Source: Halosimplex rubrum (GTDB lineage Archaea; Halobacteriota; Halobacteria; Halobacteriales; Haloarculaceae). Taken from it: a DNA stretch of 64,000 nt. Each line of letters starts with the position of its first letter. Position 1 is the first letter of the stretch. A model generated the notes under the pieces. The model saw only the letters and a list, made by a program, of their open reading frames with translations. It was not told the origin of the DNA and did not search any database. The translations under genes were made by a program, and so were the position numbers. Where the stretch lies: assembly GCF_013415885.1 (NCBI RefSeq), contig NZ_CP058910.1:2604001-2668000 (forward strand). Reading direction: 5' to 3'. Below are positions 1 to 64,000 of this stretch, one piece after another.

Positions 1-220
1 CTGCGAGTCCAAGCCCAACCAAGACCGCAAACCAAATTGTGTGCGTTGGTCCTCGATGCGGGAGGAGAGCAATCACCATATCTTTGTCTGGGAGCATCGA
101 GAGAAACAAGATTGTCACCAACCCACCGATGGCTAAGATTGGGCGTCCCGCTTCAAGCAGGATGTAGGTTATCGGCGAGTAGAGCAAGAGGGCGATTCCT
201 TTGTGTCCTTGACCGTGCAT
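1..220 (-). CDS. YdjM/DUF457-like membrane metal-dependent hydrolase, N-terminal part (runs off the left edge)
   Basis: Reading the minus strand from the ATG at 218-220 gives 73 codons open to the window edge. The protein starts with a hydrophobic stretch, then shows a D-x-D pair (LPDKD, about residues 44-48) and HRGPTHT (about residues 57-63), followed by another hydrophobic stretch. Histidine/aspartate motifs of the HRGxTH kind between membrane segments are typical of the YdjM/DUF457 family of membrane-bound metal-dependent hydrolases, which are common in haloarchaeal genomes and mobile elements. The start lies 4 bases after the stop of the upstream winged-helix gene, so the two are probably co-transcribed. 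Substrate unknown. The 3' part is missing only because the window ends. Confidence 0.7.
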   Translation of the reverse strand, partial: MHGQGHKGIALLLYSPITYILLEAGRPILAIGGLVTILFLSMLPDKDMVIALLPHRGPTHTIWFAVLVGLGLA

Positions 221-224
221 GGTT

Positions 225-452
225 TCATAATTCAACCCGTTTCAGAGCGTATCGTTCCTTAGATGATTCTGCGAGCGGTGCGACAATCTCCATCTCCCTA
301 AGCGACGAGATGATGTTGTACGTCTTCATCTTCGTCCACCCAAACTGAGATGAGAGTTGGTCTACGGTTGCGGTTCCAGCTCGGCGGAGATACATCACGA
401 TGAGTTTGCCTGCGTCCGATTCTACACGAGAAAGTAATTGTTCTAATTTCAT
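225..452 (-). CDS. Small winged-helix DNA-binding protein
   Basis: A 75-residue protein. The ATG at 450-452 is preferred over a longer in-frame start at 566, because the extra residues are encoded by AT-rich promoter-like DNA and look non-coding. Residues 25-70 fit a winged helix: a helix (TVDQLSSQFGW), a recognition helix (TKMKTYNIISSLREMEIV) and a short wing (KERYALK). Likely a local transcriptional regulator of the element. It is divergent from the nuclease gene at 583 and lies just upstream of the YdjM-like gene at 220. An inverted repeat overlapping its start codon (451-505) could be its own operator. DNA-binding function is inferred from the fold pattern only. Confidence 0.65.
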   Translation of the reverse strand: MKLEQLLSRVESDAGKLIVMYLRRAGTATVDQLSSQFGWTKMKTYNIISSLREMEIVAPLAESSKERYALKRVEL

Positions 453-505
453 AACTGAACAACTGTAAATATATTCTCGAAGTCTAAATATGTTGTTGTA
501 GTTAT
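451..505. promoter_or_regulatory. Imperfect inverted repeat in the divergent promoter region
   Basis: ATAACT-G-AACAAC at 451-463 is mirrored by GTTGTT-GT-AGTTAT at 492-505, separated by an AT-rich spacer. The left arm overlaps the start codon of the winged-helix gene (450-452), and the repeat lies in the 130-base gap before the divergent nuclease gene (583). A dyad over a regulator's own start suggests autoregulation. This is an inference from position and symmetry. Confidence 0.4.
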
Positions 506-582
506 ACTTTGGGTGCGCCCGTGCGTGGGTGTGGTTTGGTACACAGGAGCACCTTAAGGGATTCATATAATTATATTGGTAT

Positions 583-1185
583 ATGCTTTCTGCGGTGACA
601 GAAGACTTACGAAGTGAAGCACAGACAGACGGAATTTCGAACGCTGAAGATTACGACCGCTCCCCATCTGAGCGAGAGTTCGACAGGCTCGCTGGTGAAC
701 TCGGTGAGTTGGCGTTCGCTCGATTTCTTGAAGAACAGACTAATTTTGCGTTCGAACATCTCGGCGGCAAGACTGAGTGCGACTTCAACGTCGAAGGAGT
801 CGAGATTGATGTGAAGACTCGAACAGAGATTGACGATAACAAGCGAGACCTCATCGTCCCGACCGACCTCCCAGACGGCCTCCACGATATGTACATCCTC
901 CTGCGTTGCGTGTACGATGAAGATGAGATGGACAAGCAACGTCACAAGCGCAGCATCCAAGGAATCGAAGTCATCCAACGATGGGACAAGGAGACAGTTG
1001 AAGAGAAAGGCGAGGCGTTCAACCCACCACAAGTGCAAGGGCGAGCATCAGAGAATTATCGAGATACAGTCATCGTTGATTTTGAAGACGGTGACGGACT
1101 GCTCGATGTTATCCCGACTATCGAGCGGATGGTTCGGGAGACCGTTCAACTCTCTGCTGAACCGCAAGCACAGCCTGCTGACTGA
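583..1185 (+). CDS. Predicted PD-(D/E)XK-fold nuclease of the integrated element
   Basis: A 200-residue soluble acidic protein. A helix with GELGELAFARFLEE (about residues 38-51) is followed by CDFNVEGVEIDVKT (residues 66-79). This gives a D67 ... D76-x-K78 arrangement with a preceding helix glutamate, the layout of the PD-(D/E)XK nuclease core (as in type II restriction enzymes and Holliday-junction resolvases). The rest of the protein is unlike any family I can name. CTTAAG at 552-557 lies about 26-31 bases above the ATG and could be a TATA element for a leaderless message. It is divergent from the winged-helix gene. No methyltransferase partner lies beside it, so it need not be a restriction enzyme; element maintenance or defence are alternatives. 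Confidence 0.6.
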   Translation: MLSAVTEDLRSEAQTDGISNAEDYDRSPSEREFDRLAGELGELAFARFLEEQTNFAFEHLGGKTECDFNVEGVEIDVKTRTEIDDNKRDLIVPTDLPDGLHDMYILLRCVYDEDEMDKQRHKRSIQGIEVIQRWDKETVEEKGEAFNPPQVQGRASENYRDTVIVDFEDGDGLLDVIPTIERMVRETVQLSAEPQAQPAD

Positions 1186-1387
1186 TTCACATCTTTTCTC
1201 TAACTCTTAACCAACACTCGAACGCTCAGAGTAACATCTGTTGGTTAAGACTTTCTGGCGGGTTCTCCGCCGTGCCCGTTCGATTGTTAGACGCTCTACT
1301 TACCGAATTCGGACAGTAATAACTCTGTTCTGCTTGAAAACACGGAGTAGAAGGCTTCTCAACACCTCCGTAGCTAGCCTGTGCTCT

Positions 1388-2035
1388 CTAAGCGTTATAC
1401 GGATTACTCCCCCAGAATTGTTTGTACTTTCTATCAACTAACTCAAGTCCTAACGCTCGTGGAGGTTCACTTTTATAAGTACTATTGATTTCAGAATTTC
1501 GTACAACATCATAGACGTAATAGTGATGTTCAGTTTGAATAACGACTGTTTCGTTTTGGTCTACTCGATTCCACGACAAAGGAAAGTCTCCATCAGACAT
1601 ATCAGAAGAATCCCACCACTCTTCATATTCAGGTATTCCTGAATATTCTTGTTGGTTATTTCGAAGAACCCACACTCTTTGATAACTATCTTGTTGCTCG
1701 ATTTCAAGGTAACACTGCCACGTTGAAGCGTTCTCTTCACTATCATCACTAGAATAATCTCGGAAAGATTCACAGTGGGAAAACCATATATTTGGCTCTT
1801 CTTGGAGAGCGTAACTCTTCGAGTCGAACGTATAATCTTGGATGGTTTGCGACTCGATATCTGTATCTAATCGCTCGTTCTCTTGTTGTAATTTATCAGT
1901 TCGCTCTTCGAGTTCACCGATTCTATCTTGTTGTTCGGCGAGCTGGTCCTGGTGGTCTACATAAGAGTATCCCAGATACCCGATGCTAACAATTACAAAA
2001 ACAATACCTATAATCTGTACAGTTCGTGAGAACAT
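1388..2035 (-). CDS. Membrane-anchored coiled-coil protein of unknown function
   Basis: A 215-residue protein with one N-terminal hydrophobic segment (about residues 8-27), a short heptad-like charged helix (about 28-62; LAEQQDRIGELEERTDKL), then a hydrophilic domain rich in Asp, Glu, Ser, Tyr and Trp with two cysteines. The layout suggests a single-pass protein with its bulk outside the membrane. I do not recognise a family. AT-rich TATA-like sequence lies just upstream (about 2,040-2,060), so it probably has its own promoter downstream of the Tat-protein cassette. Base composition is clearly lower in GC than in the chromosomal genes beyond 5,717. Confidence 0.55.
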   Translation of the reverse strand: MFSRTVQIIGIVFVIVSIGYLGYSYVDHQDQLAEQQDRIGELEERTDKLQQENERLDTDIESQTIQDYTFDSKSYALQEEPNIWFSHCESFRDYSSDDSEENASTWQCYLEIEQQDSYQRVWVLRNNQQEYSGIPEYEEWWDSSDMSDGDFPLSWNRVDQNETVVIQTEHHYYVYDVVRNSEINSTYKSEPPRALGLELVDRKYKQFWGSNPYNA

Positions 2036-2117
2036 ATAATATTATTTATATCTCAAACGTTTAATAATTTCTCCTGATAAAATACGATATAAGAGCTGGT
2101 GCTTGTCGCTTGTACTG

Positions 2118-2780
2118 CTACGGGACACTATGCGGACTGCAAAGGTGAGCGATATCCATCTCAAAGACAACGATATTGTCGCCCTCACTTGTGACTTCAA
2201 TTTCGCTCTGGTCAGTCGTTTCTACCCGCACACGCTCGTACTCAACCGACGGCCACTCCCAAGAATTCTCAGGTGCTTCAATTTCAACTGTTTCGCCGTC
2301 CCCGACCACGCCCAGGTATCCGTGCGTACCCGTGCCTGTAGTTAGGAGAGCAATCTTTTCCTTCTCCAATTGTGCCCAGCGATTCGCTGTGATAGATTCG
2401 TCGCCAACCTCACCAAGTACGACTTCATCGAGATATTCGTCTTGGACTGAGAAATTAAAGACCTCCCACGGGGCATCGGACGGCTCGTGGTAGGAGAGAT
2501 TAATCCCAACCGTGTACGATTCTGACTTCGTTCGCAGGAGGTTCAGGTCTTCGAGCATATCAGCGTGAATCGAGACGTGCAGTATCTGCTGGTCGATAGC
2601 GGGGATATCGATAGTGTAGTATACAGGGGTTTTCTCCGCTTCCGTGAGTTCGTCTTCCCCTACCTCATCTTGTTCATCAGCCGCTCCACGGACTTTCTCA
2701 GCCGTTTTACCGAGTGGGACGCCAGCCTGTGTTGTAAGAGCGATACCGCCGACCGTCTTGATGTAGTTGCGTCTATTCAT
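2118..2780 (-). CDS. Tat-exported protein of unknown function (second of pair)
   Basis: A 220-residue protein that opens with a twin-arginine signal (MNRRNYIKTVGGIAL, then a weakly hydrophobic stretch to about residue 24), so it is probably exported folded. The mature part is acidic and rich in short beta-like stretches, without catalytic motifs I recognise. Its ATG overlaps the stop of the upstream Tat gene in an ATGA arrangement (2,777-2,780), so the two are translationally coupled. It is the last gene of an overlapping four-gene cassette. The paired signals and position suggest that both act together at the cell surface. No named family. Confidence 0.6.
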   Translation of the reverse strand: MNRRNYIKTVGGIALTTQAGVPLGKTAEKVRGAADEQDEVGEDELTEAEKTPVYYTIDIPAIDQQILHVSIHADMLEDLNLLRTKSESYTVGINLSYHEPSDAPWEVFNFSVQDEYLDEVVLGEVGDESITANRWAQLEKEKIALLTTGTGTHGYLGVVGDGETVEIEAPENSWEWPSVEYERVRVETTDQSEIEVTSEGDNIVVFEMDIAHLCSPHSVP

Positions 2781-3340
2781 AGTTTCCTCCGAAGCAGTTG
2801 CTTCACGACTTGGTGACGCTCACGGTAATCTTCGAAATCGACCCGCTCACCGTCGATGATGGCGATATTTGATAGATACTCAGTCCCGAGTCTATTCTGC
2901 ACGGTTATCGTCCAATCTTCGACCGTGTAAACATCGTAGATATACCTGTTACCGTCCACAGACCAATCTCTGTAGCTATGATAGTCAACTCGGGATACAA
3001 ATCGTTGTAAGAGATTGACTGCCTCTGCGACTGAATCAACGCCATATCGTAGCATACCAAAAGTGGCTATAATCTGCGACCCACCTTCTGTGTCTGGTGG
3101 AATCTCAGTGTATCTGATAGACGGGTGCAGTGGATAGTTAGAGTAGAGCGAAGTGATGTGTGTGCCGCTCACTTCTGACTCGAATCCCTTATGTTCCACT
3201 TCAAACCCTGCGATTGACTCGGGTACTCGCCGCCTGTATTGTTCGGGTGTCAGGCGTCCGTCCGTGTCCGTGTGTGCGAGTGAGAGTGTGGGCGTGAGTG
3301 CGATACCGCTTACTGACCGAAGGTACGTTCTCCGTCTCAT
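2777..3340 (-). CDS. Tat-exported protein of unknown function (first of pair)
   Basis: A 187-residue protein with a twin-arginine signal (MRRRTYLRSVSGIAL) and a likely cleavage near residue 22 (SLAHTD). The mature domain has no recognised motif. It starts inside the last codons of the four-TM protein gene (overlap 3,337-3,340) and overlaps the next Tat gene by four bases. The overlaps indicate one transcript with coupled translation. A secreted accessory, receptor-like or adhesion role for the element is possible but speculative. Confidence 0.6.
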   Translation of the reverse strand: MRRRTYLRSVSGIALTPTLSLAHTDTDGRLTPEQYRRRVPESIAGFEVEHKGFESEVSGTHITSLYSNYPLHPSIRYTEIPPDTEGGSQIIATFGMLRYGVDSVAEAVNLLQRFVSRVDYHSYRDWSVDGNRYIYDVYTVEDWTITVQNRLGTEYLSNIAIIDGERVDFEDYRERHQVVKQLLRRKL

Positions 3341-3669
3341 ATTCCAGTCACCGCCGTAAAGCCGACCGCCAGCCCGTGCGCCACGATACTACTCACAGCC
3401 AGAACGCCGATGGAGTGCAGGACGAGTCCCTGCGATATTTCGGGAGTGTATCCCGAAACTATCATCCCGCCTACGAGTCCGACGACGACAAACACCACTA
3501 TCAGTTTGGTCTGCAGTAAGAGATAAAACGAATAGCCGAACAGCAACAGGCCAGCGACGACCTCGTTGATGTGAACTAACATCACCGCCGCCACCGTGAC
3601 AGCGATGTTCAGAACAAAGATGAGTGGCAGACTAAGCAAGCCGTGATTATTCACTAAGCGCACGCTCAT
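3337..3669 (-). CDS. Small multi-pass membrane protein of the integrated element
   Basis: A 110-residue, very hydrophobic protein with about four membrane segments (near residues 10-32, 36-52, 55-72 and 84-108) and short loops. Small four-TM proteins are frequent in haloarchaeal viruses and plasmids (some pleolipoviruses carry one near the spike gene), but there is no spike gene here, so I do not assign it to that family. It overlaps the genes on both sides by four bases and is the second member of the cassette. Confidence 0.55.
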   Translation of the reverse strand: MSVRLVNNHGLLSLPLIFVLNIAVTVAAVMLVHINEVVAGLLLFGYSFYLLLQTKLIVVFVVVGLVGGMIVSGYTPEISQGLVLHSIGVLAVSSIVAHGLAVGFTAVTGI

Positions 3670-3935
3670 CTGTCACCTCCGAGTAGCGCCGAGTGCAGGT
3701 TTCGCTCTTCGAGTTGCTGGTACTCGCCGATTAAAGCGTCCCGACGAATCTTTTGATGCTGGTCAGAAGCAAACTCAGCAACTTCATCGAAGGAAGCATC
3801 TTGGCTTTCGACTTCGACTTCAAGACCGTGCGATTGTAGTTTGACTCGTGTGCGATTGTTTTCAGTCGATTCATCCTCGTCCGTCTCCTCCCCGTCAGTT
3901 GCACTTGGGTCTGGAGTATCTGAATCATCCGTCAC
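3666..3935 (-). CDS. Small acidic protein, first gene of the overlapping cassette
   Basis: An 89-residue protein beginning at a GTG (3,933-3,935); no in-frame ATG lies upstream before a stop. The first 28 residues are almost all Asp, Glu, Ser and Thr (disordered). The middle VKLQSHGLEVEVESQDASF and the following helix look like a small alpha/beta unit. Its end overlaps the membrane-protein gene by four bases. It lies 55 bases downstream of the integrase gene on the same strand, so the cassette may be read through from the integrase promoter. Function unknown. Confidence 0.55.
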   Translation of the reverse strand: MTDDSDTPDPSATDGEETDEDESTENNRTRVKLQSHGLEVEVESQDASFDEVAEFASDQHQKIRRDALIGEYQQLEERNLHSALLGGDR

Positions 3936-3990
3936 ATCTGAATATACACAGGGCGAGAATATAGTAGCTGCCAGCTGTCGGACACTTTAG

Positions 3991-5055
3991 CTATAACTGA
4001 GGGCCGTGCCGTTGCATCTGCGACCGCAAGAATTCGTCCTTATCTCCCGAAGTGTAAATCTCTGTCACCGACACGCTGTGGTGGCCAAGGATTTCCTTTA
4101 GCTCGTAGATTCCCGACTCGCCAGTCGATTGGATAAATTCTTCGGCGAACCCGTGACGGAGTGAGTGTGTAGTATACTTGGCTCGTTCTTGGCCACTCTG
4201 GGTTTCGATAACCTCCTGGTCTTCGAGATGGTCAGCGGCTTGGCGAACTATCTTCGAGACCCGCTTCGGAGAGATGCCGCCGTTCGAGCGTGAATCGTTC
4301 GTCACGAAGAGATAGTCCGAGTCAGAGTTATAGTACGCCTCACGCTTCGCTTTCATCCAGATTTCGAGATTCGTCTTCACTTTCTCGCTGAACCACACCC
4401 TCCGACCAGTCTCTGTCTTCACAGGTGGTATTTCGAGACGGCGGTCGTCTAAGTCCACATCACCCATCTGGAGCGCACAAATCTCAGCACGACGAATCCC
4501 ACACGAATACAAGATAGATAGTATCAGGCGATTCCGAAATTTCGGAGCGGGAGCGTTCTGGTACATCGCCTCGAACTGCTCGGGAGAAACTGCAACATAA
4601 TCATCACCCCACTTCTCTTTCTGCGCTGTGGTGCCGTGTTTGACATAATCCGTTACCGAGGTCTCGTCAGCCGCATCATACTCGACGTACCCTTCTGAGC
4701 GAAGGAATTTGATAAACGGCTGTACATAATTGTATGTCGTCTGGACGGTGGACTTAGCATACTCTTCGTCGTGAAGCATCCACATAATAAAATAGTCGAG
4801 TATATTGTTGTCAGAGCGTTCGACTGTGACGATTTCTTGGTCTATCGTCTCATCTATAACACCATCAAAATCTGGAGCGATATCCGTCTCAGCGTCGATA
4901 TCCGTATACTCTAAATCAAACTCATCTAAGAACCGTTCGAACCGTTGAAGGCTGTACTTGTAACCGTTAAACGTTTTCTTGGCTTTGCCTTTCCCACGCT
5001 TCGACGCAATATACGCATCTCTCAACTCCTCGAACGACGGTTTATCGTTACTCAT
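3991..5055 (-). CDS. Tyrosine recombinase (phage-type integrase, XerC/D-like)
   Basis: A 354-residue site-specific recombinase. Residues 7-125 look like the SAM-like core-binding domain, and residues 155-345 the catalytic domain. The conserved catalytic set is present: Arg188 in GIRRAE, Lys about 213, His297 and Arg300 in HSLRH, His325 in LGHH, and nucleophile Tyr334. The enzyme should integrate or excise the element by strand exchange through a covalent Tyr-DNA intermediate. Its start overlaps the end of the ribbon-helix-helix gene by 8 bases, so both are one transcription unit. It lies about 650 bases from the inferred chromosome junction. Complete and apparently intact. Confidence 0.95.
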   Translation of the reverse strand: MSNDKPSFEELRDAYIASKRGKGKAKKTFNGYKYSLQRFERFLDEFDLEYTDIDAETDIAPDFDGVIDETIDQEIVTVERSDNNILDYFIMWMLHDEEYAKSTVQTTYNYVQPFIKFLRSEGYVEYDAADETSVTDYVKHGTTAQKEKWGDDYVAVSPEQFEAMYQNAPAPKFRNRLILSILYSCGIRRAEICALQMGDVDLDDRRLEIPPVKTETGRRVWFSEKVKTNLEIWMKAKREAYYNSDSDYLFVTNDSRSNGGISPKRVSKIVRQAADHLEDQEVIETQSGQERAKYTTHSLRHGFAEEFIQSTGESGIYELKEILGHHSVSVTEIYTSGDKDEFLRSQMQRHGPQL

Positions 5056-5677
5056 CTTCCACCTCCACGAAGAAGAAGTACCCTTTGTGGTCGATTCTCA
5101 CGACGGACTCTACATCTCGCTCTAACTCTCTAAGTGCATCCAATACTTCACCCTGCGACTTATTCGGGAACTCCAACACGATATCGAGCCAATAACCCCA
5201 CGAGCGACCTCGACCGTCAACAGGATTCTGAAACTTCTCAGTAGTATCGATAGCTCGGTAGATTCCTTGTACTGCTTCGTCCATATCATCGAAAGTCGGG
5301 ATAATCTCATACAACTCAGTCGTGATGGACTCGCCTGTCCCGACGGCCCGACTATACACTTCGTCTTGGTGAGCCTGCACCGCTTCCACTACATCGAGAA
5401 TTTCTCTCGTATCTTCACGCACGAGTTCGACCTTCTCTTCTACTGCCGACGTATCCGCAGTCACTTCGCCAGATGACGAATCTAACTCACCTGTCTCTCG
5501 GGAAATCAGTTCTTCAACCGCCTCACGAATCAACTTCGAACGGTCATCGTACAAGTGAGGAAACGAATTTGGGAATTCGTCGTCGCCGAGGTCGGGGTCG
5601 AACGGTGTACAGACAGCATCCCACTTTCTGAGCTTATTCGCCTGAACTCGCAACGCAACCCGTTCCCAGTTAGTCAT
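5048..5677 (-). CDS. Ribbon-helix-helix-type regulator upstream of the integrase
   Basis: A 209-residue protein. The N-terminal stretch (about 6-60) has a short strand VALRVQA followed by helices ending in LIREAVEELI, which fits a ribbon-helix-helix DNA-binding domain. Then come a low-complexity linker and a coiled helix (about 80-110). The C-terminal 80 residues (EKFQNPVDGRGRSWGYWLD...) form an unassigned small domain. Proteins of this kind often sit immediately upstream of haloarchaeal integrases and may direct or repress recombination. Direct and inverted copies of GTTAG lie on and just above its start codon (5,669-5,694), the expected place for an autoregulatory operator. Confidence 0.6.
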   Translation of the reverse strand: MTNWERVALRVQANKLRKWDAVCTPFDPDLGDDEFPNSFPHLYDDRSKLIREAVEELISRETGELDSSSGEVTADTSAVEEKVELVREDTREILDVVEAVQAHQDEVYSRAVGTGESITTELYEIIPTFDDMDEAVQGIYRAIDTTEKFQNPVDGRGRSWGYWLDIVLEFPNKSQGEVLDALRELERDVESVVRIDHKGYFFFVEVEDE

Positions 5678-5694
5678 CGATACTAACCAGTTAG
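5669..5694. promoter_or_regulatory. GTTAG/CTAAC operator cluster at the start of the RHH gene
   Basis: GTTAGT at 5,669-5,674 and ACTAAC at 5,682-5,687 are a perfect 6-base inverted repeat with a 7-base spacer that contains the start codon (5,675-5,677). A third half-site GTTAG follows at 5,690-5,694, giving a second dyad CTAAC-CA-GTTAG (5,683-5,694). CCAGTTAG also occurs as a direct repeat at 5,666 and 5,687. Several half-sites over the start are typical of RHH autorepression. Binding itself is inferred. Confidence 0.5.
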
Positions 5695-5716
5695 AACGCC
5701 GCTGTTATAACGATTT

Positions 5717-6016
5717 GTGTCACGTTCAACTGACTACAACCAGTACAGCGCCGCGGGCTTCGACCGCGACGATCAGGAGCGGCTGCTCGAGGTAGCGGTC
5801 GAACTCGACGAGCGAGGGGCGTGGGTCGTGCTCTCGAACAGCGGCGTCACGTACGACCGCTACGACGAGGCGGGCTTTTCCGTCGAGCGGGAGGGCGCCA
5901 CGCGGGCGATAAACAGCGACGCGAGCGCCCGCGGCGAAGTCGACGAGATCGTGGCGACGAACGTCCCGGAGAGTGAGCGGCGCGGGCCGAACCAGCGGTC
6001 GATCGAGGACTACTGA
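5717..6016 (+). pseudogene. C-terminal remnant of a Dam-type (class D12) DNA adenine methyltransferase
   Basis: A 99-codon open frame whose first in-frame start is a GTG at 5,717, with an in-frame stop at 5,708. The translated part matches the C-terminal third of Dam-like N6-adenine methyltransferases: YSAAGFDRDDQERLLEVA, then WVVLSNSG, then ATRAINSDASARGEVDEI and the final VTN element. The FxGG SAM-binding motif and the DPPY catalytic motif, which come earlier in the family, are absent, so it cannot be active. Homology begins right at the element junction, so insertion or a later deletion most likely removed the 5' part. It may lie beyond the left end of the element. The 3' end overlaps the convergent permease gene by 7 bases. 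Confidence 0.75.
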
Positions 6017-8259
6017 TTGCCGAACAGCCGTTCGCGCAGCGACCGCTCGTGTTTCTTCTCGGCGAGGAGGACCGAACAGTCCACGTCGTCGACGACGTCC
6101 ATGACGACCGACCCGCCGACGAGCCGCTGGAGTAGCCCCCGCTCGCTGGCGCCGAGGATCACGAGCGTGGCGTCGTCGGCCGCCGCTTCGATCGCGGTCT
6201 CCACGTCGCCGGTTTCGACGTGGAGGTCGGCGTCGCCGAGGTCGTGGTCGCCGGCCCAGCCGGCGAGGAAGTCCGCACCTTCGGCGCTCTCGCCCTCGTC
6301 GGCGACGTACAGCAGGCTGACTTCCGAGCCGAACTCCCGGCGGAGAACCGTCGCGATCTCGGCGGAGAGATCGGAGTCGGGGCCGCCGGCGGTGGGGACG
6401 AGCACGCGCTCGGTGTCGAGGCCGCGGTCGCGCAGGACGAGGAAGTCACAGGGCGGGTCGCCGGTCATCTCGTCGATAGCGGACTCGGCGCGGCCGGGCG
6501 AGCCGTGGGCGTCCGGTCCCCAGCCCATGACGACCTGGTCGGCGTCGTGGGTGCGCGCGGCGTCGAAGATCTCCTCGAAGCCGCGGTGGGAGAGGATGGT
6601 GTGGGTCTCGACGGGGACGCCGAAGGTCTCGGCGTTCGCCCGGGCGCGGTCGAGCAGTGCTTCGGAGGTAGCGTCGATGTCGTCGGCGCGGTCGCGGGCG
6701 CTCGACAGCGATGTCTGGTCGGGGACGGTGACGATGTGCGTTGCGACGACCGTCCCGCCCTTGGCCTTGGCCAGCGCGCTCGCGAGCGTGATGAGTTCCT
6801 GTTCGTGTTCGGGGTTGGCGAGCGGGACCATCACGCGGTAATCGCCGCCGTCCGGTGCGACCGTCTCCGCCGCCGAAACCGCGATGTCGGGCATCTCCTC
6901 GGAGTGTTCTGTCACGAACTCGCCGAGCGCCCCCTCGTAGACCGTGTGCCGGCGGGCGTAGACGAGGTACCAGACCACGGCGGTCGCGACGAACGCCATC
7001 GAGAGACCGATCTCGATCGGGTCCATGAACGTCACGAGCGCCAGCGACGCGACGGCCCCGACGATCGGCGTCACGGGGTAGAACGGCACCGTGAAGTCGG
7101 GGTCGTACTCCTCGACGTCGGCTTCGCGGAACACGATGAGTCCGACGTTGATCAGCGCGTAGACGATGAGGTGGAGGACGCTCGCGGCCTTCGCGAGCAC
7201 TTCGAGCTGCTGGCCCAGTGCGGCGATGAACACGATGATCACCGCGCCCGTGACGAAAATCGACCGGTAGGGCGTGGCGAAGGATGGGTGGATGTCGTTG
7301 AGCCAGTCGGTGACGATCCCGTCCCGGCCCATCGCGAAGTTGATCCGCGCCGAGGCGAGGATGCTCGCGTTGGCCGACGACGCGGTCGCCAGCAGCGCCG
7401 CGAGCGTTACGACCGTCACCGAAATGCCGGTCAACCCGCCGGGGAACGCGATCCTCGTCACCTGAGCGACGGGGGCGTCCCGGCTCAGGTCGGGCCACGG
7501 GACGACCCCCAGCATGATCGTCACGAGGATCCCGTAGACGACGGTCACGAGCGCGACGCTCCCGATGACGGCGATCGGGAGATTCCTGCCGGGGTTCTTC
7601 AGTTCCTCCGCGACGGTCGCGATCTTGGCGTAGCCGAGGAAGGAGACGAACACGACCGCGGTCCCCGGGAGGATCGCGCCGTAGCCCATCGGGGTGAGAC
7701 CCCCGTCGCCGACGAGGACGGCGTAGTCGAAGGACAGCCAGCCGAACACGGCGAAGACGCTCAGGATCGACAGGAGGGTGAGGACGATCACCGTCTGGAT
7801 ACCGCCGGTCTCCTTGGCGCCGACGTAGTTGACACCGACGAAGACGACGCCGGCTATCAGCGCGCCGACCTGGATGTCCGCGAGAAACAGGAAGCCGGGG
7901 ACCGGGGCCAGCGTGGTGAGGTACTGGCCGAACCCGATACAGTAGAAGGCCGAGGCGAAGGCCAAGCCCATCCAGTCGCCCATTCCGGCGATCGAACCGA
8001 ACAGCGGGCCCAGCGAGCGGTTGATGTAGTAGTAGCCGCCGCCCGCCTTGGGCATCGCCGTCCCGAGTTCCGACACGGAGAAGGCGTTTATCATCGCGAC
8101 GACGCCGCCGACGAGGAAGGACGCGACGACGACCGGACCCGCCTGCTGGGCGGCGACGCCCGGGAGGACGAAGATCCCGGCGCCGATCATCGTCCCGATC
8201 CCGATCGTCATCGCCGAGAGCAGGCCCAGGTCCTTCGCGAGTTCCTCCTCGCCGCTCAT
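6010..8259 (-). CDS. APC-type amino-acid permease fused to tandem UspA domains (copy 1)
   Basis: A 749-residue protein. Residues 1-435 form a 12-TM APC-superfamily transporter, with the N-terminal GTMIGAGIFVLPG motif in TM1 and NYVGAKETG near TM5. Residues about 465-745 carry two UspA-type nucleotide-binding-like domains on the cytoplasmic side (VMVPLANPEHE... and VLVPTAGG...). Such fusions are common in haloarchaea, where the Usp part is thought to regulate transport. Its start overlaps the stop of the free UspA gene by four bases (ATGA), so the pair is translationally coupled. The UspA half is nearly identical at DNA level to that of the paralogue at 9,755-11,992, while the permease half is clearly diverged. 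Substrate not determined. Confidence 0.9.
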   Translation of the reverse strand: MSGEEELAKDLGLLSAMTIGIGTMIGAGIFVLPGVAAQQAGPVVVASFLVGGVVAMINAFSVSELGTAMPKAGGGYYYINRSLGPLFGSIAGMGDWMGLAFASAFYCIGFGQYLTTLAPVPGFLFLADIQVGALIAGVVFVGVNYVGAKETGGIQTVIVLTLLSILSVFAVFGWLSFDYAVLVGDGGLTPMGYGAILPGTAVVFVSFLGYAKIATVAEELKNPGRNLPIAVIGSVALVTVVYGILVTIMLGVVPWPDLSRDAPVAQVTRIAFPGGLTGISVTVVTLAALLATASSANASILASARINFAMGRDGIVTDWLNDIHPSFATPYRSIFVTGAVIIVFIAALGQQLEVLAKAASVLHLIVYALINVGLIVFREADVEEYDPDFTVPFYPVTPIVGAVASLALVTFMDPIEIGLSMAFVATAVVWYLVYARRHTVYEGALGEFVTEHSEEMPDIAVSAAETVAPDGGDYRVMVPLANPEHEQELITLASALAKAKGGTVVATHIVTVPDQTSLSSARDRADDIDATSEALLDRARANAETFGVPVETHTILSHRGFEEIFDAARTHDADQVVMGWGPDAHGSPGRAESAIDEMTGDPPCDFLVLRDRGLDTERVLVPTAGGPDSDLSAEIATVLRREFGSEVSLLYVADEGESAEGADFLAGWAGDHDLGDADLHVETGDVETAIEAAADDATLVILGASERGLLQRLVGGSVVMDVVDDVDCSVLLAEKKHERSLRERLFGNQ
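6017..6905 (-). repeat. Near-identical UspA-half duplication (copy 1)
   Basis: This stretch matches about 9,756-10,644 with only scattered substitutions and no length change over almost the whole span (constant offset of 3,739 bases). It covers the two C-terminal UspA domains and ends abruptly at the junction with the permease domain, upstream of which the two genes differ at many residues. The pattern indicates gene conversion or a recent segmental exchange. Confidence 0.8.
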
Positions 8260-8747
8260 TCCGACTCGTCCCCCGGCTCGGTCGGGTCCTCCGGCGTGAC
8301 CTCCTCGATCTCGGCGTCCGTCTCGGGGTCGGGGAGCGCCACGACCGGTCGGTCGGACTCGGTGACGAGCCGGAGCGTCTTGTCGCCGGCCAGGAACTGG
8401 ACCAGCCGGTTCCCGCCCCGCGGACGGAAGGCGATAGCCGACGCGTCGACCTCGTCGGCCGCCCGGACGATCGCGCCTACCACGTCGGAGTCGTACAGCA
8501 CTCGCTCGTCCGCCGACGGGAACTCCTCGCGGAAGGCCTCGAACGCCGCGTCCGCCACGGCCTCGCTCTGTTCGACCGGGGTCTTGTCCGGCACGCCGCC
8601 GCCCTTCTCGACGACGTACGCGACGGTCACCCGGTCGGGGCTCTGGCGCGCGAGAGCCCGGGCCGTCGCCCGCGCGTCCGACTCGTCGGCGACGGGGACG
8701 AGCGCGTGCGACGTGACGCCCCGTTCGCCGTCTCTGGACTCGGTCAT
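8256..8747 (-). CDS. Universal stress protein (UspA family)
   Basis: A 163-residue single-domain UspA-like protein: VTSHALVPVADESDA strand, central helices, AIAFRPRGGNR loop (the G-x-G-type region), and final VTESDRPVVALP strand. An acidic tail of about 20 residues follows. It is the first gene of the pair with permease copy 1 (four-base overlap). A TATA-like element (8,773-8,779 on the minus strand) lies about 26 bases above the ATG, with a perfect palindrome CAATCGATTG just upstream. It is a paralogue of the UspA at 11,985-12,437, so the whole UspA-permease pair was duplicated. Confidence 0.85.
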   Translation of the reverse strand: MTESRDGERGVTSHALVPVADESDARATARALARQSPDRVTVAYVVEKGGGVPDKTPVEQSEAVADAAFEAFREEFPSADERVLYDSDVVGAIVRAADEVDASAIAFRPRGGNRLVQFLAGDKTLRLVTESDRPVVALPDPETDAEIEEVTPEDPTEPGDESE

Positions 8748-8772
8748 ATCTCGCTAGCTATACTGGTCGCGT

Positions 8773-8804
8773 AAAATACGTTCCGATAATTACGCAATCG
8801 ATTG
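8773..8804 (-). promoter_or_regulatory. Promoter of the UspA-permease pair with CAATCGATTG palindrome
   Basis: On the minus strand a TATTTTA box lies at 8,773-8,779, 26-32 bases above the UspA start (8,747), as expected for a leaderless haloarchaeal message. Directly upstream, 8,795-8,804 is a perfect 10-base palindrome (CAATCGATTG). The divergent Lrp-type gene starts at 8,977, so this palindrome is a good candidate operator for it. Confidence 0.5.
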
Positions 8805-8947
8805 TTTTTTCGAGCGGAAATTTAGTTTTCGTTTCCTCCGGGTAGCGGACCACTGTCCCGCCGTTTTCGGGCTTTCCGGCCACCGTCCCGACCGATACCG
8901 GCGGGGAGCGGGCGCTATCGTAACGAAAGCGGACGAAACAGGGGTGC

Positions 8948-8954
8948 TTATTTT
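8948..8954 (+). promoter_or_regulatory. TATA box of the Lrp-type regulator gene
   Basis: TTATTTT lies 23-29 bases above the ATG at 8,977, a spacing that predicts a leaderless transcript starting at or beside the initiation codon. Confidence 0.5.
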
Positions 8955-8976
8955 CGATCCGGTCGTAGATATAAGT

Positions 8977-9726
8977 ATGACAGACCGGTTCGACGAGATC
9001 GACAGGCGCATCGTCTACATGCTCGCGGAAGAGGCGCGACACACGTCGGCGCCGGACATCGCGGCGGAGGTCGACGTCTCCCCGGCGACGATACGGAACC
9101 GGATCCGCCGTCTCGAAGCGGAGGGCGTGATCGAGGGGTACCACGCCCAGATCGACTACGAGAAGCTCGGCGGTCGGCTGACGAACCTGTTCCTGTGTAC
9201 CGCGTCGGCGACCGACCGCAAGCGCTTCGCTCAGCGGGTGCTCGACATCCCCGGCGTTGTCAACGTCCGGGAGATCATGACCGGCGACGAGGACCTCCAC
9301 GTGACCGTCGTCGGACGGGACATGGCCGACATCAGGCGCATCTCGCGCGAGATCGCCGCGATCGGGGTTCACATCGACGACGAGGACCTGCTGCACCGCG
9401 AGCACTTCCAGCCCTACGAGCCGTTCGGCTCCGACGGCGACGATCCCGCGAAGCCGGTGACGGGCATCGCCGACATCAGCGAGGACGCGGACGTGGTCGA
9501 GGTTCAGGTCGGTGCGGACGCGCCCATCGTCGGGAAGACGCTGGAGAACGCGGCGAGCGAGGGGCTGCTGGACCGGGACGTGCTCGTCGTGTCGCTCGAC
9601 AGCGACGAGGGCGAGGACGGGGTGACACCGGACGGGACGACGGCCGTCTCCGGCGGCGAGACGGTGACGCTGTTCTCCAGGACTGGTCTCGCCGAGGAGA
9701 CGCTCCGCGTGTTCACGGGGCGATAG
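8977..9726 (+). CDS. Lrp/AsnC-family regulator with C-terminal RCK_C (TrkA-C) domain
   Basis: A 249-residue protein when started at the ATG at 8,977, which follows a TATA box at the right distance; an upstream start at 8,944 is less likely. Residues 1-50 are the AsnC-type HTH (FDEIDRRIVYMLAEEARHTS, then SPATIRNRIRRLEAEGVI). Residues 55-145 are the Lrp-like middle domain. Residues about 165-249 resemble the RCK_C/TrkA-C ligand-binding fold (VVEVQVGADAPIVGKTL, ending with VTLFSRTGLAEETLRVF). RCK_C domains bind small ligands, including cyclic dinucleotides, in potassium systems. Its place between two UspA-permease pairs and beside TrkH/TrkA suggests it tunes them to ion or nucleotide signals. 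Regulatory targets are inferred. Confidence 0.85.
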   Translation: MTDRFDEIDRRIVYMLAEEARHTSAPDIAAEVDVSPATIRNRIRRLEAEGVIEGYHAQIDYEKLGGRLTNLFLCTASATDRKRFAQRVLDIPGVVNVREIMTGDEDLHVTVVGRDMADIRRISREIAAIGVHIDDEDLLHREHFQPYEPFGSDGDDPAKPVTGIADISEDADVVEVQVGADAPIVGKTLENAASEGLLDRDVLVVSLDSDEGEDGVTPDGTTAVSGGETVTLFSRTGLAEETLRVFTGR

Positions 9727-9754
9727 CCCTCGGCCCGGGGGAAAACGCGGCCGG

Positions 9755-11992
9755 TCAGCCGAACAGGCGCTCCCGGAGCGACCGCTCGGTGCGCTTCTCG
9801 GCGAGGAGGACCGAACAGTCGACATCCTCGACCACGTCCATGACGACCGACCCGCCGACGAGCCGCTGGAGCAGCCCCTGCTCGCTGGCGCCGAGGATCA
9901 CGAGCGTGGCGTCGTCGGCCGCCGCTTCGATCGCGGTCTCCACGTCGCCGGTCTCGACGCGCATGTCCGCGTCGCCGAGGTCGTGGTCGCCGGCCCAGCC
10001 GGCGAGGAAGTCCGCGCCAGCGGCGCTCTCGCCCTCGTCGGCGACGTACAGCAACGTCACCTCCGAGCCGAACTCCCGGCGGAGGACCGTGGCGATCTCG
10101 GCGGACAGGTCGGAGTCGGGGCCGCCGGCGGTGGGGACGAGCACGCGCTCGGTGTCGAGGCCGCGGTCGCGCAGGACGAGGAAGTCGGCGGGGAGGTCCC
10201 CGGCCATCTCGTCGAAGGCCGACTCGGCGCGACCGGGCGAGCCGTGGGCGTCCGGCCCCCAGCCCATGACGACCTGGTCGGCGTCGTGGGTTCGGGCGGC
10301 GTCGAAGATCTGTTCGAAGCCGCGGTGGGAGAGGATGGTGTGGGTCTCGACGGGGACGCCGAAGGTCTCGGCGTTCGCCTGGGCGCGGTCGAGCAGTGCT
10401 TCGGAGGTAGCGTCGATGTCGTCGGCGCTGTCGCGGGCGCTCGCCAGCGACGTCTGGTCGGGGACGGTGACGATATGCGTGGCGACGACCGTCCCGCCCT
10501 TGGCTTTCGCCAGCGCGCTGGCGAGCGTGATCAGTTCCTCCTCGTGTTCGGGGTTGGCGAGCGGGACCATCACGCGGTAGTCGCCGCCGTCGGGGGCGAC
10601 GCCGGCCGCGGCCGAGACGGCGGGCTCGGGCATCTCGTCGGAGCGTTCGAGGATGTACTGCGAGAGGATGCCCTGTTTCTCGGTGCGCGTCCGGGCGTAG
10701 AAGACGTACCACAGTATCGCGCCGACGACGAGGACGGCGCTGATGATCTTCGCCGCGTCGACGATGAAATACAGGAGCGCGAACGAGGAGACGGTCCCGA
10801 GGATCGGGACGATGGGGTACAGCGGGACGGTGTAGTCGGGCTGGTACTCGTCGGGGTCGGCCGTCCGCATGACAATGAGGGCGATGTTGAGCAGCCCGTA
10901 GATGATCAGGTGCAGGGCCGAGCCGATAGAGGAGAGCAGTTCGAGGTCCGCGGTGACGATGAAGACGAGGATGAGCAGCCCGGTGATCCCGATGGCGCGG
11001 TACGGCGTCGCGAACCGGTCGTGGATCTCGTTGAGCTTCGGCGTGACGATGTTGTCCCGGCCCATCGCGAAGTTGATCCGCGAGGAGGCGAGGATCGAGG
11101 CGTTGGCCGACGACGCGGTCGCGAGCAGGCCGCCGAACAGCAGCGCGCCGGCCATGATCGTCCCCTGGATCTGGCGACCCACCTCGACGACGGCGGTCTC
11201 CCCCGCGAGCGACACCTCGGCGACGAACCCCTTCGGGACGGCCGCGCTCATGATGAGCAGGACGAGCGCGTAGATGGTCGTCACGATGAGGACGCTCCCG
11301 ATGACGGCCCGAGGGAGGTTCTTCCCCGGGTTCTTGATCTCCTCGGCGACGCTCGTGATCTGGACGAAGCCCAGATAGGAGACGAAGATCAGGCCCGTCG
11401 TAGCCATCATCGGCCCGTACCCCTCGCTCGACGGGAGGTTCGCGGGGTCGGCCTGCAGCGACCCGAAGATGGTGAAGACGGTGAGGATGGCGACGAGGAG
11501 GACGACGATGACGTTCTGGAGCTTGCCGGTCTCCTTGGCGCCGACGTAGTTGACCATCGTGAAGAAGGCGGCGCCGGCCAGCGCGATGAGCTTGACCGCG
11601 GTTATCTGGACCGGGCCGACGCCGAACGTGCCCTCGATCCCGATTATCTGGCTCATGTAGTCGCCGAACCCGTACATGTAGAAGGCGCTCGCGAAGGCGA
11701 GCCCGAGCCAGTTCGCCCAGCCGGCGATCGAGCCGAACAGCGGGCCCAGGGCGTGGTTGACGTAGAAGTACGCGCCGCCCGAGCGGGGCATCGCCGTCCC
11801 GAGTTCGCTGGCGGACATCGCCGTGAACAGCGCGATGACACCGCCGAGGACGAACGCGGCGATAGCGAGACTCCCGGCGTTTTCGATGGCGACACCCGGG
11901 AGGACGAAGATCCCGGCGCCGATCATCGTCCCGACGCCGATGGTCAGTGCCGCGAGCGGCCCCAGGTCCTTGGCCAGGTCCTCGTCACTCAC
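9755..11992 (-). CDS. APC-type amino-acid permease fused to tandem UspA domains (copy 2)
   Basis: A 745-residue paralogue of the protein at 6,010-8,259, begun by a GTG at 11,990-11,992. Residues 1-440 are the 12-TM APC permease (GTMIGAGIFVLPG in TM1; MVNYVGAKETGKLQ near TM5). Residues about 465-745 hold two UspA domains almost identical to copy 1. The permease halves agree at only roughly half to two thirds of positions, so the two proteins may carry different substrates but share one sensory module. The start overlaps the stop of the free UspA gene (11,985) by 8 bases. It converges with the Lrp-RCK regulator, 28 bases apart. Confidence 0.9.
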   Translation of the reverse strand: MSDEDLAKDLGPLAALTIGVGTMIGAGIFVLPGVAIENAGSLAIAAFVLGGVIALFTAMSASELGTAMPRSGGAYFYVNHALGPLFGSIAGWANWLGLAFASAFYMYGFGDYMSQIIGIEGTFGVGPVQITAVKLIALAGAAFFTMVNYVGAKETGKLQNVIVVLLVAILTVFTIFGSLQADPANLPSSEGYGPMMATTGLIFVSYLGFVQITSVAEEIKNPGKNLPRAVIGSVLIVTTIYALVLLIMSAAVPKGFVAEVSLAGETAVVEVGRQIQGTIMAGALLFGGLLATASSANASILASSRINFAMGRDNIVTPKLNEIHDRFATPYRAIGITGLLILVFIVTADLELLSSIGSALHLIIYGLLNIALIVMRTADPDEYQPDYTVPLYPIVPILGTVSSFALLYFIVDAAKIISAVLVVGAILWYVFYARTRTEKQGILSQYILERSDEMPEPAVSAAAGVAPDGGDYRVMVPLANPEHEEELITLASALAKAKGGTVVATHIVTVPDQTSLASARDSADDIDATSEALLDRAQANAETFGVPVETHTILSHRGFEQIFDAARTHDADQVVMGWGPDAHGSPGRAESAFDEMAGDLPADFLVLRDRGLDTERVLVPTAGGPDSDLSAEIATVLRREFGSEVTLLYVADEGESAAGADFLAGWAGDHDLGDADMRVETGDVETAIEAAADDATLVILGASEQGLLQRLVGGSVVMDVVEDVDCSVLLAEKRTERSLRERLFG
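9756..10644 (-). repeat. Near-identical UspA-half duplication (copy 2)
   Basis: Partner of 6,017-6,905. For example, the stretch coding for GDYRVMVPLANPEHE and onwards is the same in both genes apart from scattered, mostly third-position changes, in contrast to the diverged permease parts. Confidence 0.8.
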
Positions 11993-12437
11993 CGTCGCCC
12001 CCTCCTTCGTCCCCGGCCGTCCGCTCGATGTCGGGCAGCACGACGACCGGTCGGTCGGTCTCGGTCACCAGCGACAGCGCCACGTCGCCGGTCAGCAGCT
12101 GGACCCACCGGCTGCCCCCCCGCGGCGTGATGACGATCGCGGTGGCGCCGTAGTCGTCGGCCGCCGCGAAGACGGCGTCGGCCACGTCGGTGTCGTAGCG
12201 GATCTCGGTCTCCAGGTCGACGTCGTCCCCGAAGTGCGCTTTGAGGACCGCGAACGCCTCCTCGGCGGCCTCCTCGCGCTGCTCGACGCCGGCCTTGTCG
12301 GGGGCGCCGCCGGCCTTCTCGACCACGTGGAGGGCCAGCACCGACCCGAACTCGTGCCCGTCGAGCGCTCGGGCGGTGGCTTCGGCGTCGTCGTCGCTTG
12401 CGACCGGGAGGACGACGCGGTCGAGCAGGTCGCTCAT
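11985..12437 (-). CDS. Universal stress protein (UspA family)
   Basis: A 150-residue UspA-like protein: LDRVVLPVASDDDA first strand, VVEKAGGAPDKAGVEQ helix region shared with the paralogue at 8,256, IVITPRGGSRWVQLLTGD loop, and VTETDRPVVVLP final strand. First gene of the second UspA-permease pair; its end overlaps the permease start by 8 bases. Predicted cytoplasmic partner or regulator of the permease. Ligand unknown. Confidence 0.85.
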   Translation of the reverse strand: MSDLLDRVVLPVASDDDAEATARALDGHEFGSVLALHVVEKAGGAPDKAGVEQREEAAEEAFAVLKAHFGDDVDLETEIRYDTDVADAVFAAADDYGATAIVITPRGGSRWVQLLTGDVALSLVTETDRPVVVLPDIERTAGDEGGGDGE

Positions 12438-12658
12438 CGGCGCCGCTCCGGTAGTCGGCGGCAGTTCGGTTCCGCTCCGGCGGTCGAAGCGACGGCGCTA
12501 CCGGGGGAGACGAACCGTTGCATGCACGTTCCCTACGAGCGACCCAACTTAACCACTTTGTCCGACGGCTGCCGGCGGAGCCAACGCGAACGGCCCCCGC
12601 TGGCCGTACCGGTTCCGAAACACACATCAGCTACCGCTCGGACGGTGACAGTTGTCCA

Positions 12659-14206
12659 ATGGCGGTGGCCACCGATCGGTACGTCGACTATCGGCTCAGC
12701 CTCTCGCTGGTCGGGACGGTCGTCAAGTACCTGGCGGCCGCCCCGCTGTTTCCCGTACTCGTCGCCGTCTACTACGGCGAGAGCGTCCTCCCGTTCGTCG
12801 CGACCAGTGCGGTCATGGTCGCGGTCGGCCTCGCCCTCGAACAGCTCTCCGAGGGGGGTGACCTGGGGCACCGTGAGGCGTTCCTGCTGGTGAGCCTCTC
12901 CTGGCTCGTGATCCCGATTCTCGGGACGGTCCCCTACCTCGTCGCCGGGAACGGGACCGTGGCCGGCCCCGTCAACGCCCTCTTCGAGTCGATGAGCGGG
13001 TTCACGACCACCGGGTCCACGGTCATGGGGGAAATATCGTTCGAACGTCACTCCCACGCACTGTTGATGTGGCGCCAGCTCTCCCAGTGGCTCGGCGGGA
13101 TGGGCATCCTCGTCCTCATGGTCGCGATCCTCCCCGAGCTCTCCGTCGGTGGCGCCCAGATCATGAACGAGGAGGCACCCGGCCTCTCCATCGAGAAGCT
13201 CACGCCCCGGATCCAGGAGACCGCCCGCGCGCTCTGGAAGATCTACGTCGGACTCACCGTCCTGGCGGCGCTGGTGTACTTCGGCCTCGACGCCGTCGGG
13301 CTGGGCACGAACATGGGCGTCTACAACGCCGTTGCCCACGCGCTCACGACGCTACCGACCGGTGGATTCTCGCCGGAGGGTCGCAGCGTCGAGGCGTTCT
13401 CGCCGGCGATCCAGTGGGCGGTCGTCCCGTTCATGGTCGTCGCGGGGACCAACTTCGCGCTGTTCTGGTACGCGCTCGACGGCCGGGTCAGCAAGCTCAC
13501 CGACAACGCGGAGTTCCGCTCGTACCTCGCCGTGATGGGTCTCGTCACCGCCGCAATCACCGCGCTCCTGTTCTCCGGGCTGGGTATCGCGTCGGCCTCC
13601 CCGAACGTCGGCACCATCCCGGGGAACCTGGAGAACTCGCTCCGACAGGCGACCTTTCAGGTCGCCGCCATCGTGACGACCACGGGGTACGCCAGTATGG
13701 ACTTCAACAACTGGCACCCCGTCGCCCAGACGGTCCTCCTCTTTGCCTTCTTCCTGGGCGGGTCCGCCGGCTCGGCCGCGGGGTCGATCAAGATCGTCCG
13801 CTGGGTGCTCGTCCGGAAGGCGATGGCCCGCTCGTTGTTCACCTCGGTCCACCCGGAGGCGGTCAAGCCCGTCCGCGTCGGCGACGACGCCGTCGCGGAG
13901 GAGACGCTCCGGGACGTGTTCGTCTTCATCATGATCTTCCTCACGCTGTTCGTCGTCTCGACGGTCCTGCTGTACGTCGACAGCCTGTTCGTCGAACGGA
14001 TGGACCTCACCGGACTCGAAGCGATGAGCGTCGCCATCGCGACGCTGGGCAACGTCGGACCGGGCTTCGGTGCGGTCGGACCGATGGGCAACTTCGAGCT
14101 GTTCTCCGACCCGGCGAAGCTGTACATGGTCTTCCTGATGTGGATCGGCCGCCTTGAGATCCTCTCGGTGCTCGTGATCCTGACGCCGGCGTACTGGCGG
14201 TCGTAG
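12659..14206 (+). CDS. trkH: TrkH-type potassium uptake membrane subunit
   Basis: A 515-residue polytopic protein. The ATG at 12,659 is preferred over a frame-extending start at 12,518, because the added residues are Arg/Thr-rich and unlike the family. Four pore-loop repeats typical of TrkH/KtrB are visible, with filter-like segments SGFTTTGSTVMG, TTLPTGGFSP, VTTTGYASMDF and LGNVGPGFGA. The characteristic C-terminal WIGRLEILSVLVILTPAYWR is present (arginine in the last repeat region). It forms the K+-conducting channel with the TrkA RCK protein encoded next door. It starts a run trkH-trkA-trkH on one strand; a 140-base gap precedes trkA. Confidence 0.92.
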   Translation: MAVATDRYVDYRLSLSLVGTVVKYLAAAPLFPVLVAVYYGESVLPFVATSAVMVAVGLALEQLSEGGDLGHREAFLLVSLSWLVIPILGTVPYLVAGNGTVAGPVNALFESMSGFTTTGSTVMGEISFERHSHALLMWRQLSQWLGGMGILVLMVAILPELSVGGAQIMNEEAPGLSIEKLTPRIQETARALWKIYVGLTVLAALVYFGLDAVGLGTNMGVYNAVAHALTTLPTGGFSPEGRSVEAFSPAIQWAVVPFMVVAGTNFALFWYALDGRVSKLTDNAEFRSYLAVMGLVTAAITALLFSGLGIASASPNVGTIPGNLENSLRQATFQVAAIVTTTGYASMDFNNWHPVAQTVLLFAFFLGGSAGSAAGSIKIVRWVLVRKAMARSLFTSVHPEAVKPVRVGDDAVAEETLRDVFVFIMIFLTLFVVSTVLLYVDSLFVERMDLTGLEAMSVAIATLGNVGPGFGAVGPMGNFELFSDPAKLYMVFLMWIGRLEILSVLVILTPAYWRS

Positions 14207-14346
14207 CGCCCTGGGTCGGCCGCGCTGCTCACGGCTTCCCCGTCGTCGTTCGCTTCTTCGAGGCGCTCGCTCCGCTCGTGCCTCGCTAGGGAAATCCACT
14301 TACGCACGCCGCGAAAACCCGGGTGCATGCACGCGGAGGGCAGTCA

Positions 14347-15678
14347 ATGCGCGTAGTCATCGTCGGCGCGGGCGAGGTCGGCTCGACGATCGCCGAGAGC
14401 CTCGCCCAGTCCCACGACGTGGTCGTGATCGACATCGATAGCGACCGCGTCGAGTCGCTGACCTACTCGCTGGACGTGCTCCCTATCGAGGGCGACGGGA
14501 GCGACATCGACACGCTCGAAGAGGCCGGCGTGGCCGACGCGGACATGGTGATCGCCAGCACCGACGACGACGAGACCAACATCGTCGCCTGCGGCGCCGC
14601 GAACGTCGTCAGCGACGCGTTCACGATCGCTCGCGTCAAGAGCCCCAAGTACCTCACCGCCTGGCAGCGCGCCCGCGGGGCCTTCGGCGTCGACTTCATG
14701 GTCTGTTCGGACCTGCTCACCGCGGAGGCCATCGTCGGACTCGCCGGGCTCCCGACGGCCCAAGACGTGGACATGTTCGCCGACGGCCTCGTCCAGATGA
14801 CGGAGTTCGAGATTCCCGCCGAGAGCCCGGTCGCCGACCAGACCGTCGCCGAGGCCGACCGTTTCGACTCGCTGACGTTCGCGGCGATCATCCGCGACGA
14901 CGAGGTGGTGATCCCCCGCGGGGACACCCGGATCGAGGCCGGCGACGAGGTCGTCGCCATCGGCAGCCCCGAGAGCATCCGCGCGTTCAGCTCCGAGATC
15001 GCCCCCGAGGAGCGGGGTCCCGAGGACGTGGTCATCGTCGGCGGCGGCGAGATCGGGTACCAGACCGCGCGGTTACTCGAAGAGCGCGGGTTCTCCCCGC
15101 GGCTCGTCGAACAGGACGAGGACCGCGCCCGGTGGCTCGCCGAGAAGCTGCCGAGTACGACCGTGCTGAACAGCGACGCGACCGACCAGGACCTGCTCGA
15201 CCGGGAGAACGTCGGGATGGCGGACGTGATCGTCGCCGCCCTGGAGAACGACCAGCAGAACCTGCTCGCGACGCTGCTCGCCAAGCGGAAGGGCACCGAC
15301 CGGGCGATCACCGTGGTGAACACGGGCGATTTCACCGAGCTGTTCGAGGCGGTCGGCGTCGACGTGGCCGTCAGCCCGCGGAAGGCGACCGCCGAGGAGA
15401 TCACCCGGTTCACCCGCGCCCGGCGCGCGGAGAACGTCGCGATCATCGAGGGCGACAGGGCCGAAGTGCTCGAATTGGAGGTCGACGCCGACAGCGTCCT
15501 CGTCGACCGGTCGATCCGCGACGTGGCCGCCGACATCCCCGAGGGGGTCGTCATCGGCGCGATCACGCGCGGTGACGAGCACATCACGCCCCGTGGTGAT
15601 ACGATCGTCCGCGAGGGCGACCACGTCGTCGTCTTCGTCGACACCGAGGTACTGGACGAAGTGACCGAGAAGCTGTGA
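14347..15678 (+). CDS. trkA: TrkA potassium uptake regulatory protein (two RCK units)
   Basis: A 443-residue cytoplasmic protein started at the ATG at 14,347. Residues 1-120 are the first RCK_N Rossmann domain (MRVVIVGAGEVGSTIAESL, GxGxxG motif), about 140-220 RCK_C, about 228-345 a second RCK_N (VVIVGGGEIGYQTARLL), and about 365-443 a second RCK_C. NAD(H)/ATP binding to these domains gates TrkH. It is followed after 7 bases by the second trkH gene, so both are probably one transcript. Confidence 0.94.
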   Translation: MRVVIVGAGEVGSTIAESLAQSHDVVVIDIDSDRVESLTYSLDVLPIEGDGSDIDTLEEAGVADADMVIASTDDDETNIVACGAANVVSDAFTIARVKSPKYLTAWQRARGAFGVDFMVCSDLLTAEAIVGLAGLPTAQDVDMFADGLVQMTEFEIPAESPVADQTVAEADRFDSLTFAAIIRDDEVVIPRGDTRIEAGDEVVAIGSPESIRAFSSEIAPEERGPEDVVIVGGGEIGYQTARLLEERGFSPRLVEQDEDRARWLAEKLPSTTVLNSDATDQDLLDRENVGMADVIVAALENDQQNLLATLLAKRKGTDRAITVVNTGDFTELFEAVGVDVAVSPRKATAEEITRFTRARRAENVAIIEGDRAEVLELEVDADSVLVDRSIRDVAADIPEGVVIGAITRGDEHITPRGDTIVREGDHVVVFVDTEVLDEVTEKL

Positions 15679-15685
15679 GCGAGCG

Positions 15686-17188
15686 ATGAGCCTCGTCGGG
15701 GAACTCAGGGTCGACTGGGCCACCAGTCTGAGCCTCGTCGGCACCGTCCTGAAGGCGCTGACGGCGCCGCTGGTCGGGACCGCGCTCGTCGCGCTGTGGT
15801 ACGGCGAGCCGCTCGTCCCCTTCCTGGCGACCGCGGCCCTGACGCTGGGGGCCGGGATCGCGCTCGAACGGCTCGACAGGGGCGACCTGGGCCTCCGCGA
15901 GGGGTTCCTGATGGTCGCACTGACGTGGCTGGCGATCGCCGTCGTCGGCGCCGTCCCGTTTCTGGTCGCGGGCGAGGGGAGCCTCGCGAGTCCCGTCAAC
16001 GCGCTGTTCGAGTCGACCAGCGGCATCACGACGACGGGCGCGACCGTCGTCTCCGACTTCGACGCCCACGGCCGGTCGGTCCACCTCTGGCGGTCGCTGC
16101 TGCAGTGGATGGGCGGGCTCGGCATCCTCGTGATCGCGGTGGCCGTCCTCTCGCAGCTGTCGATCGGTGGCGCCCAGCTCATGGAGACCGAGTCCCAGAC
16201 CCAGGACGTGAACAAGCTCACCCCGTCGATCGAGGCGACCGCCCGCCTGCTCGGGTGGCTCTACGCGGGGCTGACGGGGCTGATGGTCGCGACGTGGCTT
16301 GCCATCGGCGCCGTCGGTCTCGGGCCGGAGGTGACGCTCTACGACGCGGTTGCCCACGCCTTCACCGCGGTCTCGACGGCGGGCTTCTCGCCGCGTGCGG
16401 AGAGTCTGGGGGCGTTCTCGCCGGCGGTCCAGTGGGCGACGATCCCCTTCATGTTCCTCGGCGCGACGAACTTCGTGTTGCTGTACCATCTGACGCAGGG
16501 GAACCCGTCGCGGCTGGGCGAGAGCGACGAGTTCCGCTTCTACCTCGCGGTGGTCCTCGGCCTGACCGGGCTGACCGCGGGCTTCCTGGTCGCTTCGGGG
16601 GAGTTCACCCGGATCGAGCGGGTGATCCGACACTCACTCTTTCAGGTCGTGTCGATCCTGACGACGACGGGGTACGCGACGGTCGACTTCAACGGCTGGT
16701 CGCCGGCGGCCAAGCACATGCTCTTTCTCGCGATGTTCTCCGGCGGGATGGCCGGGAGCACGACGTGTTCGATCAAGACGCTGCGCTGGCTGGTCGTCGT
16801 CAAATCGTTCCGCCGAGACCTGTTCCGTGAGATCCACCCCGACGCGATCCGGCCGGTGCGGCTGACCGGCGAAGTCGTCGACGAGGATGTCGTCCGCGAC
16901 GTGTACGCCTACGTCCTCCTGAGCGGCATCATCTTCGTGCTCCTGACCGTGTTCGTTGTCACCGACGCCGCGAGGGCCGGGGAGCAGGTCGGCGAGTTCG
17001 AGGCGATGGGGGCGTCGGCGGCGACGTTCCTCAACATCGGTCCGGCCTTCGGCGACGCCGGGCCCTACGGGGACTACGCCTGGTTCCCCGCGACGACGAA
17101 GGTCGCCTTCATCGTCCTGATGTGGGTCGGACGTATCGAGATCATTCCGGTGCTCGTGCTGCTGACGCCGGCTTTCTGGCGGTCGTGA
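15686..17188 (+). CDS. trkH: TrkH-type potassium uptake membrane subunit (second copy)
   Basis: A 500-residue paralogue of the TrkH at 12,659. It has the same four pore loops (SGITTTGATV, VSTAGFSP, LTTTGYATVDF, LNIGPAFGDAGP) and the C-terminal WVGRIEIIPVLVLLTPAFW. It begins 7 bases after trkA, so it is probably the subunit co-translated with TrkA, while the upstream copy may be expressed separately. Two TrkH channels sharing one TrkA might give different affinity or ion selectivity; this is inference. Confidence 0.92.
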   Translation: MSLVGELRVDWATSLSLVGTVLKALTAPLVGTALVALWYGEPLVPFLATAALTLGAGIALERLDRGDLGLREGFLMVALTWLAIAVVGAVPFLVAGEGSLASPVNALFESTSGITTTGATVVSDFDAHGRSVHLWRSLLQWMGGLGILVIAVAVLSQLSIGGAQLMETESQTQDVNKLTPSIEATARLLGWLYAGLTGLMVATWLAIGAVGLGPEVTLYDAVAHAFTAVSTAGFSPRAESLGAFSPAVQWATIPFMFLGATNFVLLYHLTQGNPSRLGESDEFRFYLAVVLGLTGLTAGFLVASGEFTRIERVIRHSLFQVVSILTTTGYATVDFNGWSPAAKHMLFLAMFSGGMAGSTTCSIKTLRWLVVVKSFRRDLFREIHPDAIRPVRLTGEVVDEDVVRDVYAYVLLSGIIFVLLTVFVVTDAARAGEQVGEFEAMGASAATFLNIGPAFGDAGPYGDYAWFPATTKVAFIVLMWVGRIEIIPVLVLLTPAFWRS

Positions 17189-17289
17189 GCGCCGACGGGA
17201 CCGCTCGGTGCCCGGGCGGGGAGTCCCTACGCCACCCGACCCCACCGACCGCCCGGAACGCGTAAACGCGTCGACCGTCTACCGCTCGC

Positions 17290-18798
17290 GTGGAGCAGTC
17301 GTGGCCCCCACCGACGTCAACCGCGCTGGGCCTGCTCGTCGTCGTCGTGCTGCTCGCGGGCGCGGGATCGCTCGTGCTCTCGGCGGCGGGACCGGACGAC
17401 CCCGGAGTCGGGACGACGCCGGCGAAACTGGTCGAACCCCGACCCGGAGAGAACGTCTTCTGGCCGTACACGAGCACTCGACGGTCGGCCAGCGGGCGGA
17501 CCCTCGCCATCAACCTCGTCGTCTACGCCGACGCCGAGACCGTCCGGTACTTCCTGACAGAGCGGGGCGACGCCACCTGGAACGAGACGGCCGCCGAGTG
17601 GGAGGACGTGGGGCCCGACACCGGCGAGGTAGTGGTCGACGCGACCAACGGCACGGTCGTCGAGTGGGGCTCGGCGCGGGGCGCGACGCGCTATCTCTAC
17701 GTCCACAACTACGTCCTGACCGAGCCGGGCCCCAACGAGACGCGTCGGCCCTACCGCGCGGCGCCGTTCACCGGTCACCTCGACCCCAACCCGGGCGGGC
17801 GGTGGATCGACGAGACCTACCAGCTGCACGACGGGAACTACTTCGGCGCCCGCGACCACCTCCGGGTCTACGAGTCGCCCTTCGAGTCCGACGAGTGGGT
17901 CGCCGTCCAGGCCCACAGCGACCACTGGGACTGGTTCCGGCTTCGCCACACCGTCCACGCGACCGACGAGACCCGCGACCGGCTCGAAGCCGAGTTCATG
18001 GGCGAGCCCTCCGTCGACACCGTCTGGCGGATGTACCTGGGTAACCGCCGGGCGCTGGGCTCGGACGGCTGGGCGACGGTCGTCGACTTCGTCGGCCTGG
18101 TCGGCGCGCCGAACCTCGGGTCGGGACTCGCCGCGATGGGGCTGGTCGCCGGCCGCGACGCCGCGGCGCTGGCCCGGCGGCGCCGGCGCGGCGGTGCGCG
18201 GGCGGACGACGCGTTCGCGTTCGGCTCCGGAGGAGCCGGAAAGGCGGGGGTCGACCCCACGAGCGTGCGGGCGGACCCCGTCGGGACCGTCAGGCGGGCG
18301 CTCGTCTCCGGGCTGCTCGCGCGCGGGTGGCTCGACCGCGAGCGGTCGCTGCTCGTCGTCCGCGGGCTGTCGTACGCGCTCCTGTTCGCGGCGCTGTTCG
18401 GGCTGTACCTGTCGGTCAGGTTCGGCGGGATCGCGCTCGAACGCCGGTTCGTCGACATCTCGCCGAAGGTCATCGCCGCGGTACTGTACCCGGTTCTGGC
18501 GCTCGGACTCCCCGCGGTCGCCCACGTGTTCGGCCGAGACCTGAACCCGGTCCGGAGCTTCGCGGTCGCGGCCCTCGGTATCGGGGCGGCCATCGTCGTC
18601 GACTACCAGTCGCTCGGCGTCACGGTGCTGTCGCTCGACGTGGTGCTCCACCGGGTCGGCGTCGTCGTCGCGATCGGGCTCCTCGCGGCGGGCGCGGTCA
18701 GCCCGCGCGCGCCGACCGAGACGATCAACCCCCTCGTCGCCGCGGGCACCCTCCTGTGGGTCGTCCTGCTGCTCGCGCCGCTGGTCGGCTGGCTGTGA
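17290..18798 (+). CDS. Conserved haloarchaeal membrane protein of unknown function
   Basis: A 502-residue protein with a GTG start. One N-terminal TM (about 12-33) is followed by a large domain rich in Trp, Tyr and Asp outside the membrane (about 35-270), a basic and Gly-rich cytoplasmic linker (about 295-345), and five or six C-terminal TM segments (about 360-500). The layout resembles a secreted sensory domain on a multi-pass base, but no catalytic motif is visible. It follows the trk run on the same strand, about 100 bases later. No known function. Confidence 0.7.
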
Positions 18799-18832
18799 AC
18801 GGAGCGAGGGCCTCGAGCACGCGCCCGAACGG

Positions 18833-19534
18833 TCACGCCGAGTCGGGCGACCGGGCGGTCACGGCGACCCAGTCGTCCTCGGCGGCGGTACCGCCCCCCT
18901 CGGTGTCGGCGTCGGTCCCGTCCGTCGCGACCGAGACGACCTCGAAGCCCGCAGTCTCGAACAGGTCGCGGGCGCGGCCGGGGTCGTAGCGCTCGAAGTG
19001 GCGGCGGTCGTCGTCGTACGGGCTCGCGTCGACGCTCTCGCCCGGACGGCCCGCGGCCTTGAGCGAGACGAGCGTGGTCCCGCCGTCGGCGAGCACCCGC
19101 TCGAACTCGGCGAGGGTGGCGGGGACTTCGCGCTCGGGGACGTGCAACAGCGACGCGCAGGCCCACAGGCCGTCGAAGCCGTCGTCGGCGACCGGGAGCG
19201 CGCGCATGTCCCCGCGGACGGGGGCCGCGTCGGGCACGCGTTCGCGGGCCCGGTCGAGGAACGACCGCGTCAGGTCGAACGGCACAGTATCGAAGCCCGC
19301 GTCGTCGAAGGCCGCGGACTCCCAGCCCGGGCCACAACCCACGTCCAGGACGCGGGGCGGATCGGTCGGATCCGTTTGGCCGCCGCGGGTTCGCCGGCGG
19401 TCGCCGGTTCGGTCGACCGCGGTCACGAACTCCTCGACGATGCCGGCGACGACCGAGCGGTCGCCGTGACGGTCGGCGTAGTCGTCCGCGACGCGCTCGT
19501 AGGTCTCGACCGTGCGTCGGACGCGTTCGTCCAT
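18833..19534 (-). CDS. Class I SAM-dependent methyltransferase
   Basis: A 233-residue protein started at the ATG at 19,532-19,534. Motif I is clear ([16 protein letters not shown], about residues 65-80), followed by an acidic motif II region ([14 protein letters not shown]), the [20 protein letters not shown] motif III region and the LLHVP motif, as in the Methyltransf_11/25 group. The N-terminal helix ([16 protein letters not shown]) is usual for this group. Substrate cannot be told from sequence. It is divergent from adk, with about 130 bases between starts. Confidence 0.85.
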
Positions 19535-19632
19535 ACGAGCGGGCCGTCGGCCGGCGGTGTGGTAAGCCCACCGACGACTCCGCGGGTGGGAGTAGGCGAA
19601 CCCCGGGCCGCATCCGCCGACGAGAACGACAC

Positions 19633-19638
19633 TATAAA
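19633..19638 (+). promoter_or_regulatory. TATA box of adk
   Basis: TATAAA lies 26-31 bases above the adk ATG (19,664), consistent with a leaderless transcript. Confidence 0.55.
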
Positions 19639-19663
19639 GCGGCGGTGCGCCGAAGCCGGCGGT

Positions 19664-20308
19664 ATGAACCCGAAGATCCTGATTCTCGGTCCGCCAGGTG
19701 CCGGCAAAGGAACGCAGAGCGAGCGCCTCGCCGACGAATTCGGCGTCGAGCACGTCACGACGGGCGACGCGCTGCGGGCGAACAAGGAGATGGACATCAG
19801 CGACATGGACACCGAATACGACACGCCCGGCGAGTACATGGACCGGGGCGACCTGGTCCCGGACGTGGTCGTCGACGCGATGGTCGGCGAGGCGCTCTCG
19901 GACGTCGCGGGGTTCGTCCTCGACGGCTACCCGCGCAACGGCGACCAGGCCGAGGCCCTGCGCGAGATGACCGACCTCGATGTCGTGCTCGTCCTCGACG
20001 TACCCGAGGCGGAACTGGTCGACCGGCTCACCGGTCGCCGAGTCTGCGAGGACTGCGGCACCAACTACCACGTCGAGTTCAACCAGCCCGAGGAGGCGGG
20101 CGTCTGCGACGAGTGCGGCGGCGACCTCTACCAGCGCGAGGACGACGACGAGGAGTCCGTGCGCAACCGGCTGTCGGTGTATCACGAGAACACCGAGCCC
20201 GTGCTGGAGATCTACGCCGACCACGACGGCTACGTCGATATCGACGGCGACCAGACCCCCGATCAGGTCTGGGAAGACGTGCGAGCGGCCGTCGAGGCCG
20301 AGGCGTGA
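19664..20308 (+). CDS. adk: Adenylate kinase
   Basis: A 214-residue enzyme catalysing ATP + AMP = 2 ADP. The P-loop GPPGAGKGT is at residues 9-17, the AMP-binding GDALR follows, [16 protein letters not shown] is the AMP/core signature, and the LID contains a four-cysteine zinc site (C-x2-C ... C-x2-C; CEDCG and CDECGG). Length and motifs are normal. In most archaea adk follows secY and ribosomal genes and precedes a DUF106 protein, cmk and cbf5; here the DUF106 gene follows but the ribosomal part is absent from the left side. Confidence 0.97.
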
Positions 20309-20373
20309 CCCCCGAAGGCGACCGATCGGGAGAATTAAAGGTTGATAACGACCGAGGACGGAGATAGATAGCA

Positions 20374-21342
20374 ATGGCACGGACGGCAGAAAAGGCGGCG
20401 TCGCTGGCCGACGAGAGCCAGTCGATGGCCGACGCGATGGCGCGCGTGCTCGCGGTCGCCGACGACCGGGGCACCGTCCAGTGGAGCGATGTCAGCGACG
20501 ACATCACCAGCGGCGAATGGGGCCGGCTCATCGAGCAGGGCATCCTCGTCGACGTCGACGGCGAGGGGTTCGTCGTCGACGACCCCGAGGGCGTCCGCGA
20601 CGCGCTCGGTGACGACGCGCCCGACGACATCGGCTCCTCCGGCACGTCGACCGGCGGTTCGACCTCGGGCGGCTCCGGATCGACGAGTTCGTCGGGCGGG
20701 TCTACCGCGGACGACGACGAGGGCGGGTGGTCCCGCTGGGACAAGATGGCGGCGGTCGCGACGATCGCCCTGTTCCTGGGCTACTCGCAGGCGCCGATCC
20801 GCAACACCGTCGGCGAAGTGATCGACATCGGCCTCGGACCGCTCGCGGACGTGTTGCCCTTCTACATCATGATCCTCGTGCTCGCGACGTTCACCGGCTT
20901 CAGCTCGACGGTGCTGCAGGGCAAGCTGATGAACATGGACAAGATGGGCGAGTACCAGGAGCGCATGCAGGAGATCCAGGAGCGCCGCAAGGATGCCAAA
21001 GAGCGCGGCGACGACGAGGCCTTAGAGGAGATCCAGGAGGAGCAGATGGAGGCGATGGGCGACCAGCTCGGCATGTTCAAAGAGCAGTTCCGCCCGATGG
21101 TGTGGATCATGCTCGTCAACATCCCCGTGTTCCTCTGGATCTACTTCATGGTCCAGACGCCGGAGATGGTCGCGGGCGCCGGCCCGGTGATGGTCCTCCC
21201 GCTCATCGGCGAGATCGCCACGTGGGGCGAGCGCATCGGCCCGATGTGGGCGTGGATCGTCTGGTACTTCGTCTGCTCGATGAGCTTCACCCAGATCGTC
21301 CGCAAGGCGCTCGACGTCCAGACGACGCCGTCGACCTCCTGA
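20374..21342 (+). CDS. EMC3/TMCO1-family (DUF106) YidC-like membrane insertase with N-terminal extension
   Basis: A 322-residue protein. Residues 1-72 look like a small winged-helix-like domain (VLAVADDRGTVQWSDV, then EWGRLIEQGILVDVDG). A Ser/Gly-rich linker of about 30 residues follows. Residues about 120-322 hold three membrane segments with a cytoplasmic helical hairpin rich in Met, Gln and Glu between the first and second core TMs (MNMDKMGEYQERMQEIQERR), the hallmark of the archaeal Oxa1/YidC-EMC3-TMCO1 superfamily. It is expected to help insert membrane proteins. It follows adk by 65 bases, as in many archaea. The N-terminal extension's role is unknown. Confidence 0.85.
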   Translation: MARTAEKAASLADESQSMADAMARVLAVADDRGTVQWSDVSDDITSGEWGRLIEQGILVDVDGEGFVVDDPEGVRDALGDDAPDDIGSSGTSTGGSTSGGSGSTSSSGGSTADDDEGGWSRWDKMAAVATIALFLGYSQAPIRNTVGEVIDIGLGPLADVLPFYIMILVLATFTGFSSTVLQGKLMNMDKMGEYQERMQEIQERRKDAKERGDDEALEEIQEEQMEAMGDQLGMFKEQFRPMVWIMLVNIPVFLWIYFMVQTPEMVAGAGPVMVLPLIGEIATWGERIGPMWAWIVWYFVCSMSFTQIVRKALDVQTTPSTS

Positions 21343-21388
21343 AACCGTCCGTTCTTTCCCTGCCGCCCGTTCTTTCCCTGTTGCCCGT

Positions 21389-22639
21389 TCAGCGGTCCAC
21401 GTCGACCTGTGCGGGGTCGGGGTCCATCTTGAAGACGACGCTGGGCTCCCACAGCAGGCGGTGTTCCTTGTAGGTACCCTTCCCCATGCCGCCGTGTTCT
21501 TGGTTGGACTCGGTGACTTCGAGGAAGGCGAGTTCGCTGAGCAGCCCGCGGATGGAGTCGGTGGTCAGGTCGTCGGCGCCCTCCGCTTCACAGACCTTCT
21601 GGTAGACGTCGTAGATGACGGTCGTCCGGAACCAGTCCTCCTCGGGGCCGGTGTTGGCGGTGAGGTTCGCCAGCGCGTAGAGGACGTACTTGCTGTGGGG
21701 CGGCAGCCCGGCGATGAGCTCCTTGAGCCGCTCGACCTCGGCCTGCTCCTGGGCGCGTTCGAGGTGGTCCTCGGTCACCTCGTCTAACCCGTTGTTCTTG
21801 GCGTAGTCGCCGGCGTGTCGGAGGAGTCGGATGGCCTTGCGGGCGTCGCCGTGGCGCTGGGCGGCCAGCGCCGCGGTCTTCGGGATGACGCCCGCGTCGA
21901 GCACGTCGTCACAGAAGGCGTCGCGCCGGTTCTCGAGGATCTGGCGGAGCTGTTCGCCGTCGTAGGGGTCGAAGATGAACTCGTTGTGACCGAGACTGCT
22001 CTTGACGCGCTCGGTCATCTGCTCGCGGAAGTTCACCTTGTTCGAGATGGAGATGATGCCGATGGGCACGTCGACCTTCCCGGCCTCGCGGGCCCGGGAG
22101 AGGAGCATGAGGACGTTGTCGTCGTCGAGTCGGTCGACCTCGTCGAGGGTGATGAGCGCGGCGTCGTACTCGCGGTCAAGGATCTCCCAGAGGCGATTGT
22201 AGTACTCGTTGGTCGAGATGCCCCGCGTCGGGATGTCGACGCCGGTTCCGGGCGAGTTGATCCCGGTCGCGATGGTCTGGACGGCGTCGGCCTCGCCCTT
22301 GGCCTGGGCGCAGTCGACCGTGACGGTCGCCAGGCGGTTGGAGCGCCGCTGAGACTCCGTCCGCGCCCGTTCCATGACGTGGTTGGCGACGAGGGACTTG
22401 CCCGAGCCGGTCTTCCCGTAGAGGATCACCGAGTTGGGCGGCGACCCCGTCACCGCGGGGCCGACCTCGTTGGCGAGGTCGCGGATATGTTCGTCGCGGC
22501 CGACGATCCGCGCCTCGTCGGGGACGTGGTCGATGTTGAGCAGCTCGCGGTTCGCGAAGATGGAGTCGCCGCCGCCCTCCTCGACCGCCTGGAACAGCTC
22601 GTCACCCGTCTCCGCCGACCCGTCGCCGTGCTCCTGCAT
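21389..22639 (-). CDS. orc1/cdc6: Orc1/Cdc6 replication initiator
   Basis: A 416-residue AAA+ protein if started at the ATG at 22,637-22,639; an in-frame GTG at 22,676-22,678 would add 13 residues. Walker A is LYGKTGSGKS, Walker B is ALITLDEVDRL, sensor 1 lies in IGIISISNKVNF and sensor 2 in GDARKAIRLLRHAG. The C-terminal 130 residues form the winged helix (KYVLYALANLTA onward). It should bind origin repeats and load the MCM helicase. It is transcribed away from an 800-base region with eight conserved repeats, so it is the cognate initiator of that origin. It interrupts the usual adk-DUF106-cmk gene order. Confidence 0.93.
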   Translation of the reverse strand: MQEHGDGSAETGDELFQAVEEGGGDSIFANRELLNIDHVPDEARIVGRDEHIRDLANEVGPAVTGSPPNSVILYGKTGSGKSLVANHVMERARTESQRRSNRLATVTVDCAQAKGEADAVQTIATGINSPGTGVDIPTRGISTNEYYNRLWEILDREYDAALITLDEVDRLDDDNVLMLLSRAREAGKVDVPIGIISISNKVNFREQMTERVKSSLGHNEFIFDPYDGEQLRQILENRRDAFCDDVLDAGVIPKTAALAAQRHGDARKAIRLLRHAGDYAKNNGLDEVTEDHLERAQEQAEVERLKELIAGLPPHSKYVLYALANLTANTGPEEDWFRTTVIYDVYQKVCEAEGADDLTTDSIRGLLSELAFLEVTESNQEHGGMGKGTYKEHRLLWEPSVVFKMDPDPAQVDVDR

Positions 22640-22681
22640 GGCTTGTCCGTTCGCGTCCCCGTGGAAAAGCGTTTCCACTGC

Positions 22682-23452
22682 ACTCCGAGTTAGTTGTGGC
22701 CCACCAGCCGCTAGATACCGGTCCTGGGACGGTCTATCGTAACTCCGAACGGGGTCGACCCCACTCGATTCCGAGTTATCGGCCGCACCTCGCCGCCGGT
22801 CTCCGGTGTGCGGTGAGGAGCTGCCGTCAGCGAGCGGGAAGCTGCGTTCGCAACGATTCCGTTTCGGTGTGACACACCTGATTCCGAGTTAGTTCGCCGG
22901 TGGCCATCGAGCGTTCGACCGGACGTTCGATGGTAGGTCCGACCCGCGTCGGTTCACCGTTCGAGTACCGCGTCGAACCGCCCCGATCGCGGCGAACGAT
23001 GGGCTCGTCTCGCCTCGCGCGAGCGTGTCGACGGCCGGAACCCCGCCGGGACACCTAATTCCGAGTTAGTTCCCGGCGGCGTGGGTCGATCCGCGAACGA
23101 CGGCGGGGGACACCGGATTCCGAGTTAGTGGGGAGGCGGGTGATTCAGTGGCACACACACCCGATTCCGAGTTAGTCGGCGGGTGAGACCGTTCCGTCGA
23201 GACCGCACGTGAACCGTCCGCACTCTTCCGATTCTGCGGCACGTCGAACGGACGATCGGCGTGGCCGACCGCCGCTCTCGAACCCGTCTGTTCGCCTTCT
23301 CATTCTCTCTCGTCTCTCGTCGTTCGTTTTCGTTCGTTTTCGTTCTAGAACCTAGTAACTAGACTAGACACACCCGATTCCGAGTTAATTCGGGGGGCGT
23401 AGCGACGACCTCTGGCCTCTGGCCCCCCACTAACTCGGAATCGGGTGTGTGT
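22682..23452. repeat. Origin recognition repeats (8 copies; consensus ACACCCGATTCCGAGTTAGT)
   Basis: Copies on the plus strand have cores at 22,682-22,694 (ACTCCGAGTTAGT, degenerate), 22,766-22,782 (CGATTCCGAGTTATCGG), 22,872-22,900, 23,051-23,079, 23,110-23,130, 23,153-23,183 and 23,368-23,395. One inverted copy is at 23,428-23,452 (ACTAACTCGGAATCGGG). The better copies share an upstream ACAC(AC)CC and a downstream G-rich or CGGCGG flank. The copy at 23,051 is bracketed by a perfect 8-base inverted repeat (CCGCCGGG at 23,043-23,050 and CCCGGCGG at 23,072-23,079). Confidence 0.9.
23285..23367. other. Candidate DNA-unwinding element of the origin
   Basis: The stretch between ORB copies 6 and 7 is pyrimidine-rich and lower in GC than its surroundings. 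It contains a direct repeat CGTTCGTTTT at 23,321-23,330 and 23,331-23,340, and then four CTAG tetramers at 23,345, 23,352, 23,359 and 23,364. The adjacent ORBs at 23,368 and 23,428 face each other across a short spacer. Position and composition fit an unwinding region. Confidence 0.55.
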
Positions 23453-23533
23453 CTCCCCTGAGAAATGATCCCCTGGTGAGACCGGTCCCGAACGCGTGAA
23501 CTCGCGGGGGCGAAACGGGCGGTTCCGCAACCT

Positions 23534-23540
23534 CTATTTA
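23534..23540 (+). promoter_or_regulatory. TATA box of cmk
   Basis: CTATTTA lies 22-28 bases above the cmk ATG (23,562), giving a leaderless start just outside the origin repeats. Confidence 0.5.
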
Positions 23541-23561
23541 CGGACCGAACGGAATCGAGGT

Positions 23562-24140
23562 ATGTTGATAACCGTTTCCGGCCCAGCCGGGAGTGGCAAG
23601 AGCACGTTCGCCGCCGCGCTGGCGAACGCGCTCGAGGTGGACCACGTCAGCGGCGGCGACATCTTCCGCGAGATGGCCGACGAGCGGGACATGTCGCTGG
23701 TCGCGTTCAACGAACTCGCCGAGGAGGACGACCAGGTCGACCGCGATCTCGACCGGCGGCTCCGCGAGATCGCCGACGAGAACGACGACCTCGTCCTCGA
23801 ATCCCGGCTCGCCGGCTGGATGGCCGGCGACCACGCCGACCTGCGGATCTGGCTCGACGCGCCGATGGGCGTCCGCGCCGAGCGTATCGCCGACCGCGAG
23901 GACAAGTCCGTCGAGACCGCCCGCGAAGAGACCACCGCCCGCGCCGAGAGCGAGGCCAAACGCTACGCCGAGTACTACGACATCGAGATCGACGACCGCT
24001 CGATCTACGACCTCGTGCTCAACACCTCCCGGTGGAGCCCCGCCGCGGAGCTGGAGATCGTCCTCGCCGCCGTCGAGTCCTACGACCCCGCTGAGGACGA
24101 GGGTCGCGCGCCGGTCACCGGCGTGGACTACGATTTCTGA
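23562..24140 (+). CDS. cmk: Cytidylate kinase (archaeal type)
   Basis: A 192-residue kinase that phosphorylates CMP/dCMP. The P-loop is GPAGSGKST (residues 7-15), followed by GGDIFREMA (nucleotide-binding helix), LESRLAGWM and RIADRE, the pattern of archaeal AAA_17-type cytidylate kinases. The ATG at 23,562 is chosen because an upstream in-frame start adds an Arg-rich stretch and precedes the TATA box. Its stop overlaps the start of the pseudouridine synthase gene by one base, so the two are coupled. Confidence 0.95.
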
Positions 24141-25009
24141 TGTCCCTTCGCGGCCCGCCCGACGACCGGTCAGTCGACGATCTGCTGGAGTTCGGGGTCG
24201 TCAACCTCGACAAGCCCCCCGGCCCCTCGGCCCACCAGGTCGCCGCCTGGGTCCGGGACATGGCCGGCGTCGACCGCGCCGCCCACGCCGGCACCCTCGA
24301 CCCGAAGGTCACCGGCTGTCTCCCGATGCTGCTCGGCGACGCGACCCGGATGGCCCAGGTGTTCGACGACAGCGTCAAGGAGTACGTCGCCGTCCTCGAA
24401 CTCCACGGCCCCGCGCCCGCCGATCTCGAATCCGTCCTCGCGGAGTTCGAGGGCGATATCTACCAGAAGCCGCCCAAGAAGAGCGCCGTCGTCCGACGGC
24501 TGCGATCGCGGGAGATCTACGCCCTCGACGCCCTCGAAATCGAAGACCGCCAGGCGCTCCTGCGGGTTCGCTGCGAGAGCGGGACCTACATTCGGAAGCT
24601 CTGTCACGACCTGGGGCTGGCGCTCGGGACCGGCGCGCACATGGGCCACCTCCGCCGGACGACGACGGGTTCGTTCGACGATCGGGAGCTGGTGTCGCTG
24701 CACGACCTCGTCGACGCGCTCGCGTGGGCCGACGGCGGCGATTCGGACCCGCTTCGCGAGGTCGTCCAGCCCGCCGAGCGGGCGCTCACGGACCTGCCGA
24801 GCGCGACCATCGCCGAGAGCGCCGCCCGGGAGGTCGCCGAGGGCGCGCCCGTCTACGCGCCGGGACTGCTCGCCGTCGACGACGTGTTCCGCGGCGACCT
24901 GGTCGCCTGCTACACCCCCGACGAGGCGGCGGTCTGTCTCGCGACGCTCGCGGGCGACCCCGAGGCCGACGAGGGTGTGGTACTCGATCTCGAACGCGTG
25001 CTCGTCTGA
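24140..25009 (+). CDS. truB/cbf5: tRNA pseudouridine synthase of the Cbf5/TruB family
   Basis: A 289-residue archaeal Cbf5-type enzyme. The catalytic Asp is in HAGTLDPKVTG (about residue 53), YIRKLCHDLGLALG is the conserved motif III, and the C-terminal 75 residues (ALTDLPSATIAESAAREVAEG...) form the PUA RNA-binding domain. Archaeal Cbf5 modifies rRNA within H/ACA ribonucleoprotein and can act on tRNA position 55. It overlaps cmk by one base. The conserved cmk-cbf5 pair marks the end of the archaeal adk cluster; a tRNA gene follows 50 bases later. Confidence 0.95.
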   Translation: MSLRGPPDDRSVDDLLEFGVVNLDKPPGPSAHQVAAWVRDMAGVDRAAHAGTLDPKVTGCLPMLLGDATRMAQVFDDSVKEYVAVLELHGPAPADLESVLAEFEGDIYQKPPKKSAVVRRLRSREIYALDALEIEDRQALLRVRCESGTYIRKLCHDLGLALGTGAHMGHLRRTTTGSFDDRELVSLHDLVDALAWADGGDSDPLREVVQPAERALTDLPSATIAESAAREVAEGAPVYAPGLLAVDDVFRGDLVACYTPDEAAVCLATLAGDPEADEGVVLDLERVLV

Positions 25010-25059
25010 CCGACCGAAAGCGAAGGGCTTAATCCGGGTAGGCTCGTCTCCCGATACGC

Positions 25060-25130
25060 GGGACCGTGGGGTAGCGGTATCCTCGGCGCATGGGGTGCGT
25101 CGGACCTGAGTTCGAATCTCGGCGGTCCCA
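25060..25130 (+). tRNA. tRNA-Pro (anticodon GGG)
   Basis: A 71-base cloverleaf. The acceptor GGGACCG (25,060-25,066) pairs with CGGTCCC (25,123-25,129), discriminator A at 25,130, no encoded CCA. The T arm is CTGAG-TTCGAAT-CTCGG (25,106-25,122). The anticodon loop ATGGGGT (25,090-25,096) is closed by GGCGC/GCGTC and places GGG at 25,092-25,094, with G at position 37 as usual for proline tRNAs. A weak TATA-like CTTAAT lies about 27-32 bases upstream. No intron. Confidence 0.93.
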
Positions 25131-25309
25131 CTTCATTAACTGGCTAGCGGCTTCTCTGCGGTCGTTTCGACGGTTCGGCGTCGGAGCTGCGAGTAGCGCG
25201 CCCGAGCGCGGCGTCGGGAGCGATCCCCTCGCTCTAAATGGCTCGATAAATTCGGCACTCTACCCGTTTTTGCCGCCACGATAGACAGGAAAACCGGGTG
25301 CCGAGACAC

Positions 25310-26245
25310 CTACGACTTCGGCCACTCTCCGCTAGGAATCTCGAAGTCCCGTTTCCGCACACTCCCGTTCCCACGCCGTTCTAGCGCCACCAACTCCTCC
25401 TCGGTCTCGACCATCACGGCCTCCCCACCTTCTCCCTCCAGGTTCGCGCGGATCACGTTCTCACAGACGACGTTGCCCTTCTGCACGATCTCCTCTTGGC
25501 GCGTGTGGCCCACGATCTGGAGCGGCGCGTCGTCGCTCAGGAACTTGAAGTCGAGCCAGGCGATGCCGGCGCCGAAGGCGCGGCCGCCGCCGCGGCCGAT
25601 ACCGAGCACTTCCCGGTAGTCGTCGACGAGGCGCTTCTGGGTCGGTTCGTCGTCGTCGGTGCCGATCGCGTCGCGGAGCTCTCCGGCGGCCTCGGCGAAG
25701 CGGTCGTTCAGTCGGGCGGCGTCGTAGTCGCTGACGCGGCCGGCGTGGGCGTAGGTGAACGCGTAGCCGTCGTAGGCGGCGACGAGGTGGCCGTCTTCGA
25801 TTATCTCGCAGAGCCGCCTGCGAGCGTCGTCGGACCGACTGCCGGAGAACCAGGCGTCCCAATCGACCAGATCCCGGAAGAGAGCGCCCCACTCGTGGTT
25901 GCCGAGCGTGACGCGGACGTGGCCGGGCGGGGCCTCGCGGGCGAGGCGCTCGACGAGTTCGACGACGGCGGCGTTGTCGGGGCCGCGGTCGACGAGGTCG
26001 CCGTTGAACACCAGCACCGACTCGTCGTCGCCGGCCCAGTGGAGCCGTCCGTCCGCGTCGGCGTCGACGACCGGGTCGAAGTCGGGGTGGTCGCCGACGG
26101 CCGTGAGCGCGGACCAGGCGGCGTCGAGATAGCCGTGGATGTCGCTGATGCTGACGATGCGTGGGCCGTCGGCGTCGAGGGCGCCGACGCCGTCGCGAGC
26201 GGCGCGGGGCATCGAGTCGTCGTGGTCGGGAGTGAGATCTATCAT
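25310..26245 (-). CDS. Calcineurin-like (PPP-type) metallophosphoesterase
   Basis: A 311-residue protein started at the ATG at 26,243-26,245; an upstream in-frame start lacks support. The metallophosphatase motifs are in order: SISDIHGYL (D-x-H), VFNGDLVDRGPDN (GDxxDRG), VTLGNHEWG (GNHE), a middle histidine (YAHAGRV) and GHTRQEE (GH). These bind two metal ions and hydrolyse phosphoesters; the GDLVDRG form resembles protein Ser/Thr phosphatases and ApaH-like enzymes. Substrate unknown. It is divergent from the cis-prenyltransferase gene, 125 bases between starts. Confidence 0.88.
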   Translation of the reverse strand: MIDLTPDHDDSMPRAARDGVGALDADGPRIVSISDIHGYLDAAWSALTAVGDHPDFDPVVDADADGRLHWAGDDESVLVFNGDLVDRGPDNAAVVELVERLAREAPPGHVRVTLGNHEWGALFRDLVDWDAWFSGSRSDDARRRLCEIIEDGHLVAAYDGYAFTYAHAGRVSDYDAARLNDRFAEAAGELRDAIGTDDDEPTQKRLVDDYREVLGIGRGGGRAFGAGIAWLDFKFLSDDAPLQIVGHTRQEEIVQKGNVVCENVIRANLEGEGGEAVMVETEEELVALERRGNGSVRKRDFEIPSGEWPKS

Positions 26246-26370
26246 GGCGGACGGTGCGGACGGTCTGTCAGCCGAGGGATACACCGCAGGGCATCAAAAC
26301 GGCTTCGGAGGGATCTCCCGCTCACACTAAACACAAAACTCATAGCGCGGGGCTGAAAGAATATAGACAG

Positions 26371-27297
26371 ATGGACAGAGTGCGGCAGTGGGCGCGCGGT
26401 GCGTACGAGCGGGTGCTCGAACTGGAGCTGTCGGGGACGCCCAGTCACGTCGCCGTCATCCAGGACGGAAATCGGCGATACGCGCGACAGCAGGGCGACG
26501 ACGCCTCCGACGGCCACCGCGCGGGCGCGGAGACGACCGAGCAAGTGCTGGAGTGGTCGCAGGAGGCCGGCGTCGACGAACTGACGCTGTACACCTTCTC
26601 GACGGAGAACTTCGATCGTCCGGAGGAGGAGAACGAGGCGCTGTTCGATCTGCTGTGCGAGAAGCTCCGCGAGTTCGCCGACGCCGACCGCGTCCACGAT
26701 TCGGAGGTCCGCATCCGCGCGATCGGCGAAACGCAGAAGCTGCCCGAGCGAGTGCGCGACGCCGTCGACTACGCCGAGCGCCGCACGGCCGACTACGACG
26801 AACTCTACCTGAACATCGCTCTCGCCTACGGCGGTCGCGCCGAGTTGCTCTCGGCTGCCCGCGATGTCGCACGCGAGGTTGAGGACGGCGAACTCGGTAC
26901 CGAAGATATCGACGTCGAGTCGGTCGAGGAGCGCCTCTACAGGGGACCGACTCGCGATGTCGACCTGATCGTCCGCCCCGGCGGCGACGAGCGCACGTCG
27001 AACTTCCTGCCGTGGCACGCCAACGGCAACGAGGCGGCCGTCTACTTCTGCACGCCCTACTGGCCGGAGTTCCGGAAGGTGGACTTCTTGCGGGCGATCC
27101 GGACCTACGAACACCGCGAGGAGTCCTGGCGGACGACTCGCGCCCAGCGGGCGCTCGCGCTCGTCCGCGCGCTCGGCGGCGCCGAGGTCAACGACGCCCG
27201 GCGCGTCCTCCAGCGGTTCAAGGACGCGCTCCCGAGCGGCGAACGCGAGGCGCTCGAATCCGAGACCGACGCCGAGTTCGAACGCACGGCCGACTGA
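26371..27297 (+). CDS. uppS: cis-prenyltransferase (UppS/undecaprenyl-diphosphate synthase family), catalytic type
   Basis: A 308-residue enzyme started at the ATG at 26,371. HVAVIQDGNRRYA (about residues 26-38) contains the catalytic Asp32 of the DGN motif. LTLYTFSTENF, IALAYGGRAEL and DLIVRPGGDERTSNFLPW are the remaining conserved regions (family form is RTSGE..LSNF). It should make the polyprenyl carrier lipid for glycosylation from isopentenyl diphosphate units. A second family member without the DGN motif is encoded at 50,192. Confidence 0.93.
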   Translation: MDRVRQWARGAYERVLELELSGTPSHVAVIQDGNRRYARQQGDDASDGHRAGAETTEQVLEWSQEAGVDELTLYTFSTENFDRPEEENEALFDLLCEKLREFADADRVHDSEVRIRAIGETQKLPERVRDAVDYAERRTADYDELYLNIALAYGGRAELLSAARDVAREVEDGELGTEDIDVESVEERLYRGPTRDVDLIVRPGGDERTSNFLPWHANGNEAAVYFCTPYWPEFRKVDFLRAIRTYEHREESWRTTRAQRALALVRALGGAEVNDARRVLQRFKDALPSGEREALESETDAEFERTAD

Positions 27298-27399
27298 GAA
27301 CCCCGTTCCCGCGCTTCGGCCCCGATTCTGGTGACTCGATGGTCCGATAGCCGAGCGTCGCCCTCGACTGCGTGCCACTTGCACCCACGTGACGATACG

Positions 27400-27407
27400 T
27401 TTAAGTA
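27400..27407 (+). promoter_or_regulatory. TATA box of the small membrane protein gene
   Basis: TTTAAGTA lies 26-33 bases above the ATG at 27,433. Confidence 0.5.
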
Positions 27408-27432
27408 GAGCAGGCGTGTGGCATCATCTATC

Positions 27433-27750
27433 ATGGCACATTCGGGGTCGGACGCCGACGCCTTCGTGACGCACGGCAGGCGGCCGCGCAGCGTGGCGCG
27501 GGCGAGTCGCCGGCTGGGACTCGCGCTCCTCGGTGCGGCGGGACCGGCGGTCGTGACGGCGTTTCTGGTCGCGCTGACCCGGCGGGGGACGGGCGGTCCG
27601 CTCGCCTGGGTGGGCGAGGCGATGGCGACGCCGCTGGTCGGTGGGAGCGGCCTCACCTGGGCGTTCCACGTCGCCGCGGTCACCGCCCTCGCGGGCGTGT
27701 GGGTCGTCGGCTTCGCGCTCGTCGTCGAAGGGTACTTCGGCGTCGAGTAG
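27433..27750 (+). CDS. Small two-TM haloarchaeal membrane protein
   Basis: A 105-residue protein beginning at the ATG at 27,433; a GTG at 27,418 would add five residues. A basic N-terminal 30 residues are followed by two hydrophobic segments (about 28-48 and 73-100). No known domain. It is convergent with the MscS gene, 42 bases apart. Confidence 0.6.
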   Translation: MAHSGSDADAFVTHGRRPRSVARASRRLGLALLGAAGPAVVTAFLVALTRRGTGGPLAWVGEAMATPLVGGSGLTWAFHVAAVTALAGVWVVGFALVVEGYFGVE

Positions 27751-27792
27751 GTCCCGGAGCGGTCGACGGCGGCGGGAGCGCCGAGCCCCCGG

Positions 27793-28950
27793 TCAGTCGT
27801 TCCCGCGCGCTTCCGCTTCGCCGGCGTTGGCGGCCGGCCCGTCACGGTCGTGGACATGGAAGCCGCCGGCCTCGGCGCGGCCGGTGAGTTCCCGCTGGGG
27901 GAAGGGGATCTTGATCCCCTCGTCCTCGAAGGCCGACTTGACGGAGGTGACGACGGCGGAGACGGCCTTCCACTTGCGCGGCGGGGTGGGGTGGTCGATC
28001 CAGAAGCGCATCTCGAGGACGACCGCCGAGTCGCCGAACTCCTTGGGGAACACCTGTGGCGGCGGGGCGTCGACGACTTCGCTGCAGTTCGAGATGGCTT
28101 CGATGGCGACCTGTTTGGCGCGGTCGGGGTCGGTCTCGTAGTCGACGCTCACGTCGGCGCGGATGCGCAACAGCCCCTTTTGGCTCCGGTTCGTGATCGG
28201 CCGGTCGGAGACGCGGTCGTTGGGGATGATGACGAACTCGCCGTCGAAGTTCTCCAGGCGGGTGTGGAAGATGGTGATGTCGGTGACGATGCCCTCCTCG
28301 CCGCCGATCTCCACCCAGTCGCCGATGGTGAACGGGCGGGAGAACATCAGGACGAACCCGGCGATGAGCGAGCCCAGCGTCTGTCGGGCGGCGAAGCCGA
28401 CGACGATGCCGAGGAACCCGGCGCCGACGAGGAGGCCGCCGAGGTTGGTGTCCCAGATCCCCAGGATGACGACCCCGGCGAACCCGAACAGGAACAGCTG
28501 GGCGGTCCGCAGGAGGATCTCCTCCTGGTGGTCGGTCAGCCAGTCGGCGTGACGGCTCAGGTTGGCGACGGCGTTCGAGAGGTACCGGGCGACCGCGTAC
28601 GCGGCGAAGAAGACGACTACCGAACCCAGCGTCCGCCCGAGCGTTTGGAGTTCCGAGTCGTTGGTGACCTCTTCGGAGATGGTCGCCAGCGTCGGCCCGA
28701 ACCCCCAGAGATACAGCAGCGAGAGGCCGCCGCCGACGAGCAGCAAGAGCTGGGCGGCACGCAGGATCGCACCGCTGACGGCCCACTGCAGCGCGGAGTC
28801 CTGGATCCCCTCTACGAGCCGCGGGAGGACCAGCCAGCCGAAGCTCGCGACGACGAGGAGCAGCAACGCGGTGACGCCGATCCGGGCCCCGAGCGTGTCG
28901 AACCCGGTGAGGAACGACCGGGCGGCGTCGACCGGCGTCGCCTGTAACAT
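27793..28950 (-). CDS. mscS: MscS-family mechanosensitive channel
   Basis: A 385-residue protein started at the ATG at 28,948-28,950. It has five or so N-terminal membrane segments; the last, pore-lining TM contains alternating Gly/Ala (GGLLVGAGFLGIVVGFAARQ), the MscS TM3 signature. The beta domain follows (FTIGDWVEIGGEEGIVTDI, then PNDRVSDRPITNRS) and a C-terminal alpha/beta domain with an acidic tail. It should release solutes on hypo-osmotic shock. Single gene, no operon partner. Confidence 0.92.
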   Translation of the reverse strand: MLQATPVDAARSFLTGFDTLGARIGVTALLLLVVASFGWLVLPRLVEGIQDSALQWAVSGAILRAAQLLLLVGGGLSLLYLWGFGPTLATISEEVTNDSELQTLGRTLGSVVVFFAAYAVARYLSNAVANLSRHADWLTDHQEEILLRTAQLFLFGFAGVVILGIWDTNLGGLLVGAGFLGIVVGFAARQTLGSLIAGFVLMFSRPFTIGDWVEIGGEEGIVTDITIFHTRLENFDGEFVIIPNDRVSDRPITNRSQKGLLRIRADVSVDYETDPDRAKQVAIEAISNCSEVVDAPPPQVFPKEFGDSAVVLEMRFWIDHPTPPRKWKAVSAVVTSVKSAFEDEGIKIPFPQRELTGRAEAGGFHVHDRDGPAANAGEAEARGND

Positions 28951-29075
28951 ACGTCGGGATTCGTGAGTCGACAGTCTTGGGCGTTGCGCTTGTCGGCCCG
29001 ACCGGCGCCCCGACGGCGCGGTCGCCGCTCGACGGCGGCCGGCCGACATCGCCCCGTTCGACAGCGAACTTACAA

Positions 29076-29645
29076 ATGCGGTCGAGCCGTCGGGGCCGAT
29101 ATGAGCGACACGAGCGACTCCGGGGCGAGAGCGGGTGGGAGCGGCCGCTCGTCGTCGGCGCCGTCTACGGCACGACGGCGTTCGCGTACACGGCCGCGTA
29201 CGTGACGTTCGTGAGCCCGTACGGGCTGTTTCTGATCTCCGCCGGGATGCTCGTCGGCTCGGCGACCGTCGCGGCCGTTCTCTCGGGGGTGCTGGTCCAG
29301 CGGCTCGCCGACGCGGTGGATCCGGCGTCGCGCGTGCGAAACGACGCGTTCTCGGGGATGTTCGTCGGCTGGCTGACGCTGGTGATCGCCCCGCCGCTAG
29401 CCGTGTTCGGGATGATGGCCCCGATGGATCTGGGGTCGCTGGACGTCTCGCTCATCACGCCGCTGCTGATCGCGGCCTACCTCCTCGGGGTCGTCGGCTA
29501 CGGGCTGATCGGAACGCTGATCGCGCTCGTCGCCACGCTCGGGACGCCGATCCTCGTCGCGGGTGCGGTCGGTGTCGGACTCGGACATCTCCGCCGTCGG
29601 TCGGGTTCCGCGTCCGTCGCACCGCCGGACAGCTCCGGGGGCTGA
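29076..29645 (+). CDS. Haloarchaeal multi-pass membrane protein of unknown function
   Basis: A 189-residue protein. The first in-frame start near the hydrophobic core is the ATG at 29,076; an ATG at 29,101 is in another frame that soon stops. The N-terminal 25 residues are basic. Four or five hydrophobic segments follow (about residues 30-50, 52-75, 90-112, 125-150 and 150-172). The start is somewhat uncertain, because the first 20 codons could instead be leader sequence. No family recognised. Confidence 0.55.
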   Translation: MRSSRRGRYERHERLRGESGWERPLVVGAVYGTTAFAYTAAYVTFVSPYGLFLISAGMLVGSATVAAVLSGVLVQRLADAVDPASRVRNDAFSGMFVGWLTLVIAPPLAVFGMMAPMDLGSLDVSLITPLLIAAYLLGVVGYGLIGTLIALVATLGTPILVAGAVGVGLGHLRRRSGSASVAPPDSSGG

Positions 29646-29700
29646 CAGGCGCGCCGCTCCCGGTTCGGAAGCTGACAGACCCACCGCTCTCGGTTGGGAA
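29641..29700 (+). repeat. Tandem pair of 30-base imperfect repeats
   Basis: Two consecutive 30-base units (29,641-29,670 and 29,671-29,700) both begin GCTGACAG and end CGGTT-GGAA, agreeing at about 25 positions. They include the end of the upstream gene and are followed directly by a (GA)11 tract. Confidence 0.75.
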
Positions 29701-29704
29701 CGCG

Positions 29705-29726
29705 GAGAGAGAGAGAGAGAGAGAGA
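29705..29726 (+). repeat. (GA)11 simple-sequence tract
   Basis: Eleven uninterrupted GA dinucleotides between the membrane-protein gene and the end of pdxS, the only long microsatellite seen in the window. On the minus strand it is a (TC)11 run just after the pdxS stop and may act in transcription termination or mRNA 3'-end formation. Confidence 0.9.
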
Positions 29727-29744
29727 ACTGAAACCGGCCGGTGC

Positions 29745-30653
29745 TCAGACGCCGCGGCCCTGCATCTTCTCTTCTTCGGGCAGGTCGACGTTGGCGTCGC
29801 CCTTCATGCCGGCGCCGATGTTCGAGGTGATCTCGACGAGGGTCTCGGGGTCGTCCCAGTTGTTGACGGCCTCGACGATGGCGGTGCCCATCGCCTCGGG
29901 GTCCTCGGCGCCGAAGATACCGGAGCCGACGAAGATGCCGTCGCAGCCGTGGTGCATCATCAGCGCCGCGTCGGCGGGCGTCGCGATGCCGCCGGCGGCG
30001 AAGTTGACGACCGGCAGCCGGCCCATCTCGGCGGTCTCGTGGACGAGTTCGGCGGGCGCCTCGTGCTCGCGGGCCCACTTCTCGCGCTCCTCGTGGCTCG
30101 CACCTTCCAGTTTCCGGATGGCGCCCTTAATCGACCGCTGGTGGTGGACGGCCTGGTTCACGTCGCCGGTGCCGGCCTCGCCCTTCGTCCGGATCATCGC
30201 CGCGCCCTCGTCGATGCGGCGCAGCGCCTCGCCGAGGTTGCGGGCGCCGCAGACGAACGGCGCGGTGAAGTCGCGCTTGTCGATGTGGTACTTGTCGTCG
30301 GCGGGGGTGAGCACTTCGCTCTCGTCGACCATGTCGGCGCCGGCGGCCTCGAGGATCTGGGCCTCCTTGGTGTGGCCGATGCGGGCCTTGCCCATGACGG
30401 GGATGGAGACTTCGTCGATGACGCCCTCGAGCGAGGCGGGGTCGGCCATGCGGGCGACGCCGCCGCGCTTGCGGATGTCGGCGGGGACGGCTTCGAGGTT
30501 CATCACCGCGACGGCGCCCACGTCCTCGGCGATGCGGGCCTGCTCGCGGTTCACGACGTCCATGATGACGCCGCCCTTCTGCATCTTCGCGAACCCGCGC
30601 TTGACCAGGTCGGTCCCGCGGCGGAGTTCCTCTAGGTCCGTTTCGTCGGTCAT
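29745..30653 (-). CDS. pdxS: Pyridoxal 5'-phosphate synthase lyase subunit PdxS
   Basis: A 302-residue TIM-barrel enzyme of the DXP-independent vitamin B6 pathway, joining ribose 5-phosphate, glyceraldehyde 3-phosphate and ammonia. Conserved segments: [27 protein letters not shown] (Schiff-base lysine), [13 protein letters not shown] (second lysine), [13 protein letters not shown] and GIFVGSGIF. The glutaminase partner PdxT is not adjacent, so it must be encoded elsewhere. A (TC)11 run follows the stop. Confidence 0.97.
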
Positions 30654-30784
30654 ACCCCAGGCTTGGCGACGGACTCACTTAACGAGTATCGTTCGCCCTC
30701 GCGACTCCCGTATCCGGGAGCGCGCCGGCGCGCCGACGGCGCCGTGTGTCAACACTCTTGGCGGGGCCGCCCCTCGCCGAACGC

Positions 30785-32944
30785 ATGACCGACGCACAGC
30801 CGACGGACGACCCGTTCGCGGCCGAGGTGACGGTCGACACCGGTGACCGGAGCGACTGGACGGTCTCCCCCCGGATCTTCGGCGCCTACGTCGAACACTA
30901 CGGGCGGGAGATCTACCCCGGTATCTACGCGGAACACGCGACCAACAACTCCTTCGAGCCGTGGCACTTCGACCGGAAGACCGCCGAGCGGAGCCGGCTC
31001 GCCTACGACGAAGACGACCTCCCCGAACACGAGGGGGTCGCCTACCCGTGGCAGCCGGTCGGCGACGCGGACTACGAGACGCCCGCCGGCGGCGTCCACG
31101 GCGGCGACAGCCGCCGGTTCCAGCGAATCGCGGTCGCCGGCGACGGCACCGCGGGCGGCGTCTCCCAGCGCGTCCCCCTGCCGGACTACCGCACGACCGA
31201 GTACGACCTCTCGGTCTCGGTCCGCGGCGAGGGCGTCGACGCCGTCGAGGCGCGACTGACCGACTTCGACGGCGAGACGGTCGCCTCGGAGTCGCTCCCC
31301 GTCACCGGCGAGTGGGTCCGCCACGAGGACCGCCGACTCGAACTCGCCGGCGAGAGCGACGTCCGGTATCCCGCCGAAGGGACCGACGGCAACTTCCGCG
31401 ACATCTCCGCCCCGCACGGCGAGTACCGCCTCCAGTTCGTCGCCGCCGGCGACGGGCACGTCGACCTCGACTGGGTGATGCTCGTGTCCGGCGACGCCGT
31501 CGACGGGAGGTGGAACCCCGAGATGCTGGACCGGATGGAAGCGCTTGACGTCCAGTCGATCAAGTGGCCTGGCGGCAACTTCGCGAGCCACTACCGCTGG
31601 CGCGACGGCGTCGCCCCGCTCGAAGACCGCCCCGTCAGCGAGGCGCCCGGCTGGAGCGGTCTCGACCCGAACTTCCTCGGGACCGCCGAGTACGTCGAAC
31701 TCTGCCGGAAGATCGGCGTCGAACCGATGATCACGGTCGGCTGGTGGGAGGAGATCGGCCCCGAGGAGGCCGCCGACTGGGTGGCGTACTGTAACGGCGA
31801 CCCCGAGGAGACCGAGATGGGGGCGCTTCGGGCCGAACACGGCTACGAGGACCCCTTCGACGTGCGCTACTGGGAGATCGGCAACGAGGTCTGGGGCGAC
31901 TGGCAGTTCGGTCACACGTCCGACCCCTGGGAGTTCGCGAGCGGGTCCGACGACCGCGCGGGCGCCGACGCCTACTACGACGCGATGACCGCAGTCGACC
32001 CGGATATCACGGTCTTTGCCGATCTGCTCGATCCCGGATACACGCGCTTCGAGGCGGACGCCGACGAGTGGGCGGAGGCGCTGTTCGCGGAGGTCGGCGA
32101 CCGCATCGACGGCGTCGACACCCACCACTACAACTTCGGTATCCGTCGCAGCGACGACGACAGCCCCGAAGAGTGGGTCGCGGAGCACGACGCCGAGCCG
32201 CTGGATTACGTCGAGACGCTGGTCGCGTACCCGACGCAGTACGAGGGGCTGTTGGCGGGACTGGCCGCGGACGCCGAGGCGGCGGGCGTCGACCCGTTCG
32301 TCGTCAACGTCGGCGAGTGGGGCCTGTACGCCCACCTCGGTGAGGACTGGCCGGACCTCGGGATGGGGACGACCGCCAGCGCCGCCTACACCTCGGGGAT
32401 GTTCGGCGCGTTCGTCCGGCAGGGCGGGGCCGTCCGCCGCGCCTCCCACACCCACATGCCGGTCAAGCAGTTCCCCGACACCGGCGGGACGAACGCCACG
32501 CCGCTGTCCCCCGTCGCGCGGGTCCAGCAGCTCTACGCCGAGGTGATCGCCGACGGCCGCTCGTGGCGCGCCCTCGGCGTCGACGTCGGCGGACCGACGC
32601 GGACGCTCCCCGAACTGGGCACCCGGATCGAGCGCATGGAGGGCGTCCCGTACGTCGACGCGACCGCCGTCGTCGACGACGCCGGCGACGAACTCGCGGT
32701 CTTCCTGACGAACCGCGACCTCTCACGCGAGGGGACGGTGACCGTCGACCTCGGCGCCGACGCGGCCGGCCGCTCGGTCACCGTCGAGGTGCTGGAGCCG
32801 ACGGGGAGCCCTCACGACGGCCAGGAGTCCCGGTCGGAACCCGACGCCTACCGGATCGACCGCTCGGCCGAGACGGTGACCGACGACGGAACCGTGGACG
32901 TCGCGCTCGCTCCCTCGGCGGTGGCGCGGCTGCGGATCGACTGA
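30785..32944 (+). CDS. Alpha-L-arabinofuranosidase (glycoside hydrolase family 51 type)
   Basis: A 719-residue protein started at the ATG at 30,785. After an N-terminal beta region (ISPRIFGAYVEHYG-like start) there is a carbohydrate-binding-like jelly-roll insert (about residues 115-240). The catalytic barrel follows, with IKWPGGNFASHYRW, the acid/base Glu of WEIGNEVWG (about residue 367) and a candidate nucleophile Glu in NVGEWG (about residue 511). A C-terminal beta domain closes it. It should release arabinofuranosyl groups from plant-type polysaccharides or glycosides. No signal peptide is visible, so it probably acts in the cytoplasm on imported oligosaccharides. No transporter or other hydrolase lies next to it. 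Confidence 0.88.
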   Translation: MTDAQPTDDPFAAEVTVDTGDRSDWTVSPRIFGAYVEHYGREIYPGIYAEHATNNSFEPWHFDRKTAERSRLAYDEDDLPEHEGVAYPWQPVGDADYETPAGGVHGGDSRRFQRIAVAGDGTAGGVSQRVPLPDYRTTEYDLSVSVRGEGVDAVEARLTDFDGETVASESLPVTGEWVRHEDRRLELAGESDVRYPAEGTDGNFRDISAPHGEYRLQFVAAGDGHVDLDWVMLVSGDAVDGRWNPEMLDRMEALDVQSIKWPGGNFASHYRWRDGVAPLEDRPVSEAPGWSGLDPNFLGTAEYVELCRKIGVEPMITVGWWEEIGPEEAADWVAYCNGDPEETEMGALRAEHGYEDPFDVRYWEIGNEVWGDWQFGHTSDPWEFASGSDDRAGADAYYDAMTAVDPDITVFADLLDPGYTRFEADADEWAEALFAEVGDRIDGVDTHHYNFGIRRSDDDSPEEWVAEHDAEPLDYVETLVAYPTQYEGLLAGLAADAEAAGVDPFVVNVGEWGLYAHLGEDWPDLGMGTTASAAYTSGMFGAFVRQGGAVRRASHTHMPVKQFPDTGGTNATPLSPVARVQQLYAEVIADGRSWRALGVDVGGPTRTLPELGTRIERMEGVPYVDATAVVDDAGDELAVFLTNRDLSREGTVTVDLGADAAGRSVTVEVLEPTGSPHDGQESRSEPDAYRIDRSAETVTDDGTVDVALAPSAVARLRID

Positions 32945-33016
32945 CGCTCTCCGGACGCGACCGCTCGCCCGCGCGGACCACTACCGTTTTTGCCCGACGG
33001 GGCCGTTCCATCCCGC

Positions 33017-33790
33017 ATGTCCGCCTCCGACGGTGTCGGCCGGCGCGTCGAGCAGGTCGTCGCCCGCTACTTCGACGCGCCGCTCCCCGACGGCGAGGGG
33101 CTCCCGGCCTCCGTCGCGCCGCTCCCCGACTGGCTGGAGGACTTGGGTCTCCGACTCGCGTGGCCCATCGCGCTGGTCAACCTCGTCGGCACGCTGTTCG
33201 GTTTCTGGTACTACGCCGGGCAACCCGTCGACCTCGCGCCGCCGCTCCTCGGGGGCCAACTGGGCGCCGCGCCCCTGGCCGCCTACCCGCTCATCCCCGA
33301 TTCGCCGGTCGCGACGCTGTTCATCGGCCTCTCGCTGGTCGCCTGGAAGCTCGATATCGACGCCGGGCCGCTGCACATGCTCGCCTTCTTCGGCTGTATC
33401 AAGCTCGGCCTGTGGACGCCGTTCGTCCAGCTCGTCCTCAACGGCCCCGGCGGCATCGCCGCCTGGCTCTACTGGTTCCTCATCCTCAGCCACCTCGCGA
33501 TGGCCGTCGAGGCGTTCCTGATCCACCGCTACGCCGCGTTCTCGGTGGGGTCGGTCGCCGTCGCGCTCGCGTGGTACGGGTTCAACGACGTGGTCGACTA
33601 CTTCTGGCCGATTCTGGAGGGGCCACACCACACCTGGCTGCGCGCCGAGCCGTTCGTCGCGGCCGGACTCCCCGACCACAGCGTCGCCGCCCACGACCTG
33701 GCCGCGGCCTGGGCGGTCGTGCTCACGCTCGTCGCGACCTTCCTCGCGCTGGCGACCCGCGTCGAGAAGGTGAAACGCGGCGCGTCGTGA
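33017..33790 (+). CDS. DUF1405-family membrane protein
   Basis: A 257-residue protein started at the ATG at 33,017, with about six or seven TM segments. VNLVGTLFGFWYYAGQ, PDSPVATLFIGLSL, FGCIKLGLWTPFV and LWYFL-like aromatic motifs match the DUF1405 family found in haloarchaea and Bacillus. Function unknown. Confidence 0.8.
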   Translation: MSASDGVGRRVEQVVARYFDAPLPDGEGLPASVAPLPDWLEDLGLRLAWPIALVNLVGTLFGFWYYAGQPVDLAPPLLGGQLGAAPLAAYPLIPDSPVATLFIGLSLVAWKLDIDAGPLHMLAFFGCIKLGLWTPFVQLVLNGPGGIAAWLYWFLILSHLAMAVEAFLIHRYAAFSVGSVAVALAWYGFNDVVDYFWPILEGPHHTWLRAEPFVAAGLPDHSVAAHDLAAAWAVVLTLVATFLALATRVEKVKRGAS

Positions 33791-33881
33791 GGCCGGTATC
33801 CCCACCGGCCGGTCGTCGAGAACTCCGGGAAGGAGCTTCCGCGGTCCGAAGCTATACCCCCGGGTCGGCCATGGATGGGGT

Positions 33882-34724
33882 ATGGTATCGTTCAGCGATT
33901 CCGAACGCAGGGCGTTCGCGCGCAACGGCTTTCTCGTGCGCGAGGACCTGCTGTCGCCCGGGCTCGTCGACGACGCTCGCGCCGCGGTCGTCGACGCGAT
34001 GGACGCCGACCCGGACGACCCCGAGGCCCTGATCGGCGCCGGGTACGAGGTGGCGCTGGAGGGCGTCGAGCAGGCGCCGCTGACCGCGATCGCGGAGGCG
34101 CTGTTCCCGGCCGCCGAGGCCCTCGTCGGCGAGGGCGTCCTCGCGCCGCCGGGCGCGGGGATGCAGGTCGCCCTGGAGTTCCCCGACGGTGACGCCGCCG
34201 ACCCGGCCCACGGGCCGAAGACCGTCGACGGCCACCTCGACGGCTACGCCGCCTTCGACGAGAACCCGGAGGTGACGACCTTTCAGCTCGGCGCCGCGGT
34301 CTACTTCGACGACGTGCCCCCTCGCGGCGGCGGCTTCACCGTCTGGCCGGGCTCTCACCGGGTCGCCGCCGAGTACTTCGGCGACCACGCGCTCGAATCG
34401 GTCGGCGGGAAGCCGACCAACTCGGAGCTCCCGGCGACCGGTGAGGCCCCCGACGAGTGGGACTACGACCGCCGCCTGCACGACCAGCGGGACCCCTACG
34501 AGGTCGCGGGGTCGGCGGGCACGGTCGTCCTCTGGCACGGCCTGCTCACCCACGCCGCCGGGATCAACACCGGCGAGCGCGTCCGCATGGCCGGGATCGA
34601 GCGATTCGCCCGCGAGGATATCGACGACGTTCGTCGGGACGCCGCTTCCAATCTCTTCGAGTACTGGCCGGCGATGGCCGGCGTCCCCTTCGTCGAGGGC
34701 GGCGAGCCGATCGTTTCGGAGTGA
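33882..34724 (+). CDS. Phytanoyl-CoA dioxygenase (PhyH)-family oxygenase
   Basis: A 280-residue Fe(II)/2-oxoglutarate-dependent oxygenase-like protein. The metal-binding H-x-D is in DGHLDGYAAFD (about residue 117), GGGFTVWPGSHR is the conserved PhyH segment, and the distal histidine lies in LWHGLLTHAAGIN with the 2-oxoglutarate-binding Arg in GERVRMAG. Substrate unknown. It ends about 40 bases before the low-GC island with the orc fragment. Confidence 0.85.
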   Translation: MVSFSDSERRAFARNGFLVREDLLSPGLVDDARAAVVDAMDADPDDPEALIGAGYEVALEGVEQAPLTAIAEALFPAAEALVGEGVLAPPGAGMQVALEFPDGDAADPAHGPKTVDGHLDGYAAFDENPEVTTFQLGAAVYFDDVPPRGGGFTVWPGSHRVAAEYFGDHALESVGGKPTNSELPATGEAPDEWDYDRRLHDQRDPYEVAGSAGTVVLWHGLLTHAAGINTGERVRMAGIERFAREDIDDVRRDAASNLFEYWPAMAGVPFVEGGEPIVSE

Positions 34725-34762
34725 GTCGTGGGTGGCCCAGTAACCGGGGAGTTCGTCGAACG

Positions 34763-35089
34763 TCAGCCGGTTCGTGGTTCGCGTCGGCGTAGGTGGTCGC
34801 TCAGATTTCGGTCGCGCACGAGTGTGTGGAGCGCCGTGGCGGTCGTATTGTCGGCCATGCAGTCGACGTAGCCCCAGCGAATGCCGAGACTCTCGCGCTC
34901 CAGTTGGGAGAGGACGTACTTCGCGATCGTCGTCTTCCCGGCGCCGTTCGGACCGAAGATTGTGATATTTTCAGCGTGGTCGAACTGGATGGGGGCTAAG
35001 ACGGACGAGAGATGGTCGATCTGCCCCTCTCGGTGGTGTAGATCTCCCGGGACGAATTCCGGGCGGAGAGCACGAGCGTCAGTTATCAC
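34763..35089 (-). pseudogene. 5' fragment of a plasmid-type orc1/cdc6
   Basis: Encodes 108 residues: RALRPEFVPGDLHHREGQID (the conserved Orc N-terminus), then ITIFGPNGAGKTTIAKYVL (Walker A) and WGYVDCMADNTTATALHTLV. Orc1/Cdc6 proteins are normally about 350-420 residues. Walker B, the sensors and the winged helix are missing, and the frame ends in an Arg-rich run at the junction with GC-rich DNA. It cannot be a working initiator. It is unlike the intact Orc1 at 21,389 in its start region. Confidence 0.75.
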
Positions 35090-35495
35090 AGCAGATGACT
35101 ATTATTTACTTTCTTTTAGCTATTAGCCATCCAGAGAGAAAGCTGAATTCGACTGTTCCATAATTGATATATAGTCAACATCCTCTTCGCGCGTATACTT
35201 GCTCTCAGTTTTCTCGTTGGGCGCCCTATTAATATCTGGCTCGGTGTTTTCGTGTCAGAGCTCCGCATTACTGCGGCAGTATCAGTTATAGTTTTCTGGG
35301 TAACGTTGTATCCGTTCGGACAACGGAGTCGCTGGCTCTCCTCCTGCGTTATAGTCTATAACTTCTTGACCGGCATTGGTGAGTTTGTGATGAGATATAA
35401 AATACCTACTCTGAGATTTTCAAGTATAGTGAAACTCCGAGCTGGGGAACAGGATATAAACGTAGAAGGCTTGCAAATACTCAGTAAGTGATCTT
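35090..35495. other. AT-rich stretch without a supported gene
   Basis: About 400 bases between the orc remnant and the channel gene. A GTG-started frame (35,252-35,491, 79 codons) has one hydrophobic stretch but no family or good start signal, so I do not call it. The first 60 bases are probably the old orc promoter region. No repeat or RNA gene was seen. Confidence 0.5.
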
Positions 35496-37193
35496 CTATC
35501 GAGATGCCTGTTTCCCGAGTGAATAAACAAATAGCGCAATCAAGAAGGAGCCAATAAACGATTCAAAAGAGGCAAGCCCCTTGCTAAACCAATTTGATGG
35601 CTGTAAGTCAGCGTATCCCAAAGTAGTGAATGTTATTGAGCTGAAATAGACTGATTCTAGTATTACTTCGGCTAGTTCTAATAATACCTGACGAAGATCC
35701 CCGCTACCCAAAATACTGCTGTAATCAATCATTTCGCTATTGGAATTAGATAGAGAGATTCCACCGATTCGTGGAAGGGGATACAAAAAGGAGCATCCAA
35801 GAATTGTCCCAATTGATAATCCTACGATACGAATTGGTTCCTCACCATATCTAGATGTAGTGTCAAGTAGATAGTTTGTGAGGACATCTACTACACTGTT
35901 ATGTCTCGTTGTATTCGAACTCCTTATTTTACGAATTTTGTGTTTACGTAGCCATCTCATCTCATTAATAAGAAATCTAGACGCTCCCTCTTGATCTCCG
36001 ATTTCATCAGATGCATTCTTGGCTCTCATATAAATCAAGGATTTATCGAGATCATCTAGTCTTTCTAACTCTTCAGAATCTCTCACTAATTCACTCTCCA
36101 CTGTGGACTTTGTCCTAAAGTGATCGAGCACAAACGAATGGAGGTCCCAACCATCATTAGAAAGCTCTTCTCGATATTTTGCAAAGTTCGTCCCCTGAAA
36201 TTCTGTATTATTAAATCGAAAATGACGGAGTAAAGGATACAGAGAGGAACTACCTAGATCTAAATCCCCGAAAGTAGCATTATCGCAGACATACGCAAAG
36301 TAGCCATTGTCATTTGATTCTGGTAGTCTTCCAGAAGATATGTTAGATTTCCTTAGATCAACCACGTGTTTTCCCATAGATTTTGGCCGGAAATCAAAAC
36401 GATCGTATTTACATTCATAAAATGAATTTTGAGCAGGCAATTCTGAATCTTCCATTATTACTTCCTCAAATTCTGACTCTCTTTGAGAATGTCTCTCTTC
36501 CACAACTGTCTGAACACAAGATAGTAACGATCCAGTACAATTTAAAATTGAAAGAGAACTTAGCTCCATATCTGCTAATACAGTCAATCGTCCGAATGTG
36601 CAATTATAAAATCCAAGCGAGAGAGATTCAGTTCGGTTCATGTGGACCTTTTTTCGAAACACGCATCCGTTGAAAATCGCTTTTTCCTGAATAACGGAAT
36701 CTAACATCCTAAAATTATCATCGAACTCTGTGTTTTTGCACTTTATTTTATTTATAGATGCGCTTGAAAATTTTACTTGCCCATTCATTTGCCCGTTCGA
36801 AATATCGACCTCATCAATATCAGCCCCAAGAAATGAGATCTCATTCTGTACATTAGAGTCTGTGATTTCAACTTTCCCATCAATCTCGCAAAAGTCAAAA
36901 TTAAGGAAAGGATCTGACGGTATCTTGTGAGCAAAGAACTGGAATCTTAGCTCGGGTAGTTTTGATCCGAGGAATACGAATCCTCTTTTGTCCTCTGATC
37001 TTATTATATTGATTAACTCTTCATAGATATCGCCCGGCTGAATCCCATTGGCCGACTTCTTCTCCAGAGACATATGAAATATACAATATTCAGACGATTC
37101 ATGAGGTGTATGTTCACAGCTCCACTGTGTACCCTCAATTTCATCGGGAATGTCTCTTTGGTGAGAGTCTGGGAATTGATATTTGCAGACCAT
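35496..37193 (-). CDS. Pentapeptide-repeat protein fused to a two-TM ion-channel domain
   Basis: A 565-residue protein in low-GC DNA. The N-terminus has a Cys/His set that could bind metal (C3, C26-x-H28, C37-x2-H40). Residues about 70-340 are a run of beta-like repeats with a phenylalanine, leucine or cysteine about every fifth residue (as in CKNTEFDDNFRM, NGCVFRKKVHM, YNCTFGRL, FNNTEFQGTNF), a degenerate pentapeptide-repeat solenoid. A charged helical linker (about 360-450) is followed by TM1 (GLSIGTILGCSFLYPLP), a pore loop SITFTTLGYADLQ (about 519-531) and TM2 (SFIGSFLIALFVYSL), the Ion_trans_2 layout. The filter reads TLGYAD rather than TxGYGD. It may be a gated pore; a defence or stress role is speculative. 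Confidence 0.7.
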   Translation of the reverse strand: MVCKYQFPDSHQRDIPDEIEGTQWSCEHTPHESSEYCIFHMSLEKKSANGIQPGDIYEELINIIRSEDKRGFVFLGSKLPELRFQFFAHKIPSDPFLNFDFCEIDGKVEITDSNVQNEISFLGADIDEVDISNGQMNGQVKFSSASINKIKCKNTEFDDNFRMLDSVIQEKAIFNGCVFRKKVHMNRTESLSLGFYNCTFGRLTVLADMELSSLSILNCTGSLLSCVQTVVEERHSQRESEFEEVIMEDSELPAQNSFYECKYDRFDFRPKSMGKHVVDLRKSNISSGRLPESNDNGYFAYVCDNATFGDLDLGSSSLYPLLRHFRFNNTEFQGTNFAKYREELSNDGWDLHSFVLDHFRTKSTVESELVRDSEELERLDDLDKSLIYMRAKNASDEIGDQEGASRFLINEMRWLRKHKIRKIRSSNTTRHNSVVDVLTNYLLDTTSRYGEEPIRIVGLSIGTILGCSFLYPLPRIGGISLSNSNSEMIDYSSILGSGDLRQVLLELAEVILESVYFSSITFTTLGYADLQPSNWFSKGLASFESFIGSFLIALFVYSLGKQASR

Positions 37194-37428
37194 AGCTTTA
37201 GCCTATTTCGTCAATATCATTAATTCTTCGACATTCCGCAAGATATTCTGGTCTCTCATTGGTCGTTAAAATCATTCACCCTCTTGCAGTTCTATATTTG
37301 GATAGAAATGTGAAACGCAGGGCGGGTGGTGATTACGAGGCAACCAGATCTCGACACCTCGGGAACGGTCGACCAACCGGAATAAATTTCGATTACACGT
37401 CTCTCACGAGAAACGCGAAACCCGACCG

Positions 37429-40149
37429 TCAGCCGACGATCAGGATCGCCGACTCCGTCTCGATCATCTCGCCGTCGCCCGAATACGTTCGCGCCTCTTC
37501 GATCTCGTACATCTCCGAATCCAGCTCGACGCCGGCGACGTGCAACTCGCCGTCGACTTCCTCGAACTCACCGCTCTCGATGGCGGCGTCGATGTCGCCG
37601 ACCTGACTCCCGTACTCGGGGCCGACCAGCGAGTAGTCGAGGTCGACGCCGGTGACTTCGGTGGTGACCTCGGGCGCCTCGTCGAGCGTCTCCAGATCCG
37701 CGACGTGCATCGCTTCGGCGACGGCGTCCTCGAAGCCGGCGACGTTGCCGTAGACCTGAACCTGACCCAGATCGGCGTTGAGCGCCAGCCCGTTGTCGGT
37801 CTTGTAGCGCCGCAGCGCGGCGATGACTTCCATCGCCGTCTCGCCGGCTTCCAGATCCGCCTCGTAGCCGCGGGTCTCCGGCCAGTCGACGGTGTGGACG
37901 GAGTCCAGTTCCGCACCGCCCTCGGCGTAGAGGCGCTGCCACAGTTCCTCGGTGACGTGCGGGAGGAACGGTGCGAACAGCTTCAGGAACGTCCGGTGGG
38001 CGGTCAGGAGCGCGTACTCCGTCGAGCGTGCGTCCGCGCCGCCGTCGGCGTCGTCCAGTCGCTGTTTCGCGATCTCCAGGTAGTCGTCGCAGAAGGAGTT
38101 CCAGAAAAAGGAGCGCAGTTCGTTGCGGGCCTTCGAGTACTCGTGGGCCTCGAACTGCTCGGTGAGCGACTCGACGGCGTCGTCGAGTTCGGCGAGCATC
38201 CAGCGGTCGACGGCGGCCAGATCGTCTTCGTCGGGCTCCTCGACCGCGTCGGGCTCGGGGGTCAGCTGGTCGATGAGTCGCGAAGCGTTCCAGAGCTTCT
38301 GGAGCAGGCGCTCGCCGGCTTCGAGGTCGCCCTCCTTGTAGGGGAAGTCGTCGCCGACGGAGGCGCTGGCCGACCAGAAGCGGATGGCGTCGACGGGGTA
38401 CTCCGCCATCACTTCCTCGGGCAGGACGACGTTGCCCCGCGAGGAGGACATCTTCTCGCGGTTCTCGTCCAAGACGTGCCCGTTGATCATGACGCTCTCG
38501 AAGGGCACCTCGCCGGTGTGCTCGTAGCACTTGACGACGGTGTGGAACAGCCAGAACGAGATGATGTCGTGGCCCTGCGGTCGCAGGTCGAACTGGTACA
38601 GCTCCGGCCGCTCCATCGTGAACTCCTCGCGCTCCGCGTCCCAGTCCCAGCCCGCGTTGATGAGCGGGGTCAGCGACGAGGTGGCCCAGGTGTCGAAGAC
38701 ATCCTCCTCGGGGCGAAGCTCGTCGCCGCCGCACTCCGGACAGCTATCGACCGGCGGGTCGTCGGCCAGCGGGTCGACCGGGAGGTCTTCCTTCGCGGCC
38801 ATGACCGTCTCGCCGCAGTCGTCGCAGTACCAGACGGGGATCGGAATCCCGGAGTCGCGTTGGCGGGAGATACACCAGTCCCACTCCAGCCCCTCGATCC
38901 AGTGCTGGTAGCGGGTGAACATCTTCTCGGGGTACCAGTCCATCTCCTCGCCGGCCGCGAGGTAGTCGTCGGTCCGGTCGAGCATCTCGACGTACCACTG
39001 CTCGGTGACGAGGTACTCGACCTCGGTGTCGCAGCGCTCGTGGACCTGAACGGTGTGGTCGTGGTCGCGGCTCTCGACGAGCGCGCCCGCGTCGTCCAGA
39101 TCCTCGATGATGGCCTCGCGGGCCGCCTCGGTGGTCATCCCCTCGTAGTCGCCGGCGAGGTCGGTCATGGTGCCCGACTCGTCGATGGCGATGCGCAGCG
39201 GCAGGTCGTGGGCCTGGTACCACTCGATGTCGGTCTGGTCGCCGAAGGTACAGCACATGACGATGCCGCTGCCGGTCTCCAGGTCGACGCGCTCGTCCTC
39301 GATGATGGGGACCTCCTGGCCGAAGATGGGGACCCGCGCGGTGCCGCCGACGAGGTCGGCGTTGTCCTCGTCGTCGGGGTGGACGAACACGGAGACGCAG
39401 GCCGGCAGGAGTTCCGGCCGGGTCGTCGAGATGGTGAAGGCGGCGTCGTCGTCGGCCTCGCCCGAACCGGTCTCGATGAGGTCGAAGTCGATGTCGTTGA
39501 ACTTCGTGTGTTTGTCCAGGTCCTCCTGTTCGACCTGGGAGATGGCCGTCTCGCAGTCGGGACACCAGATGGTCGGGGCGCGCTGGCGGTACTCCCGGCC
39601 CTGCTCGTACAGGTCGATAAAGGAGAGCTGGGAGATGCGCTGGACGCGCGGCTCGATGGTCTTGTAGGTGTTCGTCCAGTCGATGGACATCGCCAGCGAC
39701 TGCATCTGGTCGGTGAACTCGGACTCGTAGTCCTGGCAGACCTCGCGGCACTTCTCCTGGAACTCCCGACGGGTGTAGTCCTGGTGGCGGATGCCCAGTT
39801 CCTGCTCGGTGAGTCGCTCGGAGGCGATGCCGTTGTCGTCGTAGCCGAAGGGGAAGAACGTGTGCCCGCGGGCCATCCGGTGGTAGCGCGCGGCGAAGTC
39901 CTGCAGGGTGTGGGCGTAGAGGTGGCCCATGTGCAGGCTCCCCGAGACGGTCGGCGGCGGCGTGTCGATGGAGTAGACGAGGTTCGGGTCGACCTCCCCG
40001 TCGGGGTCGTACTCGTAGGTGCCCGCCTCGACCCAGCGGTCCTGCCACTCGGGCTCGACCACCTCGGGGTCGTACTCGCCGGGGAGCGCCGCCTCGGTGC
40101 GGTCGTCGGTCTCGGCCGATCCCGTGCCGTCGTCGCCGTCGGCGCTCAT
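37429..40149 (-). CDS. valS: Valyl-tRNA synthetase
   Basis: A 906-residue class I synthetase. PPPTVSGSLHMGHL carries the HIGH-type motif at residues 73-76. A zinc-like C-x2-C pair occurs in WCPDCE, a second Cys set in YCDDCGE...CPECGGDEL (connective/editing region). The KMSKS-type motif is ENREKMSSSRGN. The C-terminal third is the tRNA anticodon-binding domain (DRWMLAELDDAVESL). The editing domain has the TTRPELLPAC segment specific to ValRS/IleRS/LeuRS. Length is normal. It is a single gene next to the low-GC island; the island's right edge lies within about 235 bases of its stop. Confidence 0.97.
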   Translation of the reverse strand: MSADGDDGTGSAETDDRTEAALPGEYDPEVVEPEWQDRWVEAGTYEYDPDGEVDPNLVYSIDTPPPTVSGSLHMGHLYAHTLQDFAARYHRMARGHTFFPFGYDDNGIASERLTEQELGIRHQDYTRREFQEKCREVCQDYESEFTDQMQSLAMSIDWTNTYKTIEPRVQRISQLSFIDLYEQGREYRQRAPTIWCPDCETAISQVEQEDLDKHTKFNDIDFDLIETGSGEADDDAAFTISTTRPELLPACVSVFVHPDDEDNADLVGGTARVPIFGQEVPIIEDERVDLETGSGIVMCCTFGDQTDIEWYQAHDLPLRIAIDESGTMTDLAGDYEGMTTEAAREAIIEDLDDAGALVESRDHDHTVQVHERCDTEVEYLVTEQWYVEMLDRTDDYLAAGEEMDWYPEKMFTRYQHWIEGLEWDWCISRQRDSGIPIPVWYCDDCGETVMAAKEDLPVDPLADDPPVDSCPECGGDELRPEEDVFDTWATSSLTPLINAGWDWDAEREEFTMERPELYQFDLRPQGHDIISFWLFHTVVKCYEHTGEVPFESVMINGHVLDENREKMSSSRGNVVLPEEVMAEYPVDAIRFWSASASVGDDFPYKEGDLEAGERLLQKLWNASRLIDQLTPEPDAVEEPDEDDLAAVDRWMLAELDDAVESLTEQFEAHEYSKARNELRSFFWNSFCDDYLEIAKQRLDDADGGADARSTEYALLTAHRTFLKLFAPFLPHVTEELWQRLYAEGGAELDSVHTVDWPETRGYEADLEAGETAMEVIAALRRYKTDNGLALNADLGQVQVYGNVAGFEDAVAEAMHVADLETLDEAPEVTTEVTGVDLDYSLVGPEYGSQVGDIDAAIESGEFEEVDGELHVAGVELDSEMYEIEEARTYSGDGEMIETESAILIVG

Positions 40150-40482
40150 CGCGACTCACTCCCTGCGGACGAGTGCGCTCGTGCCCCGAGCGCGGCGGGT
40201 ATCGGGCGGTGCGTGCTGGCTGTGAGTGTCGTGTCGTACATCGGTCTGTCTGGCGGATAGTCGTCGAGCGGTGCGAACGCGGTCAGAATGGAGGTGTGTC
40301 GGGGCTAGGGGGCCCCTACACGTACGGCGGTCGCTACTGCGGACGGCCGGGGCTCGTTCGCGGCGCGAGCGTCGGTTCCGTCGAACGGCCCTGTCATCGG
40401 TAGAGAGTGGTCGAGGGGCGGAAATAACTCTTACGTCATCGCGACACGCCGTCGCGTCGACACGAACTCCGGGTCGCGCCGG
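40150..40482. other. Intergenic region between valS and the ferredoxin gene
   Basis: About 330 bases without a convincing gene. It must contain the valS promoter. The only structure noted is a small dyad TAGGGG-G-CCCCTA at 40,306-40,318. No RNA gene was recognised. Confidence 0.4.
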
Positions 40483-40824
40483 TCAGTCCCCCTCGCTCAC
40501 CGGCCGTTCGTCGGTGTGTTGCCCCCAGAAGCCGGGGAACTTCTCGACGACCAGATCGCCCTCGACGCGGGTCTGACAGGCGAGTCGGAGCCCGGACCCG
40601 GCATCGTGGGGCGGGAAGTCGAGGCGCCAGCGTTCCCGGGCCGTGGGGTCGCTGATCGGGCCGTCGACCGCCACAGCGCAGGTGCCGCAGGTTCCGTGTC
40701 CGCGGCAGTTGGCTCGCGTCGCGGCGCCGTTGTGGGGCACGATACCGGCGTCGAGCAACACGTCACGGAGGACCGCTCCGCGCTCGCAGTCGACCTCCCG
40801 GTCGCCGTATCGGACCGTAGGCAT
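40483..40824 (-). CDS. 2Fe-2S plant-type ferredoxin
   Basis: A 113-residue protein started at the ATG at 40,822-40,824; a longer in-frame start adds an Arg/Pro-rich tail. The cluster ligands are Cys40, Cys46 and Cys49 (NCRGHGTCGTCA, C-x5-C-x2-C) and Cys83 (LACQ), the pattern of [2Fe-2S] ferredoxins. VRYGDREVDCERGAVLRDVLL is the usual first strand and helix. A soluble electron carrier; its redox partner is not adjacent. Confidence 0.88.
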   Translation of the reverse strand: MPTVRYGDREVDCERGAVLRDVLLDAGIVPHNGAATRANCRGHGTCGTCAVAVDGPISDPTARERWRLDFPPHDAGSGLRLACQTRVEGDLVVEKFPGFWGQHTDERPVSEGD

Positions 40825-40912
40825 GGATCGGCGTTGGGGAGCGACCGGCTTACGCGTTCGGACCGGAGCGTCGCGTTCGAACGGCACGTCGGCGCCTCCC
40901 GTTCACTTCCGA

Positions 40913-41623
40913 TCAGCCGCCGAAGGGTCGCTCGTCCGCGAGGTCGAACAGGTGGACGATATCCTCGCGGCCGTAGTGGTCGAGCAGCTCGCGAAGCGAC
41001 CGGAAGGTGAGGGTCTCGGTCGCGCCGGCGTCCGCGAGCGCCAGATATCGCTCGCCAAACACCGGAATATCCTTGTTAGTCACTGCTTCGAGCCCCTGGA
41101 ACTTCCGCGGCCGCAGTTCGTCCAGGTCGATCCCGTGGTCGTAGTCGGCCCAGGGGGTGTCGGCAGTCTCGATGGCGACCTCGGTGCATGCTTCTTCGAG
41201 GCTGGTGTACTCCCCGAACTCGGCCTGGGCCGACGGCTGGATGTCGTCGTGGGTCAGATCCTCCTCCAGCAGCGTGGTGATTCGCTTGTACGGGCCCGTT
41301 CGTTCGGGGCGTTCGCTCATCGCGGCTTCGGCACGGCCGACGAGATGGACGAAGTCGAAGCGTTCCCCGCCGTAGGTGAGGCAGACCTCACCGGGGCGGT
41401 CAGCGATCCACTCGCACGTTCGGTCGACGAGGTCGAGTTCACCGTCGGGGTCGCCGGTCTCCCGGTACAGCATCTCGGTCTCCCGCTCGCCGTCGGGGCT
41501 CTCGTACCCGAGCACGACTGCGAGCAGTTCGAAGTACGCGGAGTCCTGAAAATCGGGCGGTCGCTCGTAGTGGTCGAGCGACGGACTGACCGTCTCGATG
41601 TCGAGGGCGAATCTGCCGGTCAC
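40913..41623 (-). CDS. Predicted 3'-5' exonuclease (RNase H-like DnaQ/PolB-exo fold)
   Basis: A 236-residue protein with the three exonuclease motifs: FALDIETVSP (motif I, D-x-E), LTYGGERFDFVHL (motif II, F-D), and a C-terminal YGREDIVHLFDL (motif III-like, with the Asp). The order and spacing fit the predicted PolB-like 3'-5' exonucleases seen in archaea. Stand-alone, without a polymerase domain. Substrate (DNA or RNA) unknown. Transcribed on the same strand as the ferredoxin gene, about 90 bases upstream. Confidence 0.7.
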   Translation of the reverse strand: MTGRFALDIETVSPSLDHYERPPDFQDSAYFELLAVVLGYESPDGERETEMLYRETGDPDGELDLVDRTCEWIADRPGEVCLTYGGERFDFVHLVGRAEAAMSERPERTGPYKRITTLLEEDLTHDDIQPSAQAEFGEYTSLEEACTEVAIETADTPWADYDHGIDLDELRPRKFQGLEAVTNKDIPVFGERYLALADAGATETLTFRSLRELLDHYGREDIVHLFDLADERPFGG

Positions 41624-41739
41624 GTGCCGATCGAATCCGTTCGACTGTCAAAAGGATACGGATGGTCACGTCGACCCGACTCGCTCCGTCGAAGCCCCGA
41701 CGCGGACCGCGGCGGTCACCGCCACCCGCGACGGATCGA

Positions 41740-42654
41740 CTACGCCGAATCGAGGAACGACTCGTAGGCCCGATTCACGCGCTCCTCGTCGGGCGTTCCC
41801 GAGTGGACCCACAGGCCCCACGTCCACGACTCGGACTCGCCCGCTTCGAGCGTCTCGACGGTGCCCCAGGTCGGGTTCGCGGCGAGGAAGCCGAACGGCT
41901 CGTCCATGACGAACCAGTTGACCGGCTCCTCGCCGTTGTCGGGGTGGTCGAACATCGCGACCCCGGCCGACCACGGCTCGCCGACCGCGGCCGCGCCCGG
42001 CCGTCCGTCCAGCGGTCCCGAGTAGTCACACCACCGCGCCGCGGGACCGCTCGCCGCCCGCGGCGGGGACGTTTCCCCAGGATTCTGCCCGTCGGGAAGC
42101 AACACGCGCCCCTCGCGCAGGCTCCGGGCGAACCGCAGGCTCAGTCCGCTGTAGTGGCCGTGCAGCGTCTCGCTGGAGAGATGGCGCCGCTGCCCCAGCG
42201 CGGTCACCTCCTGCTCCCAGGTCAGGAGATACCCCTCGTCGTCGGGTTCGCCGATACGGACCGTCCGGGTGTCGCCGAGCAGCTCCTCGCCGGCCTCGGT
42301 CCGCCAGGTCGCGTCCTGTTCGAGGACTGCGCCGCCGTCGTTACTCTCCCGCACCTCGAACTCACCGGCCTCGGCGAACCCGTGAGGCTTCCCAGCGGCG
42401 GCGTTGGGTTCGGACTCCCAGCAGTTGATCCCGTCGACGAGCTTCTGACAGAAGAACAGTCCGAAGTGCCAGGGATGGTCGTGGGGCGAGGAGACGACGA
42501 GGTTTTCCCCCGGCTTCGTATCCGCGCCGGGCGGCAGCGCCAGCGTGTCGAAGCCCGGCTTGCTCCCCGCCGGGTCGGCGTCGTAGCGCGCCAGCAGCGT
42601 CCCGTCGGCGGTGACCGACACCGCGCCGTCCGCGACGGCGGTTTCGAGCGTCAT
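41740..42654 (-). CDS. DUF6807 (PmoA-like) family protein
   Basis: A 304-residue protein: SSPHDHPWHFGLFFCQKLVDG and ETLHGHYSGLSLRF are motifs of the family often annotated as PmoA-like/DUF6807, which usually sits beside Gfo/Idh/MocA oxidoreductases in sugar-utilisation loci. Here its start overlaps the oxidoreductase stop by four bases (ATGA), so the pair is co-translated. Likely acts on a carbohydrate or its derivative; exact reaction unknown. Confidence 0.7.
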   Translation of the reverse strand: MTLETAVADGAVSVTADGTLLARYDADPAGSKPGFDTLALPPGADTKPGENLVVSSPHDHPWHFGLFFCQKLVDGINCWESEPNAAAGKPHGFAEAGEFEVRESNDGGAVLEQDATWRTEAGEELLGDTRTVRIGEPDDEGYLLTWEQEVTALGQRRHLSSETLHGHYSGLSLRFARSLREGRVLLPDGQNPGETSPPRAASGPAARWCDYSGPLDGRPGAAAVGEPWSAGVAMFDHPDNGEEPVNWFVMDEPFGFLAANPTWGTVETLEAGESESWTWGLWVHSGTPDEERVNRAYESFLDSA

Positions 42655-43733
42655 CGCGCGGCCTCCCGTGCATCCGCGAGCACCTCGTCGGTCGTCACGC
42701 GCTCGCCGTCACGGGCCGCACTCTCGTAGATCGCTCGAATCGCGGCCATCGTCCCGAGGTTGTCGCGCCCGCTCGTCAGCGGCTCCGCGCCCGAGTCGAC
42801 GCAGTCGACGAAGTGCAGGATCTCGTTGACGAACGCGTCCGAGGTGGGCAGGTCGGTACTGCCGCCCTCGACTGCCTCGAACTCTTTCCGGTGGTCGGGG
42901 TCGTCGCGGGTGTTGATCCGCGGCGTCGGCGAGCCGACGTAGCCCTCCCCTTGCTGCCCGTCGGGCAGCGTGTGGACCACGCCGTCGTCGCCGAGCAGCC
43001 AGAACGACTCGGTGTAGGGCATCGCCGGCGCCGAGAGCGCGACCGAGAAGTCGGCGATAGCGCCCGATTCGAACTCCAGCATGCCCGTCGCGTAGTCCTC
43101 GGCGTCTTCGAAGGCGTCGTCGACGGTGCGAGTCCACGCCGCCGCTCGCGCAACGTCGCCGAGGTAGTACCGGAGGAGGTCGAGCTTGTGGACGCTGTAG
43201 CCGATGACGCCCCCGCCGCCGGCCTTCTCGCCGTCGTAGAGCCAGTGGCCCTTCGGGAACAGGTCGGCCTGGTTGACCAGCGCGTCACAGCGGGCGTGGC
43301 GGATCTCCCCCAGTTCGCCCGCGTCGACGCGCTCTTTCAGCGCCCGGTACGGCGGGTGATACCGCTGCATCTGCCCGACCAGCAGCGTCAAGTCGCGCTC
43401 GTCGGCCAGCTCGACGAGTTCGACGCAGTCGGCCAGGTGGGGGGCCAGCGGCTTCTCGATCAGGACGTGCTTCCCGGCTTCCAGTGCGGCCTTCGCGACC
43501 GGGTAGTGAACGTGGTGGGGCAGCGCGACGTCCACCGCGTCGATATCGGCCTCCGCCAGGAACGTCTCGTGGTCGGTCCAGTACTCGACGCCGAACTCCT
43601 CGGCGACTGCTCCGGCTTTCTCCGCGTCCACGTCGCAGACGCCCGCCAGTGTCGCTTCCTCCGAGTGGTTCTCGTAGGCCGGCAAGTGTAACTCCGAGAT
43701 ACCGCCGGCGCCGATCAGTCCGATCCTCGTCAT
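42651..43733 (-). CDS. Gfo/Idh/MocA-family NAD(P)-dependent oxidoreductase
   Basis: A 360-residue protein. The Rossmann domain (about 1-125) starts TRIGLIGAGGISELHLPAY with the G-x-G-x-x-S/G motif, and the family signature EKPLAPHLADC follows near residue 93. The C-terminal domain contains GVIGYSVHKLDLLRYYLGD, with the conserved Asp and His segment. These enzymes oxidise or reduce sugars and inositols. It is coupled to the DUF6807 gene, and the next gene upstream is the CARF-like regulator on the same strand. Confidence 0.92.
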   Translation of the reverse strand: MTRIGLIGAGGISELHLPAYENHSEEATLAGVCDVDAEKAGAVAEEFGVEYWTDHETFLAEADIDAVDVALPHHVHYPVAKAALEAGKHVLIEKPLAPHLADCVELVELADERDLTLLVGQMQRYHPPYRALKERVDAGELGEIRHARCDALVNQADLFPKGHWLYDGEKAGGGGVIGYSVHKLDLLRYYLGDVARAAAWTRTVDDAFEDAEDYATGMLEFESGAIADFSVALSAPAMPYTESFWLLGDDGVVHTLPDGQQGEGYVGSPTPRINTRDDPDHRKEFEAVEGGSTDLPTSDAFVNEILHFVDCVDSGAEPLTSGRDNLGTMAAIRAIYESAARDGERVTTDEVLADAREAAR

Positions 43734-43811
43734 GGATTCGTCTCGGGCGCCAGCGGCCTTTACCCTTGTCGCGCCGGCCGATCTCGCTTGGATCGTACTG
43801 ACGGGGCCCGG

Positions 43812-44714
43812 TCAGTCGTCCGAGTGCGCGCGGACCCACAGCTCGCCGATGCGCGACAGCCGCGTCCGATACGACTTCCCCTGTTCCTCCTGTTCGATGT
43901 AGCCCTTGCCGCCGGGGCCGAGCCGGTCGACGTTGTAGATGACCTTCGAGCGGAAGCTGTCGGTGTACTCCTCGCCGAGTTCGCGGGCCAGTTCTTGAGC
44001 CAGCTCGGAGACGGACTCGAACTCGCCGTGCTCGCCGAGCGTGAAGAGGATGAGTTCCTCGAAGGGCTTGACGTTCGAAAAGGACGCGACGGGGAGTTCG
44101 AGGATGTGCTGGCCGTCGAACTCCTTGGCGCCGATGGTGGTCCCGCGCTCGTCGAACTCCGAGAGCAGTTCCTCGGCGGCGGCCAGCCGCTCGTCGACGC
44201 GCTCGGCGAGATCGGGGTCGTCGACGCTCTCCTCCAGGTCCGAGAGGAGGTCGATGCCGCGGTGGAGTTCCTCGGCGAGTTCCGTTTCGAGGTACTTCTC
44301 GGGGACGGTGTAGTAGGTGTGGATGCGCTGGCGGTCCTCCTCGCGCTCGACCATGATGGAGTGGGCGGCGGTGGCGAAGGCGAAGGAGACGGTGCGGGGC
44401 ATCGCGGAGATGTTGACCCAGACGTTGGCGTCGGCTTCGCGGTCGAGCTCGGCGTTGATGAGTTCGAACGCCTGCTCGAAGGCCTCGTCGTAGTCGTAGA
44501 CGTCCTCGACGACGAAGCGCTCGGTGGTCGCCCCGAGGAGGTTGCGGTAGTCTTTCTCCAGTTTGGCGGCGAGGTTCCGGGAGTACTCGACGTTGGCCTC
44601 GCTGCCGACCGCGCCCTCCAGCAGGACGACGCGGTCCACGTCGAGCCTGTCGCGCACCAGCGGCGCGATGAGCCGGTCGTAGTCGAACCCGACCGGGACG
44701 ATGTGCGTTTGCAT
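43812..44714 (-). CDS. CARF-like sensor with C-terminal winged helix (HFX_2341/DUF6293 family)
   Basis: A 300-residue protein. The N-terminal 150 residues form a Rossmann-like domain with strands THIVPVGFDYDRL and RVVLLEGAV and the small-residue loop NISAMPRTVSFAFATAAHS, as in CARF-type sensors of cyclic oligonucleotides and in the Csa3 family. A helical linker (about 150-205) precedes a winged helix (about 210-275; FEELILFTLGEHGEF...SFRSKVIYNVDRL). It is a predicted ligand-controlled transcription regulator. No CRISPR array or cas gene is in the window. Ligand is inferred only from fold resemblance. Confidence 0.7.
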   Translation of the reverse strand: MQTHIVPVGFDYDRLIAPLVRDRLDVDRVVLLEGAVGSEANVEYSRNLAAKLEKDYRNLLGATTERFVVEDVYDYDEAFEQAFELINAELDREADANVWVNISAMPRTVSFAFATAAHSIMVEREEDRQRIHTYYTVPEKYLETELAEELHRGIDLLSDLEESVDDPDLAERVDERLAAAEELLSEFDERGTTIGAKEFDGQHILELPVASFSNVKPFEELILFTLGEHGEFESVSELAQELARELGEEYTDSFRSKVIYNVDRLGPGGKGYIEQEEQGKSYRTRLSRIGELWVRAHSDD

Positions 44715-44771
44715 ACTCGGAAGGTGGCCCCCGCGGCGTATAAAGTCCGTAGACTCTCCGGGGCGGCCCCG

Positions 44772-46238
44772 TCAGTCCGCGCCGGTGGCGTAGACGGAGG
44801 CGTCCTCGCCGAGGCAGTGACTGGTGACGAGCGAGACGCTGACGGTCAGCACCAACCCGATTACCATCCCGGCCACCGAGAACGACCAGCCGCCGAGGAC
44901 GGTCCCGGGAACGACGTCGGTGAAGACGCTCAACAGGTACAGCAGTTGGCTCCCGCCGATGCCGACGTACATGCCCCACCGCGTCGTATCCGCCCAGTAC
45001 AGCGCCACGCCGACCGGCAGCGCCAGCTGCGCGAACCCGCCGAATGCGGTGTCGCCGATCTGCAGCAGCGACGCCGGCTGGAACAGGCTGGCGACGAACG
45101 CGAGGGTGGCGAAGACGGCGACGCCGACGCGGCCGAGGAAGGCCTCGCGCTCCTCGGTGGCCTCCGCGACGAGCGGGCGGTAGATGTCGCGGGTGAAATA
45201 CGAGGAGCCCGACAGCAGCATCGAGTCGCTGGAGGACATCATCGCGGCCATCGCGCCCGCGATCACGAGCGCCGCGAACCACGCGGGGGTGTACTCGGCG
45301 AGGAGGAGGGGGAGGACGTTCTCGTTGGCGCCGACCTGGACGCCCAGGCCTCGCGCCCACGACCCCATCATGAACGCGGGGACGAACAGCAGGACGACGA
45401 GGACGGGCCACAGCGGGAGCGTGCGCTTGATGACGGCCTTCGACTCGGCGACGAAGAACCGTTGATTGACCTGCGGGAACATCGTGACGCCGAAGGCGAT
45501 GGAGATGGCCGTCGAGAGGACGTACTCGGGCGTGTAGGTGCCGCCGCCGAGCGCGAGGAAGTTCCCGTCGACGTCGCCGAGCGTGGCGGTCGCCGCGCCG
45601 ACGCCGCCGACGGCGCTGGCGACCCAGGCGAACGCGGCCCAGACGATCACGAGCATGAACGCGCCCTGGAGGGTGTCCGTCCAGGCGACGCCGCGCATCC
45701 CCGACAGGGCGACGTAGCCGATCATGAACAGCGTGATCCCGCCCGCGCCGGCCCAGTAGGGGACCGCGCCGCCGGTCAGCGCCTCGATGGCCGTGCCGGC
45801 GCCCTGCTGCTGGAGCATCACGTAGGGGAACAGCCAGAAGATGCTCACGCCGGCGACGAGCAGGCGCAGGCGGAGCGACCCGAAGCGGTCGCCGAGCATC
45901 TCCCCGAGCGTGAGATAGCCGTTCGCCTTCCCGACGAGCCACTGCTTGTAGCCCAGGACGTACCAGAGGATCCCGAAGATGACGCCGTCCATCAGCCCCA
46001 TGACGAGGATCCACTCCGGGCCGGCGCCGTAGCTGATGTTCGGGCCGGCGAAGAAGGTAAAGGCCGACAGCAGCGTCGCGAACGTCGTGAAGAGGAGGAC
46101 GACGGTCCCCAGGGTCCGGGAGGCGAGGTAGTAGTCCTCGGCGGTCCGCTCGGTCAGGCGGTAGGCGACGACGCCGATGGCCAGCGCGACGAGCATGTAC
46201 CCGACGATGATCCCGACCTGCAGGGCGGTGTCAGCCAT
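44772..46238 (-). CDS. Sodium:solute symporter (SSS family)
   Basis: A 488-residue transporter with about 13 TM segments. VAYRLTERTAEDYYLASRTLG at the N-terminus, then LSAFTFFAGPNISYGAGP, the family segment GYLTLGEMLGDRFGSLRLR and GAMAAMMSSSDSMLLSGSSY (sodium-binding Ser/Ser region). Substrate may be a carboxylate, amino acid or sugar. Its start overlaps the stop of the small DUF3311 gene by 8 bases, a standard pairing in haloarchaea. Confidence 0.92.
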   Translation of the reverse strand: MADTALQVGIIVGYMLVALAIGVVAYRLTERTAEDYYLASRTLGTVVLLFTTFATLLSAFTFFAGPNISYGAGPEWILVMGLMDGVIFGILWYVLGYKQWLVGKANGYLTLGEMLGDRFGSLRLRLLVAGVSIFWLFPYVMLQQQGAGTAIEALTGGAVPYWAGAGGITLFMIGYVALSGMRGVAWTDTLQGAFMLVIVWAAFAWVASAVGGVGAATATLGDVDGNFLALGGGTYTPEYVLSTAISIAFGVTMFPQVNQRFFVAESKAVIKRTLPLWPVLVVLLFVPAFMMGSWARGLGVQVGANENVLPLLLAEYTPAWFAALVIAGAMAAMMSSSDSMLLSGSSYFTRDIYRPLVAEATEEREAFLGRVGVAVFATLAFVASLFQPASLLQIGDTAFGGFAQLALPVGVALYWADTTRWGMYVGIGGSQLLYLLSVFTDVVPGTVLGGWSFSVAGMVIGLVLTVSVSLVTSHCLGEDASVYATGAD

Positions 46239-46452
46239 CGCGGCTCACCCCTTCGACGCCGAGACCCCACGCCCGCCGGGTGAACACCCAGAAGACGACG
46301 GCGACCAGGCAGAGCCAGCCGACGTGATAGACTACCCACACCGGTAGCCCCGCGACGACGCCGTCGGCGCCCCAGAGGAACCACGGGACCGACAGCGCCG
46401 CCAGCGCGACCGCAATCGCCGCCCAGCCGACCAGCCGCGTGGACTCGTTCAT
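46231..46452 (-). CDS. DUF3311-like small membrane protein, symporter partner
   Basis: A 73-residue protein with two TM segments (about 8-28 and 36-60), started at the ATG at 46,450-46,452; the longer frame upstream is Arg/Glu-rich and lacks support. Small DUF3311 proteins are encoded directly upstream of SSS-family symporters and are thought to be accessory subunits. Overlap of 8 bases with the symporter gene supports coupled translation. Confidence 0.75.
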   Translation of the reverse strand: MNESTRLVGWAAIAVALAALSVPWFLWGADGVVAGLPVWVVYHVGWLCLVAVVFWVFTRRAWGLGVEGVSRDG

Positions 46453-46510
46453 ACGCGACCGTTCGGCTACACGCTCCTTAACCTTTCGTCGATCGCCTAC
46501 GGAGGGACAC

Positions 46511-46533
46511 ATCGAAGAGGATTTCTCTTCGAT
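46511..46533. promoter_or_regulatory. Perfect 9-base inverted repeat between DUF3311 and dnaG
   Basis: ATCGAAGAG (46,511-46,519) and CTCTTCGAT (46,525-46,533) flank a 5-base loop. It lies about 60 bases above the DUF3311 start and 160 bases before dnaG in a divergent promoter region, so it could be an operator for the symporter operon. Confidence 0.45.
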
Positions 46534-46695
46534 ACGTGCGGGAGACAGCTGCGTCGGTTCGGGTCCCGGAGACATCCGAGGCATCGGCAGATATTACAGT
46601 CGTCGAGTGACAAGTTACGGCTTGTTCCATGAGGTCGTTCATGGACGGCGATTCACCGTCACCCACAGCACGCCCCGAACCGGGGCAGTTCACCA

Positions 46696-48183
46696 ATGTA
46701 CGATTCAGCCAAGTATCTGATCCACGCGGACATCAGGACCAGCGGGGTGGTCGAGCGGAGTGACGTGGTCGGTGCGGTCTTCGGGCAGACCGAAGGCCTC
46801 CTCGGCGACGAGCTCGACCTGCGGGACCTCCAGGAGTCGGGAAAGCTCGGCCGCATCGACGTGGAGGTCGACTCCAAGCGCGGGAGTTCCTTCGGCGAGG
46901 TCACCATCGCAAGCGGGCTCGACCGCGTCGAGACGGCGATCCTCGCGGCCGCCCTGGAGAGCATCGAGCGCGTCGGCCCGTCGACGGCCGACGTCGAGAT
47001 TCGCGACATCGAGGACGTGCGCTCGGCCAAGCGCCGGCGCGTCGTCGAGCGCGCCAAGGAGCTGCTCGCGGAGTTCGACGCGACCGCCATGTCCAGCGAG
47101 GACCTCGTCGACGAGGTCCGCCGGAGCGCCCGCGTCGAGGACATCACCGAGTTCGCCGGCCTGCCCGCCGGCCCCCGCGTCGCCGACAGCGACGCGATCA
47201 TCGTCGTCGAGGGCCGCGCCGACGTGCTCCAGTTGCTCAAGTACGGCATCAAGAACGCCATCGCAGTCGAGGGGACGGACGTGCCCGACGCCGTCGCCGA
47301 GCTGACCGAGGATCGGACCGTCACCGCGTTCCTCGACGGCGACCGCGGCGGGGACCTCATCCTGAAGGAGCTGTCGCAAGTGGGCGACGTGGACCACGTC
47401 GCGCTCGCGCCCACCGGCCAGTCCGTCGAGGACCTCTCGCGGAGCGCCGTCATGGACGCACTGCGCGACAAGGTGCCCTTCGAGACGGTTTCGGCCGCCG
47501 ACGCCGAGGCCAGCGACGCCCACGGCCTCGCCGCGACCGACGGGAGCGCCCAGCCCTCCCCGCCCGACGACTCGGCGACGACCGACCCCGAGACGCCCGT
47601 CGAACCCGGCCGGTCGACCGAACCGGTCGACTCCGACGGCGGGGCCGCGGTCGCGGAGTCGTCACCCCGAGCGACCGCGGACCCGGTCGCCGAGTCGTCA
47701 CCCCGAGCGACCGCGGACCCGGTCGCCGAGGTCGAAGCCGACGAAGCCCCGTCCGGGGCGGAAGCGAGCGCCGACGAGGCGACCGACCCGGCGGCCCCGA
47801 CCGGTTCCGAACCGGACGAGCGAGAGTCGGACGAATTGGAGGGGGGCGAGTCCGACCCGGAGACCGAGGAGACGGGGGACCGTCCGGCCGAACCGGAGAC
47901 GCTCGGCAGTCACGTCGAGGCGGTCGTGGGCGCGTCGACCGGGACCGTCCGACTCCTCGACGGGGAGTACGACACGCTCGCCGAGGGGCCGGCCGACGAG
48001 ACGTTCGACCTCCTGGAGACCGCGGAGACGGTCCCGGAGACGGTCGTCCTCGACGGCGAACTGTCACAGCGTGTCCTCGACGTGGCCGCCCAGCGGGGCG
48101 TCGCCCTCGTCGTCGCCCGCGAGGAGGGCGAGTACGTCAAACAACCCGTCTCGCCGCGCGTGCTCACGGCCGACGAGGTCTGA
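46696..48183 (+). CDS. dnaG: Archaeal DnaG primase-like protein
   Basis: A 495-residue protein. The N-terminal 165 residues are the archaeal DnaG-specific helical region (KYLIHADIRTSGVVERSDVV...GEVTIASGLDRVETAILAAALESIERVG). Toprim motifs follow: AIIVVEGRADVLQLLKYGI with the catalytic Glu, and FLDGDRGGDLIL (D-x-D). A long acidic, disordered linker (about 265-405), including a duplicated 12-residue unit, leads to a C-terminal domain (about 410-495). Archaeal DnaG associates with the exosome and shows primase/polyadenylation-linked activities; either role is possible here. Confidence 0.94.
   Translation: MYDSAKYLIHADIRTSGVVERSDVVGAVFGQTEGLLGDELDLRDLQESGKLGRIDVEVDSKRGSSFGEVTIASGLDRVETAILAAALESIERVGPSTADVEIRDIEDVRSAKRRRVVERAKELLAEFDATAMSSEDLVDEVRRSARVEDITEFAGLPAGPRVADSDAIIVVEGRADVLQLLKYGIKNAIAVEGTDVPDAVAELTEDRTVTAFLDGDRGGDLILKELSQVGDVDHVALAPTGQSVEDLSRSAVMDALRDKVPFETVSAADAEASDAHGLAATDGSAQPSPPDDSATTDPETPVEPGRSTEPVDSDGGAAVAESSPRATADPVAESSPRATADPVAEVEADEAPSGAEASADEATDPAAPTGSEPDERESDELEGGESDPETEETGDRPAEPETLGSHVEAVVGASTGTVRLLDGEYDTLAEGPADETFDLLETAETVPETVVLDGELSQRVLDVAAQRGVALVVAREEGEYVKQPVSPRVLTADEV
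47653..47724 (+). repeat. Tandem 36-base duplication in the dnaG linker
   Basis: Two nearly identical 36-base units (47,653-47,688 and 47,689-47,724) encode AESSPRATADPV twice, in frame, within the disordered acidic linker. A typical recent slippage product without effect on the folded domains. Confidence 0.9.
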
Positions 48184-48195
48184 GCGTCCCCCTTC

Positions 48196-48669
48196 TCACT
48201 CGCCCAGCTCGCGCACGAGCAGGAACCCGTCCCCGCGCTCGTAGCGGTCCGGGAGCCGCTCGCGGCGCTCGAAGCCGCGCTCGCGGTAGAACGCCCGGGC
48301 CGCCTCGTCGACCTCGCGGACGGTCACGCGGAGCTTCCCGACGCCCGACTCGCGGAGCCGCGCGACGAGCGCGTCCAGCAGCGCCGACCCGTGGCCCTCA
48401 CCCTGGCGGTCGGGCGCGACCGCGAGTTCGGCGAGGTAGCCCGCGTCGTCGTCGCCGTCGGTGACCGCGAGCGCGTAGCCGACGGGGGACGGTCCAGCGC
48501 CGGCCCCGGCGTCGGGACTCGCGGGCGTCGCGACCAGCAGTAGCGGTGGCCCGTCGGCGGCGACGGTCAGCAGTTCCTCCCAGGGTTCGGCGAGGACGGC
48601 GGCCTGGATCGCCCGAAGCGCCGCCAGGTCGGCGGACCGACCCTCGCGGACGCGAGTCCCGTCGGTCAT
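48196..48669 (-). CDS. GNAT-family N-acetyltransferase (RimI-like)
   Basis: A 157-residue acetyltransferase. ELAVAPDRQGEGHGSALLDALV is the acetyl-CoA pyrophosphate-binding motif A (R/Q-x-x-G-x-G/A), followed by RVTVREVDEAARAFYRERGFERRERL, the motif B/C region. Acceptor unknown. Its start overlaps the DUF92 gene stop by four bases (ATGA), so they are translationally coupled. The C-terminal side converges with dnaG, 12 bases apart. Confidence 0.88.
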   Translation of the reverse strand: MTDGTRVREGRSADLAALRAIQAAVLAEPWEELLTVAADGPPLLLVATPASPDAGAGAGPSPVGYALAVTDGDDDAGYLAELAVAPDRQGEGHGSALLDALVARLRESGVGKLRVTVREVDEAARAFYRERGFERRERLPDRYERGDGFLLVRELGE

Positions 48670-50015
48670 AGGACGGCGATCGGGACCGCGACGGCGGCGA
48701 CGCCGGCGGCGGCGATCCCGGCGGCCAGCGTCGCGAAGAAGTTGACGCCCTCGTTCTCCAGGAAGACGCCTTCGACGGTCGCGCCCAGCAGGCTGTCGAC
48801 GGTCATGCCGACGACGCCGCCGAAGACGACGATGCCGGCGCCCAGCGCGTCCACGCGGCCGAACGCGCCGAGCGCGATGGCGGCGATGAGACAGGCGCCG
48901 GCGAGGCCGGCCACCTCGCCCTGCCAGGTGACGGCGCCGTCGGTCCCCGGTTCGACGCGCTCGAAGGAGGTGATCAGCCGCGGGTTATCGAAGACGCCGC
49001 CGATCTCGCTGGAGAGGGTGTCGCTCATCGCGGCGGCGATCGAGCCCGCGAACGCGAACAGGAAGAGATCCGCGGGGATGCCGGTCAGCGTCGGGCTCGC
49101 CGACCACCCGAGGACGGCCAGCAGGCCCACGAGCGAGTTGGCGAGGACGTTCCCGCTGCCGCGGGCGCCCTCGTTCTCCTCGGCGATGCCGCGGCGTTCC
49201 TTCTCCTCGTAGCGGAACTTCGTCGAGAGGCCGCCGACGCCGAAGAAGGTGACCAGCAGGACGAACCACCCGAAGTCGCCGAGGACGATCGTCTGCAGGC
49301 AGAGGAAGACGCCGGTGATCATCCCCGGGAGCGACGCCGTCTCCAGCGCGTAGGCGAGGTAGCCGAACAGGAACGCCAGTGCCAGCGCGATCGCGACGCC
49401 CGTGGGGTCGATCGACAGCGGCAGGTCGGCGAACAGCCACAGCAGCAGGCCGATCGAGACCATCACGAGCGGGTCGTCGCGCTCGAACAGCACGGCGCGC
49501 AACAGCGCGCCGAGCAGGGCGCCGCTGGCGGCGAGGAACGCGACGAGCGGCCACTCGACCGTGGTCCCGACCAGGCGGGCGGCGGCGTACTGGCCGACGC
49601 TGCCGGCGAGGAAGCCCGCGAGGACGAACCCGGCGGTCGCGACGAACGGCTCGTCGCGGACCGTCCGGACGAGGTGGCCGCCGAAGTTGCCCCACGCGAG
49701 CAGGAAGACGGTCCCGACGAACACCGTCGGGGGGAGAGCGAACCGCACGGCCAGGAGCGCCAGCGCCGCGGCGGCCAGCGCGAAGCCGGCGAGTCCGTAC
49801 AGCCGGCCGTCGCGGCGGTCGCCCGGCCGGGCGAACAGTTCGAACACCGCCCCCTCGTCGACGACGTACAGCGCCAGCGCGGCGACGAGGAGGAAGGGCC
49901 CGGGCGCGGCGACGGTCGCGAGCGCCCGACTCGTTCGGCTGGCGATCGGCGGGACGGCGAGCGCCAGCGTCCCGACGAGGGCGAACGCGCCCGCACGCCG
50001 GACTGTCGTTGTCAC
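48666..50015 (-). CDS. DUF92-family membrane protein (phytol/prenol-kinase-like superfamily)
   Basis: A 449-residue, highly hydrophobic protein. Residues about 200-449 match DUF92 (TIGR00297-like): VTFFGVGGLSTKFRYEEKERRG, NVLANSLVGLLAVLG, AAAMSDTLSSEIGGVFDNPRLI and GGVVGMTVDSLLGATVEG. Residues 1-200 add about six further TM segments. The DUF92 group is related to CTP-dependent phytol kinases, but the role here is unproven. It overlaps the downstream GNAT gene by four bases. Confidence 0.82.
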   Translation of the reverse strand: MTTTVRRAGAFALVGTLALAVPPIASRTSRALATVAAPGPFLLVAALALYVVDEGAVFELFARPGDRRDGRLYGLAGFALAAAALALLAVRFALPPTVFVGTVFLLAWGNFGGHLVRTVRDEPFVATAGFVLAGFLAGSVGQYAAARLVGTTVEWPLVAFLAASGALLGALLRAVLFERDDPLVMVSIGLLLWLFADLPLSIDPTGVAIALALAFLFGYLAYALETASLPGMITGVFLCLQTIVLGDFGWFVLLVTFFGVGGLSTKFRYEEKERRGIAEENEGARGSGNVLANSLVGLLAVLGWSASPTLTGIPADLFLFAFAGSIAAAMSDTLSSEIGGVFDNPRLITSFERVEPGTDGAVTWQGEVAGLAGACLIAAIALGAFGRVDALGAGIVVFGGVVGMTVDSLLGATVEGVFLENEGVNFFATLAAGIAAAGVAAVAVPIAVL

Positions 50016-50191
50016 GCTATGTCCGGTATCCCCGGTGAGCTACTTACCGTTTCCGAACCACTTCGCCCCCTGGCGACGGCGTGACACGTTCGCCCTCGTC
50101 GGCCCGGCGCCGGTCCGCGGTTGCCGGTCGACTCGCGGCCGCCACGGCTGCCGAGCGTGAGATTTAGGGCGCCTCCGGGAAAAGCGGGGGC

Positions 50192-50800
50192 GTGGGACTG
50201 TACGACCGCTATCTCGCCCGCCGCCTGCGCTCCAGCGACGCCGACCTCCCCGAGACGGTCGCGGTCATCGTCACCGAGCGGGACCTGCTCGAAGCCGGCG
50301 CCTACGAGACGCTGGAGACCTGCTTCGAGTGGGCCTTCGAGTTCGGCGCCGAGCGCGTCGTCGTCTACGTCAGCGTCCTCGACACCGAGGTCGTCGACAC
50401 CATCCGCCGGGAGCTCGCCGACGTGGACGCCCCCCGCGAGCTCGCCGTCCGCGGCCCGGAAGACGACGAACAGGCCGACGCGCCGATCCAAATCGGGATC
50501 GGCCTGGGGGGCAAACACGAGTTCGCCGCCGCCGTCCGGAGCCTCGCCGAAGCGGTCGACGCCGGCGAGCTGGCCCCCGAGGATATCGACGAGGCCGAGA
50601 TCGAGGGGGAGCTCGTCTTCCCGGTCCAACCGGATCTGGTCGTCAAGACCGGCGCCGAGCGGCTCTCCGATTTCATGATCTGGCAGTCCGTCTACTCCGA
50701 GCTGTACTTCACCGACGTGAACTGGCGGGACTTCCGCCGGCGGGACTACCTGCGCGCGCTCCGGGACTATCAGAACCGACAGCGGCGGTTCGGCCGGTAG
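50192..50800 (+). CDS. cis-prenyltransferase paralogue lacking the DGN motif
   Basis: A 202-residue member of the UppS fold with a GTG start. C-terminal landmarks are clear: IGLGGKHEFAAAV (family YGGRxE), DLVVKTGAERLSDFMIW (RxSGE..LSNFxxWQ) and SELYFTDVNWRDF. The N-terminal motif that carries the catalytic Asp (xMDGNxRW) is replaced by VAVIVTERDLL, so the catalytic Asp is missing and the protein is shorter than the 308-residue copy at 26,371. DGN-less partners are known in heteromeric cis-prenyltransferases (for example eukaryotic NgBR/Nus1), so it may be a regulatory subunit for the other copy. The partnership is inferred. Confidence 0.8.
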   Translation: MGLYDRYLARRLRSSDADLPETVAVIVTERDLLEAGAYETLETCFEWAFEFGAERVVVYVSVLDTEVVDTIRRELADVDAPRELAVRGPEDDEQADAPIQIGIGLGGKHEFAAAVRSLAEAVDAGELAPEDIDEAEIEGELVFPVQPDLVVKTGAERLSDFMIWQSVYSELYFTDVNWRDFRRRDYLRALRDYQNRQRRFGR

Positions 50801-50831
50801 ACCGCTCGCGTGGTCGACCGAGAACCGCCGC

Positions 50832-52010
50832 TCAGAACCCGAACACCGGGACGAACCGGAAGGTGAGGTACGCGCCGGCGGTGGCGATGGCCGGCACGAC
50901 GTTCTGCATCAGGACGACGCGAGCGGTCGTCGCGGGGTTGAACAGGTCACCGGGTTCCGGGATGTCTTCGGAGTCCTCCTCGCCGATGGGCGGCAACTCG
51001 TCGCCGGGCTCGTCCGCGGCCAGCGCGTCGACGCTGACCGGCGGGGCGTCGTCGGCGGAGACGGCCTCGGGGACGGTCATCGGCCGGGTCGCCCGGCCCC
51101 ACCCCAGGCCGACGATGCTCATCGTCGCGATGATGACGAAGCTCGCGGGGATCCCCAGCGCCGAGAGGAAGACGACCAGGGTGGAACTGACCGCGGCGAC
51201 GACGATAGCGGCCGTCAGCGGCAGCTCGGTGATCTCGCTACCCATCGTCTCCAGGGTCCGTCGAGCGATCGTGAACGCGCCGATGGCGACGCCGATACCG
51301 CCCAGGATGATCGCCGGGTTCATCGCCAGTTCGTCGCTGCCGACCAGCGGGGCGACGGCGTTGGCGATGTTCGACGTGCCGGAGCTAAAGGCCATCAGAC
51401 AGCCGATAGCGACGACCGTGACCACGCCAGCCAGTTCCCGGCGGTTGGTCGTCTGGTGGACGCTCACGTCCGGAATCGCCCCCGATCGGTCCACGTCGAA
51501 CAGCGGGCCGGTGCTGCGCTCCATCGCGACCAGCCGGTTGAGCCGCGCGTAGAAGTACCGGCCGATGACGAGCGAGACCCAGAAGCCGATGATCGGCGAG
51601 ACGACCCACCAGGTGACGATCTCTCCCATGACGGCGAGGTCTAGCGCCCCGCCCGCGAGCCCGAGCCCCGCGATCGCGCCGACCGCGGTCATCGAGGTCG
51701 AGGCCGGCACCCCGAAGAGGTTGCCCATCAGCAGCGCGACGCCGATGAAAAACAGGACGACGATCGACGTCTCCAGCGTGAACACGCCGGCGTCGGTGAC
51801 CAGCTCCGACCCGAGCTTCGTCACGACGTTCCGGCCGATGGTCCAGGCGCCGACGAAGAAGAACACGCCCATCAGCGCCGCGGCGGTCGTCTTCGAGATC
51901 GCGTCCGCGCCGACGGCCGGACCGAACGCCGGCCCCGTCGTCGACCCGCCGATGTTGTACGCGACGAACATCGAGACGAGGACGCCGACGACGAGCAGGA
52001 GTTCGACCAT
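50832..52010 (-). CDS. pitA: PiT-family inorganic phosphate transporter
   Basis: A 392-residue protein with the two inverted PiT repeats: FVAYNIGGSTTGPAFGPAVG and FSSGTSNIANAVAPLVGSDE (signature G-x-N-D/T...), each followed by TM segments. A cytoplasmic loop of about 75 residues (near 310-365), rich in Asp and Glu, precedes the last TM. Electrochemical-gradient-driven phosphate uptake is expected. PiT genes usually follow a PhoU-like (DUF47) gene; here the upstream partner is instead a tetrapeptide-repeat membrane protein whose stop overlaps this start (TAATG). Confidence 0.9.
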   Translation of the reverse strand: MVELLLVVGVLVSMFVAYNIGGSTTGPAFGPAVGADAISKTTAAALMGVFFFVGAWTIGRNVVTKLGSELVTDAGVFTLETSIVVLFFIGVALLMGNLFGVPASTSMTAVGAIAGLGLAGGALDLAVMGEIVTWWVVSPIIGFWVSLVIGRYFYARLNRLVAMERSTGPLFDVDRSGAIPDVSVHQTTNRRELAGVVTVVAIGCLMAFSSGTSNIANAVAPLVGSDELAMNPAIILGGIGVAIGAFTIARRTLETMGSEITELPLTAAIVVAAVSSTLVVFLSALGIPASFVIIATMSIVGLGWGRATRPMTVPEAVSADDAPPVSVDALAADEPGDELPPIGEEDSEDIPEPGDLFNPATTARVVLMQNVVPAIATAGAYLTFRFVPVFGF

Positions 52011-52813
52011 TATCGCTCCCCGTCGTCGGTCGACCGCTCCGACTCCGCGTCGGATCCCTCGCCGTCGCCCTCGGCCGCCTCGAGTTGCTCCTCCAGGGTC
52101 TCTTCGACCGTCTCCTCGACGGTGTCGCTGACCGTCTTCTCGACGGTTTCCTCGACGGTCTCTTCGACGGTCTCGCCGACTTTCTCTTCGACCGTTTCCT
52201 CGACGGTCTCTTCGACGGTCTCCTCGACCGTTTCACCGACCGTTTCCTCGACGGTCTCTTCGACGGTCTCTTCGACGGTCTCGCCGACTTTCTCCTCGAC
52301 CGTTTCACCAACTTTGGCCTCCACGGTTTCTTCGACGGTGTCGCCGACGGTTTCTTCGACGGTGTCGCCGACGGTTTCTTCGACGGTGTCGCCGACAGTC
52401 TCCTCGACGGTTTCTTCGACGGTCTCGCCGACTTTGGCCTCGACGGTCTCGTCGACAGTCTCCTCGACGGTGTCGCTGACCGTCTCCTCGACGGTTTTCT
52501 CGACGGTTTCGTCGACGGCGCTGCCGACGGTCTCGTCGACAGTCTCCTCGACGGTTTCTTCGACGGTCTCGCCGACTTTGGCCTCGACGGTCTCGTCGAC
52601 GGTCTCCTCGACCGTCTCCTTGACCGCGGTGGTCATCCAGTCGGGGTCGAAGCGGGCCATCTTCCAGACCACGTGGATGAGATACGACAGTAGGACACCG
52701 AATCCGAACGCGATACCGATGTCGTTGTCGACGACGACGATGAGCCCCACCGACAGCGCGATCAACAGCCCGTAGGACAGATCGACGATCGAGTCGACGC
52801 GGCTCGGATTCAT
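52010..52813 (-). CDS. Two-TM protein with an uninterrupted 45-unit tetrapeptide-repeat tail
   Basis: A 267-residue protein. Two hydrophobic segments (about 10-27 and 30-50) form a membrane hairpin. From residue about 64, forty-five consecutive four-residue units follow without a break, most of form (E/G/D)-(E/D)-T-V (EETV, GETV, GDTV, DETV), with occasional lysine units (EAKV, EEKV, EKTV). A Val or Leu occupies every fourth position. A short acidic tail ends the protein. The TAA stop shares a base with the PiT start, so it is coupled to phosphate transport. I recognise no family. The repeats encode 12-base units at DNA level. Confidence 0.8.
   Translation of the reverse strand: MNPSRVDSIVDLSYGLLIALSVGLIVVVDNDIGIAFGFGVLLSYLIHVVWKMARFDPDWMTTAVKETVEETVDETVEAKVGETVEETVEETVDETVGSAVDETVEKTVEETVSDTVEETVDETVEAKVGETVEETVEETVGDTVEETVGDTVEETVGDTVEETVEAKVGETVEEKVGETVEETVEETVEETVGETVEETVEETVEETVEEKVGETVEETVEETVEKTVSDTVEETVEETLEEQLEAAEGDGEGSDAESERSTDDGER
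52090..52630 (-). repeat. 12-base tandem repeat array inside the tetrapeptide-repeat gene
   Basis: Variants of a 12-base unit (plus strand GACGGTCTCTTC, GACGGTTTCTTC, GACCGTTTCCTC and similar) run for about 540 bases. Units differ by one to three bases, so the array is old enough to have diverged but is kept in frame and in perfect period. In-frame expansion or loss of units would change only the tail length. Confidence 0.9.
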
Positions 52814-52961
52814 GGTTTACCGGCCGCGTCGCGGGGCCGCGGTGATGGGAGAGCGATACGCTGTCGGCGAGATGGGAAAGAAGACACGCGTATCAGTACA
52901 GAGTGACTCTCGGGTCAAGTAGTTTGGCAAAGGCGCGCGGTTTCGACGGTCGCGCGGTCGC

Positions 52962-53837
52962 TCAGTGGAAGGTTGCGCCCTCGCCGATCTCCGTCTGGTA
53001 GACGCGGGCCTCGACGCCCCGCTCGTCGAAGGCGTCGACCATGGCGGAGGCGATGACTCGGCGGTCGGTCTCGTAGCAGGCGGCGATGACGCTCGGTCCG
53101 GCGCCGCTGATGGTGACGCCGGTGGCGCCGGCGTCGAAGGCGGCCTGCCGCACCTCCGCGTACCCGTCGATGAGCTCGGCGCGGGCGGGGGTGACGACCG
53201 AGTCCTCCATGCCGCGACCGACGAGTTCGGGGTCCGAGCGGTGCATGCCCGTCGTCAGGGTCGCGGCGTTGCCGACCGTCTCGACCATGTCGGCGACGCG
53301 GGCGCCGTCGGGGACGACCTCGCGGGCGTCGCGCGTCGAGACGACGATGTCCGGGAGACAGGTCACGAGCGAGATGTCGGCGTCGACCTTCGCGATGCCG
53401 TCGGGGGTGGCGATCGTGAACCCGCCGAGGATCGCGGGGGCGACGTTGTCGTCGTGGGCGTCGCCGGAGACGACGGCCTCGCCTTCCGCGGCGATGGGCA
53501 CGAGTTCCTTCCGCGTGAGCCCGCGGTCGTAGAGCTCGTTGAGCGCGACCGCGGCGGCCGCGGCGGAGGCGGCCGAGGAGCCCAGGCCCGAGGCGGGACG
53601 GACGCCCTTGTCGATCTCGATGTGCGCGGGGGCGTCGAGCGCCTCCGCGACGGCGCCGACGGTGTTGTCCGCCGGGTCCTCGGGGATGAACTGGCTCCCG
53701 GCCCCGGTCACGTCGATGGTGGTCTCGGAGGCCTGCCGGACCCGGACCACGTCGGCCGGTCTGTCCAGGGCCACACCGAACACGTCGAAGCCACTCCCCA
53801 GGTTCGCGCTCGTCGCCGGCGCCCGCACCGTCACCAT
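52962..53837 (-). CDS. thrB: Homoserine kinase (GHMP family)
   Basis: A 291-residue enzyme converting homoserine to O-phosphohomoserine in threonine synthesis, started at the ATG at 53,835-53,837. VRAPATSANLGSGFDVFG is motif 1, RPASGLGSSAASAAAAAVA the ATP-binding motif 2, and GVTISGAGPSVIAACYE motif 3. Length matches archaeal ThrB. It is followed on the other side by the tetrapeptide-repeat gene; no threonine operon is adjacent. Confidence 0.95.
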   Translation of the reverse strand: MVTVRAPATSANLGSGFDVFGVALDRPADVVRVRQASETTIDVTGAGSQFIPEDPADNTVGAVAEALDAPAHIEIDKGVRPASGLGSSAASAAAAAVALNELYDRGLTRKELVPIAAEGEAVVSGDAHDDNVAPAILGGFTIATPDGIAKVDADISLVTCLPDIVVSTRDAREVVPDGARVADMVETVGNAATLTTGMHRSDPELVGRGMEDSVVTPARAELIDGYAEVRQAAFDAGATGVTISGAGPSVIAACYETDRRVIASAMVDAFDERGVEARVYQTEIGEGATFH

Positions 53838-53997
53838 ATCGTGCGATTTCCTCGACTGCGGGCAAAAAGGTAGCGGAGTGCGGGGGCCGACGCGCGTGGC
53901 TCGGTCCGCGGGGCCCGGTCCGGCGTTGTCCCGAACGATAATGCGACCCAACGTATAATACGGACAAGTTGAAACTACGGGTTCGTGAACGCGTCAG

Positions 53998-56250
53998 ATG
54001 GCTAGTGAGGCGTTCGTTGCGGTGGTCGCCGCGACGGCTGTCGGGGGTGTCGTCGAGCTCGCGCTCGCGGCGGTGGCCTACCGGCGCCGAGAGCAGCCGG
54101 GCGCGCGGGCGTTCGGCTGGCTGTCGCTCGCGGCCGGCGGCTGGGCGCTCCTGCAGGGCGTGGTCCTGCTGGCGCCGTCGGCGGAGGCCGCGAGGGGCGC
54201 GCACCTCCTCGCCGGCGCGGTCGCCTCGCAGATCCCGATGCTGTGGGTGGTGTTCGCCGTCGTCTACGCCGGCCAACGCGAGTGGCTGACGACGGGCCGG
54301 CTGGTCGCGCTGTGGACGCCGCTGACGGCGTACTCGCTCGTCCGGCTGACCGCTCCGGTCCACGGGGTCGCGCTCGCTCCGGTCCGGATCGTCACCGAGA
54401 ACGGGGTCACCGCGCCCGCATCGGCCGAGTCGCTCCCGTTCGCGGCGTACTCGCTGGTCGCCTACGCTCTGGTACTCGCCGGCTACCTCTTCCTCGTCGC
54501 CTTCCTGCTGGACTCGCGGAACGTCTACCGGGCCGAGGCGGGCGCGCTCGTCCTCGGGGGGCTGTTCCCGACCGCGGGGACCGTCGTGGTCTCCGTCGCG
54601 GGGGGTGTCCACCCCGGGATCTCGGTCGCACCGGCGATGTTCGCCGTCCACGGGGTCGTCGCGGGACTCGTCCTCTTCCGATACGACTTCCAGGGGGTCG
54701 CGCCCGTCGCGACGGACCTGCTCGCCGAGGAGCTCGACGACCCGGTGGTGATCCTCGACGACGACGACGTGGTGATAGACCACAACCCGGCCGCCGAGCG
54801 CCTCGTCGACGACGGCGACCTCTCGGGGCGCCGCGCCGACGCGGTCGCCGACGGGTTCGCAGAGCGGCTGGCCGACGGTGCGCAGGTCACCGTCGACGCG
54901 CCGGGCTACGACCGGGCGGTGTCGTCGTTCTCGCTCGGGGTGACCGCCGTCGAGGACCAGTACGGGGTCGCGAAGGGCCGCCTCGTCCACCTGCGGGACG
55001 TGTCCGACCAGCAGCGCCGACTCGACCAGCTGACGGCGATGCAGGCGGCCACCCAGCGGTTCATCGGCGCACGGACCGCGGCCGAGGTCGCCGACATCGC
55101 GGTCCGGTTCGCCAGCGATGTCCACGACCAGGCCTACGCGGCGCTGTTCCGGTACGACGGGGCGACGGACGCGCTCGTCTCGGAGGCGGTCACCGACCGG
55201 CTGGCGGCGGAACTCAGCGTCGAGCCGGACGAGTCGATCCGGGTCGCGCGGGAGTCGGGGCCGCTCTGGACGGCCTTCGAGAGCGGCGAACTCGCGGCCG
55301 TCGAGGGGGAGCGCGACCTCGTGATCGGGCCCTACGCGTTCGGCTCGGCGTCGGCGCTGTTCCTCCCGCTGGGCGACCACGGCGTCCTCGTCATCGGGAC
55401 CGACGAGGGCGAGGGGTACACCGAGACCGACGAACAGCTGGGACAGATCCTCGCGCGGACCACCGAGACGGCGCTGACACGCGTCGAGTACGAGGAGGAA
55501 CTGCGTGCCAGCCGGGTCACCGTCGAGCGACGCAACAAGCAGATCGAGTTCTTCAACGGCGTCCTCCGGCACAACATCCGCAACGCCATGCTGGTCATCG
55601 ACGGCCAAGCCCAGCACCTGCAGTCCCGGGTGGCCGACGAGGACGCCGGGAAACTGGGGACGATCCGGACGTGGTGTTCGGATCTGACGGACATGACCGA
55701 GAAGATCCGCGCGGTCAACGACACCGTGACCGCCAGCGAGGACGAGCGCCTCGAACGGGTCGACCTCTCGCGGGTCCTCCACGAGGAGGTCCGCGCGCTC
55801 TCCGAGCGCTACGACGTGGCCGTCGAGTTCGACGCGGCCGACGACCTGACCGTCGCCGCCAACGACCTCGTGGCCGACGTAGTGGAGGGGGTCCTCTCGA
55901 ACGCGGTCGAACACAACGACAGCCCCCAGCCGCGGGTCCGAGTCGCGACCGAGCCGATGGGCGAGTGGGTACAGGTCCGGATCGCCGACGACGGCCCGGG
56001 GCTCTCCGAGGAGATGCAGACGCAGGTCTTCCAGCGCGAGATGGCGACCAGCCAGACCGCCCACGGGTTCGGCCTCTACTTCGTCTCGGTGATGATGGAC
56101 CTGTACAACGGCAACGTCTGGTTCGAGGACGGCGGGGGCCTGGCCCCCTCGATCGACTCGGACGAGTCCCGCGAGGAGTCCCGCGGGACCGTCGTCGTGC
56201 TGGAGTTCCAGCTCGCGGAGGAGGCGCCCGAGCTGTCGTCGGACGCGTGA
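53998..56250 (+). CDS. Membrane sensor histidine kinase (7TM-PAS-GAF-HisKA-HATPase)
   Basis: A 750-residue kinase. Residues about 1-225 form seven TM segments, the histidine-kinase N-terminal 7TM region of haloarchaea. A PAS-like domain (about 240-330; DPVVILDDDDVVIDHNPAAERL) and a GAF-like domain (about 355-495) follow. HisKA carries the phospho-acceptor His in NGVLRHNIRNAMLVIDG (about residue 525). The HATPase domain has N-box NAVEHND and G-box IADDGPGL with GFGLYFV. It should phosphorylate an unlinked response regulator; none is adjacent. Signal unknown. Confidence 0.92.
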   Translation: MASEAFVAVVAATAVGGVVELALAAVAYRRREQPGARAFGWLSLAAGGWALLQGVVLLAPSAEAARGAHLLAGAVASQIPMLWVVFAVVYAGQREWLTTGRLVALWTPLTAYSLVRLTAPVHGVALAPVRIVTENGVTAPASAESLPFAAYSLVAYALVLAGYLFLVAFLLDSRNVYRAEAGALVLGGLFPTAGTVVVSVAGGVHPGISVAPAMFAVHGVVAGLVLFRYDFQGVAPVATDLLAEELDDPVVILDDDDVVIDHNPAAERLVDDGDLSGRRADAVADGFAERLADGAQVTVDAPGYDRAVSSFSLGVTAVEDQYGVAKGRLVHLRDVSDQQRRLDQLTAMQAATQRFIGARTAAEVADIAVRFASDVHDQAYAALFRYDGATDALVSEAVTDRLAAELSVEPDESIRVARESGPLWTAFESGELAAVEGERDLVIGPYAFGSASALFLPLGDHGVLVIGTDEGEGYTETDEQLGQILARTTETALTRVEYEEELRASRVTVERRNKQIEFFNGVLRHNIRNAMLVIDGQAQHLQSRVADEDAGKLGTIRTWCSDLTDMTEKIRAVNDTVTASEDERLERVDLSRVLHEEVRALSERYDVAVEFDAADDLTVAANDLVADVVEGVLSNAVEHNDSPQPRVRVATEPMGEWVQVRIADDGPGLSEEMQTQVFQREMATSQTAHGFGLYFVSVMMDLYNGNVWFEDGGGLAPSIDSDESREESRGTVVVLEFQLAEEAPELSSDA

Positions 56251-56389
56251 CTGGCCGCCCCCACCGCTCGCCCCCACCGTCTGCCCCTACCGTCTGCCCT
56301 CACCGTCCGCCGGGGAGCGACGGCGTCCGGTCCGTCCGGTGGGGGCGACCGAGCGAAAGGGCTTTTCCGATCACGGCGGAACGGGACGT

Positions 56390-57763
56390 ATGATCGGAGT
56401 CGTCGGCGGCGGCGTCGCCGGCCTCGCGGCCGCGTATCGCCTCCAGCAACGCGGTCGCGAGGTCCAGGTGTTCGAGGCGAGCGACGACGTGGGCGGGCTG
56501 GCCGCCGTCTACGAGACCGCGGGCGACCCCATCGAGAAGTTCTACCACCACCTCTCGGCGTCCGAGGGGACCATCGTCGAGCTGATCGAGGAGCTGGGCC
56601 TCGGCGGGGACCTGGAGTGGCGCTACAAGACCGATTCGTACTACGTCGACGGGGTCGTCCACCCCATGGAGAAGGCCTGGGAGATCCTCGCCTACCCCCA
56701 CCTCTCCATCTACGACAAGTTCCGCCTCGCGATGCTCGTCAAGGAGATCGACGTGCGCGGCGGGATCCCCAGGTTCGACACCTACGACGACATCACCGAC
56801 TTCGAGGACGTGCCCATCAAGGAGTTCCTGCTCGACCACACCACCCGTCACGTCTACGAGTCCTTTTGGGAGCCGCTGCTGGACGCCAAGTTCGGCTCGC
56901 GCAAGGAGGACGTGTCGGCGGCGTGGCTGCTCGGTCGCGTGAAGTTCCGCGGGGAGCGGGACGTGATCCGCGGCGAGCAACTGGGGTATCTGGAGGGCGG
57001 GTTCGGCGTCCTGCTCGACGAACTCTACGAGGCCGTCGGCACGGAGAACGTCACGACCGGCGCGCGCGTGACCGGGATCGGGACGGGCACCGGCGCGGCG
57101 GCTGACGGCGGTTCTGCGGTGGCCGACGCCGCGGCGGCCGGCGGCGGCGGCCCGTCGGTCGAGTCGATCACCGTCGAGCGCGACGAGGAGACCGAGACGC
57201 ACGACGTGGACGCCGTCGTCGTCGCGGCGATGCCGAACGTCCTCGAAGACCTGACGGGCTACCCCTGCGAGATCGACTTCCAGGGCACGGTCTGCTCGGT
57301 CTGGAGCACGGACCAGTCGCTGTCGGACACCTACTGGCTGAACATCAAGGACGAGGCGCCCTTTGGCGTGTTCATCGAGCACACGAACTTCGTGCCGCCG
57401 GAACGGTACGGCGGCGAACACCTCTACTACACGGCCAGTTACATCCAGAGTCCCGAGGAGGACCTCTGGGAGATGTCCGACGCGGAGGTCGAGGAGTACT
57501 GGGCCGACGGGATCGAGGACATGTTCCCGGGCTTCGACCCCGCCAGCGTCAACTGGGTGCAGACGGCGCGCAACCCCCGGACGGCGCCCATCTACGAGCG
57601 GGGCTATCTCGACATGGTCGTCCCCTACGACCTGAGCGAGGAGGTAGCGGAAGGGATCTACTACGCGGGGATGGCCTCGAAGGCGCAGTACCCCGAGCGC
57701 TCGCTCGACGGCGGTATCGAGGCGGGCTACGCCTGCGCGGACCTGATCACGGGCGACCGGTAG
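56390..57763 (+). CDS. FAD-dependent amine-oxidase/protoporphyrinogen-oxidase-like protein
   Basis: A 457-residue flavoprotein started at the ATG at 56,390. MIGVVGGGVAGLAAAYRLQQ is the FAD-binding GxGxxG, followed by VFEASDDVGGLAAVY. WEPLLDAKFGSRKEDVSAAWL, LEGGFGVLLDELYE and the C-terminal YYAGMASKAQYPERSLDGGIEAGY agree with the NAD(P)-binding-8/PgoX-like oxidases often linked to carotenoid or cell-envelope sugar chemistry. An Ala/Gly-rich insert (about 228-255) is a linker between the two halves. Substrate not known. Confidence 0.8.
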   Translation: MIGVVGGGVAGLAAAYRLQQRGREVQVFEASDDVGGLAAVYETAGDPIEKFYHHLSASEGTIVELIEELGLGGDLEWRYKTDSYYVDGVVHPMEKAWEILAYPHLSIYDKFRLAMLVKEIDVRGGIPRFDTYDDITDFEDVPIKEFLLDHTTRHVYESFWEPLLDAKFGSRKEDVSAAWLLGRVKFRGERDVIRGEQLGYLEGGFGVLLDELYEAVGTENVTTGARVTGIGTGTGAAADGGSAVADAAAAGGGGPSVESITVERDEETETHDVDAVVVAAMPNVLEDLTGYPCEIDFQGTVCSVWSTDQSLSDTYWLNIKDEAPFGVFIEHTNFVPPERYGGEHLYYTASYIQSPEEDLWEMSDAEVEEYWADGIEDMFPGFDPASVNWVQTARNPRTAPIYERGYLDMVVPYDLSEEVAEGIYYAGMASKAQYPERSLDGGIEAGYACADLITGDR

Positions 57764-57790
57764 GACGGGACGACGGGACCGCTCGGGTCG

Positions 57791-58384
57791 TCACGCCTCG
57801 GTGTCTTCGGCGTCGACGCCGGGCGCCTCCTCGACGGACACGTCCTCGGGTTCCTCCCCGCCGCCGACCACCAACTCGCCGTCGGCGGTCTCGACGTACA
57901 CGTCGTCGGCGAACCCGCCCTCGGCGTAGGGGTGTTCGGGGTCGTCGAGTTTCTCGGGCGTCGAGGGGGCCTCCGCGACGCCATCGGCGGGAGCGAACGC
58001 ACCGAGGGGGTCGTCGATGGCGATGTCGTAGCGCTCGAAGAAGTCGCTGTAGCGGTCGTAGTGGTCGTCGAGCTCGTCGCTCGGGAACTCCATCATCTCG
58101 GTCCAGCCGTGGTTGTAGAAGTCGAAGTTGGCCTGGACGTGGGTGATCTCGCGGGCCTCGGCCTCGGTGTAGCCGTCCTCGAGCGCGGCGACGTAGGTGT
58201 CCATCGTCGCGTCGAAGAAGTCGTCGAGGTGGGCGCGGCGTTCCTCCCGGCGGTCGGGCTCGGCCTTCTCGGCGAAGATGTCCGTGTGCATCCCGACCAG
58301 CCGGTCGTTGACCTTCTCCCCGACGACCGGGAGCGTCAGCGCCTGCTTGGCGGCGAAGTGACGGACGTTCTGGCGGATCTTCAT
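57791..58384 (-). CDS. DUF6149 haloarchaeal protein
   Basis: A 197-residue acidic protein starting MKIRQNVRHFAAKQALTL, with a mostly helical first 140 residues (RREERRAHLDDFFDATMDTY) and an acidic disordered tail. It matches the haloarchaea-specific DUF6149 pattern from memory. No catalytic motif. Cytoplasmic. It is convergent with the flavoprotein gene and divergent from the oxidoreductase at 58,610. Confidence 0.65.
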   Translation of the reverse strand: MKIRQNVRHFAAKQALTLPVVGEKVNDRLVGMHTDIFAEKAEPDRREERRAHLDDFFDATMDTYVAALEDGYTEAEAREITHVQANFDFYNHGWTEMMEFPSDELDDHYDRYSDFFERYDIAIDDPLGAFAPADGVAEAPSTPEKLDDPEHPYAEGGFADDVYVETADGELVVGGGEEPEDVSVEEAPGVDAEDTEA

Positions 58385-58609
58385 CGTTGTACGGGGGTTC
58401 GGACGCGACCGTATTCAACGTCTCGGGTGCGCACCGACCGACGGCGCGCCCGAACGCCGACCGGATCGGCGATCCGCTACCGGTTTCGGTTCCCGCGAAC
58501 GTTCGACACGACGGAACGATCAACTATTTCGTTCGAGGGAATGTGTTTGCCAATCATCCGCATAGAGAGATAGCAATCCGTATTAACCACGCTTGCGAAC
58601 ACCCTGGCC

Positions 58610-59890
58610 ATGAGCGCATCCCACGTCATCATCGGTGATGGCATCGCGGGGAGTTCGGCAGCGGAGACGATTCGCGAGGAGGACCCCGACGCCGATATCA
58701 CCGTCATCACCGACGAGGGCGAGGCACTGTACAACCGGATCCTGATCAAGGAGTTCGCCAAGGGCAAACTGCCCGAGGCGCCCATCTCGATCCACGAGCC
58801 CGAGTGGTACGACGAGCGGGACATCGACCTCCAGCTCAACACCCACGTCACGACGATCGACACGGAGGCCAACGAGATCCACACCCACGAGGGAACCGTC
58901 TACGAGTACGACAAGCTGCTCGTGGCGACGGGTGGGACGCCGGCCAGCCTCGCCTCGTTCGGCATCGACAACGCCGACGCCGACGGGATCGACCACTTCT
59001 GGACGTTTCAGGACGCCCGCTCGATCAAGGAGAACGTCGAGGCGGCCGACCGGGGCATCATCGTCGGTGCCGGCCTGCTGGGCATCGACCTGGCGGCCAT
59101 CTGCGGCGCCCAGGACCTCGAGGCCAACTACCTGATGCGCGGCGAGTGCTGGTGGCGCTACGCGCTGAACGAGGAGGGCGCGGAGATCCTCCACGACGCC
59201 ATGCGCGAGCGCGGCGTCACTCCCGTCTTCGATTCGGGCGTCTCCGAGTTCGAGACCGACGACGACGGGCGGGTCGAGGCGGCCGTCGACCCCAACGGCG
59301 AGCGCTTCGAGGGCGACTGGGCCGGCGTCGCCATCGGCCTGAGCTTCAACACCGAGTTCCTCCAGGACACGTCCGTCGAGACCAACGACGACGGCGTCGT
59401 CACTGACGAGTACATGCGCACGAACGTCGACGACGTGTACGCCGCGGGCGACCTGACCTGGTTCTACGACACCATCCTCGGCGAGATGGGCCAGAACGGC
59501 TCGTGGGGCTCGGCGAAGGAACAGGGTTCGATCGCCGGCCAGAACATGGTCGAGGACCTCGAGGCCGGCGGCGAGACCGACGACCCCGAGGAGTTCCGCT
59601 GGGTCTCCTCGTACTCGATCACCCACTTCGACTTCCCGTTCCTCTCCTTTGGCCACCCGACCATCGGCGACGACGACGCCGCCCGCAAGTACAGCGACAC
59701 CGAGTGGCGCCGCCTCGCGTTCAACGACGGCAAGATCGTCGGCGGCGTCCTCATCGGTGACCTGTCCCAGCAGTCCAAGTTCAAGCGGCTCATGCGCGAG
59801 GAGCGCGAGGTCGCCCAGCACAAGGACCTCCTGCTCGAAGAGGACGTGGACATGGACAAGCTCGAAGAAGCCACTCCCAAGCCCGAGTAA
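58610..59890 (+). CDS. NAD(P)H/FAD-dependent oxidoreductase (pyridine nucleotide-disulfide family)
   Basis: A 426-residue flavoprotein. SHVIIGDGIAGSSAAETIRE is the FAD-binding motif, LLVATGGTP the conserved bridging motif, RGIIVGAGLLGIDLAAICG the NAD(P)-binding GxGxxG, and VDDVYAAGDLTWF the second FAD motif. The C-terminal part contains GQNMVEDL (dimer/helix region). It resembles NADH oxidase, ferredoxin reductase or nitrite reductase large-subunit NADH domains, without the redox-active Cys pair of disulfide reductases. Reaction partner unknown. Confidence 0.85.
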   Translation: MSASHVIIGDGIAGSSAAETIREEDPDADITVITDEGEALYNRILIKEFAKGKLPEAPISIHEPEWYDERDIDLQLNTHVTTIDTEANEIHTHEGTVYEYDKLLVATGGTPASLASFGIDNADADGIDHFWTFQDARSIKENVEAADRGIIVGAGLLGIDLAAICGAQDLEANYLMRGECWWRYALNEEGAEILHDAMRERGVTPVFDSGVSEFETDDDGRVEAAVDPNGERFEGDWAGVAIGLSFNTEFLQDTSVETNDDGVVTDEYMRTNVDDVYAAGDLTWFYDTILGEMGQNGSWGSAKEQGSIAGQNMVEDLEAGGETDDPEEFRWVSSYSITHFDFPFLSFGHPTIGDDDAARKYSDTEWRRLAFNDGKIVGGVLIGDLSQQSKFKRLMREEREVAQHKDLLLEEDVDMDKLEEATPKPE

Positions 59891-60010
59891 CGCCGTCCGG
59901 CGCCCCTGACCGGCGCCCCTGACCGGCGATCGTCGCGAGCGCTCCGCGGATCCGCTTCTTTCGACTCAGCTCGGCCAGACCCGCCGACTATCTCGCTGGC
60001 TGACATGGAA

Positions 60011-60022
60011 TAGTTTAAGTAA
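60011..60022 (+). promoter_or_regulatory. TATA box of the DUF7847-like membrane protein gene
   Basis: TAGTTTAAGTAA lies 22-33 bases above the ATG at 60,044, giving a leaderless message. Confidence 0.5.
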
Positions 60023-60043
60023 GAGAGCCTACCACTCCGCCCC

Positions 60044-60868
60044 ATGACAGTATCGGTGGGTGACACGCTGGAGGACGCGGTCGAGCGGCTGGTGACGGTA
60101 CCGGGGCTGTTCGTGCTGGCCCTGTTCCTGGCGTTCAGGCTGACGAATCCGACGGTGTACCGGACGTTCTTCGCCCGGGGGGCGGAGTTCGCGCTGCGGG
60201 AGGCGGGCGGCTACACGCTTCGGGACGTGGAGATGGAACTGATCGAGCGGGGGTACGCGGACCTGCTGCCGCTGCTGGACCTCGTCAGGCAAAACGGGAT
60301 GGACGTGTCCTTCCCGGTCGCGGTGGCGATGCTGGCGGCGCTGCCGTTCGTCGCGGAGCTGTTGCACGTCGTCGGCGTGCGTGCGCTCGCGGCGCGGGAC
60401 CCCAACAGCGTCCCCGTCTCGGAGATCACGTCGGGGCTGGTCGGGGCGTACGTGAAGTCGCTGGTCGCGAACGCCATCGCGCTGGTGCTGATCGTCCTCG
60501 GGACGCTGCTGTTCCTCGTCCCGGGCATCGCGCTGACGGTGCTGTTTTTCTTCGTCCGCCAGCGGATCGTCCTGGCGGGCGACGGGATCTTCGAGGCGAT
60601 CTCTGAGAGCTACGCGCTGGTCGTGGAGAACGCCGTCCCGATGGTCGTCCTCGGCGTCGTCTTCTGGCTGACGTGGGCGGTCGTGACCTTCGTCGTCGGG
60701 ACGGTCCCGCTCGGCGACCTGAGCGGGGCGGCCGGTCGGGTCGCCGGGACGGTCGTGGTCGTGTTCGGGATCTCGATGCTGACGAGCGCGTACCTGCAGG
60801 CGGTCGGCGGCGTCGGCGGCGACACCGCGTCGACGCCGGCGGGCCAGAGCGACGCGCTCGGGGCCTGA
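60044..60868 (+). CDS. DUF7847-like multi-pass membrane protein
   Basis: A 274-residue protein with about six TM segments (around 17-33, 90-110, 135-165, 165-185, 200-225 and 230-255) and a conserved helical region FEAISESYALVVENAVPMV, as in the haloarchaeal DUF7847/glycerophosphoryl-diesterase-like membrane group. Function unknown. It is followed by two further short genes on the same strand, about 40 and 65 bases apart. Confidence 0.65.
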   Translation: MTVSVGDTLEDAVERLVTVPGLFVLALFLAFRLTNPTVYRTFFARGAEFALREAGGYTLRDVEMELIERGYADLLPLLDLVRQNGMDVSFPVAVAMLAALPFVAELLHVVGVRALAARDPNSVPVSEITSGLVGAYVKSLVANAIALVLIVLGTLLFLVPGIALTVLFFFVRQRIVLAGDGIFEAISESYALVVENAVPMVVLGVVFWLTWAVVTFVVGTVPLGDLSGAAGRVAGTVVVVFGISMLTSAYLQAVGGVGGDTASTPAGQSDALGA

Positions 60869-60906
60869 TCGAAGCCGTTTTCCCCGGGCCAGTACCCCTA
60901 TCGAGT

Positions 60907-61323
60907 ATGGACAGCGGCGGCAGCAGCGACATGACCCTCGCCTTCGACCTGGACGCGCTGAAGGCCCTGGCGTACCCCGACCGGGTGTTCCAGGACGCGC
61001 GCAAGTGGAGCGAGTACGTCGGCGTCGTCTCCGAGCAGCCGACCTACGTGGTGACGAACTTCACGCGCAAACACCGCATCCGCCAGGACTTCTTCTCCGG
61101 ACCGCGCAGTCGGGCGGAGAGCCTCGAAAACGTCGCCCAGCAGTTCGGGACCGAACGACACGTCTTCGTCGGGGCCGACGACGAGGACGCCGAGCTGGCC
61201 GAGGAGGTCGGCTGGGAGTACCTGGCCGTCACCGACGCGGCGGCGGCCGCCGAGTGGGAACTGGGCGAGCCCGAGACGCCCGCGGAAGACGCCGGCGACG
61301 ACGAGCGCGACGACTGGCCCTGA
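60907..61323 (+). CDS. DUF7124 small haloarchaeal protein
   Basis: A 138-residue protein started at the ATG at 60,907. MTLAFDLDALKALAYPDRVFQDARKW at the start (residues 9 onward), then RKHRIRQDFFSGPRSRAESL and RHVFVGADDEDAELAEEVGW; an acidic disordered tail follows. The pattern matches the haloarchaeal DUF7124 family from memory. A Rossmann-like small fold seems possible. Confidence 0.65.
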   Translation: MDSGGSSDMTLAFDLDALKALAYPDRVFQDARKWSEYVGVVSEQPTYVVTNFTRKHRIRQDFFSGPRSRAESLENVAQQFGTERHVFVGADDEDAELAEEVGWEYLAVTDAAAAAEWELGEPETPAEDAGDDERDDWP

Positions 61324-61389
61324 CCGTTTCGCGGCGCTCGCTCGCCCGGTACCGCGCCTTTTAACCGGCTGACGGCGGTAGAACGGGTA

Positions 61390-61923
61390 ATGGCAGAACC
61401 GCGCGTCCCCGGGAGCCAGGGGGCAGACGTCGAGTTGCCCTGCGGGGAGACCGTCGCCGTCCACGACCTCGACATGGGTCTGCGGGAGTACGACTGCGCC
61501 TGCGGCGACGCGCACGCGGTCGTGATGGACGTGCATCCGCTCGGCCGCTTCGTCCCCGAGTTCCTCGTGGAAGTGCTGACCGAGAGCATCGAGACCGCCG
61601 ACGAGTTCCCCGAGTTCACGACCGCTCACGTCATGGGTATCGTGATGGAGGAGTTCCCCGAGGCCGTGGTCAGCGAGGACCTCTCCGAACAGGGCGAGGT
61701 CGGCTACTCATTGCTGTGGCTGACGGACTTCGACGCCCGTCGGCTCCACGAGGTCGTCGTCGAACTCGTCGTCGAGTTGATGGACCACGCCGTCAGCCAC
61801 GCCGACGACGAGGCGGCCACCGCGCAGTTCGAGGAGTGGCTCCACGAGTTCGACGTGAGCGAGTTCGTCGACCAGTACCGCGACGAACGCGAGTTCGAGA
61901 CCGAACACGACTCCGCGGTCTGA
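61390..61923 (+). CDS. DUF5815 haloarchaeal protein
   Basis: A 177-residue acidic protein beginning at the ATG at 61,390. It has a Cys-x-Cys pair (YDCACGD) and an earlier Cys (LPCGE) that may bind metal, followed by a mostly helical body. The pattern fits the haloarchaeal DUF5815 family. Function unknown. Co-directional with the two genes before it. Confidence 0.65.
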   Translation: MAEPRVPGSQGADVELPCGETVAVHDLDMGLREYDCACGDAHAVVMDVHPLGRFVPEFLVEVLTESIETADEFPEFTTAHVMGIVMEEFPEAVVSEDLSEQGEVGYSLLWLTDFDARRLHEVVVELVVELMDHAVSHADDEAATAQFEEWLHEFDVSEFVDQYRDEREFETEHDSAV

Positions 61924-62132
61924 GCGCGCCCCGCGTCGGCCGCGGGGTCGCCGTCGTCCGGATCCCGACCATCCGCCGAGCGAACGGCCGTCCGACGATA
62001 TCGAACACCGTCGGGGATGTTTCCGTTTGGTTGTACGTAGTAGCGGGGTGCGTATGACAGTCGACGACGTATCCGGCGGGTCGCCGTCCTGCGATTACCG
62101 GAGATCGGCCGTCTGACGGCTGTCTGACGCCG

Positions 62133-62138
62133 TTTAAT
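62133..62138 (+). promoter_or_regulatory. TATA box of the small winged-helix gene
   Basis: TTTAAT lies 26-31 bases above the ATG at 62,164. Confidence 0.5.
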
Positions 62139-62163
62139 GGTGGTGGAGGGTATACCGTTGTGT

Positions 62164-62394
62164 ATGCGCGTACGGCAGCGCGACTTCGAACGCATCCGCT
62201 CGGTGCTGGAGGAGGCCGACGCGGAGGAGCCGCTGACGGCCAGGGAGATCCTGGACCTCCTCGACGACCACGGCGAGGAGTTCGACAGCGCCCACCGCGT
62301 GGCGACCGTCCTCGGGCGTCACGCCCAGTCCGGGGAGGTCGAGGTCATCCGCGACCAGCCTTACCGCTACGAGTTCACCGACCGTAGCAACTGA
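62164..62394 (+). CDS. Small winged-helix protein of haloarchaea
   Basis: A 76-residue protein started at the ATG at 62,164, which fits the TATA spacing better than the in-frame ATG at 62,137. Helices DFERIRSVLEEADAEEPLTA and REILDLLDDHGEEF, then RVATVLGRHAQSGEV (recognition helix) and the wing VIRDQPYRYEF, fit a winged helix. Likely a transcriptional regulator; no target known. A perfect hairpin follows its stop. Confidence 0.65.
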   Translation: MRVRQRDFERIRSVLEEADAEEPLTAREILDLLDDHGEEFDSAHRVATVLGRHAQSGEVEVIRDQPYRYEFTDRSN

Positions 62395-62409
62395 GGCCGT
62401 ACCGTCTGG

Positions 62410-62430
62410 GGCGGCGGCTGCGCCGCCGCC
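62410..62430 (+). terminator. GC hairpin after the winged-helix gene
   Basis: GGCGGCGGC (62,410-62,418) and GCCGCCGCC (62,422-62,430) form a perfect 9-base stem with a 3-base loop, 16 bases after the stop. No T-run follows, and archaeal termination usually relies on T-runs, so its role as a terminator is uncertain. Confidence 0.3.
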
Positions 62431-62630
62431 AGCCGCCGCCGTATCGCCGTCCATTTACGTCCCCTCGTCGTGACTCCGATAGACGCCCGGCCGTCGTCGA
62501 TGCGGCGGCGTCCGGCCGGTTCGGCCCGTCCGTTCCGGCGCGTTCGCCGCGATCCGCCGGCGAAGCGCGACGCGGACGGACGGATACGATTTTCGAAACT
62601 GCGTTTCGATTTCCGCATTCTTTCGCCGGG

Positions 62631-62637
62631 TTTATTA
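62631..62637 (+). promoter_or_regulatory. TATA box of carB
   Basis: TTTATTA lies 25-31 bases above the carB ATG (62,662), consistent with a leaderless transcript. Confidence 0.5.
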
Positions 62638-62661
62638 CGACGAACGGACTCCCCCCGAGTA

Positions 62662-64000
<1,339 letters not shown>

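Follow-up and report, generated by a model that had tools for sequence, protein, structure and literature searches.

Many replication origins linked to orc/cdc6 genes have been described in haloarchaea, where they are mobile and make up an "origin pool" (Wu et al., 2012; PMC3528665); in the same study, the cdc6g gene is stated to have repeats on both of its sides. In Haloarcula hispanica, every origin requires the cdc6 gene next to it and an extra cluster of ORBs restrains oriC2 (PMC3936714), and many orc-linked origins of haloarchaea have turned out to be inactive or dormant (PMC3528665, PMC4595724). Clusters of the CTAG tetranucleotide have been reported upstream of orc1/cdc6 genes (Blow et al., 2016; PMC4752239), and in Haloferax volcanii CTAG enrichment was seen at one origin only and its role was questioned (PMC5867850). 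Although haloarchaea acquire extra origins, few accounts exist of how these end up between core genes, and a literature search returned no treatment of replication origins in Halosimplex.

The locus between the DUF106 and cmk genes of Halosimplex rubrum is likely to be a second orc1/cdc6-linked chromosomal origin, a self-contained cassette that probably came from a megaplasmid-type replicon and moved there in an ancestor shared by five Halosimplex species. The kind of element, an orc-linked second-origin cassette, is already known, and it is the relocation history that is of interest; neither the DUF106/cmk site, nor the shared slot, nor the base-level CTAG arrangement was found described in the literature searched. 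One unit can be traced on megaplasmids, beside mutS and between DUF106 and cmk, and a second unit occupies the slot in a sister species, which opens origin capture and relocation to testing with pairs of strains.

Initiator gene and repeat array

The window, that is, the whole stretch of 64,000 nucleotides that was analysed, spans positions 2,604,001–2,668,000 of the 4,480,147-bp single-contig genome and carries the order adk, DUF106, orc1/cdc6 (minus strand) with its repeat array, cmk and cbf5 (Table 1). A sequence-only reading had proposed that an orc1/cdc6 gene and some 800 bp of repeats separate DUF106 from cmk. This arrangement was confirmed, with an array of about 800 bp (22673–23450) in an orc–cmk intergenic region that is slightly longer (22640–23561). 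The same reading described adk, DUF106, cmk and cbf5 as clustered in most archaea next to secY and ribosomal genes; DUF106 and cmk are indeed adjacent in most other family members examined, with a few larger gaps of 0.6–1.8 kb, but no secY or ribosomal genes were seen near adk in the 12–32 kb part of the window that was inspected. The surroundings of the unit are ordinary high-GC core DNA (31% AT), and no other plasmid genes remain in the slot. Elsewhere in the window, an AT-rich island (35496–37193) holds a 565-aa ORF that adjoins a valyl-tRNA-synthetase-like gene and has a C-terminus (TTLGYADLQP) reminiscent of two-helix potassium channels, both as judged by eye.

Table 1. Coordinates of the genes, repeats and AT-rich box at the DUF106/cmk locus, numbered within the window.
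Feature	Position	Strand	Remarks
adk, flanking core gene	19664..20308	+	PRK14530; start set by analogy with the carlsbadense ORF
DUF106/YidC-like membrane protein gene	20374..21342	+	left slot edge
orc1/cdc6 initiator gene	21389..22639	-	416 aa from conserved ATG; TIGR02928; start common to 13 loci
ORB1	22673..22694	-	variant copy, ~44 bp upstream of orc start codon
Degenerate inverted ORB core	22740..22749	+	between ORB1 and ORB2, in every aligned locus
ORB2	22759..22780	-	
ORB3	22872..22893	-	
ORB4	23049..23070	-	
ORB5	23108..23129	-	
ORB6	23155..23176	-	
AT-rich box, probable unwinding element	23300..23372	.	between ORB6 and ORB7; 52–58% AT per 50-bp stretch vs 34% in the window
ORB7	23368..23389	-	left half of terminal inverted pair
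ORB8	23429..23450	+	right half of terminal inverted pair, 53 bp from ORB7
cmk	23562..24140	+	right slot edge; TIGR02173
cbf5	24140..25009	+	PRK04270

The orc1/cdc6 reading frame (21389–22678, minus strand) matches TIGR02928 with an E-value of 1.2e-132 and stays open upstream to a GTG at 22678, yet the ATG at 22639 is the likely start because its position is identical in all 13 aligned loci. Its product contains an AAA+ domain (AAA_16), a Cdc6_lid domain and a Cdc6_C winged helix, and can be aligned with the solved archaeal Orc1/Cdc6 structures 2v1u and 2qby. Taking an origin to comprise an initiator of more than 300 aa, at least two ORBs, some of them inverted, in the adjacent intergenic region, and an AT-rich unwinding element flanked by ORBs, the locus presents an initiator of 416–429 aa, eight ORBs and a degenerate one that include an inverted pair, and the box at 23300–23372, which is the least stable stretch of the intergenic region in terms of duplex stability.

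Seven of the eight repeats are exact copies of ATTCCGAGTTA, six in one orientation (22768, 22881, 23058, 23117, 23164, and 23377, plus strand) and the last inverted (23431, minus strand); the remaining one is the variant CTCCGAGTTA at 22683, so that all eight fall within 22683–23441, and ORB1 would lie near the orc transcription start. Only eight exact ATTCCGAGTTA sites exist in the whole genome, and the one outside this locus, at 3,120,368, is solitary, with no orc match within about 1.5 kb. The prospect that the repeats might prove to be scattered through the genome, named beforehand as grounds for abandoning the origin reading, was thus checked and did not materialize. Base composition predicts 0.43 exact 11-mers per genome and 0.00009 in the orc–cmk intergenic region, and a control pattern was found zero times genome-wide; these figures rule out chance as the source of the repeats.

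The repeat had been taken to differ from the G-rich or TTTCCA-type boxes of main haloarchaeal origins; its lack of a G-rich look came from reading the complementary strand. Its reverse complement, ACTAACTCGGAATYRGGTGTGTG, is a variant of the G-string ORBs found elsewhere in the same genome, and that strand reads CTCGGAAT..GGTGTGTG, on the same template as the ORBs of other orc genes (ACGACGGAAACGTGGGGTGTGT, TTACAACTCGAAAACGGGGGGTGTGT and TTACACTTCGATGATGGGGGG-type). A separate, non-G-string class of repeat was hence rejected once both strands had been compared, and the repeat appears to fit the ORB plan usual in haloarchaea, with its G-string in degenerate form. Over 87 copies from 13 loci the consensus is AACTAACTCGGAATCAGGTGTGTG, in which the ten core positions are invariant by selection, the copies having been picked by them, and the GGTGTG tail is independently conserved (1.1–2.0 bits). 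In the degenerate GGTGTGTG tail at the end of the ORB, the first six positions carry 1.1–2.0 bits per base and there is no run of G. The repeat remains distinct from those at the other orc loci examined in the genome, as expected of an origin with its own initiator.

Spacing between ORB1 and ORB2 is 86–88 bp in all 13 aligned loci. The 53-bp spacing of the terminal inverted pair recurs in Halosimplex, Halocatena, Haloarcula amylovorans, YIM A00010 and HArc-gm2, and becomes 52 bp in H-GB1-1, 54 bp on the Haloarcula marina plasmid, and 98–101 bp in Haloarcula marismortui and Haloarcula sebkhae, whose versions lack the CTAG cluster as well. The AT-rich box of Halosimplex rubrum carries four CTAG (23345, 23352, 23359, and 23364), a tetranucleotide strongly avoided in the window (23 observed versus 200 expected), and therewith a CTAG cluster upstream of orc1/cdc6 of the kind reported by Blow et al. 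Counted from the core of the terminal ORB, CTAGs at −33, −26, and −19 are also present in YIM A00010, HArc-gm2, Halosimplex pelagicum and Halosimplex carlsbadense, and lie at −32, −25, and −19 in Halosimplex salinum. If a cluster is defined as three CTAGs separated by no more than 12 bp each, the genome has clusters at three places: beside the oriC1-type orc gene near 724 kb, at the DUF106/cmk origin, and at 4,407,891, a place that showed no orc match within 1.5 kb. Across eight Halosimplex genomes there are nine distinct places, six of them at origin units of the DUF106/cmk type, one at oriC1, and two unexplained. Two clusters lack an Orc1 match within about 1.5 kb, the one at 4,407,891 (L251, G000:C1) and one at 3,188,978 in another genome (L241, G005:C1). 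In Halosimplex aquaticum (G001), the unit is present with its CTAGs wider apart, and no triple falls inside the 12-bp limit.

Distribution and movement of the unit

Orthologous initiators with 73–98% identity and the same repeat occur patchily in about 16 Haloarculaceae genomes; a search of 392 genomes sampled throughout the order gave none outside the family. The initiators form a supported clade, in which the seven Halosimplex members group with fair support (92/97), although some joins of the wider initiator tree involve long branches. Paralogues, at 59% identity or less, carry other repeats; because the repeat is found beside orthologous initiators across genera and not beside these paralogues, the ORB travels with its initiator.

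Only in five Halosimplex species does the unit sit between DUF106 and cmk. It adjoins mutS in Halosimplex salinum and Halosimplex aquaticum, in partly shared surroundings, and in the five species that have the unit in the slot, the 1.5 kb inspected next to mutS contained no leftover ORB core. The slot itself has other occupants: TrkA-domain genes in Halosimplex salinum, other genes in an incomplete genome (G007), and, in Halosimplex aquaticum (L116:12980–17830), a different orc gene, 36–37% identical, with nine copies of its own repeat, AATTTCACTTCGCACACGGGGTG, all on one strand. The suggestion that the origin is lineage-specific holds for the DUF106/cmk position and fails for the unit, since the Halosimplex-type initiator and its repeat are also found in Haloarcula, Halocatena, other Haloarculaceae, and on megaplasmids. 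The same orthologues in other genera and on plasmids rule out an insertion confined to the Halosimplex lineage.

Three circular plasmids of 187–318 kb carry the unit (Haloarcula marina NZ_CP100409, Halocatena marina NZ_CP109982 and NZ_CP110252), making it a good candidate for an autonomous replicator. Its ORBs are intact on both plasmids examined, each of which has a second full orc gene, which does not bear out the idea that the unit is their sole replicator. ParA genes lie near the Halocatena and Haloarcula amylovorans copies, with integrase-like genes farther off, and an IS605-type TnpB gene lies just upstream of the HArc-gm2 copy. Because the unit recurs elsewhere on the chromosomes of relatives and on their plasmids, it is in all likelihood a genuine additional origin, mobile among chromosomal sites and plasmids. 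A bolder scenario, in which DUF106/cmk is a recurrent landing site for unrelated orc/ORB units, an older copy at mutS was lost or moved, and the phased CTAGs act as a methylation-sensitive unwinding switch, is speculative and seems to us doubtful.

Proposed working and competing readings

As a second origin, the locus would be served by an Orc1/Cdc6 that binds its own eight ORBs (predicted target ACTAACTCGGAATYRGGTGTGT), a proposal based on the repeats being essentially unique to the locus and following the initiator across genera. By analogy with established archaeal Orc1/Cdc6 biology, binding at the terminal inverted pair would open the adjacent AT-rich CTAG box (23300–23372), onto which MCM would be loaded. 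Since ORB1 and ORB2 flank the orc promoter region with constant spacing, the initiator probably restrains its own production through them, and the surplus ORBs may titrate it, for which the extra ORB cluster that restrains oriC2 in Haloarcula hispanica offers a precedent (PMC3936714). The CTAG cluster may render the origin sensitive to CTAG methylation; the genome contains four PF01555 matches above cut-off, which are candidates for an orphan CTAG methyltransferase. The base-exact CTAG arrangement provides a concrete target for the role proposed for CTAG methylation in archaeal initiation.

The cassette might also be intact and normally silent, a reserve origin that fires when others fail while oriC1, perhaps together with the origins at 2.71–2.88 Mb, replicates the chromosome. 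Two of the seven origins predicted in Haloarcula hispanica lack autonomous replication activity (PMC3528665), and Haloferax mediterranei has a dormant origin (PMC4595724). Moreover, GC skew, sampled in 100 stretches of 20 kb over 0–3.7 Mb, has noisy values of about 0.02 that do not flip clearly either at 2.626 Mb, where the unit lies, or at oriC1; like AT skew and gene orientation in the same stretches, it is too weak and noisy for placing origins. The conservation of an intact initiator and geometry at 89–98% identity in seven Halosimplex genomes, and the presence of the unit on megaplasmids, argue against dormancy, which we regard as unlikely. Reducing the repeats to sites where Orc1 is titrated or acts on operators of its own gene or of neighbours, with no origin at all, would account for the bracketing of the orc promoter region at a fixed 86–88 bp, yet most copies lie 100–800 bp upstream, the AT-rich box and the terminal inverted pair show conservation of their own, away from the promoter, and copies are borne by plasmids, so that this reading is very improbable. 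That the unit is a decaying, functionless remnant of an integrated plasmid, as plasmid- and integrase-type neighbourhoods in other genomes and a patchy distribution could suggest, is scarcely credible given an intact frame, repeats conserved in five species at a shared site and in two at another, and a slot in high-GC core DNA free of other plasmid genes.

Comparison with known origins

The proposal of a second origin with its own initiator fits the anatomy of the locus, and an oriC1-type locus lies separately, near 724 kb. The DUF106/cmk unit shares with oriC1, the main haloarchaeal origin, an orc gene, ORBs, and an AT-rich box with a CTAG cluster, but its initiator is not an orthologue of the conserved one at oriC1, which can be aligned along only part of its length, with about 42% identity, and oriC1 has long G-strings. 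The oriC1-type initiator (L010, G000:C1 near 723 kb, minus strand) matches the DUF106/cmk Orc1 in two pieces and has, ahead of its AAA+ core, a long acidic stretch of about 150 residues that extends the N-terminus. A 250-kb segment at 2.72–2.97 Mb, with 39–44% AT against a mean of 32%, holds or adjoins three further orc genes, each with a G-string ORB array (L002, L003, and L004, the last just before the segment); it may be a megaplasmid that integrated some 100 kb away from the DUF106/cmk origin.

The unit resembles the active oriC2-cdc6E of Haloarcula hispanica (PMC3936714) in being a probable second origin of a chromosome, equipped with a Cdc6 of its own and numerous ORBs; the extra ORB cluster of oriC2-cdc6E is downstream of the gene, whereas the ORBs of Halosimplex rubrum are all upstream. 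With the clusters of Blow et al. (2016; PMC4752239) it has in common the clustering of a genome-rare CTAG upstream of orc genes, and it differs in that the cluster is base-exact, in 7-bp steps at −33/−26/−19 from the terminal ORB core, across genera. The family of the unit is probably the already predicted oriC4-cdc6g of Haloarcula marismortui, whose member we take to be cdc6g because the gene has repeats on either side, the arrangement given for cdc6g in PMC3528665. At 79–80% identity, and with the core repeat shared, it stands at the edge of a membership that asks for an identical ORB and an initiator identity of 80% or more, with the gene name our own assignment. Both have the same repeat, and the Haloarcula marismortui initiator, 80% identical, is encoded on a 3,131,724-bp contig. 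In contrast to the Halosimplex rubrum unit, placed between core genes, oriC4-cdc6g lies in a variable region (glycosyltransferase-type genes adjoin its Haloarcula sebkhae relative), and its terminal pair is 98 bp apart, without the CTAG cluster.
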